Source: a virus. From it: 44,740 nt of DNA. The position numbers were made by a program, and so were the translations under genes. Positions within the stretch are counted from its first letter, which is position 1; each line of letters starts with the position of its first letter. Location of the stretch: positions 1-44,740 of IMG/VR virus record IMGVR_UViG_3300037808_001443. One strand, 5' to 3'. The notes beneath the pieces were generated by a model. The model saw only the letters and a program-made list of their open reading frames with translations, was not told the origin of the DNA and did not search any database. Shown piece after piece: positions 1 through 44,740 of the stretch.

Positions 1-127
1 TACCGTTAGGTACTGGTCAATTAAGGCCCGGAGTGTCACGTTCCTAGGCTCAATGCGCGACGACCAGGGAGCCAGCCAAGGCAACCAAGGCAACCAAGGC
101 AACCAAGGCAACCAAGGCAACCAAGGC
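1..127. repeat. 127-bp exact terminal direct repeat (assembly overlap)
   Basis: The first 127 bases are identical to the last 127 bases of the window. The repeat lies inside the ssb reading frame, which continues without interruption when the ends are joined. This indicates a circular or circularly permuted molecule; 127 is also a common assembler k-mer length, so the duplication itself is most likely an assembly overlap and not a physical terminal repeat. Confidence 0.95.
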
Positions 128-205
128 GGCGGACGGCCTCAGCGGCAAAGCAAGCCCCAGAGGAATGACTGGGGCGGCGGCCACTCTGATCCGATCCCTT
201 TCTGA
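1..205 (+). CDS. ssb: Single-stranded DNA-binding protein, C-terminal part
   Basis: This is the 3' part of a gene that starts at 44342 and crosses the circular joint; joined, it encodes 158 residues. The frame here begins with the second base of the window. It ends the OB-fold, then enters a flexible linker with five Gly-Asn-Gln units, a Gly/Arg/Gln-rich stretch, and finishes with HSDPIPF. The acidic/hydrophobic DxIPF-like tip is the signature SSB tail that docks partner proteins. The TGA stop shares its final A with the ATG of the next gene (TGATG), suggesting translational coupling to the HTH protein and integrase. It binds ssDNA during phage replication and recombination. Confidence 0.93.
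   Translation, partial: TVRYWSIKARSVTFLGSMRDDQGASQGNQGNQGNQGNQGNQGGGRPQRQSKPQRNDWGGGHSDPIPF
83..127 (+). repeat. Five tandem 9-bp repeats in ssb linker
   Basis: AACCAAGGC is repeated five times head to tail and encodes Gly-Asn-Gln units in the SSB linker. The same five copies appear at 44696-44740. Tandem arrays like this can change copy number by slippage and probably caused the assembler to break the circle here. Confidence 0.95.
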
Positions 206-576
206 TGGGGGTTTATACAGACGGAGAGGTCCGCGAGGCGCTCAGGGTCTCAGCTCGAACGCTTCGCGCTCTTATGCATGACTCGGCGGTCGCCGGGATT
301 GACGCCCCCTGCTCAGGCCATGGTAGGCTGAGAAGGTGGCACGGTGAACCAGGCGACTGGGCTAGATGGATCGGGAGGGTTCAAGAATGGCGGCATGGGT
401 CGAAAAGAGGGCGAACGCGATCACCGTCCGGTGGAAGTTTCGAGGGAGGTACGGGCGCCGCAAAGCGCCTGACCTCAAGACAGCCCGCCGGCTCATCAGG
501 GAGATCGAAACCTGCCACGCGCTCGGGGAGCACTGGATCCCCCTCGATCAATCCTCTCCGATCGATCCGTGTCTAA
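205..576 (+). CDS. Small helix-turn-helix protein, possible excisionase
   Basis: The predicted protein has 123 residues. The first 60 or so look like a MerR/excisionase-type DNA-binding domain: a start followed by YTDGEVREALRVS, then a turn and a second helix, then a Trp-rich stretch. The remainder overlaps the integrase in another frame and is rich in Ser, Arg and Gly, as expected of out-of-frame sequence, so the useful part may be only the N-terminal half. The ATG overlaps the ssb stop (TGATG). Position directly upstream of an integrase is typical of an excisionase or recombination directionality factor; this is inference from context. An alternative is that it supplies only a short DNA-binding leader to the integrase region. 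Confidence 0.5.
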   Translation: MGVYTDGEVREALRVSARTLRALMHDSAVAGIDAPCSGHGRLRRWHGEPGDWARWIGRVQEWRHGSKRGRTRSPSGGSFEGGTGAAKRLTSRQPAGSSGRSKPATRSGSTGSPSINPLRSIRV

Positions 577-1553
577 CTGAACTCTTCAAGGATCGAATAG
601 AGCAAGGCAGACGCACCCGCAAGCCGAACACCCTGGAGGGCTGGCGGGTGTCGTTCGTTCTGTTTGTTGACTTCCTTAGGCTAAGCAAGCCGCGCGGGCG
701 GCTCGCCTTCAGCTCGCTCAACCCTAGGAATCTATACTCTTTTCACGCCTGGCTCATTGATACCAGAGGGAACGGTGAGAGCACTGCGGCCTTACGACTG
801 TCGGCGATTCGCACCACGTGGAGCTGGGCATCGAATAACATCGACTGGATCGATCATGCTCCTCGATATCTCGAGGTAGAGGTGCCACAAGCTCCACCAC
901 CGAGGGCGAAGAGGTCGCCAACGTGGACCGAGGTTGATGAGATGATCACAACTCTTGACCAGAAGCGGGTCTCGTGTGGCAGCGTGCCCCGGATCAAACA
1001 GAAGGCAGAGTCATCATATAGAGCTGCTGTGATCATGAGGTACACCGGGCTCCGCATGTCGCAAGCCTCGGCGCTCGAGTGGGATGATCTCAACTTTGAG
1101 GATCGCACCCTGGAGATACGCGGGGCGCTAGGCAAGAGCCGGCACGAACGGCGCGGACGGGTGATCCCTGTCAGCGGCCACCTTTGTGACGAGATGGCGG
1201 GCTGGGGACTCAGAGACGGGCTGATCGTAGGCGCTGAGCCGTTAAGCCGGATCACGCTCAGCCACAACATCAGGCTGGCGTGGAAGGCCTCGGAGGTTGA
1301 TCCGTGCAAGTGGGCAGGACAGACAGCGCACAGCCTGCGTCGCGCGTTCACCTCTGAGTTAGTCCGAGGCGGCGCCGATCGGTTCGCCGTGGAGATCCTG
1401 CTCGGTCGGTCTACCGGTGTCGGCGGCGACGTCTACACCGATCCCCGTTTTGTGTGGGATAGGCTCGACCATGCCGTCTCTCTGGTCACGCGTATCGGCG
1501 ATAGTAACCAGATCAAACTGTCTGACCGGAAGGCGGCCGAGGGTAGAGACTGA
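387..1553 (+). CDS. int: Tyrosine recombinase (phage integrase)
   Basis: The protein has 388 residues from the ATG at 387, which is preceded by GGGAGGG with good spacing; an upstream in-frame ATG at 366 has no such site. The N-terminal region looks like an arm-binding/SAM-like domain and the C-terminal half is the catalytic domain. Visible catalytic residues: Arg223 (TGLRMSQ), Lys250 (LGKSRH), His315-x-x-Arg318 (HSLRRAF) and nucleophile Tyr350 (VYTDP). At the usual Leu-Gly-His box before the tyrosine the sequence reads LLGRST, so Arg341 sits where His or Trp is normal. It would catalyse site-specific integration and excision of the prophage. It lies downstream of ssb and the HTH gene on the same strand. 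Confidence 0.93.
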   Translation: MAAWVEKRANAITVRWKFRGRYGRRKAPDLKTARRLIREIETCHALGEHWIPLDQSSPIDPCLTELFKDRIEQGRRTRKPNTLEGWRVSFVLFVDFLRLSKPRGRLAFSSLNPRNLYSFHAWLIDTRGNGESTAALRLSAIRTTWSWASNNIDWIDHAPRYLEVEVPQAPPPRAKRSPTWTEVDEMITTLDQKRVSCGSVPRIKQKAESSYRAAVIMRYTGLRMSQASALEWDDLNFEDRTLEIRGALGKSRHERRGRVIPVSGHLCDEMAGWGLRDGLIVGAEPLSRITLSHNIRLAWKASEVDPCKWAGQTAHSLRRAFTSELVRGGADRFAVEILLGRSTGVGGDVYTDPRFVWDRLDHAVSLVTRIGDSNQIKLSDRKAAEGRD

Positions 1554-1675
1554 GACCTCCACCCCCCCCCGCCTCTCGCCGTCCGCTACCAAAAAAAAAC
1601 GCACAAAATAACCCAGCAATCACAACAACTTAGGACGAAACCCTGAACAAATAACGATCAAAGTGATCCCTTTAC
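1554..1675. other. Intergenic region after int with C9 and A9 runs
   Basis: No gene seen. The sequence holds a run of nine C (1562-1570) and a run of nine A (1591-1599), then GATC-containing AT-richer sequence leading to the next promoter. Position just after the integrase makes it one of the possible attP locations, but no core site can be identified without a bacterial attB. Confidence 0.4.
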
Positions 1676-1704
1676 TTGCAATAGGTGAACGTCTCCCCTA
1701 TCTT
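1676..1704 (+). promoter_or_regulatory. Sigma70-type promoter, copy 1
   Basis: TTGCAA (1676-1681), a 17-base spacer and TATCTT (1699-1704). It is nearly identical, with the following leader down to the start codon, to a second copy at 2655-2683, which supports function. Confidence 0.75.
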
Positions 1705-1752
1705 CAAGGGGTGGAGAGGGAACGCCACAGACAACAACCAAGGAGAGACACG

Positions 1753-1977
1753 ATGAACAATCACAACACATACCTAGCAGTCACCAAGCCGATCAAGATC
1801 ACCGAAGGCGGCCGACACCTTGGCCAGATGGGCCGATATGCCGTCAAAGAGCAGCAGGCGGCCAGCCCTGTTGCGTTCAAGGAGATCCAGAACCCGGAGA
1901 CCGGAGAGTGGATCCGGCAGTCGGGCGGAAGCGTTTGTGAGTTCTTGGTCTCTGCCATTATGCAGGGGGCATCATGA
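1753..1977 (+). CDS. Small protein of unknown function (74 aa)
   Basis: I do not recognise this gene. It starts with ATG at 1753 after AGGAGA, and is driven by the promoter at 1676-1704 through a roughly 45-base leader that is duplicated upstream of the gene at 2733. The protein is hydrophilic, with no membrane segment, and contains a Gly/Arg-rich N-terminal third and the motif NPETGEWI. Its TGA stop overlaps the ATG of the next gene (ATGA), so the two are a coupled pair. The location after the integrase with an own strong promoter is typical of accessory (moron-like) phage genes expressed in the lysogen or early after infection; that is inference only. Confidence 0.75.
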   Translation: MNNHNTYLAVTKPIKITEGGRHLGQMGRYAVKEQQAASPVAFKEIQNPETGEWIRQSGGSVCEFLVSAIMQGAS

Positions 1978-2324
1978 GCGGCGACCTCGCAAGGCTTGCG
2001 CCCGGCTTACCGCTAATGACTCATAACGAATTCTGTGAGCGGTTCGCATGGGTCAAGTTCAACGGTGAATATCCATATCACGCTGTGAGGGTGTGCCGCT
2101 CTCGTATCCTCCAGGCCGCACGAAGGGGGCTCACCGCAGAGCAGCGCGCGGACTACATCGAACTCACCGACCGAGCGATCAACGCGGGCGTCAGATCGGG
2201 GTGCTTTGACTGGGGCTCTCTGATCTGTGTCGTGGCTAACGATGTGGCAGAGTGGGTGCTCCTGCGCGTCGTGCTCGGTTACTGGCCCGCCGGCGCACCA
2301 AGGGATCTGCAGGGCAAGCCCTAG
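1974..2324 (+). CDS. Protein of unknown function (116 aa)
   Basis: I do not recognise this gene. It overlaps the preceding stop by four bases (ATGA). The product is soluble in appearance, with an N-terminal segment that reads MTHNEFCERFAWVKF, a central helical stretch (QAARRGLTAEQRADYIELTD) and a more hydrophobic C-terminal part (WVLLRVVLGYW). It is co-transcribed with the 74-residue gene from the duplicated promoter type. No catalytic or binding motif can be named. Confidence 0.72.
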   Translation: MSGDLARLAPGLPLMTHNEFCERFAWVKFNGEYPYHAVRVCRSRILQAARRGLTAEQRADYIELTDRAINAGVRSGCFDWGSLICVVANDVAEWVLLRVVLGYWPAGAPRDLQGKP

Positions 2325-2344
2325 CCGGGCACCCAGCGGGCACC
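2324..2344 (+). repeat. 21-bp direct repeat, copy 1
   Basis: This copy matches 2522-2542 with a single mismatch at the centre; the copies are 198 bases apart. Each contains two GGGCACC units. They flank an AT-rich stretch near the integrase and could be arm-type or regulator binding sites; function is unknown. Confidence 0.6.
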
Positions 2345-2521
2345 ATGGGCGCGCCCCCTGGCGCCAGCATGAGCCGACGCACTCCGCCCCTCTCCGAGCG
2401 ATTACAGAGGCTTAGCGGCGCACCGAGGCTGACAGTATGCCTGATTATACATTTCTCACATAATCAACACGGATTCTGTAAGGTCCTGTAATCAATAAGC
2501 AATATCAACAAGGGGAGAGAG

Positions 2522-2542
2522 GCCGGGCACCCTGCGGGCACC
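2522..2542 (+). repeat. 21-bp direct repeat, copy 2
   Basis: Second copy of the repeat at 2324-2344, with one mismatch (T for A at the central position). Confidence 0.6.
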
Positions 2543-2592
2543 CTACAGTCACGAGCGCAAGGCGCAGCAAGCCCGACTGACTCATTTTTTGC

Positions 2593-2616
2593 CGCCTAAG
2601 TTCCTGTAATTAGGCG
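2593..2616. promoter_or_regulatory. Perfect 7-bp inverted repeat (operator candidate)
   Basis: CGCCTAA at 2593-2599 and TTAGGCG at 2610-2616 are separated by ten bases. The element lies 39 bases upstream of the -35 box of promoter copy 2. It could be an operator or a small hairpin; no T-run follows it, so it is not a simple terminator. Confidence 0.45.
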
Positions 2617-2654
2617 CATTACTGATCACGGTGAACATTATTTGATCTTTACTA

Positions 2655-2683
2655 TTGCAATAGGTGAACACATCCCCTATGAT
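2655..2683 (+). promoter_or_regulatory. Sigma70-type promoter, copy 2
   Basis: TTGCAA (2655-2660), a 17-base spacer and TATGAT (2678-2683). The promoter and the 50-base leader that follows are about 85% identical by eye to 1676-1752, differing mainly in the spacer centre and just before the start codon. Confidence 0.78.
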
Positions 2684-2732
2684 TCAAGGCGTGGAGAGGG
2701 AACACCACAGACAACAACTAAGGGGACACAAG

Positions 2733-2930
2733 ATGAACAAGGTGCTTCACATTAAGCTAGGTCGAGGTCTTCACCGATTTGTCAACGTTATGAGCGGTAG
2801 AGATGTGATCGTCTGCGGTGAGCGGGGATCCTGGGTAGCCTGTGCCAACTTTAACCAAGCCGACAAGCGCTCCGAGCTTGGCCGGTTCGATTCTCTGACC
2901 TGCGTTCAGCGCTTCATGTTGACCGCGTAG
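2733..2930 (+). CDS. Small protein of unknown function (65 aa)
   Basis: I do not recognise this gene. It starts at the ATG at 2733 after AAGGGG, at the equivalent point to the 74-residue gene in the duplicated promoter-leader cassette, but the encoded protein is unrelated. It is a short basic protein with alternating hydrophobic residues (VIVCGERGSWVACANF) suggestive of a small beta-rich fold, and two cysteines. The identical promoter implies coordinate expression with the 1753-2324 pair. Likely an accessory phage gene. Confidence 0.72.
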   Translation: MNKVLHIKLGRGLHRFVNVMSGRDVIVCGERGSWVACANFNQADKRSELGRFDSLTCVQRFMLTA

Positions 2931-2944
2931 GGTTGCAAGCCGAA

Positions 2945-2963
2945 ACGCCTGCGGTGCAGGCGT
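2945..2963 (+). terminator. GC-rich hairpin after the 65-aa gene
   Basis: ACGCCTGC and GCAGGCGT form a perfect 8-bp stem with a 3-base loop, 15 bases past the stop codon. No T-run follows, so it may act as a pausing or RNA-stabilising hairpin instead of a full intrinsic terminator. A second inverted repeat, GTCTGCC with GGCAGAC, spans 2962-3000. Confidence 0.45.
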
Positions 2964-3076
2964 CTGCCAGGGATGGTCGCCCGGCACTAATGAGGCAGAC
3001 CGCAGACGACAAACGGGAGAGATCTGCAGTTATGGCCGGATATTAAGGCGAGCAGACCGTAGCTAGGGGGTGTGAT

Positions 3077-3226
3077 ATGAGTGACACCAACAAACGACAC
3101 AGGATCAAGAGACGCCTGTCTTGCGTGGATGCGAGCAGGCTTATCGACAGGAGGACGAATGGACCGGAACGAATTCAACAGAAAGACAGCGCGAAACCTT
3201 CAAATCCTGGAGGCGTTAGCCGCTAG
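3077..3226 (+). CDS. Possible small basic protein (49 aa)
   Basis: A short reading frame starts with ATG at 3077 after a G-rich stretch (AGGGGG) and encodes a very basic N-terminus (SDTNKRHRIKRRLS). It overlaps the start of the 101-residue HTH gene in another frame. It may be a real small DNA- or RNA-binding protein or just a leader frame upstream of the HTH gene. No homology is recognised. Confidence 0.25.
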   Translation: MSDTNKRHRIKRRLSCVDASRLIDRRTNGPERIQQKDSAKPSNPGGVSR

Positions 3227-3464
3227 GCTAGGCCCAACCTCAATGAACCAGATCACAGAGCAGACCGGGTGCGCCTGGATGACCCTCGATCGCTTACTGA
3301 AGCGAGGCGGGCCACCGACAAAGACAAGCGGGCCAGCCCGCCATAAACCCGGAGGGGCTGAGCTGCATGAGTGGCTGTGCGCGGCCTTGCCTGGCAGGAG
3401 TGCAGAGAGTGAGGCCGCGATCCTTCGCGCGGTTGCCGATGATATCGAAGCCGGGAGAGCTTGA
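3159..3464 (+). CDS. Small HTH DNA-binding protein (101 aa)
   Basis: The start at 3159 is chosen because it follows CAGGAGG with ideal spacing. The N-terminal half fits a winged/IclR-like helix-turn-helix: ILEALAARLGPTSMNQITEQ followed by TGCAWMTLDRLLKRGG, where the second helix would be the recognition helix. The C-terminal part is helical and acidic. It probably regulates transcription of neighbouring genes. It stands alone between the duplicated cassettes and the AbiEi-like fragment. The stop is followed directly by six T residues and then a dispersed repeat element. Confidence 0.65.
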   Translation: MDRNEFNRKTARNLQILEALAARLGPTSMNQITEQTGCAWMTLDRLLKRGGPPTKTSGPARHKPGGAELHEWLCAALPGRSAESEAAILRAVADDIEAGRA

Positions 3465-3497
3465 TTTTTTGCACGAGCTGCAGCAGAAAACAGCGCG
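3465..3497 (+). repeat. Dispersed hairpin repeat, copy A
   Basis: T6 followed by GCACGAGCTGCAGCAG and AAAACAGCGCG lies immediately after a stop codon. Copies occur at 3713-3738, 26680-26712 and, diverged, at 39507-39550 and 26620-26652. GCTG and CAGC pair across a CAGCAGAAAA loop. The match to the copy at 26680-26712 runs 33 bases with one difference and then resumes with AGATCGGC. Confidence 0.75.
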
Positions 3498-3586
3498 CAG
3501 CGGCACGGAGATCGGCGGGCGGGTGCTGGGATGAGCCGTCATAAAAGGCTTACATTTGGACCTATCTGGGGTAGTTTTGTCTCACC

Positions 3587-3808
3587 ATGGACGATCAATC
3601 GGCGATAAACATCTTTGAGGCACACGGAGGGATCCTGCGAATGACGCAGGCGCTCGCCCTGGGAATCAACCGGCGGACACTGTATCACCTCCGAGATGAG
3701 GGCCAGATCGAACGCGAGCTGCAGCAGAAAACAGTGCGAGCTGCAGCAGTTCACCCCCATCTCGTAGGGTGGAGAATTACGCGGACTCGGATGCGTTGCC
3801 CCTGGTAA
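3587..3808 (+). CDS. Truncated AbiEi-like antitoxin N-terminal HTH (73 aa)
   Basis: Residues 1-44 read like the N-terminal winged-helix domain of AbiEi-type antitoxins: FEAHGGILRMTQALALGINR then RTLYHLRDEGQIER. Full AbiEi proteins are about 200-300 residues, with a C-terminal domain that is absent here. After IERE the frame runs into a copy of the dispersed repeat (ELQQKTVR) and stops soon after. No AbiEii toxin gene is adjacent. It may be a decayed fragment or a solo DNA-binding domain acting as a regulator. Its 3' end overlaps the convergent - strand gene by 58 bases. Family assignment is from remembered pattern similarity, not a search. Confidence 0.55.
   Translation: MDDQSAINIFEAHGGILRMTQALALGINRRTLYHLRDEGQIERELQQKTVRAAAVHPHLVGWRITRTRMRCPW
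3713..3738 (+). repeat. Dispersed hairpin repeat, copy B (inside coding sequence)
   Basis: CGCGAGCTGCAGCAGAAAAC followed by AGTGCG sits inside the AbiEi-like reading frame, where it encodes RELQQKTV. A partial second unit, GCGAGCTGCAGCAG, follows at once. Confidence 0.75.
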
Positions 3809-3999
3809 TCCATGAGCATCGACCCCTCTATGATCTTCGGTTTAGCTACACTCTGACGCACTCCCTCGAGTTGCACCTCCAGGGCTGCGAGCTTGATCCT
3901 GATCTCTCTCGAGTTCTCCGCGAACTGGCGAACGGTGAGCCAGTGCGCCACGATCACGATCGCGCACACTAATAAGATCAAAGCCTCCCCGAACATCAA
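3751..3999 (-). CDS. Small membrane protein (82 aa)
   Basis: The ATG at 3999 overlaps the TGA of the upstream gene (ATGA), so it is the last gene of the leftward tail operon. It has one N-terminal membrane segment (LILLVCAIVIVAHWL, residues 7-21) followed by a charged, probably coiled-coil helix (ENSREIRIKLAALEVQLEGV) and a short C-terminal tail. This layout is also seen in inner-membrane spanins and in phage exclusion proteins; no specific function can be assigned. It converges on and overlaps the AbiEi-like gene. Confidence 0.62.
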   Translation of the reverse strand: MMFGEALILLVCAIVIVAHWLTVRQFAENSREIRIKLAALEVQLEGVRQSVAKPKIIEGSMLMDYQGQRIRVRVILHPTRWG

Positions 4000-5276
4000 C
4001 GCGTCGGATCATCTAGCAGCTTGAGTTCGATATCTTGCACCGTGTCCAGCTCTTGCCCGCTGTAGTCCTCGGTCTTCCTCTGGCCGTCTTTGGGGTGGCG
4101 CCTCAAGAGAAGCCGGCCGCCCTTCCTCCTGCCGTAATGACTGGACATCTGATCGGCCTCAACGGTGTAGAATTGATCATCAAGACTTGTTCCAGCTGAG
4201 ATCAGATCCCGGTGTCGCCTGGTTTCGACTGAGCCCGCGCCCGGTCGATCTAGGTCACCCCACTGCGGGAAGAAGGTCAAAGACCGGCGCGCAAAGGACC
4301 ACCATCGCCGCAGGTGCCCCTCCTGGCTCGCGTGGTACCCGAACGCAGGCCCGTTGATGCGAAGGGCTAGCCGCCAGCCCTGAAGCGGCGAGAGGCCCGA
4401 ACTGACCACAGAGCCGTCGGCCATGATGTCGCCACGATCGCGGGTCTCCGTTGTGCGCCTCATCTCAGCGACGCCGCGCGCAAGCGCCAGGAAGCAGGGG
4501 GAGGGGTTCGCGGTCGTGATCTGATGCGTAGCCCCCCCGAGGCTGACCGGCGACTCTAACCCAGAACCCCCGAGGCGCTGCCAGAATGCCGCGTCTCCAA
4601 TCTGGAGATCGGCCGCGCCACCCTGCCAGGAGATCGAGACGTGCCCGCCCGGCTCAACTCGAGCCCGGACAAAGTTATTAAGGGCGCCCGGCAGGAATCG
4701 ATCCTCAAAGGTGTGCCCGGAGAGGTCCGCCTCCGGATCGCTAGCGTCTGCCCCGCGTTGGCGGATCATCGTCGTGACCGACTGGCAAGGGGTCAGCGTG
4801 TCAACATTCGGCGCCACAATCTCCCCTACCCCGTCGAAATCAAAACGGAGCCCCGAAGACATAGCGATCACACCGCGCTGGAACGGCTCCCCGGCTGTAT
4901 GCGAGGCACTGTAAGCCGCTAGGCCTTCGGCAGGGTACCCTAGCGCCTGGTTGTCTGAAGCGCCTAACAGCCTCCACGGTGGCGACCCGTTGATCCAGAT
5001 TACCACCTTGTCGTCGTTGTTGATTGTGACGCTTGCCGTAACCTGTTGATCGTTTAAACCCGCTCTGATCGACGTCTGGATCAGTGACCCGAGATCGCTG
5101 GATGGTGTAGAGCCGTATCCGTTAAGAAAGGCGATCACATCGGAATAAACGCCGGCGTCCTCTCTGACGGTTACCGCTTGCCCATCAAAGCGCATGACCT
5201 CGACGCCGGCCCATTCTCGCGCGTCAAATTCTCCCGCGATCGCTGGCGTGTGTCTGGTTATGTTGGGATCCCCCAT
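3996..5276 (-). CDS. Distal tail protein, function unknown (426 aa)
   Basis: It lies directly downstream of the tape measure gene: the AGGAGGT inside the tape measure's last codons serves as its ribosome site, three bases after that stop. The product is beta-rich in appearance, with repeated short motifs such as INGSPPWRLLG and INGPAFGYHA, and a basic C-terminal third (SSHYGRRKGGRLLLRR). Position suggests a distal tail or tail-tip assembly protein. I recognise no defined family. Soluble; no signal or membrane segment. Confidence 0.7.
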   Translation of the reverse strand: MGDPNITRHTPAIAGEFDAREWAGVEVMRFDGQAVTVREDAGVYSDVIAFLNGYGSTPSSDLGSLIQTSIRAGLNDQQVTASVTINNDDKVVIWINGSPPWRLLGASDNQALGYPAEGLAAYSASHTAGEPFQRGVIAMSSGLRFDFDGVGEIVAPNVDTLTPCQSVTTMIRQRGADASDPEADLSGHTFEDRFLPGALNNFVRARVEPGGHVSISWQGGAADLQIGDAAFWQRLGGSGLESPVSLGGATHQITTANPSPCFLALARGVAEMRRTTETRDRGDIMADGSVVSSGLSPLQGWRLALRINGPAFGYHASQEGHLRRWWSFARRSLTFFPQWGDLDRPGAGSVETRRHRDLISAGTSLDDQFYTVEADQMSSHYGRRKGGRLLLRRHPKDGQRKTEDYSGQELDTVQDIELKLLDDPTR

Positions 5277-5278
5277 TT

Positions 5279-8200
5279 TTACCTCCTCATAGCTCGGCGT
5301 GATACGCGCGGGCCGCCAGCCTGATCAGACTGGTTGTTGATCTCTCTAGTGACAGACCCAGCGATCTGGGTGCCTAGATGCTCGAGCCCCTCACGACTAA
5401 GGAGAGCCGGAACATCAGACAGAACGATGTCGCCGAACTGGATGGCCGGCCCGGCGCCCTCTGATCGAGTAGATGCGGATCCCGAGTCGCTGCGATAGCC
5501 GCCAGGGACGCCACCACCGCCACCACCGCCACCACCGCCACCACCAGAAAGGCCGGCAGCGTTCGCCGTGCGGGCGTGGGCTGCCATCTGTGGCGCAAGG
5601 CTGGCCTGGGTGAAGTGGGCAACGGCTGCGGCCTGGTGCGCTATCCCCTGCGCTACCCCTAGCGGCCCCAGAGCAAACTTCTCGAGGGCGAGCGCTTGCT
5701 GGCCTGCACCTTTGAACCAGTGCATGATCCCGTCTGCGATGATCATTTGTTCTTGCAGTTTGTGCGCGCCTTGCTGCTCTTTCCTGGCTTGCTTCTCCGT
5801 CATCTGACCGGCTGCTACTTGAGCCTTGGCGCTTCGGACCTTAGCCTGTGCTAGTGACTGATAGGCCCCCATCATCGAAGAGACCGACCCCATCACAGCG
5901 TCTCCAGTCTGCACGATCTCCTGTGTTTGCTCGTATGCTGACTCTAGTTGGATTCGCCGGCGTTCTGATTGATACCACTTCTCTACCTCGAGCATGCTGT
6001 CTCTGCTTGCCGTGAAGCGCTCCCGCTCTGAGGCATACGCATCATCTAGCCGCAGGAGTTCCACCTCTGTAGACTCTCCACGCATTTCAGCGAGCCGGAT
6101 CTGGCCAGCGCGGAACGCGTCGAGCTGTCCGTTCACCGCTTTGGCTTCCTCTTTGAGCTTCTCGCGGGCGTCATCGCTGCGCAGCCGTCCGGCCGACTTG
6201 GTGGTCGCCGTGCCGAGAGTACCGCGAACCTGCGCGATCTTCTGTATGTCCTCAGGGTTCGCACCCAGCTTCCTCACTCTCTTTTCAAGCTCTTCAATGA
6301 TCTTCGAGTCGCGCGCTCTCATCGCGGCGATCTTTCGTTCTGTCTCGTCGTTCTCAGCTAGAACAGACAGGCGCCGCGCCGCGTCTGCGTTCGCCTTTAT
6401 CAGATCAGCGGTAAGCTTGGCGCGCTCTTTCGCCCTTCTTTTCTCTGCTGCTGCCCGGCGTGCGGCGGCCTTCTTTCTAGCCTTCTCGGCTGCCTTGTCT
6501 GCCTGCTTGGCAGTCTTGGCCGCCTTCACAGCTGCCGCCGTTCTGTCGGCTTCCTTCTCTTGCTTGAGTTTTGTGGATCGCAGCTTCTCCGCGTCTGCGG
6601 TGATCTTCTCAGCCGCAGCGAGAGCGCGCGACGCGTTCGCCCTGGCGTCTACCTCTGAACGGGTCAGAACCTGAACGCGGTTCTCGATCTCCTTCATCTC
6701 CTCAGGTAGAGGGCTGGATTCATACGCGCTCCTCGCGCCTAGAACGTCAGCCCGACGACCGCCTGCCTGCGGGGCGCTTGGTGCCTCTTGGGTCCGTGCC
6801 GCCGTTCGTGTCTCAAGCTGCTCCAAGTCGGGCCGCAAGGCTTCGCGCCGCCTTTGAAGCGTCGCCAGCTGTGCGGCCGCTAGTTCTGCGGCTGCGCTCT
6901 GACTCTCTGCTGCCTTCATGAACAGCTCGGCTTGCCTTTCAGCGGCGTGCACGTACTCGCTCGCGTCTTGCGCGAAGGCTGTTTGCGCGGTCTGGAGTTC
7001 TCCGACGTCTGCGAACGCTACGGTCAACGGGTTGGCACCAAGATCGGTCAAAACCTGAGCCGATGACACCGACGCCCTCAGGTCGTCTGCCTTCTTTGTC
7101 CACTCCTCCTCATTGAACCCTCGCTCATTGCGGGCCGCCTTCATCTCTTTCAGGTGTCGCTCTAAGAGTCTCCTTGATTGAGTGCCCCCGGTATCCTGAA
7201 CCAGCGAGACCGAACCGACCGCGACGCGCTCCCCCTTTTGAAATCTGCGGTTAGTGTCTAGATACTGATCTACGGTTGTGCCTGCGTCCTTGGCTGCCTT
7301 CTCGAGATCGACGTCCATCTGTCCGAGCTTGGCAGTGATCGCGTCTATGGTTTCATCGGTTCGTTTGATCGCGCGTTCGTGCATTGAGTCGGCGATCGCA
7401 TCCCATATCAGGTAACCGACGCCACCAACCAGCGCCACCCAGCCCACACCGGTCAGAAAGCTGGCCAAGCCTCCAGCGAAGGCCGCGCCCGCGCCAGCAC
7501 CACCTGCAGCCATGGCCGCAGCCGCTGACGCCGAGAGCTTAGCCGCCCAGCCGAGAACCTTGGCGCCACCAAACAAGGACAAGACCCCGACGGCCACTTT
7601 GTCACCATGCGACACCATGAAGTCCGCGAAACGATAAAACGTCTCGAACAGCTCGCCGAAGCTGCGCTTGAGGTTGTCGCCTTCCCTGTTCATGTAGTCC
7701 ATCATCCGCTCTAGGGCATCAGTGACCAACGGTAGGACCTCTTCACCCATCCGCCTGAGAACGTCCTCCTTTAAGGCGTTAAACTTGTCCAGCGTCCCCT
7801 GAGTGGTGGCCTCTAGCGTCTTGTATGCCTTGGCCGCCTCGCCTGCGCTGTCGACGTTGCCGTCTAAAATGTCTGTGAAGGTTTTGAACCCGTCGCCGGT
7901 CAAAGACAGTAAGCCTTGCGTCCCCTCTATTCGACGCGTAAGACCACCGATCGCTGAGGCTGACCCCCCCGTCTTCTCCTGCAGCTCGGCCAAGATCCCG
8001 GCGAGCCCTTTCTTCTTCATTGCGGTGATCCCGGTCTCAACGCCTAGCGCCTTTAACTTCTTCGCGCTGCTCGATGTAGGCTTTGCGAGGGTGTTGATCG
8101 CGCCCTGGAGCCGCGTCACGGCGTCAGCTGTCGACATGCCGATCTTCGTCATCGCGGCGATCGCGGCGGTCGCCTCCTCCATGGAGACGCCGAACTTGGC

Positions 8201-8851
8201 CATGGGGGCCACGTAGCCAAAGGACTGGCCCAGCTGTCGAACTGTTGTCACGCCTTGCCGCTGAGTAGCGAACAGGATATCAGCCGCCTTGCTCGCTGTG
8301 ATGCCTTGCTCTCCAAAGGCGTTAACGGCTGCCGAAAGAACCTCGACCGACTCCGTCATAGTGGCGGCCGCGCCGGTGGCTACGTTGCTGGCTGCCTTTA
8401 AAAAGTCGGGGGTGTCTTCTTTCGATACGCCCGCCGAGATGGCTTGATAGGCGCTCTTGGTGAGATCGCTGATGCTCTGGGGTATTTTTGCCGCAAGGTT
8501 TAAGAGGTCGTCGCGTAGGGTCTTGCCGATGTCGTAATTGAGAGTACGGATCATCGCGAACTCTTTCTCGAAATCCTTAGCTATGCCGATCGGCGCTTTG
8601 ACCATCTGCATGGCTCGAGCGAGAGCCATCACGGCGATCTGCGCCGCCATTGCGGCGCCACCGATGGCTGCCATCCTCTGAGTGGTTGTAGCTGCCGCGC
8701 GCTGTTGCTTCTTCTGTGCTTCGGTCGCTGCGTTCGTCGAGTGTTTGAGCTTGTCTTGTGAGTTCCCGATCTTGTCGTAGGCTTGAGCAACGCGCTCCTC
8801 ACCGTCTACCCTGATCTCGATCGTTTCAACGGATGTTCTGTTCAGGGCCAT
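5279..8851 (-). CDS. Tail tape measure protein (TP901-type)
   Basis: At 1190 residues it is the longest gene, as expected. Residues about 85-340 match the TP901/PhageMin_Tail core: repeated Ala/Gly-rich helices such as LLNLAAKIPQSISDLTKSAY, VLSAAVNAFGEQGITASKAA and GYVAPMAKFGVSMEEATAAI. Hydrophobic helices lie around residues 425-490, and a long Lys/Arg/Ala coiled coil around 680-870. Near the C-terminus there is a run of twelve glycines, encoded by CCACCACCG-type repeats at about 5512-5544. The protein sets tail length and is threaded through the tube. It follows the frameshifted chaperone pair, the universal arrangement in long-tailed phages. Confidence 0.95.
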   Translation of the reverse strand: MALNRTSVETIEIRVDGEERVAQAYDKIGNSQDKLKHSTNAATEAQKKQQRAAATTTQRMAAIGGAAMAAQIAVMALARAMQMVKAPIGIAKDFEKEFAMIRTLNYDIGKTLRDDLLNLAAKIPQSISDLTKSAYQAISAGVSKEDTPDFLKAASNVATGAAATMTESVEVLSAAVNAFGEQGITASKAADILFATQRQGVTTVRQLGQSFGYVAPMAKFGVSMEEATAAIAAMTKIGMSTADAVTRLQGAINTLAKPTSSSAKKLKALGVETGITAMKKKGLAGILAELQEKTGGSASAIGGLTRRIEGTQGLLSLTGDGFKTFTDILDGNVDSAGEAAKAYKTLEATTQGTLDKFNALKEDVLRRMGEEVLPLVTDALERMMDYMNREGDNLKRSFGELFETFYRFADFMVSHGDKVAVGVLSLFGGAKVLGWAAKLSASAAAAMAAGGAGAGAAFAGGLASFLTGVGWVALVGGVGYLIWDAIADSMHERAIKRTDETIDAITAKLGQMDVDLEKAAKDAGTTVDQYLDTNRRFQKGERVAVGSVSLVQDTGGTQSRRLLERHLKEMKAARNERGFNEEEWTKKADDLRASVSSAQVLTDLGANPLTVAFADVGELQTAQTAFAQDASEYVHAAERQAELFMKAAESQSAAAELAAAQLATLQRRREALRPDLEQLETRTAARTQEAPSAPQAGGRRADVLGARSAYESSPLPEEMKEIENRVQVLTRSEVDARANASRALAAAEKITADAEKLRSTKLKQEKEADRTAAAVKAAKTAKQADKAAEKARKKAAARRAAAEKRRAKERAKLTADLIKANADAARRLSVLAENDETERKIAAMRARDSKIIEELEKRVRKLGANPEDIQKIAQVRGTLGTATTKSAGRLRSDDAREKLKEEAKAVNGQLDAFRAGQIRLAEMRGESTEVELLRLDDAYASERERFTASRDSMLEVEKWYQSERRRIQLESAYEQTQEIVQTGDAVMGSVSSMMGAYQSLAQAKVRSAKAQVAAGQMTEKQARKEQQGAHKLQEQMIIADGIMHWFKGAGQQALALEKFALGPLGVAQGIAHQAAAVAHFTQASLAPQMAAHARTANAAGLSGGGGGGGGGGGGVPGGYRSDSGSASTRSEGAGPAIQFGDIVLSDVPALLSREGLEHLGTQIAGSVTREINNQSDQAGGPRVSRRAMRR
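5512..5544. repeat. 9-bp tandem repeat encoding polyglycine in tape measure
   Basis: CACCACCGC-type units are repeated about four times on the + strand, giving a run of Gly codons on the - strand within the tape measure C-terminal region. Slippage-prone and probably variable in length. Confidence 0.85.
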
Positions 8852-8853
8852 AG

Positions 8854-10217
8854 CTACCAGTCCTCATTATTCTTTGAACGCCAAGCGCTCGCCGCCTCGA
8901 TCTGACTCTCGAGAACGACGACGCCATCAGTTAGCGCCGCAGTCGGCCTATCAGGGAGCCATCCGCCAGGAGCGCCGATCCTGATAAGCCTGGACGCGTC
9001 AGCAACATCATCGATCCACCCTTGCGAGGCCTCAGGGCTTCGGGGGTCAATAGACGCAAGCGGGCACCGATCGACCTCGTAAAAGTAAACCCGGCCTGAC
9101 TCATCGGGCTCAGACTGGAAAATCCCGGCGACATCGGCCGGAATGCTAGCCCCGAAGATCGTATCGAGGCCGACAACTGGCCCCAGCTCAACAAACTCAG
9201 CCGACCAAGAACACCAGACCCGACGAACTCGAGCGCCTTGAGCGCCTGGCTTGAACGGGCCGCCGCACCTGCCTCGATCATCGATCAAGCCGTCTTCTGT
9301 TGGCCGCCCTCGCTCGGTACATTGCCCACAGTGCCATCCGTCTTGGACTGATGCCGCTCTTCGTCTTGTGCGACCGTGCCAGGCCGTGAGGATGAGCGCG
9401 GCCTGTCCGATTTTCCCAGGCGGCCAACCTGCAACGCAGAGCGCGCGATCTCTCCGATGACGTCGTGAGCCTCCGGGCAAGCCTGGACGAACTCGCCGAC
9501 GGGATACCCAGAGGCGCCCCGCTTGAGATCGAACCCGTCGACAGTCTGCACAGCGACCGCGAACACCTCACGATCAAGGCGGATCTGCCAGTCCTCAAAA
9601 AGCTCCACAGCGGCTTGCTCTTCAGTTGAGATGCCCGCCAGATAGCTGGCGAACGCCTCGACCCCGTCCGCTCCTTGTCGGGATGCCCTACGGGCGCGAT
9701 CTGCGGCGTGGCTGTGATGAAGCGCACCGAGTCGTGGACGGGGGCCTGCCGCCCGCTCAATCTTGCGGAGTTCGTGACGTGGGACCGGGCGCACCGTGAT
9801 CCAGGTCGCTCCGCTTGGGTCTGAGTCGAGAAGATCCGCGACGTTTGCTGATTCCCGATATTGAGCAAGGCAGGCCTGAGCGCGCACGTAGGCCAACGAC
9901 TGGCGGACGTCTTCGTCCGCAAGCGTGGCCTCAAGGCTCTCGATCGCCTTTGTCTTCTCGTCATCTGTCAACACCTTACCGAGCAACATGGAGCCAATGG
10001 ATCGCAACTCTAAGAGCAGCCCCACAAACTCAGAATGCTCCCCAGCTGCAGCCCTTGAGGCGGCGATGATGCCGTCGACGAACTCGGACCCCTCTCGGGA
10101 TCCCAGCTCCTCCTCAACTAGCGCCCGCGCCGCTAAAACTTGCGCCGCCAGCACTGACTCGTCAACGGTCAAAACCAGCCGGACCTCATCAGACTGCTCT
10201 AGAATTTTCGTCAGCAT
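8854..10217 (-). CDS. Tail assembly chaperone GT-like, -1 frameshift product (454 aa)
   Basis: Ribosomes that slip back one base at GGGAAAA (9417-9411 on the - strand) join the first 269 residues of the 310-residue chaperone to 185 residues read in the second frame, down to the stop at 8854. The junction changes GKSDRP to GKIGQA. The extension carries a Cys-x-x-Cys (WHCGQC) and a second Cys. This is the lambda G/GT arrangement: a short chaperone and a longer frameshifted form that recruits the tape measure to the tube protein. The extension frame has no credible start of its own and sits immediately upstream of the tape measure. The mechanism is inferred from the sequence. Confidence 0.85.
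9285..10217 (-). CDS. Tail assembly chaperone G-like, unshifted product (310 aa)
   Basis: This is the zero-frame product. The start at 10217 follows a GGGTGGGG stretch. The first 150 residues are helical and acidic (VRLVLTVDESVLAAQVLAAR, VEEELGSREGSEFVDGIIAA), typical of tail chaperones that bind the tape measure before assembly. It is longer than lambda G (140 aa). The last 41 residues lie beyond the slippery site and are Ser/Arg/Gln-rich. It is located between the tube candidate and the tape measure. Confidence 0.85.
   Translation of the reverse strand: MLTKILEQSDEVRLVLTVDESVLAAQVLAARALVEEELGSREGSEFVDGIIAASRAAAGEHSEFVGLLLELRSIGSMLLGKVLTDDEKTKAIESLEATLADEDVRQSLAYVRAQACLAQYRESANVADLLDSDPSGATWITVRPVPRHELRKIERAAGPRPRLGALHHSHAADRARRASRQGADGVEAFASYLAGISTEEQAAVELFEDWQIRLDREVFAVAVQTVDGFDLKRGASGYPVGEFVQACPEAHDVIGEIARSALQVGRLGKSDRPRSSSRPGTVAQDEERHQSKTDGTVGNVPSEGGQQKTA
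9411..9417 (-). promoter_or_regulatory. Programmed -1 frameshift slippery site GGGAAAA
   Basis: On the - strand the heptamer is G GGA AAA in the frame of the 310-residue chaperone, exactly the X XXY YYZ phase needed for simultaneous P/A-site slippage. After the slip the reading is GGG AAA ATC, which enters the second frame without a stop. Confidence 0.9.
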
Positions 10218-10236
10218 ATCCCCACCCTTTAACCCG

Positions 10237-11637
10237 TTACGCGGCCGGCAAAACCAAAATAAATGGAGCGGTAGCTAAGAGCAGGTCAGCACCTGCCAGG
10301 CCACTCGTCACAGCTCCACCGAAATCACTCACAGCGCGCAGCGTGGTCTGTTGCTGAATGCGCCCACCGTCCCCCGAACTGGGGTTAGCTGAGCCGTCGG
10401 CGCGGCTGCCATTTTTCAAGATAAAGGCCCCGCCGTCACCGCTTGGACCCATGCCCAAGATGATGGTCTTGTGCTGATCCTTGCTGATCATGGATTGCAG
10501 CTCGGGCGAATTTTCACCGGTAATCGTGACCGACGCTGTCGCGTTGTTGATCTCCATTGCGTCCATTGACAAGAGGCTCTTCGTGTCAGGGCTGGAAGGG
10601 CTCAAGGAGAAAGAGACCTCTACACCCCAATCGAAATTTGGGAGCGTGCTTCGAGGAGATGCTAGTGGGGGCGTCATCCCTTTAATGTTGTCGCTGACAT
10701 CAACACGACAGCCGAAGCGATGCTGCAGAAGTGGGCCAGGGGCCTCGGGCGTGTCTACTGTTGAGGCGTTGGCGTCATCTCGTAACACGCAAGCCGGCCG
10801 AACCGTCATCGAGAGGCCTACGCCGTTGCCGTCATTCGACAAACTGAAACCGGCGCAGCGGCTCAAGCTGGCAAGCCTGCGAACTGTAGCCGATGATCCA
10901 GTTCCACCCATGTTGAAGAGCAGGTGAAGATCTCGCTGGGCCGCGTTCGCCGCGCCGACTACCGGATAGAAGGCGAAGCAAGTCTTGACGGTTTGGCCGT
11001 TCGTTGGAACATAGTCAAGCTTCGGATGCAATTCGATCGACGTGTTCCCGTTGCCGTCGGCGTTCTCCGTCTTAGCTGTGACGATCGAGTAACGATCGAC
11101 CATCTCATCCTGACGCGCAAAGGATAAAGGGGCGCCGATCGCGATGTTCGCTGCGTCCGCGTCCGACAGAAAGACCTCAGTCTCGTCTGAACTGTCAGCG
11201 CTTGCCGTATATGAGGCAGGGTTCGCGCCAGTAGCTGTCGGATCATAGAGGCCCATCGAACTCCCCAGGATCTTGCCGAAGCCCTGACCGAGCGGGTTAG
11301 CGCCATTCGCAGATCGGAACCTGTGGGCGATCGTGATCGCGTCGGTATACAAACACGAAACGAACTCACCGGGGGCGGCACCGTACAGATCCGCCTGCGT
11401 GCTATTGACAACACCGATCGCCGCCGGTGATTGCTCGCCGACTGTGCTGCGGCTGTGCTGCTCTTCGTGGAATAGTTCGTCACCCCCGAAGCCATCGATC
11501 GCGCCCTCGGTCGTCGCCATGCCTTGGAACGTCAGCCCGCCCACGTCGGGGAGGTGGGTCATCGGGGATCGATCTCCCCCTCCGGTCACCGATTCGCATA
11601 CGCTAACACTATAGATCTCTGAACTTTTACCGCTCAT
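10237..11637 (-). CDS. Probable major tail (tube) protein (466 aa)
   Basis: The start follows AGGAGG. The protein is long and beta-rich, with low charge and many Ser/Thr/Gly/Asn; segments such as SVTITGENSPELQSMI and TIILGMGPSGDGGAFILKNG look like tube/Ig-like strands. Identification rests on position: it lies between the tail-terminator candidate and the frameshifted chaperones, where the tube gene is normally found. It is larger than typical tube proteins (200-300 aa), so it may carry an additional surface domain. No membrane or signal segment. Confidence 0.65.
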   Translation of the reverse strand: MSGKSSEIYSVSVCESVTGGGDRSPMTHLPDVGGLTFQGMATTEGAIDGFGGDELFHEEQHSRSTVGEQSPAAIGVVNSTQADLYGAAPGEFVSCLYTDAITIAHRFRSANGANPLGQGFGKILGSSMGLYDPTATGANPASYTASADSSDETEVFLSDADAANIAIGAPLSFARQDEMVDRYSIVTAKTENADGNGNTSIELHPKLDYVPTNGQTVKTCFAFYPVVGAANAAQRDLHLLFNMGGTGSSATVRRLASLSRCAGFSLSNDGNGVGLSMTVRPACVLRDDANASTVDTPEAPGPLLQHRFGCRVDVSDNIKGMTPPLASPRSTLPNFDWGVEVSFSLSPSSPDTKSLLSMDAMEINNATASVTITGENSPELQSMISKDQHKTIILGMGPSGDGGAFILKNGSRADGSANPSSGDGGRIQQQTTLRAVSDFGGAVTSGLAGADLLLATAPFILVLPAA

Positions 11638-11648
11638 GATTGAGCCTC

Positions 11649-12140
11649 CTAATCATCAAAAGAGCAGAGGATCAGGACCTCGCTCGAGTAACCTTCGTAA
11701 GTGTGCCCAGCGTCATCGCTAAGCGTGAATTTTGAAATATTGCCAGGCGTCGCCCTCATTGCGACACAGCCCAAAACAGACGACCATGGGCCGCGATGGA
11801 CAGCGTCAACAGCGGCGCGCAGATCGTTAGCAATCCGTCGCAACGTCGCCGCGCGATCATGAGGCCCGGCGCCCTCATAACGAAAAACCACAGGGAACCG
11901 GGCCGTGTAGCTTAACGGCGACCCGTTGCCCATCATGATCGGGGCTAGATCCATGTCCTCGAGTTCAATCTCAAAAACTCGAGATTCTCCGACCATCTCC
12001 TCGAGATCTAACCGCCCACCACCGGCGCCCGCGTGCCTGAATGCTAGAGTCGAGAGATCGAAGGCCTCGCAGGTTTCATCGGGTAGCCGCTCCAGAGTCT
12101 GGAGTACGTAACTGATCACCCGATCAAGCCCGCCAGACAT
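11649..12140 (-). CDS. Tail terminator/completion protein candidate (163 aa)
   Basis: The ATG overlaps the TAA of the upstream gene (TAATG), which fixes the start. The product is an alpha/beta protein: an N-terminal helix (LDRVISYVLQTLERLP), a central beta region (FEIELEDMDLAPIMMG), a conserved-looking YTARFPVVFRY strand, and a helix DRAATLRRIANDLRAAVDAV. Size, fold pattern and position between a gp10-like connector and the tube candidate fit a tail terminator. Assignment is by context. Confidence 0.6.
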   Translation of the reverse strand: MSGGLDRVISYVLQTLERLPDETCEAFDLSTLAFRHAGAGGGRLDLEEMVGESRVFEIELEDMDLAPIMMGNGSPLSYTARFPVVFRYEGAGPHDRAATLRRIANDLRAAVDAVHRGPWSSVLGCVAMRATPGNISKFTLSDDAGHTYEGYSSEVLILCSFDD

Positions 12141-12676
12141 TAAACCGTGCCCCCTTGCCGCTTCCTTCTCATGATTCGCTTGAACTGCTGCCGGAGATAC
12201 TCGCGATCCTTTTTTGCTACGCCTATCCAAGGCCGGGCGCTGTTGACATACGTCCCGTAGATCTTAGCGGAGCCAGTTAGGCCAATGATCGCGCGCAGAC
12301 GGCGAACACGCACAACCTTGAACGACTGCATCATCTCACCGCTCAACACGAGATCGACCCCGTTCGCTGGGGATCGACCACTCCTCACGCCGCCCGATCT
12401 GCTGTCTTTTTTGTAATGCCTGTACCCGCCTGAGTAATAGACTGAGGCGCCCGTCCGGCTGGGTCGGCCTCCCTTTGGTTTAAGGCGGGCCAGCTTGGTC
12501 GAGACATAGATCGGCTTCGTGCTGTACGGCTTGAACTTTTGACCGTCCGGCCCCTGTCCACGCTGAAAGGTACGAACGACGATCGCAGAAACTTGCGCCT
12601 GCGCAAGCTCCTCCATGTCTTTCGCCGTCCAGTTGAGCCGGCCGAAATTTCTCGAGCGCTTCCGCCTGTAAGCCAT
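12140..12676 (-). CDS. Head-tail connector / virion morphogenesis protein (178 aa)
   Basis: The start at 12676 begins MAYRRKRSRNF after AGGTG; a longer upstream frame would run through the promoter region. The protein is very basic. It resembles the phage virion morphogenesis / HK97 gp10-like group: GQGPDGQKFKPYSTKPIYVS, then a VLSGEMMQSFKV box and IYGTYVNSARPWIGVAKKDR near the end, where members have a similar YGxxxNxxRPxxG segment. It would join head and tail. It is the first gene of the leftward tail operon. Confidence 0.7.
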   Translation of the reverse strand: MAYRRKRSRNFGRLNWTAKDMEELAQAQVSAIVVRTFQRGQGPDGQKFKPYSTKPIYVSTKLARLKPKGGRPSRTGASVYYSGGYRHYKKDSRSGGVRSGRSPANGVDLVLSGEMMQSFKVVRVRRLRAIIGLTGSAKIYGTYVNSARPWIGVAKKDREYLRQQFKRIMRRKRQGGTV

Positions 12677-12730
12677 TACCACACCTGTGAACCTAAAACC
12701 TACCTGTAGCAGGGTGTGCGAATAGTGTAC

Positions 12731-12736
12731 TATAAT
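12731..12736 (+). promoter_or_regulatory. TATAAT -10 box for the rightward lysis operon
   Basis: A perfect TATAAT lies 34 bases before the ATG at 12771. No good -35 is seen at 17 bases, but a GGTGTGCG word at 12713-12720 and an imperfect palindrome ATAGTGTACTAT (12723-12734) overlap it, suggesting activator- or repressor-dependent control. The region also has to serve the divergent tail operon. Confidence 0.5.
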
Positions 12737-12770
12737 TGAACAACAAAGGCACACGCGAAAGTCTGTATCG

Positions 12771-13883
12771 ATGATAGGTATCACCAACCAGCTGGCCGCC
12801 ACAGATGAGGCTCACGTCGGCGCCATTGTCGGCCCAGCTCTGATCGGCGGAGTAGCCGGGGCGCTCAATACGGCCTACGCTTGCAACGTGTCCGCCTTGT
12901 TTAGCACCAGCGAGGCGGACGGGGTCATGATAACTCATGGTGATGCTGATGGCCGCACCCTCTGGAGCTGGATAATCCAGCTGCCAACGCAGGGCGAGAA
13001 CTCGGTCAGCTTGAGGTTTAAAGGTATTGAGGACCCGCTGAGCAGTGGCTCCACTTTTGGCGACTTTGAGGCGCGAGCTGTGACAATGTCGGGGGTGGTG
13101 CTTAGCAGTTTCACAGCCACCTTTGACGGCATCAACGGCGCCGCCTTCTCTGCTGATATCAACCTCTCGATCCCGAGTGGCCACCAGACGATCACGCTTG
13201 ATATCGTCTGTATTGCAGACGGGCCAAACTCGGCGATCAGGCTCGACGCGATGCACGGACAGCTGGACAGACTCACCGCGCCAAACGCGCCACAATCGAT
13301 CACAACCGGAACGAAAATCGACCACAATGGCGGAGAGTTTCACCCCTCTGCGGGCGCCCCTTTTGCTCCAGCTGGAGCACTTTCGGCGGCTCTCGGCAAC
13401 GATCTGATCGATTCGATCGAGGCACTCATCGACAGGCCGCGCGCGCTGATCGTCTGGTCTGCTCCGAACAAGGCCAACGGACAACACCCTGTCGCGTTTA
13501 CTGACTACATGAGCTTCCCCACCCTCTCCATCGTTCGGCATGCAGTAGAGCGTGAGACGGCCCAGATCTTTATAAGGGCCGTTAACTTATCGCCAGAAGA
13601 CAGAACGCTGATCGTCTGCGCGTGTCACGGGTCTGGGCCTTTCCCTCGTGGAGGGGTGGCGCCTCAGTCTAAGTCGATCGTGATACCCGGCAACACACTG
13701 AGCCCCATCATCAAGCAGGCCAGCATAGAGATCCCCAACCGATCGAGACTCGGGGGATCAGTTCACAGGTATGCAGAGATCGGCATCCTTTCGCCTCGAG
13801 ACGCTCGAAGATATGCAGGCTTTGTAGGTGACTACGTCGAGCCGCTCATGGTCTTGGGTGTCTCTATATGGGGGCCGTCATGA
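12771..13883 (+). CDS. Unknown protein at head of lysis operon (370 aa)
   Basis: I do not recognise this protein. The first 200 residues look like a beta-sandwich (LRFKGIEDPLSSGSTFGDFE, TITLDIVCIADGPNSAIRLD). The rest mixes hydrophobic strands with a C-terminal VGDYVEPLMVLGVSIWGPS. Its stop overlaps the endolysin start (ATGA), so it is co-expressed with the lysis genes. It could be a virion or receptor-related protein placed in the late rightward operon; no motif allows more. A long opposite-strand frame (12693-13541) is judged a shadow. Confidence 0.7.
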   Translation: MIGITNQLAATDEAHVGAIVGPALIGGVAGALNTAYACNVSALFSTSEADGVMITHGDADGRTLWSWIIQLPTQGENSVSLRFKGIEDPLSSGSTFGDFEARAVTMSGVVLSSFTATFDGINGAAFSADINLSIPSGHQTITLDIVCIADGPNSAIRLDAMHGQLDRLTAPNAPQSITTGTKIDHNGGEFHPSAGAPFAPAGALSAALGNDLIDSIEALIDRPRALIVWSAPNKANGQHPVAFTDYMSFPTLSIVRHAVERETAQIFIRAVNLSPEDRTLIVCACHGSGPFPRGGVAPQSKSIVIPGNTLSPIIKQASIEIPNRSRLGGSVHRYAEIGILSPRDARRYAGFVGDYVEPLMVLGVSIWGPS

Positions 13884-14578
13884 GTGAAGAGATCCAACGG
13901 GGCTGGAATGTTCGACGGGTAGACGTTGGCGCCCTTTCTGGTGATGTGCTCGGCGAATTGATCCGGCGCGGCGCGCTTGAGCTGCAGGATGAACTAGATC
14001 TCAAGTGTGACGGGCTCGCCGGCCCCTCCACTGTAGAAGCTATCGAGGAGCATCTGGGCCTGTCAGGGGATAACGACCCCGCGCCCGCTGTCGGCGTTGC
14101 GCGCCATGTCGAGATCCCCACCCCGCGAGGCGTGGAGGCTGTCTATGGTTCATTTGGTTACAAGAGCCACCCGACACAAAAGGGGGCGATCCTGATCGAT
14201 CGCGGATGGGTCCGGCAGAACATCGTTAAGGTTGACGTCCCTTACATCGGCAAGCATACGTGGATGCACAGACTGATCGCTGATGAGTTCCGCGCCCTCT
14301 TCGCGAAAGCGGTCGAGGCAACCGATCACAAGTATCTCCCCACAAAGGTCTGGAGCTGGGTCGCGCGTCGCAAGATGTGGAGAAACAACCGATCCCCCTC
14401 GATGCACGCGTGGGGGGTCGCGTTCGACGTCGACAGCCATCTTAATCGGTACGGCACCGAAGAGGGGCCGCTCTACGATCACCCCGAGTTCGTGAAGGTG
14501 TTTGAGGATGCCGGCTACTCGTGGGGCGGCCGATTCTCCACCCCAGACCCTCACCACTTTGAAAGGGTTAAGCGATGA
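13880..14578 (+). CDS. Endolysin, M15-type L,D/D,D-peptidase (232 aa)
   Basis: The start at 13880 overlaps the previous TGA; an in-frame ATG at 13868 is possible. The C-terminal domain has the zinc-peptidase M15 (VanY/T5 endolysin-like) signature: SMHAWGVAFDVD supplies the metal His and Asp, and the closing DPHHFERV supplies the general base and third ligand. The N-terminal 80 residues contain a helical segment (LECD-like pattern LDLKCDGLAGPSTVEAIEEH) resembling a peptidoglycan-binding PG_binding_1 repeat. It cuts peptide cross-links of peptidoglycan at lysis. No signal peptide, so export would depend on a holin. Confidence 0.85.
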   Translation: MSEEIQRGWNVRRVDVGALSGDVLGELIRRGALELQDELDLKCDGLAGPSTVEAIEEHLGLSGDNDPAPAVGVARHVEIPTPRGVEAVYGSFGYKSHPTQKGAILIDRGWVRQNIVKVDVPYIGKHTWMHRLIADEFRALFAKAVEATDHKYLPTKVWSWVARRKMWRNNRSPSMHAWGVAFDVDSHLNRYGTEEGPLYDHPEFVKVFEDAGYSWGGRFSTPDPHHFERVKR

Positions 14579-14847
14579 GCGAACCCGCCAACAAGTCAGC
14601 GCTCCCTCTCACCGTCGGCACAGCCCTAACAGTCTTAACGCTTACCATCGCCGGCGTCACAAACCTGAACGCAACCGAGGCCACCGCCGCGAGGGCTCTC
14701 GAGGAGACAAAGACCCTCAAAGGGGAGTTGGTAGAGGTCCGCCGGGAGCTTCGCAAACAGCGCGAAATGCTCGCCGAAGTTCAGGGCGACTCGCGCGCCA
14801 TCCTGAAGATCTTGGAGATGCAACAGAGAAAGATGAGGAGCGAATGA
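14575..14847 (+). CDS. Small membrane protein, holin/spanin candidate (90 aa)
   Basis: ATGA overlap with the endolysin stop. One membrane segment near the N-terminus (LPLTVGTALTVLTLTIAGV, residues 10-28) and then a long charged coiled coil (EVRRELRKQREMLAEVQGDS). The topology fits a class of small phage lysis proteins with an N-terminal anchor. It is the first of five consecutive overlapping small membrane genes after the endolysin. Which one is the holin cannot be settled from sequence. Confidence 0.65.
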   Translation: MSEPANKSALPLTVGTALTVLTLTIAGVTNLNATEATAARALEETKTLKGELVEVRRELRKQREMLAEVQGDSRAILKILEMQQRKMRSE

Positions 14848-15092
14848 GCAAGCGAAGCAAGGCGATCTCGACCGAAAAGCAGCGGCTCGAGATCGCACCG
14901 GTAACAGCGTTAGCCGTGGGCGTCGCGATCGGTATCAGCGTGGCTGCGTTGTGCGTGGCGGGAATGCTCGCAGGGGGGGCGATCTGCGGAAGTACCGTAG
15001 AGCGAGGACAGATGATCCAGCAGCACAGCACCGGCGAGTCAAGTCGATCAATATGGCAAATGGAGCAAAGCAATGGACAGCTTGACGAGTGA
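14844..15092 (+). CDS. Small membrane protein in lysis cluster (82 aa)
   Basis: ATGA overlap fixes the start at 14844. A basic N-terminus (SKRSKAISTEKQRLE) precedes one strongly hydrophobic segment of about 30 residues (residues 19-48, containing AVGVAIGISVAALCVAGML and ending GGAIC), followed by a polar tail. A single-pass or hairpin membrane protein; holin or antiholin is possible. It overlaps the next gene by 20 bases. Confidence 0.62.
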   Translation: MSKRSKAISTEKQRLEIAPVTALAVGVAIGISVAALCVAGMLAGGAICGSTVERGQMIQQHSTGESSRSIWQMEQSNGQLDE

Positions 15093-15354
15093 AGTGATCA
15101 GGGTGGGAGGCCTCGCGGCTGTCTCAGTCTGGGGAATCATGCAGGCCCTCAAGCCTTTAATATCGAAGCACGTCCGCGAGGCGTGGCATCGGGCAGCCGT
15201 ACGCGGCGCGGCGCTAGCTGTCGGCGGCGTCTGGGGTTATCTCCTGAAGCCGACAACAGAGGGCGCGATCCTCGGTGTTTGCGGCGCCGCCTTGTCTGCC
15301 ACTGTTGTGGCTACGATCAAACAGCGGATCAAGGGGGGCGCCGGTGGAGCTTGA
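15073..15354 (+). CDS. Holin candidate with two to three membrane segments (93 aa)
   Basis: Starts with ATG at 15073 after GGAG, overlapping the previous gene. Hydrophobic stretches occur near residues 11-30 (VGGLAAVSVWGIMQAL), 44-57 (GAALAVGGVWGYLL) and 65-82 (AILGVCGAALSATVVATI), with a basic C-terminal tail (KQRIKGG). Length, number of segments and position just after the endolysin make it the best holin candidate of the cluster. Confidence 0.65.
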   Translation: MDSLTSEVIRVGGLAAVSVWGIMQALKPLISKHVREAWHRAAVRGAALAVGGVWGYLLKPTTEGAILGVCGAALSATVVATIKQRIKGGAGGA

Positions 15355-15601
15355 TCTCATCATCGGCGGATTCGTAGGAATCGCGATCGCTTACTTTCTG
15401 AAGGTCCTGAAGGGCAGACAGACAAACACGCTCGACGAGGTCAAGGGGCACTCTGAGCGCTCTCGAGACCGGGCAACCAAGGCGGCCGAGCGCGACCACG
15501 CGGAAAGCGTCGCCAATATTGACGACACGCGCCGAAAAATTCAACGCGCCAAGCTCGCGGAGTTGTCAGACATGATAAACGAGGAACTGCCTGATGAGTA
15601 A
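15344..15601 (+). CDS. Membrane-anchored coiled-coil protein, spanin-like (85 aa)
   Basis: A GTG start at 15344 is chosen because it follows AAGGGGGG and places the membrane segment (LIIGGFVGIAIAYFLKVL) at the N-terminus. The remainder is highly charged and helical (ERSRDRATKAAERDHAESVA). N-terminal anchor plus periplasmic coiled coil is the layout of inner-membrane spanin (Rz-like) subunits. The stop overlaps the start of the next gene by eight bases. Confidence 0.6.
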   Translation: MELDLIIGGFVGIAIAYFLKVLKGRQTNTLDEVKGHSERSRDRATKAAERDHAESVANIDDTRRKIQRAKLAELSDMINEELPDE

Positions 15602-15953
15602 CCTCTTGATCCTCGTCGTTCTAGCGTCTCCACCCTCTACAATGTGCCAGGGCTCCAGGGTCGTCTTAGAGTCGACGCCGTCACCATGCACGGGGATCCT
15701 GGTCTCTGAACAGCAGAGCCGCAAGGCGCTGAACTGCCTGCGTGTCGACCTCCCCAAAATGCGCGCCGATCTGGAGCTGACCCAGGCTAAAGCGTCGGCC
15801 GAGATTGACGCGCTGAGGATTCAACTGACAGTCGCCAGGACAATGATTGAAGAGCGCGATCCCCCTCCGGTGTGGGCTCTGGCTGTCGGCCTTGCCGGCT
15901 CGCTGTTGCTTGGTGTCTTGGCTGGCGGGTTCGCCGTTGGGGTGACCAAATGA
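15594..15953 (+). CDS. Possible unimolecular spanin: N-terminal signal, C-terminal anchor (119 aa)
   Basis: The N-terminus is a signal-like hydrophobic stretch (LLILVVLASPPSTMC) with a Cys at residue 18. The middle is helical and charged (RADLELTQAKASAEIDALRI), and the C-terminus has a clear membrane helix (WALAVGLAGSLLLGVLAGGF). A lipoprotein-like N-terminus plus C-terminal anchor is the architecture of unimolecular spanins such as T1 gp11. However, the residues before the Cys (STM) do not match a canonical lipobox, so this is tentative. It overlaps both neighbours; the phosphoesterase start lies within its stop (ATGA). Confidence 0.55.
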   Translation: MSNLLILVVLASPPSTMCQGSRVVLESTPSPCTGILVSEQQSRKALNCLRVDLPKMRADLELTQAKASAEIDALRIQLTVARTMIEERDPPPVWALAVGLAGSLLLGVLAGGFAVGVTK

Positions 15954-17242
15954 AGCTAACCCCAGAGAGGGCTCATCAACTCCACGCAGAGCACAAGTCA
16001 ATCAGGGGCGCCGCCGTCGCTGCTGGGGTATCCAAGTCTCACTTTCACAGGGTCTTAAACCAGTACACCGCAAACGATCCAGGGCACACCATCCAGTCGG
16101 CTGGGGATGATTCACTCGAGATCACCGGCTCGCGCGTTCGGACGCTCGACGAACTGATCACCAGCTGCGGGATCAATCCAGATGAGTGGCAGGTGTCAAA
16201 ATGGGTCGCGAATAAGTGGGAATCATACGCGGGCACCGGCGACGATGGAGAACCCCGAACGGTTGACCTCTATCAGATCAAGGCCTGGCTTGACCGCCTC
16301 CCTGACTGGTACCGGGTGGAGATCGGGCCGATTGAGGCGGTCAAGCGCGAGCAGCGGCCCGCTCGACAGTCTCCCGTCGAGACGATTCTCACTATACCCG
16401 ACACACAGATCGGCTTTAGAAGACAGCCAGACGGCACACTCAAACCAATGCACGATCGGAAAGCTATCAGCGCGGCCATTCAGCTGGCCGAACTGGTACA
16501 GCCGGACGTCATTGTGGCCCTCGGTGATATGCTCGACTTTGCAGCGTTCGGGCGCTTTACCGTTGGCCCCGATCTGCGCTTCACAAGCATGCCCTCTCTC
16601 GTCGAACTTCACGCGATGTACGCCGACCTCCGTGAAGCGTGCCCAGCGGCCCAGATCGTCGCGCTTGAGGGTAACCATGAGGCCAGGCTTCAAAAGACCC
16701 TCACCGACTTAGCTAGCGGTGAATACCTAGACCTCAGGCCAGTTGACCAGCTCGACGGCCCCCCGAGTATGTCAGTTGACAGCTTGCTCGCCTTAGATAA
16801 GCTCGATGTGGAGTTTGTGAGGGGTTACGGGTCCCCGTGGTTTCATTCGGGGATCATGTTCCATCATGGGCACATCGTCAGAGCGCGCGGCGGCAAGACC
16901 GTGTCAGCAGTCCTTGGCAACGCCAGCTGCTCGCAGGTGTTCGGGCATATTCACCGGCTTGAGTATGCTGAGCGGCGAATCCTTGACGGTGCGACGGGCA
17001 AGCCCAAGCGCATCTTCGCCTTCAGTCCTGGCGCCCTGACGGATCACGAAGAGGTGCCACACGCCGGCGGCTCGCCTGTGCTCGACTGGCAGCAAGGAGT
17101 TGGCCTGATCTATACAGACGGCGAGAATGCACACTGTCACCCGATCCCGATCCATGAGGGAAGGCTATACCATGACGGGTTCCTGATTGAGGGCTCCGCC
17201 GGAGTTCCGGCCCGGCTTCAGGGTCTCGGGATTCCTTTCTAG
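15950..17242 (+). CDS. Calcineurin-like metallophosphoesterase with N-terminal HTH (430 aa)
   Basis: ATGA overlap sets the start at 15950. The N-terminal 40 residues form a helix-turn-helix (IRGAAVAAGVSKSHFHRVLN). The rest carries the dinuclear-metal phosphoesterase motifs in order: IPDTQIG (Asp, with Gln where His is usual), ALGDMLDF (GDxxD), LEGNHE (GNHE), HHGH and FGHIHR (GHxH). Family members hydrolyse phosphodiesters of nucleic acids or nucleotides. The fused HTH suggests a DNA target. It is the last gene of the rightward lysis operon, an unexpected place for a DNA-processing enzyme; it may act in packaging, DNA repair or nuclease inhibition (inference). Confidence 0.82.
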   Translation: MKLTPERAHQLHAEHKSIRGAAVAAGVSKSHFHRVLNQYTANDPGHTIQSAGDDSLEITGSRVRTLDELITSCGINPDEWQVSKWVANKWESYAGTGDDGEPRTVDLYQIKAWLDRLPDWYRVEIGPIEAVKREQRPARQSPVETILTIPDTQIGFRRQPDGTLKPMHDRKAISAAIQLAELVQPDVIVALGDMLDFAAFGRFTVGPDLRFTSMPSLVELHAMYADLREACPAAQIVALEGNHEARLQKTLTDLASGEYLDLRPVDQLDGPPSMSVDSLLALDKLDVEFVRGYGSPWFHSGIMFHHGHIVRARGGKTVSAVLGNASCSQVFGHIHRLEYAERRILDGATGKPKRIFAFSPGALTDHEEVPHAGGSPVLDWQQGVGLIYTDGENAHCHPIPIHEGRLYHDGFLIEGSAGVPARLQGLGIPF

Positions 17243-17331
17243 CGGCGGGCTAACGCGCGGCGCTGGTTGCTTGTCAACTCTCGGCCACTCTCGAGTCGAT
17301 TCAAGAGACTCAAAACGAAAAACGTAATGAT

Positions 17332-18021
17332 TTAGACTACTAGGAGGGGCGCCTCATTCACAATGACCTGCCATAAGCGGGCGCGCTCAGTAACTATCAA
17401 AAGTCGCGAGCCTTCCCCGGGCGTACAGTTCAGCCCGCGCGGAGGTGTGGGGTACTGTGTGATCTGACTGGAGGGAGGAGAGACGAAGGCCGCAGTAACT
17501 ACCGGCCAAACTTGACCGAGTTCGGCGTCGTTTGCTGTCAGGTCTGCAGGGTTGAGATACCCGGCGCCCGCCTCCTCTCCTGCGAGGCCGACAGGGCTTG
17601 AAATGCGCGCGCCTGTCACCCCGGCTCCAGGAGGGGGATCAAGCTGGGCGCCAGCTGAAGTCAAGACGCTCACCTTGATCGACGGCGTAGTGAAATTAAT
17701 CCCGGCCGCTTCATCGCTCTCGGACGGGTAGCCCTCAGAGCCTTGGAACCTCAGAACCACCTCAAGGTGGGAGCTGTGAAGTGATACCGGGGGGATCTCT
17801 ATCACGTAGGTGGTAACGGGCTCCCCTCCAGGATCGGCCGCCAGCAGCTGAGCTGAGCCGCGCTGGATTGTGTGGTTTAGGTGAAGCCGACCCTGGAATG
17901 CTGCCAGGTGGTTAGCTGACTTCGCCAGCTTGATCAGTGACTCCGAACGAACCGGCGACAACCAGCGGACCGACTCACGGCTGGGCGGCGTCTCTCGGCG
18001 CGCTGGGATGATTATGCTCAC
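17332..18021 (-). CDS. Tail tip-associated protein, unknown (229 aa)
   Basis: GTGA overlap with the stop of the 1070-residue gene sets a GTG start. The product is beta-rich and Pro/Ser-rich with few charges (VTTYVIEIPPVSLHSSHLEV, RLLIVTERARLWQVIVNEAP). No domain is recognised. Tight coupling to the tail hub candidate suggests a tail tip component or its assembly partner. Confidence 0.65.
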   Translation of the reverse strand: MSIIIPARRETPPSRESVRWLSPVRSESLIKLAKSANHLAAFQGRLHLNHTIQRGSAQLLAADPGGEPVTTYVIEIPPVSLHSSHLEVVLRFQGSEGYPSESDEAAGINFTTPSIKVSVLTSAGAQLDPPPGAGVTGARISSPVGLAGEEAGAGYLNPADLTANDAELGQVWPVVTAAFVSPPSSQITQYPTPPRGLNCTPGEGSRLLIVTERARLWQVIVNEAPLLVV

Positions 18022-21000
18022 GTAACCACCACCCCACCCTGGAACGCGTAGACCTTGTGCGCGTCTGCTGCAGACGTGCGTGAGGCCGGGGTAACGCGGG
18101 CGCCAACACTTAGCCCATGGGGTTGAGTAAAGACGATCAGATGGTCCGCCGCGTTGACGGAATCGATCACCTTGGTTGATGCGTTCAGTGAGTCACCCTT
18201 ATTGTACACGGTCACCTTCTCCCCCGGCTGGACATCAGCAAAGCCGGCGACATCGTTTAGGCCTTCCCCGGTGGTGGGGTGCTCTACCGGCGCATAGGTT
18301 GCATCATGGGCTCTGATGGTCTCAGCGTCGATCACTTCATCAACCAGAAGAGAGGGCGCCCACCCTGAGCCAACCGAACCGTAGACCATAAACTCGGCCT
18401 TGATGGTCGGCGCCCACGCTGACCCGCTAACGCTTCGCAGTCGACAGAATGCAGACGCAACGCCCATCCCTGCGTCACCTCTTAATTGCGGGTGGCTCAC
18501 GGTGTATGTTCCGCCGATCTTGGCGGCGACCCCTAGCCCAGCGCGTAGCGTCAAAGTGTAGATCCTTCTGGGATACGCGTACTGTTCGCGCAGCCTTGTG
18601 AACAACGGGATCAGATCGTTGACAGCATCAGGCCCGTCAAGCAGCTGGACGCCAGCCAGATCGATGGAGAGCGCGCTCTCTTTATCAAAGAGATCGATCG
18701 ACACCGCATCCTTGATCGTCCTCTGGAATGCCGGCTCACCTTCTGGATCATAGTTGGCGGTAATCTTGAAAGAGTTCCTGATCCGCGTCTCTGTCTTTGT
18801 TTCCACGTTATTGCGCGCACTAATATCCGAGACCCCGATCCCCGCGACTACGTCAACCGCGTTCGGCCGACCAAGTGGGATCGCCGCCAAGCGGCACCGG
18901 CCTAGATCATCGGTCCGCGCGTCGATCACATATCCGCACGTCCGAAGGATTCCACCGACTACCTCGATCACGCTCTGGCCAGCTGTCCACCTTGCTGAAA
19001 ACTCCGCCTCAGATATTGACGACTCAACGCGCAGGAACGAAGCCACGTCAATATCAGAACCCAGCGCGCTGTCAGCCAACGCGTTGAGGCCCGCACCGTA
19101 CGCGAGGGCGTCATAGGTCGGATGGTTTACACCCTGGCCACCCGAAGACGTTAGCAGCTGCAGCAAAAGCACGCCGACCGGCACGCCATGGAATACACTT
19201 GTTGATCGAAACGTGACCCGATCAGCTCCGTGGGGGTCATACTCTGCAAGACTCGGGATCATGCCCTGGTTGCCACGTCCGCCGCCTGGCGTATGGTTCA
19301 ACGGGTCACCCAGCCGGCACACATAGACAAGATCAGCACCGTGGGCAACGGCGGACACCTCGATGATCCGAAAGACCGCAAGCGCCTCATCGTCGCCCTC
19401 TCTCAAGGCCTCGAGATAAAGCCCGCCCGCCGGTATGGTAACAGGCCGGGAAAGGGTGATGTATCCCTCCCCCCTAGCATAGTAGGCGCGGGCCACCCTT
19501 GTCGGGATCCTGGCTCGCGCTCTGTCGCGGTTGTCGCTCAACAAGGTAATCACTCGCGTGCCGTCGTCACCGGTGAGCGCCAGAACCTCGAGCGGCAAGA
19601 GTTCCGACGGGTTCCGCACTGAGTGCTCTGATCCGGTCCAGCTCCACCCGCTCCAGAGGGGATCCCCCTCTTCTGCAGCGTGCTCGAGGGCGCTATCATT
19701 CGTGACAAGAACAGAGACCGCACCCCGGACCCCATCCGCCAGGCTGGCGACGATCTCGCCGGTCCCTAGATCAAGGCGGCACATCGAGAGGCCGCCGTCT
19801 GGTGTCTGAGTGTGCCGCACCATCAGCCCATTCTCGGGGCTATTAAAAACATCAACGAGCCGAGCCGGCCACTGGTACAGCTGAGGCCATACACCATCAA
19901 CCTCAAACTGAGACAGATCAACTAGACTTCGGCGTCTCCATTCGCAAGTCTCAACCGACCTGACAAGCCCCCCAAAGTTCACCAGTTCGTGATCGCCGGC
20001 CTGATTAAAGATCGGGCGCAGAAACGTACCGCCGAGCGCCTGATCTTGAGTGGGAACACCATCACCGACAGCAGCCCCGACACCAGGGGATCCGATGTCG
20101 AGAAAGTTGGCCAGATCATCAGTCTCCGCGATCGCTTCGGTGTAACCATTCACGGCAAAGACGGTGAACTCTCCGCCGGCAGGATTGACGGGGAACGTGC
20201 GCGGGTGCCCGGTCGGAAGAAACCCCACCCCTGAGATCCCGCTGTGACTGTCAGTGCCTAGGGTCGGCAACCCGCTGAGCCCGACCGCGCTCGGTAGCGT
20301 GCCAGGCAGCTCGGCGCGAAAGACAGGGACCTCCATACTGATGAATCCACGCTCTGTCTGCTCGCCGATATCGAACGCCGTCGCAGTTAGTGCGCGCGGG
20401 CTTTCACCAGGCAGGCCGAACCCCCCGAACGCGTGAACCTCAGGGTGTAAGTAATTCACCTCGAGCGAGGAGGGGCCGAGCGGCTGATCAAGCAAAGCAG
20501 AGAGCGGCGCGACGGATAGCTTGATAGTGTGCGCCCCATCCCGCCCGAACTCTGGCTCATTCTGGACGAATCCGCGCCAGCGTTCCGCCCATTGCGCGGT
20601 GCTGCCGTCAGCAAGGCGCACCCCTTCGAGAATAAGGACCCGGCGCCCAGTAAAATAGACAGCCGGCTTGGTGATAAACGGACACACGCCCGTGTCTTGA
20701 TCGTACGTGTGTGACTGGATCTGTGTACCCAGCAAGCCCCGATCTGTCAGCGTTAGAGTCGACCCCACCAGGTCAACCGCTGAAACGGTAAACGCCTCAC
20801 GGCCGACGTGAACAACATCGCCGACAGCGAACGAGCTAGCCGGCCCGTCTACCTCCACCGTCACATCTACCAGGCCTTGAGGTATCGACTGACCAGGAGA
20901 GAGAGAGAGGACGGAGTCAGCGCCAGCTCGGCCAAGCCTCCCGAACACCTTAGAGGGATCTAGCGGGTCAGACGATCGGTCATCCGTCGAGAGGAACAAC

Positions 21001-21230
21001 TCGATCGGCCGTGACTCCACGACATGGTCATCCAGGTTGAGCCGGCGGGAGAAGTCCAGCCCTCGCCCCTCCATAATCGCCGCCCTCACCTCGTAATCTG
21101 TCAAGACCCCCTGCTTGGTGTACGTGCGCGCCACCGTGCCGCCTGAGGTGTAAATGACATCAAGGCCGGCAACCAGCACCGCGAAGGCTGGCGATCGATC
21201 TCTACTTGAAACTTGATCAAGAATACCCAT
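18018..21230 (-). CDS. Tail hub/tip protein candidate (1070 aa)
   Basis: A very large beta-rich virion protein. The N-terminal region (about 1-250) reads like a tail hub/baseplate-type domain: FAVLVAGLDVIYTSGG, DYEVRAAIMEGRGLDFSRRL and VGDVVHVGREAFTVSAVDLV. The middle and C-terminal regions hold many short strands and an FRSTSVFHGVPVGVLLLQLL segment. The size and the companion gene fit a central tail-tip/receptor-binding hub. It has no Shine-Dalgarno site; instead an extended -10 places the start site on the A of the ATG (see 21237-21245). It is separated from the tape measure by the lysis operon, unlike the usual order. Confidence 0.65.
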   Translation of the reverse strand: MGILDQVSSRDRSPAFAVLVAGLDVIYTSGGTVARTYTKQGVLTDYEVRAAIMEGRGLDFSRRLNLDDHVVESRPIELFLSTDDRSSDPLDPSKVFGRLGRAGADSVLSLSPGQSIPQGLVDVTVEVDGPASSFAVGDVVHVGREAFTVSAVDLVGSTLTLTDRGLLGTQIQSHTYDQDTGVCPFITKPAVYFTGRRVLILEGVRLADGSTAQWAERWRGFVQNEPEFGRDGAHTIKLSVAPLSALLDQPLGPSSLEVNYLHPEVHAFGGFGLPGESPRALTATAFDIGEQTERGFISMEVPVFRAELPGTLPSAVGLSGLPTLGTDSHSGISGVGFLPTGHPRTFPVNPAGGEFTVFAVNGYTEAIAETDDLANFLDIGSPGVGAAVGDGVPTQDQALGGTFLRPIFNQAGDHELVNFGGLVRSVETCEWRRRSLVDLSQFEVDGVWPQLYQWPARLVDVFNSPENGLMVRHTQTPDGGLSMCRLDLGTGEIVASLADGVRGAVSVLVTNDSALEHAAEEGDPLWSGWSWTGSEHSVRNPSELLPLEVLALTGDDGTRVITLLSDNRDRARARIPTRVARAYYARGEGYITLSRPVTIPAGGLYLEALREGDDEALAVFRIIEVSAVAHGADLVYVCRLGDPLNHTPGGGRGNQGMIPSLAEYDPHGADRVTFRSTSVFHGVPVGVLLLQLLTSSGGQGVNHPTYDALAYGAGLNALADSALGSDIDVASFLRVESSISEAEFSARWTAGQSVIEVVGGILRTCGYVIDARTDDLGRCRLAAIPLGRPNAVDVVAGIGVSDISARNNVETKTETRIRNSFKITANYDPEGEPAFQRTIKDAVSIDLFDKESALSIDLAGVQLLDGPDAVNDLIPLFTRLREQYAYPRRIYTLTLRAGLGVAAKIGGTYTVSHPQLRGDAGMGVASAFCRLRSVSGSAWAPTIKAEFMVYGSVGSGWAPSLLVDEVIDAETIRAHDATYAPVEHPTTGEGLNDVAGFADVQPGEKVTVYNKGDSLNASTKVIDSVNAADHLIVFTQPHGLSVGARVTPASRTSAADAHKVYAFQGGVVVT

Positions 21231-21236
21231 GCGAGC

Positions 21237-21245
21237 ATTGTATCA
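21237..21245 (-). promoter_or_regulatory. Extended -10 promoter giving leaderless start
   Basis: On the - strand TGATACAAT (TGn plus TACAAT) ends exactly six bases before the ATG at 21230. A start site seven bases after the -10 would fall on the A of the ATG. No ribosome-binding sequence is present in the 20 bases upstream. Confidence 0.6.
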
Positions 21246-21291
21246 CGCCGGCAAACACTGATCACCAGCGAACAACAACGGATCAGAGCGT

Positions 21292-21320
21292 GGCGCAAAG
21301 CGGCGCAAAGCGGCGAAAGG
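21292..21320. repeat. Three tandem 10-bp GGCGCAAAGC units
   Basis: GGCGCAAAGC occurs at 21292-21301 and 21302-21311 with a third imperfect unit at 21312-21320. They lie 50-80 bases upstream of the leaderless promoter on its strand and could bind a late activator. Confidence 0.55.
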
Positions 21321-21335
21321 GTGACCGAATTCTGA

Positions 21336-21360
21336 TCATTAATGTTGATCAATCGATCAT
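21336..21360. promoter_or_regulatory. Cluster of GATCA sites between divergent operons
   Basis: TGATCA, TTGATCAA and CGATCA occur within 27 bases between the leftward hub promoter and the rightward annealing operon. Similar clusters occur upstream of other promoters (1656-1668, 2622-2648, 43509-43528, 43871-43932). Confidence 0.45.
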
Positions 21361-21385
21361 CGTGGTGGTAGGGTTTGTTTCACGA

Positions 21386-21431
21386 CGAAAAAAAAATAAG
21401 CCGCCACCCTAAACGCCAGCCGGGTGACGGC
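21386..21431 (-). terminator. Intrinsic terminator on the - strand
   Basis: Read leftward, GCCGTCACCC (21431-21422) pairs with GGGTGGCGGC (21409-21400), a 10-bp stem with one G-U wobble and a 12-base loop, followed by TTATTTTTTTTT. It would stop antisense transcription coming from the fibre operon before the hub promoter. For rightward transcripts the same hairpin lies in the 5' leader. Confidence 0.78.
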
Positions 21432-21441
21432 TTCACACTCA

Positions 21442-21461
21442 ACCCAGTCTGACGACTGGGT
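21442..21461 (+). promoter_or_regulatory. Leader hairpin before ribosome-binding site
   Basis: ACCCAGTC (21442-21449) and GACTGGGT (21454-21461) form a perfect 8-bp stem with a TGAC tetraloop, ending four bases before AAAGGAG (21465-21471). Together with the hairpin at 21400-21431 it gives the rightward leader two consecutive stems; candidate translational control element. Confidence 0.6.
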
Positions 21462-21479
21462 CCGAAAGGAGCGCCCAAA

Positions 21480-21848
21480 ATGCTAACACCTAACGATCAC
21501 GCCTTACAAGGATCGCCTATCGAGGCGGCTGCCGGCAAGATGTCACGGGGAGAACTCGAGGAGATCGCGATCTCGGCGATGCTAGCCCTCTGCGATTGCG
21601 AGATCGGCTTTAACGTCGGCGGAGAGTACCCGGCCAGACCGGGACCCGCTGAAGCCCTTGAGCTGGTCTCCGAGTACGTCAACAACATACAGAAGGAAGT
21701 CGACAAGGCGGCGCGCGACAAGTTCGCCAGGTTTCTGGCTGAGGCGTTGACCTCATGGGAGGACGCGGTTACGCCCGCCTACAATCCATGGAACTCTCAG
21801 CCCCTCAAGACCTCGAACCGGTGGAGGTCTACCGATGGGAGAGGATAA
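21480..21848 (+). CDS. Unknown protein upstream of annealing protein (122 aa)
   Basis: The ATG at 21480 follows AAAGGAG. The first 95 residues are acidic and helical (SRGELEEIAISAMLALCDCE, EYVNNIQKEVDKAARDKFAR), with two close cysteines (CDCE). The last 25 residues are polar and overlap the start of the next gene by 14 bases. I do not recognise the family. Its leader has two hairpins, so translation is probably regulated. It is likely an accessory of the annealing protein. Confidence 0.7.
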   Translation: MLTPNDHALQGSPIEAAAGKMSRGELEEIAISAMLALCDCEIGFNVGGEYPARPGPAEALELVSEYVNNIQKEVDKAARDKFARFLAEALTSWEDAVTPAYNPWNSQPLKTSNRWRSTDGRG

Positions 21849-22596
21849 CCAGCTACCACTCGATCAGCTTCTCAGCTCAAGAGGTCACACGGCCAACCTA
21901 CAGGGCAAACCCTACGTCCTTCTATCTGGGCTCTTAGAGGTGGCTCACAATTACGGGCTCGAGAGCATCATCACCGAACCGATAGAGATCGATATGCCGG
22001 GAGGGTCCGCCGTCTTTCGGTGCACAGCTAGCGGTGAGCGCGGAACCTTCACAGGCCACGGCGACAGCACGCCAAGGAACACCGGTAAGAAAGTGGCCGC
22101 CGCTTTCATTAGGATGGCTGAGACGCGCGCAGTGTGTCGCGCGCTTCGGTTCTACCTCGGCATTGGGATGACTGCGCGCGATGAGCTTCCAGGAGATGCG
22201 GATCAGACTCCACCCCCGGCACCAGTTCGGCCGATCGCCTTACCGCCGGCGGAGCCTGTCGCGAACTGGCCCGCAGTCGACTCAGTTCTCAATCATTGCA
22301 GTGTTGATCCGGCGCTGCTGTCGGCCTTCTTTGGCTCTGTGTCGCCATCAAGGGATCTAACTGAGGCCGGCGCATGGCTTGGGGCTAAGATCGAGTCAGG
22401 GGGGCTTCTGGGGCGTCTTGTCGAGAACGGTGAAGGGTTACCTGAGGCGCGTCGGCACTTACAGCGGGCCGCTGCTGAGTCTCTCAAGACTCAAGCCCGC
22501 CCAGTCGTTGAGGAGAAACTCCGACATGTCGGGGATATTGAGAGCTGCCCCTGTGTTCTGCAGATCTCGATCGCCTTTGACTCGCTCGCCGAATAA
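21835..22596 (+). CDS. Candidate ssDNA-annealing recombination protein (253 aa)
   Basis: The N-terminal 120 residues include KPYVLLSGLLEVAHNYGLES, a beta region (AVFRCTASGERGTFTGHGDS) and the box MAETRAVCRALRFYLGIGM. The AETRAxxRALR...G.G pattern is common in phage proteins of the ERF/Rad52-like recombinase group and their relatives. The C-terminal half is variable and linked by a Pro-rich stretch (TPPPAPVRP). With the YqaJ-type nuclease (39975-40946) and SSB it would make a complete strand-annealing recombination set. Assignment is tentative; a DNA-binding protein of another family is possible. Confidence 0.55.
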   Translation: MGEDNQLPLDQLLSSRGHTANLQGKPYVLLSGLLEVAHNYGLESIITEPIEIDMPGGSAVFRCTASGERGTFTGHGDSTPRNTGKKVAAAFIRMAETRAVCRALRFYLGIGMTARDELPGDADQTPPPAPVRPIALPPAEPVANWPAVDSVLNHCSVDPALLSAFFGSVSPSRDLTEAGAWLGAKIESGGLLGRLVENGEGLPEARRHLQRAAAESLKTQARPVVEEKLRHVGDIESCPCVLQISIAFDSLAE

Positions 22597-22687
22597 TAAG
22601 CTGCACTTATAGACATAGCGCCAACTAATATCTTTTAAGGCCAAGCGCAAAGCCGGATGATCAACTTGTAAAGAAAAGACGCAACAA

Positions 22688-22703
22688 CGGCCACGGGTGG
22701 CCG
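22688..22703. other. GC hairpin between genes
   Basis: CGGCCA and TGGCCG form a 6-bp stem with a CGGG loop (7 bp if the loop is two bases). Read leftward it is followed by TTGTTGCGTC and could weakly terminate the fibre operon; read rightward no T-run follows. Confidence 0.35.
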
Positions 22704-22740
22704 AAGTAAACAGTAGACGACAACGAAACCGAGGGACCTG

Positions 22741-22926
22741 ATGAGGTATGCGAGCATAGAGAGAGCCGCGATAAGTGTGGAGGATGCGCACGTATATCTG
22801 CGCACAGTTGAGTGGAGCCCGGAAACGGGCGCCGAGTTGCGGCGCCGGTTGAATCTGATTCTTGCGGGGCTACCTGCGATAGAAGACGGACACGACCGCC
22901 CGCCCAGCAAAAAGTCGACCCGGTGA
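22741..22926 (+). CDS. Small protein, unknown (61 aa)
   Basis: ATG at 22741 after a weak GGGA. The sequence is protein-like: SIERAAISVEDAHVYLRTVE and AELRRRLNLILAGLPAIEDG, predicted as two helices. The 3' end overlaps the convergent fibre-operon gene by 57 bases. No function recognised. An opposite-strand frame at 22635-22946 with hydrophobic stretches is the alternative reading of this region. Confidence 0.5.
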   Translation: MRYASIERAAISVEDAHVYLRTVEWSPETGAELRRRLNLILAGLPAIEDGHDRPPSKKSTR

Positions 22927-23601
22927 GTCTCTGTGGTTCGTTGCACCCTTCACGATAATCTGGGGCGTCTCAGCCTCATCAGCGATTAGATGAGTCCGTG
23001 AGACTGTGACCATCCTCTCACTAAGAACCCTGCCACCCTGCGCAGCCACAAGGCAGCCGCGCTTCTCGTAATGGCCTCCAGTCGCCACGACAGCCCCACA
23101 CACACGAAACCAGATGCTGAGCGGGATCACACCGTCCAAGGTTTTGAACGGTGAGACCGTGTCGACTGTTATGGCTTCAATGATCGAGCCGGCAGGGATT
23201 ACGCAGCTCAAGTCTGTGGCCTTTAGTGAGTCAGGCATCAACCCGAGATCAAAGGCCGTCCCGGTGTAGCAGAGATCAACCTCAACCGCTTGCAGTTCGG
23301 GCTGTCGCCGTGCCGTCTTCTCGAGAGAGACTGACACGCGTCCAAGCGCGCGAGACCCTGACAGCCTGATCCCCTTGCCGGCTGACAACTCCAGCGTATG
23401 GGCTACGCCGTTCTGCCCGCCCTCGACTTCCTGATCGCCTGATATTGATCCCCCGTCTCTACTGAGCGCGACACGCCGGCAGAAGTCGCCGGACAGTGTG
23501 ACGTCTCCCTTGGTGTTAACGGTAAGATCGCCGCGCAGCTGCCGGCGGCTTGATCCAGCCTCACCGATGATTGAAAAGGTCCCTGGTCCTATGATTGTCA
23601 T
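22870..23601 (-). CDS. Virion-associated protein, last gene of fibre operon (243 aa)
   Basis: Starts with ATG at 23601 after AGGTGGGG. The protein is beta-rich and Gly/Ser-rich at the N-terminus (GEAGSSRRQLRGDLTVNTKG, SGDQEVEGGQNG) and has a C-terminal region of strands (IIVKGATNHRDSPGRLFAGR) ending VVSVFYRR. The segment CVIPAGSIIEAITVD resembles CVIPAGALGVDVERG in the 334-residue protein of the same operon, suggesting a shared small domain. Tail fibre accessory or head decoration is possible. Confidence 0.65.
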   Translation of the reverse strand: MTIIGPGTFSIIGEAGSSRRQLRGDLTVNTKGDVTLSGDFCRRVALSRDGGSISGDQEVEGGQNGVAHTLELSAGKGIRLSGSRALGRVSVSLEKTARRQPELQAVEVDLCYTGTAFDLGLMPDSLKATDLSCVIPAGSIIEAITVDTVSPFKTLDGVIPLSIWFRVCGAVVATGGHYEKRGCLVAAQGGRVLSERMVTVSRTHLIADEAETPQIIVKGATNHRDSPGRLFAGRAVVSVFYRR

Positions 23602-23625
23602 TGAATCCCCACCTGTAGAAGAGTA

Positions 23626-23650
23626 GCGCCCGCCCGTCGCAGGCGGGCGC
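23626..23650. terminator. 9-bp GC hairpin between fibre gene and next gene
   Basis: GCGCCCGCC and GGCGGGCGC form a perfect stem with a 7-base loop. Read leftward it follows the fibre stop codon and is followed by TACTCTTCTAC, so it may be a weak attenuator that lowers expression of the downstream gene. Confidence 0.55.
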
Positions 23651-23662
23651 CCTGGTCAACTC

Positions 23663-25984
23663 TTAGAAGACCATCCAGCCGGCGGTCGAATCGCCTACCA
23701 GCTTGATCGCAGAGTAACCATCATCAAGAACGAACGAGCCGGCGCCATCGATCGAAGTCGAGGAACCGCTAGCCGGTACGAGATTGACGGTGATCGCCTG
23801 ACCCAGTTGACCGACAAGGCCGTCACACTTGAGGATGATCTCCTTGCCTCCGTCGGCCCAGCTGAGAGAAGGCAGCTCGAGAGTGACGCTTGTCACGGGT
23901 GATCCGTTGAAGTCACCAAGCGAGGCGGTCTGAATGCGGTTGTACTTCTTGAGGGAAGTCCAGCTCATCGCCGTGTTGCCAAATCCGGACGGGCTCAAGG
24001 TGTATACCCCGTGCTTGATCCTGTCTTGGGTGAAGTCCCCGTATTCAATAAACGAGACCGAATCAGCCTCGCCGCTAGGGCTAGCCGACGGCCACGTCGT
24101 CGCCACTGGGATCGATTTCTTTGTCTCGGTGACGCTTCCCATCACATACCCGGCCGCAATGCGGTTGAGCGTGTGATCGTATGCCTGGACCTCTTCGCCG
24201 ATGGTCATGCCGTCGCGGAAGGAGTCGAGATCAGCCTGGATCACTGCGTCGGCTGCAGCGCGGGCGCCTGCTTCAGCGGTGTCAGCTGCAGCGAACTCAC
24301 TTCGCACGGCTGCTCGATCTGAGCTTGCCGAAGCCAAGCCTGAGTCTGCGTCGGATTCGTTTTGATCAACGTCAGACTGGACTGCGTCGATCGCGTTCTG
24401 GAGGGCCGTGTCTGCAGCCTGGCGATCGCTTGTCTCGGTTGCGAGGCTAGCGCTGATCGCTGCGTCAGCTGCAGCGAACTCACTTCGCACGGCTGCTCGA
24501 TCACTAGTCGCAGCCGCCAGGCCGGCGTCTGCGTCTGCTTCGTTCTGATTTACATCAGACTGAAGAGCAGCGATCGCCGAGTCGGCATCAGTCTCGTTCT
24601 GATTTACATCAGACTGGAGCGAGGCGATACTGGATATGATGCCGGTATCGGCCAGCTCGTAAGCGGCGACAACCTCCACCAGTGTGTCGAGATCAACGTC
24701 AGCGCCCGCCAGGATGGCGTCCACGCGTCCACGCTCGACCCCAATCTCGGAGGACAAGCCGGCGTCTGCTGCAGCGAACTCACCGCGCACAGCCGCTCGA
24801 TCTGAGGTTGCCGAAGCCAGACCTGCGTCCGCGTCTAGCTCGTTCTGATCGACGTCAGCTTGAAGGGCCGCGCGAATAGCCTCGACAGAGGCATCCCTTG
24901 CGGTTTCATTTGCCGCCATCTCTCCACGGATAGCGCCACGATCCGAAGTCGCTGAAGCCAGGCCAGCGTCTGCGTCGGATTCGTTTTGATCGACGTCAGA
25001 TTGAACCGCGTTGATCGCACCTTGGAGGGAGCTGTCCGCCGAAGCGCGCGCGCCTGCCTCCTCCAGGATCTTGTCTTCGAGCTTGCCTAGAGTGTCATAG
25101 TCCCCCGCAGCGTCACCGAGTAAAGCAGCGTCAGCTGCAGCGAACTCGGATCGAATCGCGCCGCGATCGGTGGAAGCCGAAGCCAGGCCGGCGTCTGCGT
25201 CGGATTCGTTTTGATCGACGTCAGACTGGAGGGCCGCGCGGATAGCTTCAACGGAAGCATTGCGGGCGGTCTCATTTGCAGACATCTCTGTACGAATGGC
25301 CGCGCGATCCGTTGTGCCGGCAGACAGTCCAGAGTCGCAGTCCAGCTCATTCTGATCGACGTCTGCCTGAATGGCAGCCTCAGCAGCCTGAGCGCGGGCG
25401 CTCTCGGTGTTAAGGGCGCCCGTTTGATTGCTGGCCAGGGTGGTGATCGCGTTGTCGAGGTTGTTGTCTTCAGCTTGGAAGGCCGCGACGATCTCGGTCA
25501 TGCTGTCGAGTGCTGCCGGGTCGGTATTCGAGACCACGTTGTCAATCCGTGAGCCCAGGGCGGCCTCTGCGGCAAGGGCTCGCGCCTGCTCTGTGCTGTC
25601 GCCGGCGGCGAACTCGGATCGAATCGCGGCGCGGTCAGCGTCTCCATCTAGCTCATTCTGATCGACGTCTGCCTGGATGGAGGCCTCTGCAGCCAAGGCG
25701 CGCGCCTCTTCGGCGCTAACAGCCGTAGAGCGGGCGGATGCCTCTGCGCTAACCTGGCCGTCTACGTAACCCTTGCGGGCGGCTTGACCGTCGCTTACGG
25801 GGTCCTGATCAAGGGTGATGACGTTGTCACCCATCGAGACGTCAGAGACCTGAAGATCGCCGAGCTCGAGAACGCCCTCGAGCGCCTCCTCGTGTTGTGT
25901 GACTGACTGGGCATTGATACGCGCGTTTGCGAATTCGCCCGTAGTGATATCGCTCGCTCTACGCGGGCCGGCTTTATATGCCAT
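23663..25984 (-). CDS. Tail fibre with eight-fold coiled-coil repeat (773 aa)
   Basis: The start at 25984 (MAYKAGPRR) follows CAGGAG; a longer frame upstream is ignored. Residues about 100-560 contain eight copies of a unit built around QSDVDQNESDADAGLAS, usually followed by SDRAAVRSEFAAADA, typical of a trimeric coiled-coil shaft. The C-terminal part is a beta domain and ends SFVLDDGYSAIKLVGDSTAG before WMVF, a tip shared with the neighbouring 183-residue protein. It would bind the host surface. The repeats make the DNA at 24240-25700 internally redundant and recombination-prone. Confidence 0.82.
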   Translation of the reverse strand: MAYKAGPRRASDITTGEFANARINAQSVTQHEEALEGVLELGDLQVSDVSMGDNVITLDQDPVSDGQAARKGYVDGQVSAEASARSTAVSAEEARALAAEASIQADVDQNELDGDADRAAIRSEFAAGDSTEQARALAAEAALGSRIDNVVSNTDPAALDSMTEIVAAFQAEDNNLDNAITTLASNQTGALNTESARAQAAEAAIQADVDQNELDCDSGLSAGTTDRAAIRTEMSANETARNASVEAIRAALQSDVDQNESDADAGLASASTDRGAIRSEFAAADAALLGDAAGDYDTLGKLEDKILEEAGARASADSSLQGAINAVQSDVDQNESDADAGLASATSDRGAIRGEMAANETARDASVEAIRAALQADVDQNELDADAGLASATSDRAAVRGEFAAADAGLSSEIGVERGRVDAILAGADVDLDTLVEVVAAYELADTGIISSIASLQSDVNQNETDADSAIAALQSDVNQNEADADAGLAAATSDRAAVRSEFAAADAAISASLATETSDRQAADTALQNAIDAVQSDVDQNESDADSGLASASSDRAAVRSEFAAADTAEAGARAAADAVIQADLDSFRDGMTIGEEVQAYDHTLNRIAAGYVMGSVTETKKSIPVATTWPSASPSGEADSVSFIEYGDFTQDRIKHGVYTLSPSGFGNTAMSWTSLKKYNRIQTASLGDFNGSPVTSVTLELPSLSWADGGKEIILKCDGLVGQLGQAITVNLVPASGSSTSIDGAGSFVLDDGYSAIKLVGDSTAGWMVF
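24240..25700. repeat. Internal coding repeats of the fibre shaft
   Basis: Related segments such as TTTTGATCGACGTCAGACTG (and variants with GATCAACGTC or GATTTACATC) recur eight times, each with surrounding similarity of 60-100 bases (for example GTCAGCTGCAGCGAACTC). Copies are similar but not identical, consistent with expansion and divergence. Confidence 0.85.
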
Positions 25985-26021
25985 TGATGGCTCTCCTGGT
26001 TTTGCGGTGGGGTGCCGCTGG

Positions 26022-26573
26022 TTAAAATATCCAGTAGACCGCGCCGTCACTCTGCAAGCTGATCGCGCTGAGCGGATCATCCAATACAAAGCTCGCAGCC
26101 CGGTCTATCTCCCCACCTCCGTCGGCCGTTATAGTTATTGATCCCGAGGTCTGTCCGTCGTGTTTGATTACGAATTGACGACCAGGGGCGGCTGACGCGT
26201 CCGGCAATATAATTGTAACCGCGCCGGCGCCCGTATCAACCAAGAGAAAGAACTGATTCTCTGTGACGTTGATCGGGTTCTGAGCCGGTGCCGTCTGGCT
26301 CACCGGGAAAGTGAGCACGGCCCCCCCTCCATCGTAGACGGTAAGCCCGCGCGCGCCCCCTACATTGAGACGGAACTCATCGTCAGCAGAGATCAGGACA
26401 TAAGAATCAGTCGCGTCGATCTTTGTTGATCCATCGACGATCACCCGAGCGCGCGAACTCTCAAGCCGCACAAGCGAGTCCTGCTCTGGATCGCTGCCAA
26501 CGACGTCACCGTGAGCAACCACGACCGGCCCCGCGAAGCGGTTGCCCGGTGGCTGATAAGTGCCTCGCCCCAT
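26022..26573 (-). CDS. Short tail fibre / tip protein (183 aa)
   Basis: The start at 26573 follows GAGAGGAG. The protein is beta-structured (SGSITITADGGGEIDRAASF, NQFFLLVDTGAGAVTIILPD) and ends with SFVLDDPLSAISLQSDGAVY followed by WIF. The last 28 residues match the end of the adjacent 773-residue fibre (IDGAGSFVLDD...W.VF), so the two genes share a C-terminal tip module. Probably a second receptor-facing or fibre-capping protein. Confidence 0.75.
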   Translation of the reverse strand: MGRGTYQPPGNRFAGPVVVAHGDVVGSDPEQDSLVRLESSRARVIVDGSTKIDATDSYVLISADDEFRLNVGGARGLTVYDGGGAVLTFPVSQTAPAQNPINVTENQFFLLVDTGAGAVTIILPDASAAPGRQFVIKHDGQTSGSITITADGGGEIDRAASFVLDDPLSAISLQSDGAVYWIF

Positions 26574-26619
26574 GATCAGATCTCCTCTCAATCTCCTGCG
26601 GACTGCCTAAAAAAAAGAA

Positions 26620-26652
26620 GCAGCTCGCGCTTAAATTTGGCCGCCTTTTGTT
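26620..26652 (-). repeat. Dispersed repeat, diverged copy E
   Basis: Read on the - strand, AACAAAAGGCGGCC followed by AAATTTAAGCGCGAGCTGC matches the coding copy at 39507-39550 with a few differences. Followed by CTTCTTTTTTTT, which may act as a terminator tail. Confidence 0.6.
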
Positions 26653-26679
26653 ATCCCTAGCCTCAAACAGTGCCGATCT

Positions 26680-26712
26680 CGCGCTGTTTTCTGCTGCAGC
26701 TCGCGCAAAAAA
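26680..26712 (-). repeat. Dispersed hairpin repeat, copy C
   Basis: Read on the - strand: T6, GCGCGAGCTGCAGCAG, AAAACAGCGCG, then AGATCGGC. It differs from copy A by one base in 33. CGC-GCTG and CAGC-GCG pair with a two-base bulge around a CAGCAGAAAA loop. Confidence 0.78.
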
Positions 26713-26725
26713 GAGCCGCCCGCGA

Positions 26726-27091
26726 CTACCACGGCGCCTCTGATGCGGTCTTGTAGGACCGGACCAGAACCTTGATTGAACCGTCCGCCGAACCCCTGAC
26801 CGCTATGACGTCGATCCCTCTGAGTTTATCCAGCGTTAGCACCCCCCCCGGCTCAACCTCGAAGCCAAGAGTCGCCGGTGTATCAGCGGCGGGCGGGGCT
26901 TTTAGGATCACATATGCAGACCCGTCTGACTGATACCTGTTTTCAATGGTAATCGATGCGACATCACGCCCCGGTCTGTAGGTCGTCATGTTGGGGCCTA
27001 CGTCGCCCAGCTGAAGGATCGACCAGCTCGCCGCGTTGAAAGACTGGACGGCGTGCGCGACGGCTGCGATCTCTATGTCTCGTATGCTCAT
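26726..27091 (-). CDS. Structural protein, unknown (121 aa)
   Basis: The ATG at 27091 (MSIRDIEIAAV) has GGTGA just upstream; an alternative ATG at 27106 overlaps the previous gene. The protein is a small beta-rich chain (DVASITIENRYQSDGSAYVI, GGVLTLDKLRGIDVIAVRGS) ending in SYKTASEAPW. Located between two virion proteins of the fibre operon; head-tail or fibre-base component is possible. Confidence 0.65.
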   Translation of the reverse strand: MSIRDIEIAAVAHAVQSFNAASWSILQLGDVGPNMTTYRPGRDVASITIENRYQSDGSAYVILKAPPAADTPATLGFEVEPGGVLTLDKLRGIDVIAVRGSADGSIKVLVRSYKTASEAPW

Positions 27092-27095
27092 CAAG

Positions 27096-28100
27096 TCACC
27101 GATCATCCGACTGGTTGAGGGTGTAGCGCTTGCGAGTTAAGTCCGTGTCATAGTCCGCCGTGATGGCTGATGAGTTGCTCACGGCCAAGCCAACCAAGCC
27201 AACGGCCGGGGCGGCTGGGGCAACGTCGATCGCCCCGTCGTCGTCTGCGTCGATGAAATGCAGCCGCCGGGCCTGCCGATCAAACTCGGCATCAGCAAGC
27301 GTGGCCATTCGATCAGGGTCGAGGTTTGGAGCGTACCCAGTGAGCGCGATCATCTCGGCGGCCTTGTAAGCGTGCGCCGTGCGCCACTGTGATCCAAGTG
27401 TCTGATCCGCAAAGACGGAGTCAGGCAAGACGCCCTCAACGAGATCAAGGATCGGCACCATGTCGATCATGGGCTGCCACCCGTCACGATTCGCGGGGCG
27501 TGTCTGCTCGAGTTGGGGGACCAGTGTCTTTAACTCTCGAGCAGTCAACCCTGTGTTGAATGGGGCCTGAACAACGCGCAGCCGCCCGCGCTCGGTCTTG
27601 ATCTCGCCGGCCCCTAGATTCGTGCCGGCCGGGTCTGGATCATAATGATAGGTGATCTCATAGAAGCCCCCGCGCTCCACGTCCACGCCAAGCGCACCGG
27701 CTGGGATTACACAGGTGTAGACGTTGTTGATGATGACACCCTCGACGCCTTGAGGGATGGAATGAGGGAGCGGCTCAGCTAGATGGAGATGTGGACCCGC
27801 TGGGTCGTAATGGCTGACCCTCACAGCGAACTGTCCGAGCCCCTTGAAGTACAGAAATGCGTCGCCGCCGATATCGCCAACCAGGCCAGCCCATTCAGCT
27901 GAATCGACAGCCGCAACCTCAAGCCGGCTGCGATCAGCTACCTGCACCACGCTGACCTCGTCACGCTTTGCGGAGAGGGCGATCGACACGTCAAAGCCTC
28001 CCGACACCAAGCGCAAGCTCGGAGGGGCGACATCTAAACGGGGCAGCAGGTGAGGCGACCACCGGAAGCTCGTGTCTCTGTTAATCACTGTCTGTATCAT
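27096..28100 (-). CDS. Virion structural protein, unknown (334 aa)
   Basis: ATGA overlap with the MuF-like gene stop. Beta-rich N-terminal two thirds (FDVSIALSAKRDEVSVVQVA, VRVSHYDPAGPHLHLAEPLP, VYTCVIPAGALGVDVERGGF) and a helical C-terminal part (LADAEFDRQARRLHFIDADD). The Cys-Val-Ile-Pro-Ala-Gly box is shared with the 243-residue gene of the same operon. Probably an adaptor or decoration protein. Confidence 0.65.
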   Translation of the reverse strand: MIQTVINRDTSFRWSPHLLPRLDVAPPSLRLVSGGFDVSIALSAKRDEVSVVQVADRSRLEVAAVDSAEWAGLVGDIGGDAFLYFKGLGQFAVRVSHYDPAGPHLHLAEPLPHSIPQGVEGVIINNVYTCVIPAGALGVDVERGGFYEITYHYDPDPAGTNLGAGEIKTERGRLRVVQAPFNTGLTARELKTLVPQLEQTRPANRDGWQPMIDMVPILDLVEGVLPDSVFADQTLGSQWRTAHAYKAAEMIALTGYAPNLDPDRMATLADAEFDRQARRLHFIDADDDGAIDVAPAAPAVGLVGLAVSNSSAITADYDTDLTRKRYTLNQSDDR

Positions 28101-29053
28101 TTTCGACCTCTGCGGCGCCCGAAGGCATTCGCTCTAGTTATGTCTGACTGTGTGCCCCGAGTTAACCCTAGAGCCTTGATCTGATCGGCTGTGCCCGGCA
28201 TGGGCAAAACACGGTGTCGGCAGTTATAACCGCCGCCCATGATCCGAGGGCTGACCCCTTGGCCATTGTCTAACTTGTTGAACTCTTTAGCCTTGAAAAA
28301 CTTCCCCGCGACGGCGTCACAGAATCCGCGCGTAGCACCGTCGAGCGGGCCGATGTAAGCCAAGAACATTTGATCGTCTGGATCGATAGATTTCCGGATC
28401 ACCTCTTGGGTGAACCGGTGAGACTCTGCGAGAGCCGTGCGCGCCTCGGTCGTCGCCCTGTTTACGCTCGCGCCGGTGGTGTCAACTATGTCTACAGCCA
28501 GGCGCTCCATGCTTTGAAATGTTAGGTTGGCCGTGAGGCCTCGCTTGATTCTCTGGGCCGTCGCTGAGCTGAACGCCCCAACAGTATCAGGAAAGAGGAC
28601 CCCCTCGACATACCCGCCCAGAAGCGCCTCGGCTGCAGTTGTGTCGAGAGCCCCGACAGTAGGCAGGCCGGCGGCCGCCATCGTCCTCTCTGAAGCGCCC
28701 GCCAGATCAGCGAACGCGGCGCCGAGTATTGATCTCGAACGATCAAGCCCTGACGCCTCCACTAACTCCATGATCTCAGATAGGGCCACAGACATGACCG
28801 ACGCGCGCAGCGCGGCGCCGTCACCCATCATCGCCCCTAGTCGGCGCTCGAAGCTGGTCCCCCCGACCATAATCCCGTCATCACCATCAGGGAGGACAAC
28901 AGAATCAGGATCCACACCAAGCGACGCCCCGACGCGGCGGCCAAGATTATCTGCAAGAGCCAGAAGGCTCTCCTGATAACGCTCGATCGCCTTCTCATGG
29001 ATCAGCCCGCCGCGCTCGAGCATGCGGCGCACATCCGGCGGCAGGTTGTCCAC
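28097..29053 (-). CDS. MuF-like minor head protein (318 aa)
   Basis: The helical N-terminal half (HEKAIERYQESLLALADNLG) is followed by the MuF-type C-terminal box: FLAYIGPLDGATRGFCDAVA and then GGGYNCRHRVLPM, where the family has a D..TR..C...G......P..CRC-like pattern. Members sit inside the head near the portal and aid head morphogenesis. It is two genes downstream of the major capsid gene. Confidence 0.72.
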   Translation of the reverse strand: MDNLPPDVRRMLERGGLIHEKAIERYQESLLALADNLGRRVGASLGVDPDSVVLPDGDDGIMVGGTSFERRLGAMMGDGAALRASVMSVALSEIMELVEASGLDRSRSILGAAFADLAGASERTMAAAGLPTVGALDTTAAEALLGGYVEGVLFPDTVGAFSSATAQRIKRGLTANLTFQSMERLAVDIVDTTGASVNRATTEARTALAESHRFTQEVIRKSIDPDDQMFLAYIGPLDGATRGFCDAVAGKFFKAKEFNKLDNGQGVSPRIMGGGYNCRHRVLPMPGTADQIKALGLTRGTQSDITRANAFGRRRGRK

Positions 29054-29056
29054 TTG

Positions 29057-29524
29057 TCACCCCTCTGTGATGTACTTCAGCGCAACCTCTGCGAGCTGTT
29101 TAGATGACAGCCCCTTGATCACCGCGTCGGCCTTAGAGGCACCTAGCTTGCGCCCTGTGATCTCTTTGGCTATCCGCTTACGCTTTGAGTGGTGCAAACG
29201 GAGCACCTGCTCAACCGTTGGCGGCTCCACGTTAATCGGATCAGACTGCTCGGCATCTTCGGCCGGCTGATCGATCGTGTCGGCCTCTAGAAAATCCCCC
29301 GGCATAGCGTCAGCCACTACGGGCATCGGTGGGGAGGGTGTAGAAGACGCTACACCGGGGAAACCTTTTGCCGGTGCGGCGACCGGGACCAGTAGCCCCG
29401 GCCGTAACCGCTCCAGCTCGTTCGCTCGGTGCTGATTGAGCCAGCAACGACGCCCAATATTCACGACCTCCCCACGGTCATCGATAAGAACCTGACGGCC
29501 CTTATTTACGTACTCAATCAGCAT
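29057..29524 (-). CDS. Head protein of unknown function (155 aa)
   Basis: Located between capsid and MuF-like genes. It starts with a basic, beta-like stretch (VNKGRQVLIDDRGEVVNIGR), has an acidic/Pro-rich middle (STPSPPMPVVADAMPGDFLE) and a basic C-terminal helix domain (LHHSKRKRIAKEITGRKLGA). Possibly a head completion or adaptor protein; no family recognised. Confidence 0.6.
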   Translation of the reverse strand: MLIEYVNKGRQVLIDDRGEVVNIGRRCWLNQHRANELERLRPGLLVPVAAPAKGFPGVASSTPSPPMPVVADAMPGDFLEADTIDQPAEDAEQSDPINVEPPTVEQVLRLHHSKRKRIAKEITGRKLGASKADAVIKGLSSKQLAEVALKYITEG

Positions 29525-29532
29525 GCCGCCCC

Positions 29533-30621
29533 CTAGAAGAGGTTATGAACGATGGAACCCTTGCCAGGCTGCAGGGCGACCATCTGCGCGATGGTGTCAA
29601 CAGTGCAGAGAAGGTTCTGAGCCCCTGTAGGCGCGTCTGGTCCGATGTCTGAGTTCATCAGCTTGGTAGAGACCATGCAGAAGGATCCAGAGCCGGAGAG
29701 AACGCGAGGCGTAGCGCCGGGTCGGATGCTAAAGTCTACATCACCAGCGTGACCCATCCAGCAGCGATCATCGCGCCAGATGTAAGCGGGGCCGGCTGCG
29801 TCAGGCTGGTGAACACCAGCAGCCACGACGACATCCTCAAAGCCCAGATGCTGCTTGAGTACCTCGGTTACATGCGATTGTGGGGCAACGCTCATACCGT
29901 TGAAAGCGGCGACGCCGGCCGCAGTGTCACCGACTACGATACGGCTCAAGACCTGAGGATCCTGCTGGAGCTTCTCCATGGTCTTTTGTGAGATCACGAT
30001 CGTGTTGATCGGGCTGAACGCAGAGAGGCGCATAGCGTTGACGGCCTGCTGGAGCTTCTCCATGGTTGAGTTCGACGCGCCGAGCGCGCCGGCACCTAGA
30101 TCGTTCTGCCAGTCAACTTCGCCCCAGCCGCCGGTGGTGTGGGCTCCGTTAGCCTCTGCGGCGAGAGCGCAGAAGAAGTCAGACGCGTACGTCTCAAGCT
30201 TGATCCAAACCGAGCTGGCAGCTTGACGCGCCAGGCTCAACTCCTCCTCACTTGTGAAACCGTTGTTCACGTATTCGAGCTTTTCGGTCGCTTGGCCGCT
30301 GAACTGCTTCAGATCGAAATTGACAGCGGTGAGCGGGTAACGCTCGGAGCTTACGCGAGCCGTTCCGATATCTTGTGCGACGCTTTGACCAGCAGCAGCG
30401 CCAAGGGTGTCACGCTCAGCGCGAACCATGATAGCGCCAGCAAGAGATCCGGGGGTCCCGCTGGTGTCAATGCTACGCCCGCGAGCGATGCCGCCCTCGG
30501 GTGTTACCGGGAGACCGAACAGGGTCGGATAAGCGAAACCAGCACCGATGGAAGGCGCGGGATCAATGAGTGCGTCACGAATGATGACGCGCGGATTCAG
30601 CTGTTCATATGTAGCTGCCAT
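29533..30621 (-). CDS. Major capsid protein (362 aa)
   Basis: It follows the protease/scaffold gene, as in HK97- and Mu-type head modules. Features: an N-terminal arm rich in Pro/Gly (NPRVIIRDALIDPAPSIGAG), an ERYPLTAVNFDLKQFSGQAT beta region, helices LARQAASSVWIKLETYASDF, and a C-terminal part with SIRPGATPRVLSGSGSFCMV and strands typical of the HK97-like fold. TMEKLQQ occurs twice (35 residues apart) and is encoded by an identical 18-base stretch in both places. Identification is by position and size; it is well supported by the neighbouring genes. Confidence 0.78.
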   Translation of the reverse strand: MAATYEQLNPRVIIRDALIDPAPSIGAGFAYPTLFGLPVTPEGGIARGRSIDTSGTPGSLAGAIMVRAERDTLGAAAGQSVAQDIGTARVSSERYPLTAVNFDLKQFSGQATEKLEYVNNGFTSEEELSLARQAASSVWIKLETYASDFFCALAAEANGAHTTGGWGEVDWQNDLGAGALGASNSTMEKLQQAVNAMRLSAFSPINTIVISQKTMEKLQQDPQVLSRIVVGDTAAGVAAFNGMSVAPQSHVTEVLKQHLGFEDVVVAAGVHQPDAAGPAYIWRDDRCWMGHAGDVDFSIRPGATPRVLSGSGSFCMVSTKLMNSDIGPDAPTGAQNLLCTVDTIAQMVALQPGKGSIVHNLF

Positions 30622-30626
30622 GATTG

Positions 30627-31322
30627 TTACTCTCCGTAAACTGCGAGGGCGAGATCAGGACGCTCCGCGCGTGCCAACTCGTAAGCCTCTGAAAATGTGT
30701 TTGCCTTGCCTTCTCGGCGGGCCGTGTTAGCAATCCGTGACAGCTCGTTAGCCGCGTCACCCTTTGAGACGTCAGCGACAATCTCAACGCCTGCGACGTC
30801 AGAGCCTGGCGCGGTGTCAGTCGTCACGATGTTGCCGGTTGGGATAGCCTCGAGCAGAGCCGAGACGATCGCAGGGTTCGCCCGCGCGCTGCTCATGATC
30901 TCATCGTTGAACGTAAAGTCAGCAGCGACCGCACCGCGCTCTTTCGCAGCGGTGAGGGCGGTGGTGATGAGGTCGTCCGGGTTCAGAGTCTCACGAGAGG
31001 CCAGGGCATCCCGTGCAAGCTCGACCTGAGTAGCGACGCCAGACAGGAGGGCGGTCCGATAGAATGATCGCTCTGTGTCGTTGTTGAAGTCGTGCTTCTC
31101 GAGATCAGCATCAACGGCCAGCTCAGCAGCAACCCGCGCCCGCTGGTCTGCTTCTGCGGTGAAGCGTGCAAGCTCAATGCCTGCGGCCTCTAGGTCCTTG
31201 TTGATTTCGCCGATCTTTTCGGTCAGCTTCTCGACTCCGTCAACCTCGTTAAGTCCGGCCGCATTGAATAGCGCCTCAGCCTCATCGGTTCCCCGAGCGA
31301 GCAATACAGATAATTTTGACAT
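30627..31322 (-). CDS. Nested scaffold protein (231 aa)
   Basis: An in-frame ATG at 31322 within the protease gene follows GAGGGcaag with good spacing and begins at the exact start of the scaffold-like region (MSKLSVLLARGTDEAEALFN). The 231 residues are acidic, helical and predicted coiled coil. The arrangement is like lambda C/Nu3, where an internal start gives separate scaffold. Evidence is sequence-only. Confidence 0.6.
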   Translation of the reverse strand: MSKLSVLLARGTDEAEALFNAAGLNEVDGVEKLTEKIGEINKDLEAAGIELARFTAEADQRARVAAELAVDADLEKHDFNNDTERSFYRTALLSGVATQVELARDALASRETLNPDDLITTALTAAKERGAVAADFTFNDEIMSSARANPAIVSALLEAIPTGNIVTTDTAPGSDVAGVEIVADVSKGDAANELSRIANTARREGKANTFSEAYELARAERPDLALAVYGE

Positions 31323-32966
31323 CTTGCCCTCTTGTTCCTTGTCGCACGTGGCGATCGTTTCTATTGCCAACTCTGGCCCGTCGTCGGGGTCCGTGTCGGC
31401 TGTTATCTTACTTGTATGATTTTCGCACACATTGGTCACAATTTGTACACCTTGATCCAGATCCCCATCATCACGACTCATCACAACGGAGGTCATTGAG
31501 TCCTGCCTAGGTAACGTCGTGAGAGAGATCACATCGATAAACCCTTCACCGAGGAGCGCCCCGGTGGTCGGGTGGTGAGCCTTGGACATCCTGACGCGCG
31601 GGCTGATTCTGAGCGCGGTCTTGCCGTTCGCCATTTGCGCCGAGCTGACGAAGTCAGAGCCGAGCGCGGTCCATTGCTTCTCGGCCCAGATCCCCCCGTC
31701 CTCCTCTGAGAAATACACTCGAGTAGCTACCCCGTAAGGTCGACGATCAGCCCCTCGCTCAATCCCATGCTCAAGACTGATCGGGACGGTATGCCCCGCA
31801 TCGATCAAGGCTTGGGTGGTCGTCGCGATCTTGCGCAGGTCATCCGCTGACAGGTCGAACACTTGATCGCCGCTCTCGATGTCATAGAGCGGCCCGGCCC
31901 GCATCACGTGCACGGGTTCCGTGGTCGCCTGTGAGCCTGCAGCCAGCTCGATCCCGCCTTCAGGTATTGCGACCGGTACCGCCGGCTCGACAGGCTCCTC
32001 CAGGGTCTCCGGGTTCTCGACATCCTCAACCCCGCGCGCTAGCTGCTCCGCTGTGAGATACTCCGAAGGGTTGATGATAGGCGTAAACCCGTGACGATCC
32101 AGCCACCCCGCGAACGTGTCAACGGTCCACTCAGCGGAGTGAGCCAGGACACTGACTAACTCGCGGTCAGACTTGCTTTCACCGTCGCGGGTCCCAAAGA
32201 GACCGATCACGGAATCTGGCCAAGCGTCCACAGGGATCCGCTCTAGGATCAAATACTGATCTGCGCTCCCCTGCTCAGCCTCGTGATAAAACAGCGGGCT
32301 GTCGTGGGCGTAATCACTCATCATCTCAACCTCTCCGGAGAGTTCGATCTCGGTTCTCTTTTGCTGGATAAAATCGACGCCTCGCGCCTTCTTGCGCGGG
32401 TCGTCACCCCAGACAAGCCGAGCTACAAAACGGCTTGAGGGATCATCAACATTGACGTCAATAGGGCCGACGGCGACGGCCTGGCGTGCTAGATAGACAT
32501 CCGCCCTCTTGAACTTGTCAGCAGGCCAAGACGAATCAATCAGGGCTTTGCGGGCTTCGCGTACCGCTCTCGGTGTCAACTCGGCGCCCCCGTAGCCCTT
32601 CTTGTACAGCTCGAGCCCCTCTCTGATTGCCGACAGCATGAAGTCAGGAAGATCTAAAGAGATGCCGCCTTGTTCCGGCTCAACCTCTACCGGCTCAGCA
32701 ATAGAGCCCGGCGCGAGCTGGTCAGCCGCTGCGCCCGGTGTGACGCTTGCCGCATCAACCCCGCTCGCGTATCCGTGACGCTCCAGCCAGATCGCGAAAC
32801 TCTGAGCCGTCCAGCTCTTGGACGCCGCTTGAACGCTAACCAGTGTCGACTCTCCACCCTTGACCCCAAACAGAAAGCAGATCCCGTCGCCGACGTCTTG
32901 ACGGTAAAAGCTGTCGAACCCTCCCGGCTCTTGCTGCTGTGCTCTGTGCTCGTTCTGGATGACCAT
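30627..32966 (-). CDS. Mu I-like prohead protease fused to scaffold (779 aa)
   Basis: The central region (about 350-510) resembles Mu gpI-type proteases: VPISLEHGIERGADRRPYGV, WAEKQWTALGSDFVSSAQMA, TALRISPRVRMSK and ISLTTLPRQDSMTSVVMSRD, with His in SLEHG as a likely catalytic residue. The N-terminal 350 residues contain two diverged copies of an LFGxxxGES...SWTxxxFAxWLxRHG unit (around 30-105 and 245-345). After about residue 548 it is a scaffold-like acidic coiled coil (MSKLSVLLARGTDEAEALFN). A second start at 31322 is likely (separate entry). It lies between portal and capsid, the expected position. Confidence 0.75.
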   Translation of the reverse strand: MVIQNEHRAQQQEPGGFDSFYRQDVGDGICFLFGVKGGESTLVSVQAASKSWTAQSFAIWLERHGYASGVDAASVTPGAAADQLAPGSIAEPVEVEPEQGGISLDLPDFMLSAIREGLELYKKGYGGAELTPRAVREARKALIDSSWPADKFKRADVYLARQAVAVGPIDVNVDDPSSRFVARLVWGDDPRKKARGVDFIQQKRTEIELSGEVEMMSDYAHDSPLFYHEAEQGSADQYLILERIPVDAWPDSVIGLFGTRDGESKSDRELVSVLAHSAEWTVDTFAGWLDRHGFTPIINPSEYLTAEQLARGVEDVENPETLEEPVEPAVPVAIPEGGIELAAGSQATTEPVHVMRAGPLYDIESGDQVFDLSADDLRKIATTTQALIDAGHTVPISLEHGIERGADRRPYGVATRVYFSEEDGGIWAEKQWTALGSDFVSSAQMANGKTALRISPRVRMSKAHHPTTGALLGEGFIDVISLTTLPRQDSMTSVVMSRDDGDLDQGVQIVTNVCENHTSKITADTDPDDGPELAIETIATCDKEQEGKMSKLSVLLARGTDEAEALFNAAGLNEVDGVEKLTEKIGEINKDLEAAGIELARFTAEADQRARVAAELAVDADLEKHDFNNDTERSFYRTALLSGVATQVELARDALASRETLNPDDLITTALTAAKERGAVAADFTFNDEIMSSARANPAIVSALLEAIPTGNIVTTDTAPGSDVAGVEIVADVSKGDAANELSRIANTARREGKANTFSEAYELARAERPDLALAVYGE

Positions 32967-32971
32967 GACTA

Positions 32972-34450
32972 CTACTCCCGCTCGACAAGGCGATTAACAA
33001 AACCGTTCGACCTTGACGTGCTCTCCCCTGGCTTCGATGCGTCGCGCTGCCCGGCTGGCGTACTGAGACGGCCGCCGGCCTTGAGGGCCATCCTGTCGAC
33101 CGCTCCAGGGGCATCTTCTGGAGGGGGTGGCAATTCGGAGGCAATTCGGATCGCGCGCTCATCTTCTGGCCCGATGGTCAAAACCTGATTCTGTACGAAG
33201 CTTGCGAAGGCTTGCGGGTTCGACTGCCACCAAGGCGCGGTGACCTGGCCACGGTTAAAAGAAACGATCGGGTATTCCGACTCGTCGAGCTGGCTAAAGT
33301 TCGCTTTAAGGAAGCGCCGCACGCTCTGACGATTGAGGGCGCCGAGCAACCACTGGAGAGTGTCGATCGTCGCGTCCTCCATCACCCGGCTCTGAGTCTG
33401 CACCATGGATCGGGATCCATTGGACTCTCTGCCCTGGATGACCCAGGCAATATATAGCCGCTCAGCCATAGAGCGCTCGTGATACTGGATGGAGTCTAGG
33501 AGGGGGCCAGGCGTGTAGCTGTGCTGCTTGGCGACCTCTTCGAGGCTCCACCAGTCAGGGAAAAGAATGTGCGCGTTCTCGTGTGAGTGGAGATCGGTCA
33601 GCTGTGCCTGCATGTGAGCAAGCTCGGCCGCGTAATCATCCCGGCCGACAGGCCCCCCGCTCTCACCGGCTGCAAATTTTGCGAACCGTTCAACGTCTAA
33701 ACTTCCCCGCTGTGGTGGGGCGGCATACCGGGCCGCTAGAACATCCTCGAGAGCCAAGCGCATCTGACTTGATCTCCAGTTCCCATAGACAGACCGAAGG
33801 GCGGATCGCCCGTCATACCATCCGAGGTCCGGCCGATGGACTAACCACAGCATCTGGCCAAGCGGGATCATCCTCTTATCGATGTTGTTTTTACCTACTG
33901 CGACCCGTTGCGCTAGGCCTACAAGCCTCTCCGTTCCGGCTTCAGTGACGTAAGCGTCATAAGATTCCTGCCGCCGCCTGTGGAAGTGGCACCAGTTCAT
34001 CCCGTCTTCATGGTGCCAAGACTCGGCCAGCGCGCAGTTTCCATAAACTCGAGCCGAGAGCATATGCTGGAGAAGCAGCTCAACGGTCAAACCTTCACCA
34101 AGCCGCCCACCTCCATCTTGATGGGCACCAATGCCCAGCCAACGCTCGATCGCGCTCGCCGCCTCCTCGCTGGTGTTCTCGTTGCGCTGAACGGACAGAG
34201 TAACGGCCGTCACCCTCCCCGTCAGGTACTCCTCAGCCAGCGACAAGATCGGGGAGGTTCTCAGCATCTTAGAGATCAAAAGGGCGCGCGCTCGCGGCGC
34301 CCTCCATTCGTTGTGGTGCTCAAAGTCGCGCCCCAGTCGACCGGCGACTATCGGGGTTCCAGAATACCCGGCAGGCCTTCCCGGTAGCTCCTCAGGCAGG
34401 TGTAGAAGCTTCTCCGCTTTCTCTGCGGCGACTGTATATAGTAGCGACAT
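32972..34450 (-). CDS. Portal protein, DUF935 (Mu gp29-like) type (492 aa)
   Basis: The ATG at 34450 is preceded by AGGTG; an in-frame GTG at 34456 is the alternative. Typical portal features: SKMLRTSPILSLAEEYLTGR near residue 60, GAHQDGGGRLGEGLTVELLL, the IPLGQMLWLVHRPDLGWYDG box, RSALRSVYGNWRSSQMRLAL, and a Gln/Asn-rich C-terminal region with TPGPLLDSIQYHERSMAERL. The family forms the dodecameric DNA channel of the head. It is the first head gene read leftward from the divergent terminase region. Confidence 0.78.
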   Translation of the reverse strand: MSLLYTVAAEKAEKLLHLPEELPGRPAGYSGTPIVAGRLGRDFEHHNEWRAPRARALLISKMLRTSPILSLAEEYLTGRVTAVTLSVQRNENTSEEAASAIERWLGIGAHQDGGGRLGEGLTVELLLQHMLSARVYGNCALAESWHHEDGMNWCHFHRRRQESYDAYVTEAGTERLVGLAQRVAVGKNNIDKRMIPLGQMLWLVHRPDLGWYDGRSALRSVYGNWRSSQMRLALEDVLAARYAAPPQRGSLDVERFAKFAAGESGGPVGRDDYAAELAHMQAQLTDLHSHENAHILFPDWWSLEEVAKQHSYTPGPLLDSIQYHERSMAERLYIAWVIQGRESNGSRSMVQTQSRVMEDATIDTLQWLLGALNRQSVRRFLKANFSQLDESEYPIVSFNRGQVTAPWWQSNPQAFASFVQNQVLTIGPEDERAIRIASELPPPPEDAPGAVDRMALKAGGRLSTPAGQRDASKPGESTSRSNGFVNRLVERE

Positions 34451-34479
34451 AGACACACCTGTGATCTTTGGTGTGCCTT

Positions 34480-34509
34480 ATCTTACACTAGCGCACATAA
34501 AATGCACAA
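34480..34509 (-). promoter_or_regulatory. Possible promoter of the leftward head operon
   Basis: On the - strand TTGTGC (34509-34504), an 18-base spacer and TAAGAT (34485-34480) lie about 30 bases before the portal start. Two GGTGTGC words (34470-34476 and 34511-34517, + strand) flank it. Box matches are moderate. Confidence 0.35.
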
Positions 34510-34522
34510 CGGTGTGCAATTT

Positions 34523-35056
34523 TTAACCAGACGGCAGCAACTCCCCGCAATGGGGGCAGCTCATCGCGTCACCCCTGGCCCCCTCGGTGCCGGCCGCACC
34601 CTCATCCGTGGGGCTTGCGCCTAGCACGAGGTCGACGACGTTGGGCAGCTCGAGCGCGTCGAGTTCGTCATCGAACCAGAACTGACCGAGGTCTATCTGG
34701 TCAGACAGCCACGCAAGCGACTCTCTATCCCAGTCAAGACCGACCTCTGACGTGCGGTTATCTGCGACAGCTAGCGCGCGCCCCTGTGGGCTGTCTAGGT
34801 CAATGTCTGTCCGCTTGACTACCACGAGCCGGCGTCCGTCGCTCTCGACCAGTACAGCGTCGTCCAGGCCTATCGAACCGGCAGCCTCTGCGGTCTTGTT
34901 GCCCGCGATGATCCGCCCGTTCTTGTCAACGAGGATGGAGCGACCCGCGCCGAACTCGCGGAGGCTGTGCTCAATCATGCCGGCGCCTCTGGGGGTGCCC
35001 TTGTTCGCGTTGAGGTTGTCCGGCTTCAGCTCCTCGAGCTTAATCTCTTTCGTCAC
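34523..35056 (-). CDS. ParB-like nuclease-domain protein (177 aa)
   Basis: The N-terminal region KEIKLEELKPDNLNANKGTP and GRSILVDKNGRIIAGNKTAE is the ParB/sulfiredoxin-like domain with its IxxGN/AGNKT box; ALAVADNRTSEVGLDWDRES follows the usual phage ParB pattern. The C-terminus carries CPHCGELLP, a possible zinc knuckle. The GTG at 35056 is chosen because AGGGG precedes it; an in-frame ATG at 35074 is possible. Phage members are thought to bind or nick DNA near packaging genes. It lies next to the terminase on the opposite strand. Confidence 0.75.
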   Translation of the reverse strand: MTKEIKLEELKPDNLNANKGTPRGAGMIEHSLREFGAGRSILVDKNGRIIAGNKTAEAAGSIGLDDAVLVESDGRRLVVVKRTDIDLDSPQGRALAVADNRTSEVGLDWDRESLAWLSDQIDLGQFWFDDELDALELPNVVDLVLGASPTDEGAAGTEGARGDAMSCPHCGELLPSG

Positions 35057-35165
35057 TTTGCGCCCCTGTCGCATTGGCTTGCTCTGACTTCTCTGACTGC
35101 CACTTAGCCCCCACTATCAGCGCAGTAACGAGCGCCGCCATGATTACCGCCTCCCGCTTCGTCAT
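35040..35165 (-). CDS. Small membrane protein (41 aa)
   Basis: ATG at 35165; the frame reads MTKREAVIMAALVTALIVGA followed by a polar tail with KWQSEKSEQ. It overlaps the start of the ParB-like gene. One membrane segment (residues 7-20). It could be a real short gene or a chance frame; the overlap style matches other small membrane genes here. Confidence 0.35.
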   Translation of the reverse strand: MTKREAVIMAALVTALIVGAKWQSEKSEQANATGAQSDERD

Positions 35166-35193
35166 AGACTAACCCCCGCCCCGTCGGTACAAT

Positions 35194-35228
35194 TATGCAC
35201 ACATGTGATCTAATTTTATACACACTTT
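35194..35228. promoter_or_regulatory. Upstream region of terminase operon with GTGTGCA/GTGTGTA words
   Basis: TGCACACATGTGATC at 35196-35210 and TACACAC at 35219-35225 (reverse complements of GTGTGCA/GTGTGTA) surround a TTATAC -10-like sequence (35216-35221) upstream of the terminase start at 35244. No clear -35. Confidence 0.4.
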
Positions 35229-35243
35229 GCGACAGGTCGAAAC

Positions 35244-35912
35244 ATGAAACGCAAGACTGAAGAGATGGACCAGATCAGGGATCTCGCTTTCAAGATGCTG
35301 AGCGAGGGGATCACCGCTTCAGAGGTCGCGAGACAGATAGACGTGCACCGCTCGACGTTGGTTCGGTGGATGCAGTCGGGGAGGTACGCCGACTACTTAG
35401 CGGGGCTTGACGCGGTGATCGAGCTGGAGCCTGAGATCCTGCCTGACGAGGTACCGCTACAGATGCCGACAGCAAAGAACGAGACACAGCGCGCCCGGCT
35501 AGAGGCAGGACGGAAAGCTGAGTTCCTGAAGGCGTTAAGAGCTACCGGACGGACTGATGTCGCCGCGCTCTACGTTGCCGCCACGCCAGACGATGTCTAC
35601 CAGTGGACGGTTAAGGATTCCACGGGCCTGAAGGCTAAGGCCGAGACGTTCCTAAAAATCGCGTCGCTGTGTTGGGAGATTGCACACGACCGCAACGCGA
35701 AGCCGGCCGAGAGGCTTAAAGCCGCCGAGATGCTGATGAAGAACAGCGACTGGGCAGGCGACGTTCCGCACGTTCAGATCGACATCAAGACGGAGGCCGG
35801 ACGCGACAAGCGAACGCCGGTCCAGGTAATGCTTGACGGCATGAAGGGGGAGCTGGAACGCTTCGAGGGTGTCGACCTGCTGAACGTGATCGACATTACG
35901 GCACAACAGTGA
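35244..35912 (+). CDS. Small terminase subunit (222 aa)
   Basis: The N-terminal 45 residues form a helix-turn-helix (KMLSEGITASEVARQIDVHR then STLVRWMQSG). The middle is a helical oligomerisation region (KAKAETFLKIASLCWEIAHD), and the C-terminus is probably the ATPase-interacting tail. Its TGA overlaps the GTG of the large subunit (gtgA), giving coupled translation. It recognises the packaging site of phage DNA. Confidence 0.78.
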   Translation: MKRKTEEMDQIRDLAFKMLSEGITASEVARQIDVHRSTLVRWMQSGRYADYLAGLDAVIELEPEILPDEVPLQMPTAKNETQRARLEAGRKAEFLKALRATGRTDVAALYVAATPDDVYQWTVKDSTGLKAKAETFLKIASLCWEIAHDRNAKPAERLKAAEMLMKNSDWAGDVPHVQIDIKTEAGRDKRTPVQVMLDGMKGELERFEGVDLLNVIDITAQQ

Positions 35913-37420
35913 TCCCGACATTTAGCCCAGAGGCCCCAACGCAGTTCGACCCCGATCAGTGGAAGCCGAACGCGGCGCAAGCGAAACTTCTTTCGCTCTT
36001 TCTCGCAGGGAGAACACCGATCGGCCTTTGCGGGGGATGGGGCTGCGGGAAGACAACCGCGACCGCCTTCATAATACAGTCCGCCTTTGAAAGTAGCCCC
36101 GGAGAAGACGGGATCATCGTTACTGACTCAATGGCGAGAGGCGCGCGGACGGTCGGCGAGGAGCTTGCGCGACTGCTAGCCCCGATCGGCTGGACGTTTA
36201 AGCACTTTTCAAAGGGTGTACCCGCGCCGCACTGGTTGAGTCCTGAGTACAACGGGCGGCGCTCCAAGGTGTGGATCCTTAGCTGGAAACGGCCGAGCAC
36301 TCGCGCCGCAGCTGCCAACTCTATAGAGGGGCCGTCAGTGGGGTACGCGATACTCGATGAAGCCCAGCAGATGATCGATCACGAGGTAGCGGTTGCCATG
36401 CTGGGCCGGGTCCGCTCAGGGCGCGGCTCTTTGGTTTTGATGGGCAAGCCTACGTATGATCCGTGGTGGATCCGCTTCTCGAGTGAGAGAGGGGGGGCCG
36501 GCTTCTATGCCTCAAGCGCATGCAACGCGCACAACTTGCAGGACTATGAAGCATGGAGGAGCCAACTCAGTGAGCGGGAGGTCAGAGAGAACCTCGACTG
36601 CATCCCATCCCCTCCTGAAGGTGCGATCCTCGACAACTGGGAGCCCGTCGAGTACCCAGCCGGCAACATCGCCCCGGCAGGATGGAAGCCGGAGGGAGAC
36701 TGGATGAAGACCGTTATCGCGTTTGACTTCGGGGTCCGCTATCCCGCCGCCCTCGTAATCAGTCACGACCCGCGCATCGGGGAAGGTGGTGCCGACGTGA
36801 TCTGGTCAGAGGCCGCGCCGGACGGCGCCAGCGTCTTCGATGTGTGCCGTTTACTGCGCGCTGGGCGCCCGTCTCAAGGCATCCCAGGGGTATGGCCCCA
36901 ACATATCAACGGAGGCCCAGAGGGGGCCATTCTCGCGTCTTTGGCGTTCGGAGATAAGAGCGGGCGCGCTCGCCGTGATGACGCGGCGCTATCAAGCGCG
37001 TTCGATGACGTGGCTCAACACCCATCTGTTGGGGGGATGGGGCTTAAGGTTCACGCGGTCACAGACGAGCGCACTAACGTGATCGCCGGTATCAAAGTGC
37101 TATGGCGACTGATAAGCGACAATCGTGGGCGGCGCTCACTGTTGTGCAGTCAAGAGCTATGGAACGCGGGCAGACAGGGAGCCGGTCGGAGTCTTGCGGC
37201 TTCGGTGTTGGGGTACAGCTGGCAGAAGGGATCAAAGGAGGTACCAGTCAAGGGTGGCCCCGGTCAGTTCGACCACCACATCGACGCGCTCCGTTACTGG
37301 GCTGTCAATCAGCATTGGCCTCAAGCGGTCGGCATCACCGAGGCGCGCGACGCGTTCAGGTCACTGACGCGGACATCAGGACCGTATCAACCGGGGGGCA
37401 ATGTGGGCGTTGATAGGTGA
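35909..37420 (+). CDS. terL: Large terminase subunit (503 aa)
   Basis: GTG start overlapping the small-subunit stop. The N-terminal ATPase has Walker A GGWGCGKTTA (Lys48) and Walker B VGYAILDEAQQ, with the coupling motif nearby. The C-terminal nuclease has VIAFDFG (first Asp, about residue 272) and HHIDALRYW (Asp about 460). It packages DNA into the prohead and cuts concatemers. Length is normal. Unlike most siphophages the portal and capsid genes are on the opposite strand. Confidence 0.93.
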   Translation: MIPTFSPEAPTQFDPDQWKPNAAQAKLLSLFLAGRTPIGLCGGWGCGKTTATAFIIQSAFESSPGEDGIIVTDSMARGARTVGEELARLLAPIGWTFKHFSKGVPAPHWLSPEYNGRRSKVWILSWKRPSTRAAAANSIEGPSVGYAILDEAQQMIDHEVAVAMLGRVRSGRGSLVLMGKPTYDPWWIRFSSERGGAGFYASSACNAHNLQDYEAWRSQLSEREVRENLDCIPSPPEGAILDNWEPVEYPAGNIAPAGWKPEGDWMKTVIAFDFGVRYPAALVISHDPRIGEGGADVIWSEAAPDGASVFDVCRLLRAGRPSQGIPGVWPQHINGGPEGAILASLAFGDKSGRARRDDAALSSAFDDVAQHPSVGGMGLKVHAVTDERTNVIAGIKVLWRLISDNRGRRSLLCSQELWNAGRQGAGRSLAASVLGYSWQKGSKEVPVKGGPGQFDHHIDALRYWAVNQHWPQAVGITEARDAFRSLTRTSGPYQPGGNVGVDR

Positions 37421-37571
37421 CCCCAGAAATAGAAAAACCCAGACAACAGGTCATCCGGCAAGATAGGCCCTGTTGACCGGGCTTCTTACAGCGTTCGCTG
37501 AGTACGGGATAAGTATGTCCGCTCTCTGTGGGCAACGCAAGGCGCAAAACGCCCGCAGCCCCCTCCCGTGT
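37421..37571. other. Convergent gap between terminase and J-domain genes
   Basis: No gene. Contains an imperfect dyad around AACAGG...CCTGTT (37443-37473) and a short GGCG/CGCC stem (37542-37554). No clear T-run terminator in either direction. Confidence 0.4.
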
Positions 37572-38513
37572 TCAGTCGACCCCTTCATCCTCTGGCAAGC
37601 TGAGCACCCCCTCGACCTCTAGCCGCTCGCGCGTGTCGGGGTGCCAGTTGATCGCATCAGGCTCAGGCGGCTCTAGGCGGCGCTGCTGGCTGTCTGTCCT
37701 GACGTGATCGCGGGTTTTGTCAAAGTATGCCACAGGCGTATACCCGTGCGCACCCCACTCAAACGTACCCGGCAGCATACCATCAGGCCACTTGATCTTG
37801 ACCGGCTGCGGGTACGGATCAACCAGATCGCAGGTCTTCTCTATGGCATAGTTGACAGCGCACTGCTTTGTGCAGAACACGCCATTGCCATTAAACCCTT
37901 TACGCGGGTATGGCGCGGTGACCACGTGGGTCGCCCTGCGCCTGACATACTCACCACTCTCAGGTCTGTAGTCCTCATATGGGTGGGCGCGCAGATACTC
38001 CATACGCTCACGCAACTCAGCGATCTTTTCCTCCAATCCGGATATGCTCTCAATGGTATCCGCACACCCAGGGAGGTTCTGCAACCTTTCGCGACACCTG
38101 GTAACTGCATCCTCGAGGCGCTCAATATTCGATTGATAACCCCACCCGTTGGCCGTTGGGACATAATTGCCTACAGAGCCAATCTGTCTGCGCATTTTTT
38201 TCAGGCACCATATGCAGTGATCAAAGCTGCGCCCTGTGCCAGTGTGCCCGCTTGCCCACTGCCTGAAATCAAGCACGCGCTCCCTGTGCCGCTGCTCGTC
38301 TTCACCTATAAGCCCGTCTAGGTCACCCAGAACCACCCGAAGCGCCTCGTTGAGCAGTTGCGCGACGTTATCATCGCCACCCCGATCGGGGTGGTCATCC
38401 AACATCTTTTTTCGATACTGCCGGCGTACAGCGGCCTCAACTACGTCACGCTCTTTCTGGCTATAAAATCCGACAGGCACATCGAGCGCCCTGAGTGCGT
38501 CACGTAGCTTCAT
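37572..38513 (-). CDS. J-domain (DnaJ-like) protein with Cys pairs (313 aa)
   Basis: GAGGAGG precedes the ATG. The N-terminal region has the J-domain core: helix II QYRKKML then DDHPDRGGDD, with the HPD tripeptide at 41-43, which stimulates Hsp70 ATPase. Beyond it are Cys pairs (HCIWCLKK, FCTKQC) that could bind zinc, a coiled-coil stretch (RLEDAVTRCRERLQ) and a unique C-terminal domain. Phage J-proteins usually recruit host DnaK to replication or assembly. It is last in the leftward replication operon. Confidence 0.78.
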   Translation of the reverse strand: MKLRDALRALDVPVGFYSQKERDVVEAAVRRQYRKKMLDDHPDRGGDDNVAQLLNEALRVVLGDLDGLIGEDEQRHRERVLDFRQWASGHTGTGRSFDHCIWCLKKMRRQIGSVGNYVPTANGWGYQSNIERLEDAVTRCRERLQNLPGCADTIESISGLEEKIAELRERMEYLRAHPYEDYRPESGEYVRRRATHVVTAPYPRKGFNGNGVFCTKQCAVNYAIEKTCDLVDPYPQPVKIKWPDGMLPGTFEWGAHGYTPVAYFDKTRDHVRTDSQQRRLEPPEPDAINWHPDTRERLEVEGVLSLPEDEGVD

Positions 38514-38733
38514 TACTGCCTCCTCTCAAGCCAACCAAGGGCGGTCGGCGTTTCTTTCTTTTGGGTCCAGAGTACCCGGCGGGCAAGTCAGCAAGGCGGC
38601 CGCCTCCCCTGCTTGCGACCGATGGCTTGGTGAGCCCTTGCTGGCAGTTCGTGTGGCTCCGTCTGTGGCCCCTGTAAGTGGGGTTAATACTCGCCGGCAA
38701 GCCTAGCGGGCCGCACGGGTCTCCCGGATTCAT
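38500..38733 (-). CDS. Possible small Pro/Gly/Arg-rich protein (77 aa)
   Basis: The frame starts with ATG in an ATGA overlap with the methyltransferase stop and ends inside the first codons of the J-domain gene, the same chain pattern seen throughout this operon. Composition is rich in Gly, Pro and Arg (RGGGRLADLPAGYSGPKRKK) with no recognisable domain. It fills the only sizeable gap in the operon, which supports a gene, but it could be non-coding. Confidence 0.42.
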   Translation of the reverse strand: MNPGDPCGPLGLPASINPTYRGHRRSHTNCQQGLTKPSVASRGGGRLADLPAGYSGPKRKKRRPPLVGLRGGSNEAT

Positions 38734-39293
38734 GGCGCCCCCTTAGGCAACAGGAACTTGATCAGCGTCCCGGTGGGCGTCGGCCTATTCAGCCAGATGA
38801 ACCAAGCGTACTCACTCGCGTCAGTCTTCCCCCACCTGAAGCTGGGCCGCTTTGACAGTATGCCCAGCCCGTGCGGGGGGCTCTCCTTCAGCATAACCGA
38901 TCGGCGCTTGCTGGCCAGAAAACCAAGACGGAGCAAGGCGCAAACGCTCGCCGCCTCGTTTAGGCCCTTCTGAATCCACCGCTGAGCGTCATTGTATGGG
39001 GGGTTCATGATGATGTGTTCGCCCGCCCAGCTAATGCCGAGCCCGTCGCCCTGTCTCACGTCGTTGCCCCTTCGATCGGCTTCAGTGACTAGCCTCTGAT
39101 CAAGCTCGATCCCCCTAGGAGGCCGGTACCCTACGAGCCGCATCGGCTCGAGCAGTGACCCGATCCCGGCGCAAGGGTCCAGAGTCGGCTGATGAAGTAG
39201 CGGGAACTCTCGCAAAAGGGCGAGCGTCGCCCACTCAGGGGTGGGGTAGAAGTCGCGGGAGTCCCTCCCAAGGTTTATGTCTGGATTGCTCAT
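38730..39293 (-). CDS. DNA adenine methyltransferase, NPPY type (187 aa)
   Basis: Class I methyltransferase with SAM-binding DPCAGIGSL (39-47), acidic GIELDQ loop (61-66), and catalytic NPPY (97-100), the signature of N6-adenine amino-methylases. The N-terminal YPTPEWA is typical of phage enzymes of this group. It would modify phage DNA to evade restriction; the target site is not visible from sequence. ATGA overlap with the upstream HTH gene stop. The genome is unusually rich in GATC (see findings), but a link is unproven. Confidence 0.82.
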   Translation of the reverse strand: MSNPDINLGRDSRDFYPTPEWATLALLREFPLLHQPTLDPCAGIGSLLEPMRLVGYRPPRGIELDQRLVTEADRRGNDVRQGDGLGISWAGEHIIMNPPYNDAQRWIQKGLNEAASVCALLRLGFLASKRRSVMLKESPPHGLGILSKRPSFRWGKTDASEYAWFIWLNRPTPTGTLIKFLLPKGAP

Positions 39294-39877
39294 ATCGACG
39301 CCCCCCCGTTCAAAAGCGTGAGCACCACCCGCGCCACCTCTACTTGCGCAAGCCGCTCAGCATGCACCGAGGGCGCCATGAGTTGAGCGCGGAGCACGCC
39401 GATCGACAACTCCCGCAGACCTGGAAGGCTCAACGGGTCCGGCTGCACCAGCAGGGGCAGCTGTTCGGGCTCGAGTTCGGGCTCGAGCTCGGGCTCAACT
39501 GGTTCGTTTTTTTGCTGCAGCTCGCGCTTAATTTCGGCCGCCTTCTGTTGCTCCCAGGCTGAAACCATGTCGATCGCGGAGTTGTAGCTCACGCCCAGCT
39601 CACGAACGAGATCACCATCCCCTCCCCCCTCTCGGAGGATCTCGGAGGCCTTGAGCCAAGCCTCATCACCGCGCCCCACCTTACGATGGCGAACGCCTCC
39701 GAACGCCTCCACCTCGCGCCGCCACTTGTAAAGGGTGGCGGGCGCAACATCGATCTGTTGTAGAATCTCTTTGGTAGTCCACCCGTCAGCGATCATCGAT
39801 TGAACATAGACCCGCCGGCCCCTGCTGGCCCGCCTCCTACCGTTAACCCCGTTCACTCCATTCAGATTGACTTCCAC
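39290..39877 (-). CDS. Double helix-turn-helix protein with Glu/Pro repeat (195 aa)
   Basis: A GTG start at 39877 is chosen because GGAGGTG lies five bases upstream. Residues 25-55 form an HTH (WTTKEILQQIDVAPATLYKW) of the kind found in small terminases and transposase-type regulators, and a second HTH-like region follows (LVRELGVSYNSAIDMVSAWE). Next come KAAEIKRELQQKN, which contains the dispersed repeat, and EPELEPELEPEQL, an acidic repeat. The C-terminal third is helical. It probably binds DNA as a regulator of the replication operon. Confidence 0.68.
   Translation of the reverse strand: MEVNLNGVNGVNGRRRASRGRRVYVQSMIADGWTTKEILQQIDVAPATLYKWRREVEAFGGVRHRKVGRGDEAWLKASEILREGGGDGDLVRELGVSYNSAIDMVSAWEQQKAAEIKRELQQKNEPVEPELEPELEPEQLPLLVQPDPLSLPGLRELSIGVLRAQLMAPSVHAERLAQVEVARVVLTLLNGGASI
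39507..39550 (-). repeat. Dispersed repeat, copy D (coding)
   Basis: Inside the HTH gene, read on the - strand: CAACAGAAGGCGGCC, GAAATTAAGCGCGAGCTGC, AGCAAAAAAAC. Encodes QQKAAEIKRELQQKN. Related to copy E over 30 bases and to copies A-C over GCGCGAGCTGCAGCA. Confidence 0.7.
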
Positions 39878-39978
39878 TAGTTCACCTCCCACGCTCTACG
39901 GATGAATTTTGGCAAAAGCGCCACAGCGACACCCAGCGCAAACACCGCGCCAACCAGGACAACCTCGTGCAGCCTCAT
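39877..39978 (-). CDS. 33-residue membrane protein in overlapping chain
   Basis: ATG at 39978 overlaps the nuclease stop (ATGA) and its TAG shares a G with the next GTG start (TAGTG). The product is MRLHEVVLVGAVFALGVAVA followed by LLPKFIRRAWEVN: one membrane helix with a basic tail. The double overlap strongly supports a real gene although it is very short. Function unknown. Confidence 0.65.
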   Translation of the reverse strand: MRLHEVVLVGAVFALGVAVALLPKFIRRAWEVN

Positions 39979-40946
39979 GAGTTCACTACCTTCACCGTGA
40001 TCCGGTCGAACGCAGATCCGCGATCCATGTATTGAGAGTGCAGCTCAGGATGATCGCCCTGGAAGGCCTTGGAGTTAAACCTCAGGCGCCCCTGCTGGTG
40101 GCTGATGGTGACGCGCGCGGCGTCGCTCTTTGCGACCCTGTGCCCGGCGAGCTGGGCGCGTAGCTCGTTCTCGATCTCACTCTTTCGCGCCTTCAGCTGA
40201 TCGATCTCTCGCTTCACCTGCTGGTGCTCAACCGCTAGACCCTCGACGGCCTCGCATGCTTCGATCTCGCCCTCCCTCTCGGAATAGGTGATCCGCAGAG
40301 CCTCAGTGCAGCCCGCCGAACCATCCACCGGTGGGGGCGTCTTGGTGACGACATAGCGATCGAACCACTCGAGAAGAGCGGGGATCACCTCTGACGTGTA
40401 GCGGGGATCGCGCGGCACCTCCTCAACGTGAAGCTGTGCGCAGTTGTTCTCGATGGCATACCAGAGATGATCAAGGCTATGGATGAACCTGAACACCTCT
40501 TCAGACGCCTGAACCCCGACAAGATAACCAACATCCAGATCACGCGCTGCCAGGTAGTGCTGAAGCTGCAGCCGGTGAAAAGGATGGCCACCGCTTGGCC
40601 ACCGCTTGCGGTTGTTCGCGGTCTTGATCTCAACCAGCCCCGCGATCATCCCGCTGGCCAGATCGTAGGCCTCGAAGTCAATCGAGAAACTCAACCGGGG
40701 CTCATTGGTAAACCGCCCAGTTTCCTGGAACGGTGGCTTGACTTCCATCTTTAGCCGCTCGGCCGCCACCTGTGCGATCCATGGCTCAAGGCGTCGCCCT
40801 CGGGCCATGGCTTCATTATCCGGAATGTCTCGACCATGCACTATCCGAACCCATGCGTCATGCGGGCTTCCGTATGGACAGAGCCCCAAAATCTGGGCCA
40901 CCAAGCTACCGCCGATAGTCCCGGCTCGCCCTCCTAGTTCGTTCAT
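39975..40946 (-). CDS. YqaJ-type viral recombinase nuclease (323 aa)
   Basis: The start at 40946 (MNELGGRAG) follows GGGGAG. The N-terminal domain matches YqaJ nucleases: GTIGGSLVAQILGLCPYGSP, ARGRRLEPWIAQ, the acidic Asp90 (SFSIDFEA) and the PD-(D/E)XK core LVEIKTANN (Glu106, Lys108). The C-terminal third is helical coiled coil (HQQVKREIDQLKARKSEIEN). It would resect DNA ends in phage recombination, partnering the annealing protein. Spacing to the RuvC-like gene is a single base. Confidence 0.85.
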   Translation of the reverse strand: MNELGGRAGTIGGSLVAQILGLCPYGSPHDAWVRIVHGRDIPDNEAMARGRRLEPWIAQVAAERLKMEVKPPFQETGRFTNEPRLSFSIDFEAYDLASGMIAGLVEIKTANNRKRWPSGGHPFHRLQLQHYLAARDLDVGYLVGVQASEEVFRFIHSLDHLWYAIENNCAQLHVEEVPRDPRYTSEVIPALLEWFDRYVVTKTPPPVDGSAGCTEALRITYSEREGEIEACEAVEGLAVEHQQVKREIDQLKARKSEIENELRAQLAGHRVAKSDAARVTISHQQGRLRFNSKAFQGDHPELHSQYMDRGSAFDRITVKVVNS

Positions 40947-40947
40947 T

Positions 40948-41520
40948 CTACTCCCCTTTCTTTGGCGGGCTGGCGTGCGCGCCGTTCGTGTTGATCTGCC
41001 TGTATGCGTAAAGAGCCAGGAGCCCCGCGTCCGCGATACCGTCGTGTGGTTTTCGCGCGCGCTCACTGCGTCGCAGGTCCAGGCCTGGCAATAGGCGGCC
41101 AGCGGAGATCACTGATCTCCCCTTATCCCTTCCTTGCCCTGGTGCCCCTGCTGTCATTGGCTTGTACCAAGTCGCCGGCGCTACCGTGAGATAGGGCCAC
41201 CCCATACCGGAGACGATGCCCTCCCATAGCCCGCCGCTGCGACCTAAGCTGTGACAGGCCTGGCGACCCTGAGAGCGCGCGCTGGTCGACTCGATGACGA
41301 CTAGATCCGGTTTGTCGTACTCGCCTAGGCCCGCCTCGTACGTTCTCGCCGGGAGCATTCGCAAGGCCTCAACCATCCCCCGGACGTCGTAGACTGTTCT
41401 TTTGCCCTTGGTGCCCCTAGGCACGGTGACAACAGGAACAGGCACAGAGAGCACCGGCTTGCCGTCGACCAACGCCACAAGAGCCCCGTCCAGCCCTGGA
41501 TCTATCCCCACGGTCAACAT
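40948..41520 (-). CDS. RuvC-like Holliday junction resolvase (190 aa)
   Basis: RNase H-fold signature with acidic residues in order: Asp7 (TVGIDPGLDG), Glu77 (LVVIEST), and Asp160/Asp164 (HDGIADAG). Length is close to bacterial RuvC (about 170-190). It would cut four-way junctions and branched DNA produced in recombination and before packaging. Its start overlaps the end of the DnaC-type gene. Confidence 0.83.
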   Translation of the reverse strand: MLTVGIDPGLDGALVALVDGKPVLSVPVPVVTVPRGTKGKRTVYDVRGMVEALRMLPARTYEAGLGEYDKPDLVVIESTSARSQGRQACHSLGRSGGLWEGIVSGMGWPYLTVAPATWYKPMTAGAPGQGRDKGRSVISAGRLLPGLDLRRSERARKPHDGIADAGLLALYAYRQINTNGAHASPPKKGE

Positions 41521-42377
41521 CGGCGCCGCCAGTCAGATCCAGAAACCTGAAGCATAAACCGCCCGCCGCCCGTGATGCCGAAGATCCGAGAGGTCGCGCG
41601 AATCCCTAGAACGTCCTCGAGATGGATCCCGCTGCTACCGTCTACGGTCGCATTGGTTGTGATGATGCAGCGTAAGCCCGGCGGCAGACAGTCGAGCATG
41701 TGAGTTGCTTGACCTTTTGCCCAGTCAGTGGTCGAGCCGTCTCCAAAGTCATCGACGACCACGACACCGTCAGAGCCTAAAACTTCAGCCCAGATCTCCC
41801 TCTCGCTGTATGCCGATTTCCCGCCGTAGGTGCTGCGGATCTTGTCTAGCAGGGACTGCCAGCGAACCCAGCGAACTGACACCCGTTGAGCAAGTAGGCG
41901 CCGGGCCAGATTGTACGCTAGGAACGACTTACCTGTGCCCGGCTTGCCTGTGAGGACTAGCGAATCATAACCGCCGTCACTAAGAGAGCCGGCCCACGCG
42001 TCAGAGATCGCGATCACATCGGCCTTTGCTGCCTTGTAGTCAAAGTGCTTGCCGTAGAACTTACTAGGAAGCGCCGCACGAGCGAAGCGCGCCGCGCGCC
42101 GACGAAGCGGCCGGCAGTCGTCACACCGTCTGGCCGTCCGGGTCTCAGAGTCAACGATCCACCCGTCACCCTGGTGGCACTCCTGACACCCTCCGGTGTA
42201 GGGCGGGCGGATCTTAACTAGAACGGTCTCACCTGTCGCATCGAACTCCAGGTGATCATTTGTCCAGCGGGCTGGCGCCGGGGGTGGAGAGGCGACAACG
42301 TCCGGCGGAGCTTCTGCCGATCGCCTCTCTCTCATGATGTTGATCAACTCGTCGCCGATAGTCTGTAAGGTCTTCAT
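41514..42377 (-). CDS. DnaC-type helicase loader ATPase with zinc finger (287 aa)
   Basis: The N-terminal zinc finger has Cys64-x-x-Cys67 and Cys85-x-x-Cys88. The AAA+ domain has Walker A LTGKPGTGKS (residues 142-151), Walker B VVVVDDFG (Asp209-Asp210), sensor I CIITTN, and a likely arginine finger in RATSRIFG. It would load the host replicative helicase at the phage origin. It directly follows the initiator gene (ATGA overlap), the lambda O/P-like arrangement. Confidence 0.85.
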   Translation of the reverse strand: MKTLQTIGDELINIMRERRSAEAPPDVVASPPPAPARWTNDHLEFDATGETVLVKIRPPYTGGCQECHQGDGWIVDSETRTARRCDDCRPLRRRAARFARAALPSKFYGKHFDYKAAKADVIAISDAWAGSLSDGGYDSLVLTGKPGTGKSFLAYNLARRLLAQRVSVRWVRWQSLLDKIRSTYGGKSAYSEREIWAEVLGSDGVVVVDDFGDGSTTDWAKGQATHMLDCLPPGLRCIITTNATVDGSSGIHLEDVLGIRATSRIFGITGGGRFMLQVSGSDWRRRC

Positions 42378-43177
42378 CTGTGCGCCTCGTATTTCACGCC
42401 CGATCGGAGTTCCTCGAGAACCCGTCTCATCCTCTCCTCTTCTTTGCGGGCTGAGATGTCAGGGTCTGGAGTTGGCGCGGCCTGGCCCCGCTTGGCCTGG
42501 AGTGTGTCTAGTATGTATCTGATCTGAATGAGCGCCCACGGCCGACCCCGTTTGAACGCAGCCTCGGCGCGGCTAGCAACTTCGGAGACAGCGAGAGAGA
42601 TCTGGATCTCTGAGTAACGACCACCGAGATCAGCTATGCCTCTCTCGATGGATGCGTCGCCTGCGGATCTCGACTGTCGACAATAGTCTCGCTCAGCCTT
42701 CAGCAGGCGCTGGACCGCGCTGCTGTCTCGCGCGATCACCGTAGGAGCTTCTTCTACCTTTATAATAGAGAGAGGTTTCTGTTTATTTAAAAGGGGCGGC
42801 CGCTGGCCACAGTTTTGAAGCCTCTGGCCACAGTCACTGTGGCCGCTGGCCACACGGTCAGGCCGGTCTACCTGTGGCCGCTGGCCACGATCACTGTGGC
42901 CGCTGGCCACGCCTGCCAATGGTATCGGGAGCGATATCGATCGGCCGACCCTTGAGAATAAGCCCGCCCTCTCCAGAGCCGTCAGCGCTCGACTGATCGA
43001 AGAGCGGCACGCGTCAACGAGATCGCGCAGAGATTCAGCGGAGTAGATCACGACCGACCCATCAGGCCCAGCCTTGACAGCCAGCGCGACAAGGACAGCC
43101 TTTTGGATCAGTGCACTAGAACGAGGGGCGGGAGCACAGGCCACCGTCCGCACCCACCTCAACGCCTCGGCGCTCAA
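42374..43177 (-). CDS. Replication initiator, winged-helix (lambda O-like), with internal origin (267 aa)
   Basis: The start is uncertain: a TTG at 43177 overlaps the previous stop, and GTG codons downstream are alternatives. The N-terminal third is a winged helix (AESLRDLVDACRSSISRALT then ALERAGLFSRVGR). Residues about 85-130 are encoded by the iteron cluster (42796-42910) and have a repetitive sequence (VASGHSDRGQRP, VASGHSDCGQRL, CGQRPP). The C-terminal part is helical (LLKAERDYCRQSRSAGDASI) and probably contacts the loader. Iterons inside the initiator gene match the lambda O design. Confidence 0.75.
   Translation of the reverse strand: MSAEALRWVRTVACAPAPRSSALIQKAVLVALAVKAGPDGSVVIYSAESLRDLVDACRSSISRALTALERAGLFSRVGRSISLPIPLAGVASGHSDRGQRPQVDRPDRVASGHSDCGQRLQNCGQRPPLLNKQKPLSIIKVEEAPTVIARDSSAVQRLLKAERDYCRQSRSAGDASIERGIADLGGRYSEIQISLAVSEVASRAEAAFKRGRPWALIQIRYILDTLQAKRGQAAPTPDPDISARKEEERMRRVLEELRSGVKYEAHR
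42745..42795. other. AT-rich segment beside iterons (possible unwinding element)
   Basis: CTTTATAATAGAGAGAGG and TTTCTGTTTATTTAAAAGG form the most AT-rich stretch of this gene and directly border the iterons, as in lambdoid origins. Function is inferred. Confidence 0.55.
42796..42910. repeat. Origin iterons: dyad repeats TGTGGCCGCTGGCCAC
   Basis: Three perfect 16-bp copies at 42838-42853, 42873-42888 and 42895-42910 plus two degenerate copies (42796-42810 and 42821-42833). Each has GTGGCC and GGCCAC around a central GCT, so each is itself a dyad. Two copies are preceded by TCAC. The neighbouring AT-rich segment completes an origin-like layout. Confidence 0.82.
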
Positions 43178-43446
43178 TTTAACGGGCCGATCAGCTTACC
43201 ACGGAGCGGACAGTGCTCCCTGTAGATCACGCCGTTACGCTCGAGCCATCCAAGGGAACGCCACAGCGTTACCCGTGTCATACACAAGACGTCTAAAAGA
43301 TCAGGGATATCCAGACGCACCGGCCCGCAGTTGTGATCAACCCTTCTGCAGATTTCAAGATAGACGGCCTTGAGGCCTAACGGTGAGACCCCCTCACGGC
43401 TCTGCGGCTCAAAGCGTCGCCGGCGTGACTCCTCATTAACTAACAT
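43174..43446 (-). CDS. Winged-helix DNA-binding protein (90 aa)
   Basis: The ATG at 43446 follows a near-ideal GAGGAGGTG ribosome site; a GTG at 43473 is in frame but has none. Residues 15-75 look like a winged helix (PLGLKAVYLEICRRVDHNCG, LDIPDLLDVLCMTRVTLWRS, LGWLERNGVIYREH). Probably a regulator or a replication accessory. It lies between repressor and initiator in the leftward operon. Confidence 0.68.
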   Translation of the reverse strand: MLVNEESRRRRFEPQSREGVSPLGLKAVYLEICRRVDHNCGPVRLDIPDLLDVLCMTRVTLWRSLGWLERNGVIYREHCPLRGKLIGPLN

Positions 43447-43480
43447 CGCGATCACCTCCTCTCGGTGTTTCACGATGTTA

Positions 43481-43497
43481 CGGGCAGCAGCTGCCCG
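43481..43497. promoter_or_regulatory. Perfect 8-bp inverted repeat, operator/attenuator
   Basis: CGGGCAGC-A-GCTGCCCG lies between the repressor stop and the next gene. As RNA it can form a hairpin with a 5-base loop; as DNA it could be an operator. Confidence 0.5.
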
Positions 43498-43508
43498 CGA
43501 TCAACACA

Positions 43509-43541
43509 ATTCGATCATTGTGATCAAATATTGTTCAACCG
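43509..43541. promoter_or_regulatory. AT-rich operator-like sequence with GATC sites
   Basis: ACAAT and ATTGT arms flank TCGATC, followed by GTGATC and GTTCAAC. The AT-rich patch lies partly over the end of the repressor gene and may contain the promoter for the wHTH-initiator part of the operon. Confidence 0.4.
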
Positions 43542-43888
43542 CTACCGATGAGAGGGCTGATCGCTTCGTCGATAATTCGCTGAGCGCGGGTGACCATTAA
43601 CGAGCCACGCTTCAGCATGCTGAGCCCTGCCTTGAGTGTCTTCTTCTCCCCTTCTTTGGGTGCAGACTCTGGCACAAAGTAATCGATATCAACCCTCAGC
43701 GCCCTGGCTAAAAGGATTAGAGTAAAGGCATCACAGCCGGTATTGCCCAGCTCTAACTTTGAGAGGGTCGGCCGGTTTATGTTCAACAGCTCACAGAGCT
43801 CGGTCTGAGTTAAGCCTAGAGCCTGGCGCGCCTCGACAACGCGAGGGCCGAAAAAATCCCTGTACATTTTCTGATCATTCGTGTTCAC
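43535..43888 (-). CDS. XRE-family repressor (117 aa)
   Basis: A GTG start at 43888 (MNTNDQK) after AAGGGG is preferred; ATG at 43867 is the alternative. The N-terminal helix-turn-helix is typical XRE/Cro-C1: VVEARQALGLTQTELCELLN, NINRPTLSKLELGNTGCDAF, ALRVDIDYFV. The C-terminal tail is basic (KAGLSMLKRGSLMVTRAQRI). It faces the XRE gene at 44036 across a shared operator region and is the likely lysogeny repressor, heading the replication operon. Confidence 0.75.
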   Translation of the reverse strand: MNTNDQKMYRDFFGPRVVEARQALGLTQTELCELLNINRPTLSKLELGNTGCDAFTLILLARALRVDIDYFVPESAPKEGEKKTLKAGLSMLKRGSLMVTRAQRIIDEAISPLIGSG

Positions 43889-44035
43889 TTATTGCACACC
43901 CCTTCTAATGTCTGGCTGAGTAAATATGATCAATCGGCGCGCGCTACGTCAAGCAACAAAAGGCCCACAGAACCTGTACAGAAACCTCACTAAACCCGAA
44001 CACCCGTCAGCGTTGACGGCTATCGAGGCTGAACG
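43889..44035. promoter_or_regulatory. Divergent switch region between two XRE genes
   Basis: Contains TGATCA words near 43871-43876 and 43927-43932, a GTGTGCA word (43893-43899, - strand), the perfect palindrome CTGTACAG (43974-43981), and the inverted repeat CCGTCA-GCGT-TGACGG (44004-44019) just before the rightward start. These are candidate operators for the two regulators. Confidence 0.6.
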
Positions 44036-44338
44036 GTGAAAAGATGTAAAAGGAGAGTGAGGGCCAAGCGGCTCGGATTTATTTTCAAAAACGCAAGAGA
44101 ATTGCAAGGGTTTACCCAGGTGGATGTGGCCGCGTGGCTGAACTGGAGCCGCGCTAAGGTCTCCAGAATTGAGCAGGGTGTGAGCCTCCGGCTGTGCGCA
44201 TTTGATGCACGCGCGCTCTGCAGGATCCTCGGCCTCGACTTAGAGAGAACGATCACAGGTGCCGCAGTTGCGGACACCACAACACAGGAAGCCCGCAAGC
44301 TCGACGCCAGCCGGCTAGCGGGAATCAGAGAGGAGTGA
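44036..44338 (+). CDS. XRE-family regulator, Cro-like (100 aa)
   Basis: A GTG start at 44036. A very basic N-terminus (KRCKRRVRAKRLGF) is followed by an XRE helix-turn-helix: FTQVDVAAWLNWSRAKVSRI, where helix 3 is SRAKVSR. The C-terminal third is helical and acidic (TTTQEARKLDASRLAGIREE). First gene of the rightward SSB-integrase operon; probably controls the switch opposite the repressor. Three bases separate its stop from the ssb start. Confidence 0.72.
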   Translation: MKRCKRRVRAKRLGFIFKNARELQGFTQVDVAAWLNWSRAKVSRIEQGVSLRLCAFDARALCRILGLDLERTITGAAVADTTTQEARKLDASRLAGIREE

Positions 44339-44341
44339 GAG

Positions 44342-44740
44342 ATGGGAAGCATTAATAAGGTGATCTTGATCGGCCGACTAGGCGCCGATCCAGAACTACG
44401 AGACGCGGGAGGCTCTCAGGTGTGCGGCTTACGAATCGCAACGTCTGAGAACTGGACCGATCGAGACGGCGAGCGCCGAGAGATGACAGAGTGGCACGAT
44501 GTGAGCGTCTGGGGCAAACAGGCAGAAAGCTGCGCGCGCTTCCTCCAGAAGGGTCGAGAGGTCTGCATCGAGGGGCAACTCACAAGCAGGGAGGCCACGA
44601 ACAGGGAGGGGTCTACCGTTAGGTACTGGTCAATTAAGGCCCGGAGTGTCACGTTCCTAGGCTCAATGCGCGACGACCAGGGAGCCAGCCAAGGCAACCA
44701 AGGCAACCAAGGCAACCAAGGCAACCAAGGCAACCAAGGC
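44342..44740 (+). CDS. ssb: Single-stranded DNA-binding protein, N-terminal part
   Basis: This is the 5' part of the gene completed at 1-205. The ATG follows GAGTGAGAG. The OB-fold is clear: SINKVILIGRLGADPELRDA, CGLRIATSENWTDRDGERRE, TEWHDVSVWGKQAESCARFL, REVCIEGQLTSREATNREGS. With the joined 3' part the length is 158 residues, normal for a homotetrameric SSB. It lies between the Cro-like regulator and the excisionase/integrase genes. Confidence 0.93.
   Translation, partial: MGSINKVILIGRLGADPELRDAGGSQVCGLRIATSENWTDRDGERREMTEWHDVSVWGKQAESCARFLQKGREVCIEGQLTSREATNREGSTVRYWSIKARSVTFLGSMRDDQGASQGNQGNQGNQGNQGNQG
44614..44740. repeat. Second copy of the 127-bp terminal repeat
   Basis: Identical to 1-127 (checked base by base), including the five AACCAAGGC units. 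Confidence 0.95.

Follow-up and report, generated by a model that had tools for sequence, protein, structure and literature searches.

The window analysed here is the whole 44,740-nucleotide stretch, which is the entire virus record, and end comparison revealed that bases 1–127 are identical to bases 44614–44740. Because of these identical 127-bp ends, the record is a complete genome map of 44,613 bp, and the circle closes through a complete gene for a 158-aa SSB ending in DPIPF. The SSB tail contains tandem 9-bp units, GGCAACCAA, at 44683–44740, corresponding to GNQ repeats at the contig join. A ParB-like protein, named by eye, is encoded at 34523–35074 beside the terminase gene and is 55–87% identical in relatives. 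The locus of interest belongs to a leftward operon on the minus strand, the first gene of which (43535–43888, −) encodes a Cro/CI-type regulator (HTH_3, E = 1.4e-12); a promoter-like site, a consensus match only, precedes the operon at 43923–43952 (−). The next gene (43174–43473, −) encodes a possible HTH protein of 99 aa, with sub-threshold family matches only, which is placed like lambda cII; the idea that it is a duplicate of the initiator was rejected by comparison. The initiator gene itself, O-like and with a TTG start, occupies 42374–43177 (−) and encodes 267 aa. A gene for a DnaC-like helicase loader (41514–42377, −; phrog_50 E = 1e-24, IstB_IS21 E = 1.5e-7) lies directly downstream and overlaps the end of the initiator gene, the placement expected in a lambda-type module, and a DnaC-type loader had been named in this place by the sequence-only reading.

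The O-like assignment of the initiator comes from weak profile matches: HTH_Crp_2 (E = 0.0016, under Pfam's curated cut-off), phrog_4617, a replication initiation family (1e-4), and the O-like phrog_391 (0.0028), with the winged helix alone being matched in the two phrog families. The latter profile was matched by 15 of the 16 aligned initiators, and by lambda O through a different part of the profile. The TTG start is backed by the resemblance of MSAEALRW to MSADALRW in the related contig L050 and to MSVQAMTW and MSLQAMVW in other phages. AlphaFold2 (AF2) modelling of the protein gave a mean pLDDT of only 56.7, and the model is therefore read as a domain layout and not as a structure. Residues 22–85 (42923–43114, −) are predicted to form a winged-helix DNA-binding domain from helices and strands in a block with pLDDT mostly of 65–83, and they give Crp/MarR-type matches by sequence. 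A fold search with the low-confidence initiator model returned winged-helix matches only, including Crp/MarR-type ones, and none was significant. Residues 88–151 (42725–42916, −), with pLDDT below 50, are predicted to be a disordered linker encoded by the putative origin, and residues 151–258 (42404–42727, −) a C-terminal helical region, for which a contact with the loader or helicase is proposed by analogy with lambda O/P. The N-terminal winged-helix domain of a lambda-type initiator is thus indicated by AF2 and by the HTH_Crp_2, phrog and Crp/MarR matches, every single match being weak.

Within the initiator gene lies an array of short dyads. The exact 16-mer TGTGGCCGCTGGCCAC occurs on the plus strand at 42895–42910 (frame 0), 42873–42888 (frame +1) and 42838–42853 (frame 0), the last of which together with base 42854 makes a full 7-3-7 palindrome, TGTGGCCGCTGGCCACA. 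Degenerate copies on the same strand lie at 42816–42831 (three mismatches, frame +1) and 42795–42810 (two mismatches, frame +1). The five dyads span 42795–42910, i.e., positions 268–383 of the gene, which places them between the two predicted domains, within the part encoding the disordered residues 88–151, as in a lambda-type origin. Such an origin is also expected to carry at least four tandem inverted-repeat iterons at about 20–24 bp, and here five dyads were found with start-to-start spacings of 21, 22, 35 and 22 bp, a single 35-bp gap interrupting the 21–22-bp periodicity. Six iteron matches, the sixth being the palindrome read in reverse, were observed against a mean of 0.79 and a maximum of 3 in 100 dinucleotide shuffles. 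When synonymous codons were shuffled with protein and codon usage held fixed, not one of 3000 shuffles had an exact 16-mer or 14-mer that occurred three times, or a 12-mer that occurred four times. The three perfect and two degenerate 16-bp copies described from the letters alone are thus present in the coding sequence, and the array outdoes all 3000 synonymous shuffles. When clusters of at least four copies were sought throughout the window, only the array in the initiator gene was returned, and the circular genome holds no further forward copy within three mismatches, with none in the intergenic region.

The array is directly adjoined on its C-terminal side by an AT-rich segment at 42749–42793 (GC 0.27), which is proposed as a DNA-unwinding element. 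It is the most AT-rich 45-mer of the initiator gene, which agrees with the earlier description of iterons adjoining the most AT-rich part of the gene, and it also tops the circularised genome, except for the 45-mer one base to the left, which ties or exceeds it. An AT-rich segment of about 40 bp in this position is a further property of lambda-type origins. The plain cumulative GC-skew has its minimum at 44005, 1.1 kb from the array, and the detrended skew at 13532; since the plain minimum tracks gene orientation and the detrended one is elsewhere, GC skew is not decisive for the origin.

Direct searches with the initiator and loader found no relatives among viral contigs, and the initiator had no match in annotated phages, where loader matches were weak and partial. 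Scans with RecE, the loader alignment and genome contigs yielded little or nothing. When the whole collection was scanned for paired TGGCCnnnGGCCA dyads, 29 loci came up, which were rejected as related origins and read as chance because none had an initiator, loader or neighbour relative at a meaningful E-value. Relatives of the lineage were found through the terminase and portal proteins, the nearest of which (L034 and L035, terminase 89% identical) stop short of the initiator. Dyad iterons are present at the same place of the initiator gene in all six lineage relatives with a complete initiator, and their sequences are all unlike that of the window. They are GCACnCTnAGnGTGC in L050, TGACAGCCTGTCA and related dyads at 21–24 bp in L051, TGGGGACTGGTTCCCCA with variants five times at 21 bp in L085, GTTGCACCATGCAAC at 29–31 bp in L043 and L045 (initiators 95% identical), and GTGCAACCATTGCAC at 30 bp in L047, in which the array alone does not exceed its shuffles. 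The partner gene encodes a loader in L050, L051 and L085, those of L050 and L051 being 33–36% identical to the loader of the window, and a DnaB-type helicase in L043, L045 and L047. An intact initiator gene lacking iterons, which would have spoken against an origin here, was therefore not encountered in any of these six relatives. The comparison shows that the place of the putative origin is kept in the lineage while the iteron sequence is replaced.

Several further observations were made in the same contigs. A DnaB-type helicase gene is found in L040, L042, L043, L045, L047 and L048, with terminase and portal conserved; it follows the initiator directly in L042, L043, L045 and L047, the place taken by a DnaC-like loader in the window, L050, L051 and L085. 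Since either a helicase or a loader directly follows the initiator within one lineage, replication modules have been exchanged there. Other repeats were noted away from the initiator, namely 5–6 copies of TGTAACAAATGTA at 10-bp multiples between terminase and recE (L037, 9279–9400; L040, 11170–11320) and a 21-bp repeat, TTGAGTGCGTCAT, present in five copies between the portal gene and the ParB-like gene (L046, 7981–8080).

The initiator of L051 led to annotated phages of Pseudomonas, Arthrobacter and Streptomyces, and a second search added more. With 60 or 25 shuffles per phage, the array, at the corresponding place of the initiator gene, stood above all shuffles in 17 of 19 annotated phages, in L060 and L096 by a single point; the arrays of the remote phages L093 and L094 were not above theirs. 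Lambda O, passed through the same detector as a positive control, returned the four iterons of its annotation, with spacings of 20, 24 and 23 bp and spread over three frames, and an AT-rich flank. In the Pseudomonas phages JBD68 and vB_Pae_U2 and the Arthrobacter phages Coral, Andrew and LittleTokyo, the winged helix begins with M-S-x-x-A-M-x-W, like that of the window, and dyads or half-sites, mostly at 22 bp, start from about gene position 290 and are followed by an AT-richer stretch. They differ from the window in their core half-site, GGGGTGnC or GGGGTGnA, and the three Arthrobacter phages also in having a methyltransferase gene next. None of the annotation tables consulted lists an iteron feature.

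In lambda, gene O carries its iterons in mid-gene; they are imperfect inverted repeats of 19 bp that bind O dimers, and a 40-bp AT-rich region follows them (PMC7466680, PMC5043065). Tandem inverted-repeat iterons in mid-gene at about 20-bp spacing and in several frames, an AT-rich segment immediately downstream and a loader gene thereafter are thus common to lambda and the window. It had been suggested from the letters that dyad iterons set the window apart from lambda; the dyad form does not, as the lambda iterons are inverted repeats as well, while the GC-richness does, and the window iterons are in addition unrelated in sequence and contain one 35-bp gap. Moreover, the loader of the window is DnaC-like and not lambda P, and its initiator has no significant overall similarity to lambda O. 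As direct sequence homology is weak, the window origin was not filed as lambda O itself. In phages P22 and L, the two versions of gene 18 have different iterons, each set within the coding region of its own gene (PMC8022706). These origins share with the present ones the distantly related initiators, each with its own iteron set in the gene, and the same turnover; the partner gene 12 encodes a DnaB-type helicase, in contrast to the loader of the window, and it is L043, L045 and L047 that resemble the P22/L arrangement. The sequences of the putative origin sites in the window are new, while the in-gene arrangement has long been known and was found in almost every related phage examined.

Taken together, the array, its AT-rich neighbour, the loader gene and the conserved position in relatives make it very probable that this region serves a temperate phage as its replication origin, which would be of the lambda ori/O type and lie inside the initiator gene. 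This is the best-supported reading, and it is the one that had been put forward from the letters by parallel with lambda O/P. Since palindromes are typical of the sites of HTH proteins and several HTH genes adjoin, the dyads could be imagined as operators through which the initiator or a neighbouring HTH protein autoregulates the operon, with the origin elsewhere. We consider this improbable, as the array is situated mid-gene, far from the promoter-like site at 43923–43952 and with no intergenic copy, and is paired with the most AT-rich 45-mer of the genome. Furthermore, relatives repeat the mid-gene place with a loader or helicase gene alongside, which is how the origins of lambda and P22 are known to be laid out.

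The peptide encoded by the iterons is repetitive, with VASGHS occurring twice and (R/C)GQRPQ-like stretches three times, and a joint constraint on peptide and DNA had been suggested for this reason. The five iterons are, however, read in frames 0, 1, 0, 1 and 1. As two frames are used for identical iteron copies, it is the DNA and not the peptide that is conserved in the array; the two are not jointly constrained, and the peptide stretch is predicted to be disordered. The same observation refutes, for the window, the idea that a repetitive peptide was selected for or duplicated and that the DNA repeats are its by-product. One shared frame is indeed used in L051, L085, L047, L095 and L097, as that idea would have it, but three frames are used in the Arthrobacter phages and in lambda, no synonymous shuffle out of 3000 matched the array, and the lineages share the dyad form but have wholly different peptide sequences. 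We regard a peptide-driven array as highly improbable. We propose that in the origin-encoded, predicted disordered linker the protein sequence is free to follow the DNA.

Just as improbable is that the array is an iteron origin of the plasmid (RepA) type or a centromere for partition. Tandem repeats do lie near a winged-helix protein, and a ParB-like gene (named by eye) is present at 34523–35074, but the repeats are palindromic and in-gene, unlike the non-palindromic direct repeats, usually outside the gene, of RepA origins. Moreover, a ParA gene was not seen next to the array, and 8 kb separate the array from the ParB-like gene, which sits by the terminase and is conserved there in relatives. 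Plasmid iterons are bound by monomeric initiators and those of lambda by dimers (PMC5043065).

For the lambda-type origin, the following course of initiation may be envisaged. Dimers of the initiator would use their N-terminal winged helix to bind the five dyads, and the resulting complex would strain the adjacent AT-rich 42749–42793 segment, which would open. The C-terminal helical part may then recruit the DnaC-like loader encoded downstream, which would deliver the host DnaB helicase, and leftward transcription may activate the origin.

The relatives also bear on how the sites may be recognized. The half-site GGGGTGnX was found with nine Arthrobacter and three Pseudomonas-type initiators (L055, L060, L061, L063, L088–L092 and L057–L059, L059 being a faecal phage). 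In the six phages with the helix RSVQRKL, X is C in every copy, and in the six with N or Y as the helix residue, X is A in every in-register copy. L061 is of the Arg type and L063 of the Asn type at 80% identity, and the covarying base differs in every copy of the array. As the phages are related, the covariation represents few independent changes. Pairing of Arg with guanine and of Asn with adenine is consistent with general protein–DNA contacts. This covariation provides indirect evidence that the winged helix may read the iterons. We tentatively suggest, as a possibility that we would not yet call probable, that the wider family follows a recognition code in which one iteron base is determined by the variable residue of RSVQ(R/N/Y)KL: C (G on the other strand) by Arg, and A by Asn or Tyr, with all in-register copies changing together. 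When extended by eye to the lineage of the window, the rule fits the window, L051, L047 and L056; it is not claimed as general because L043/L045 and L085 do not fit.

For a lineage of uncultivated temperate phages, these results locate the most likely origin, and they extend the pattern of lambda, P22 and L to further viruses. The covariation in relatives offers a means, itself testable, of predicting the specificity of origins. If the code were general, sequence alone could suffice to predict where uncultivated phages have their origins and to sort these into compatibility groups, and this would apply to the window (Arg, half-site GTGGC) as well.
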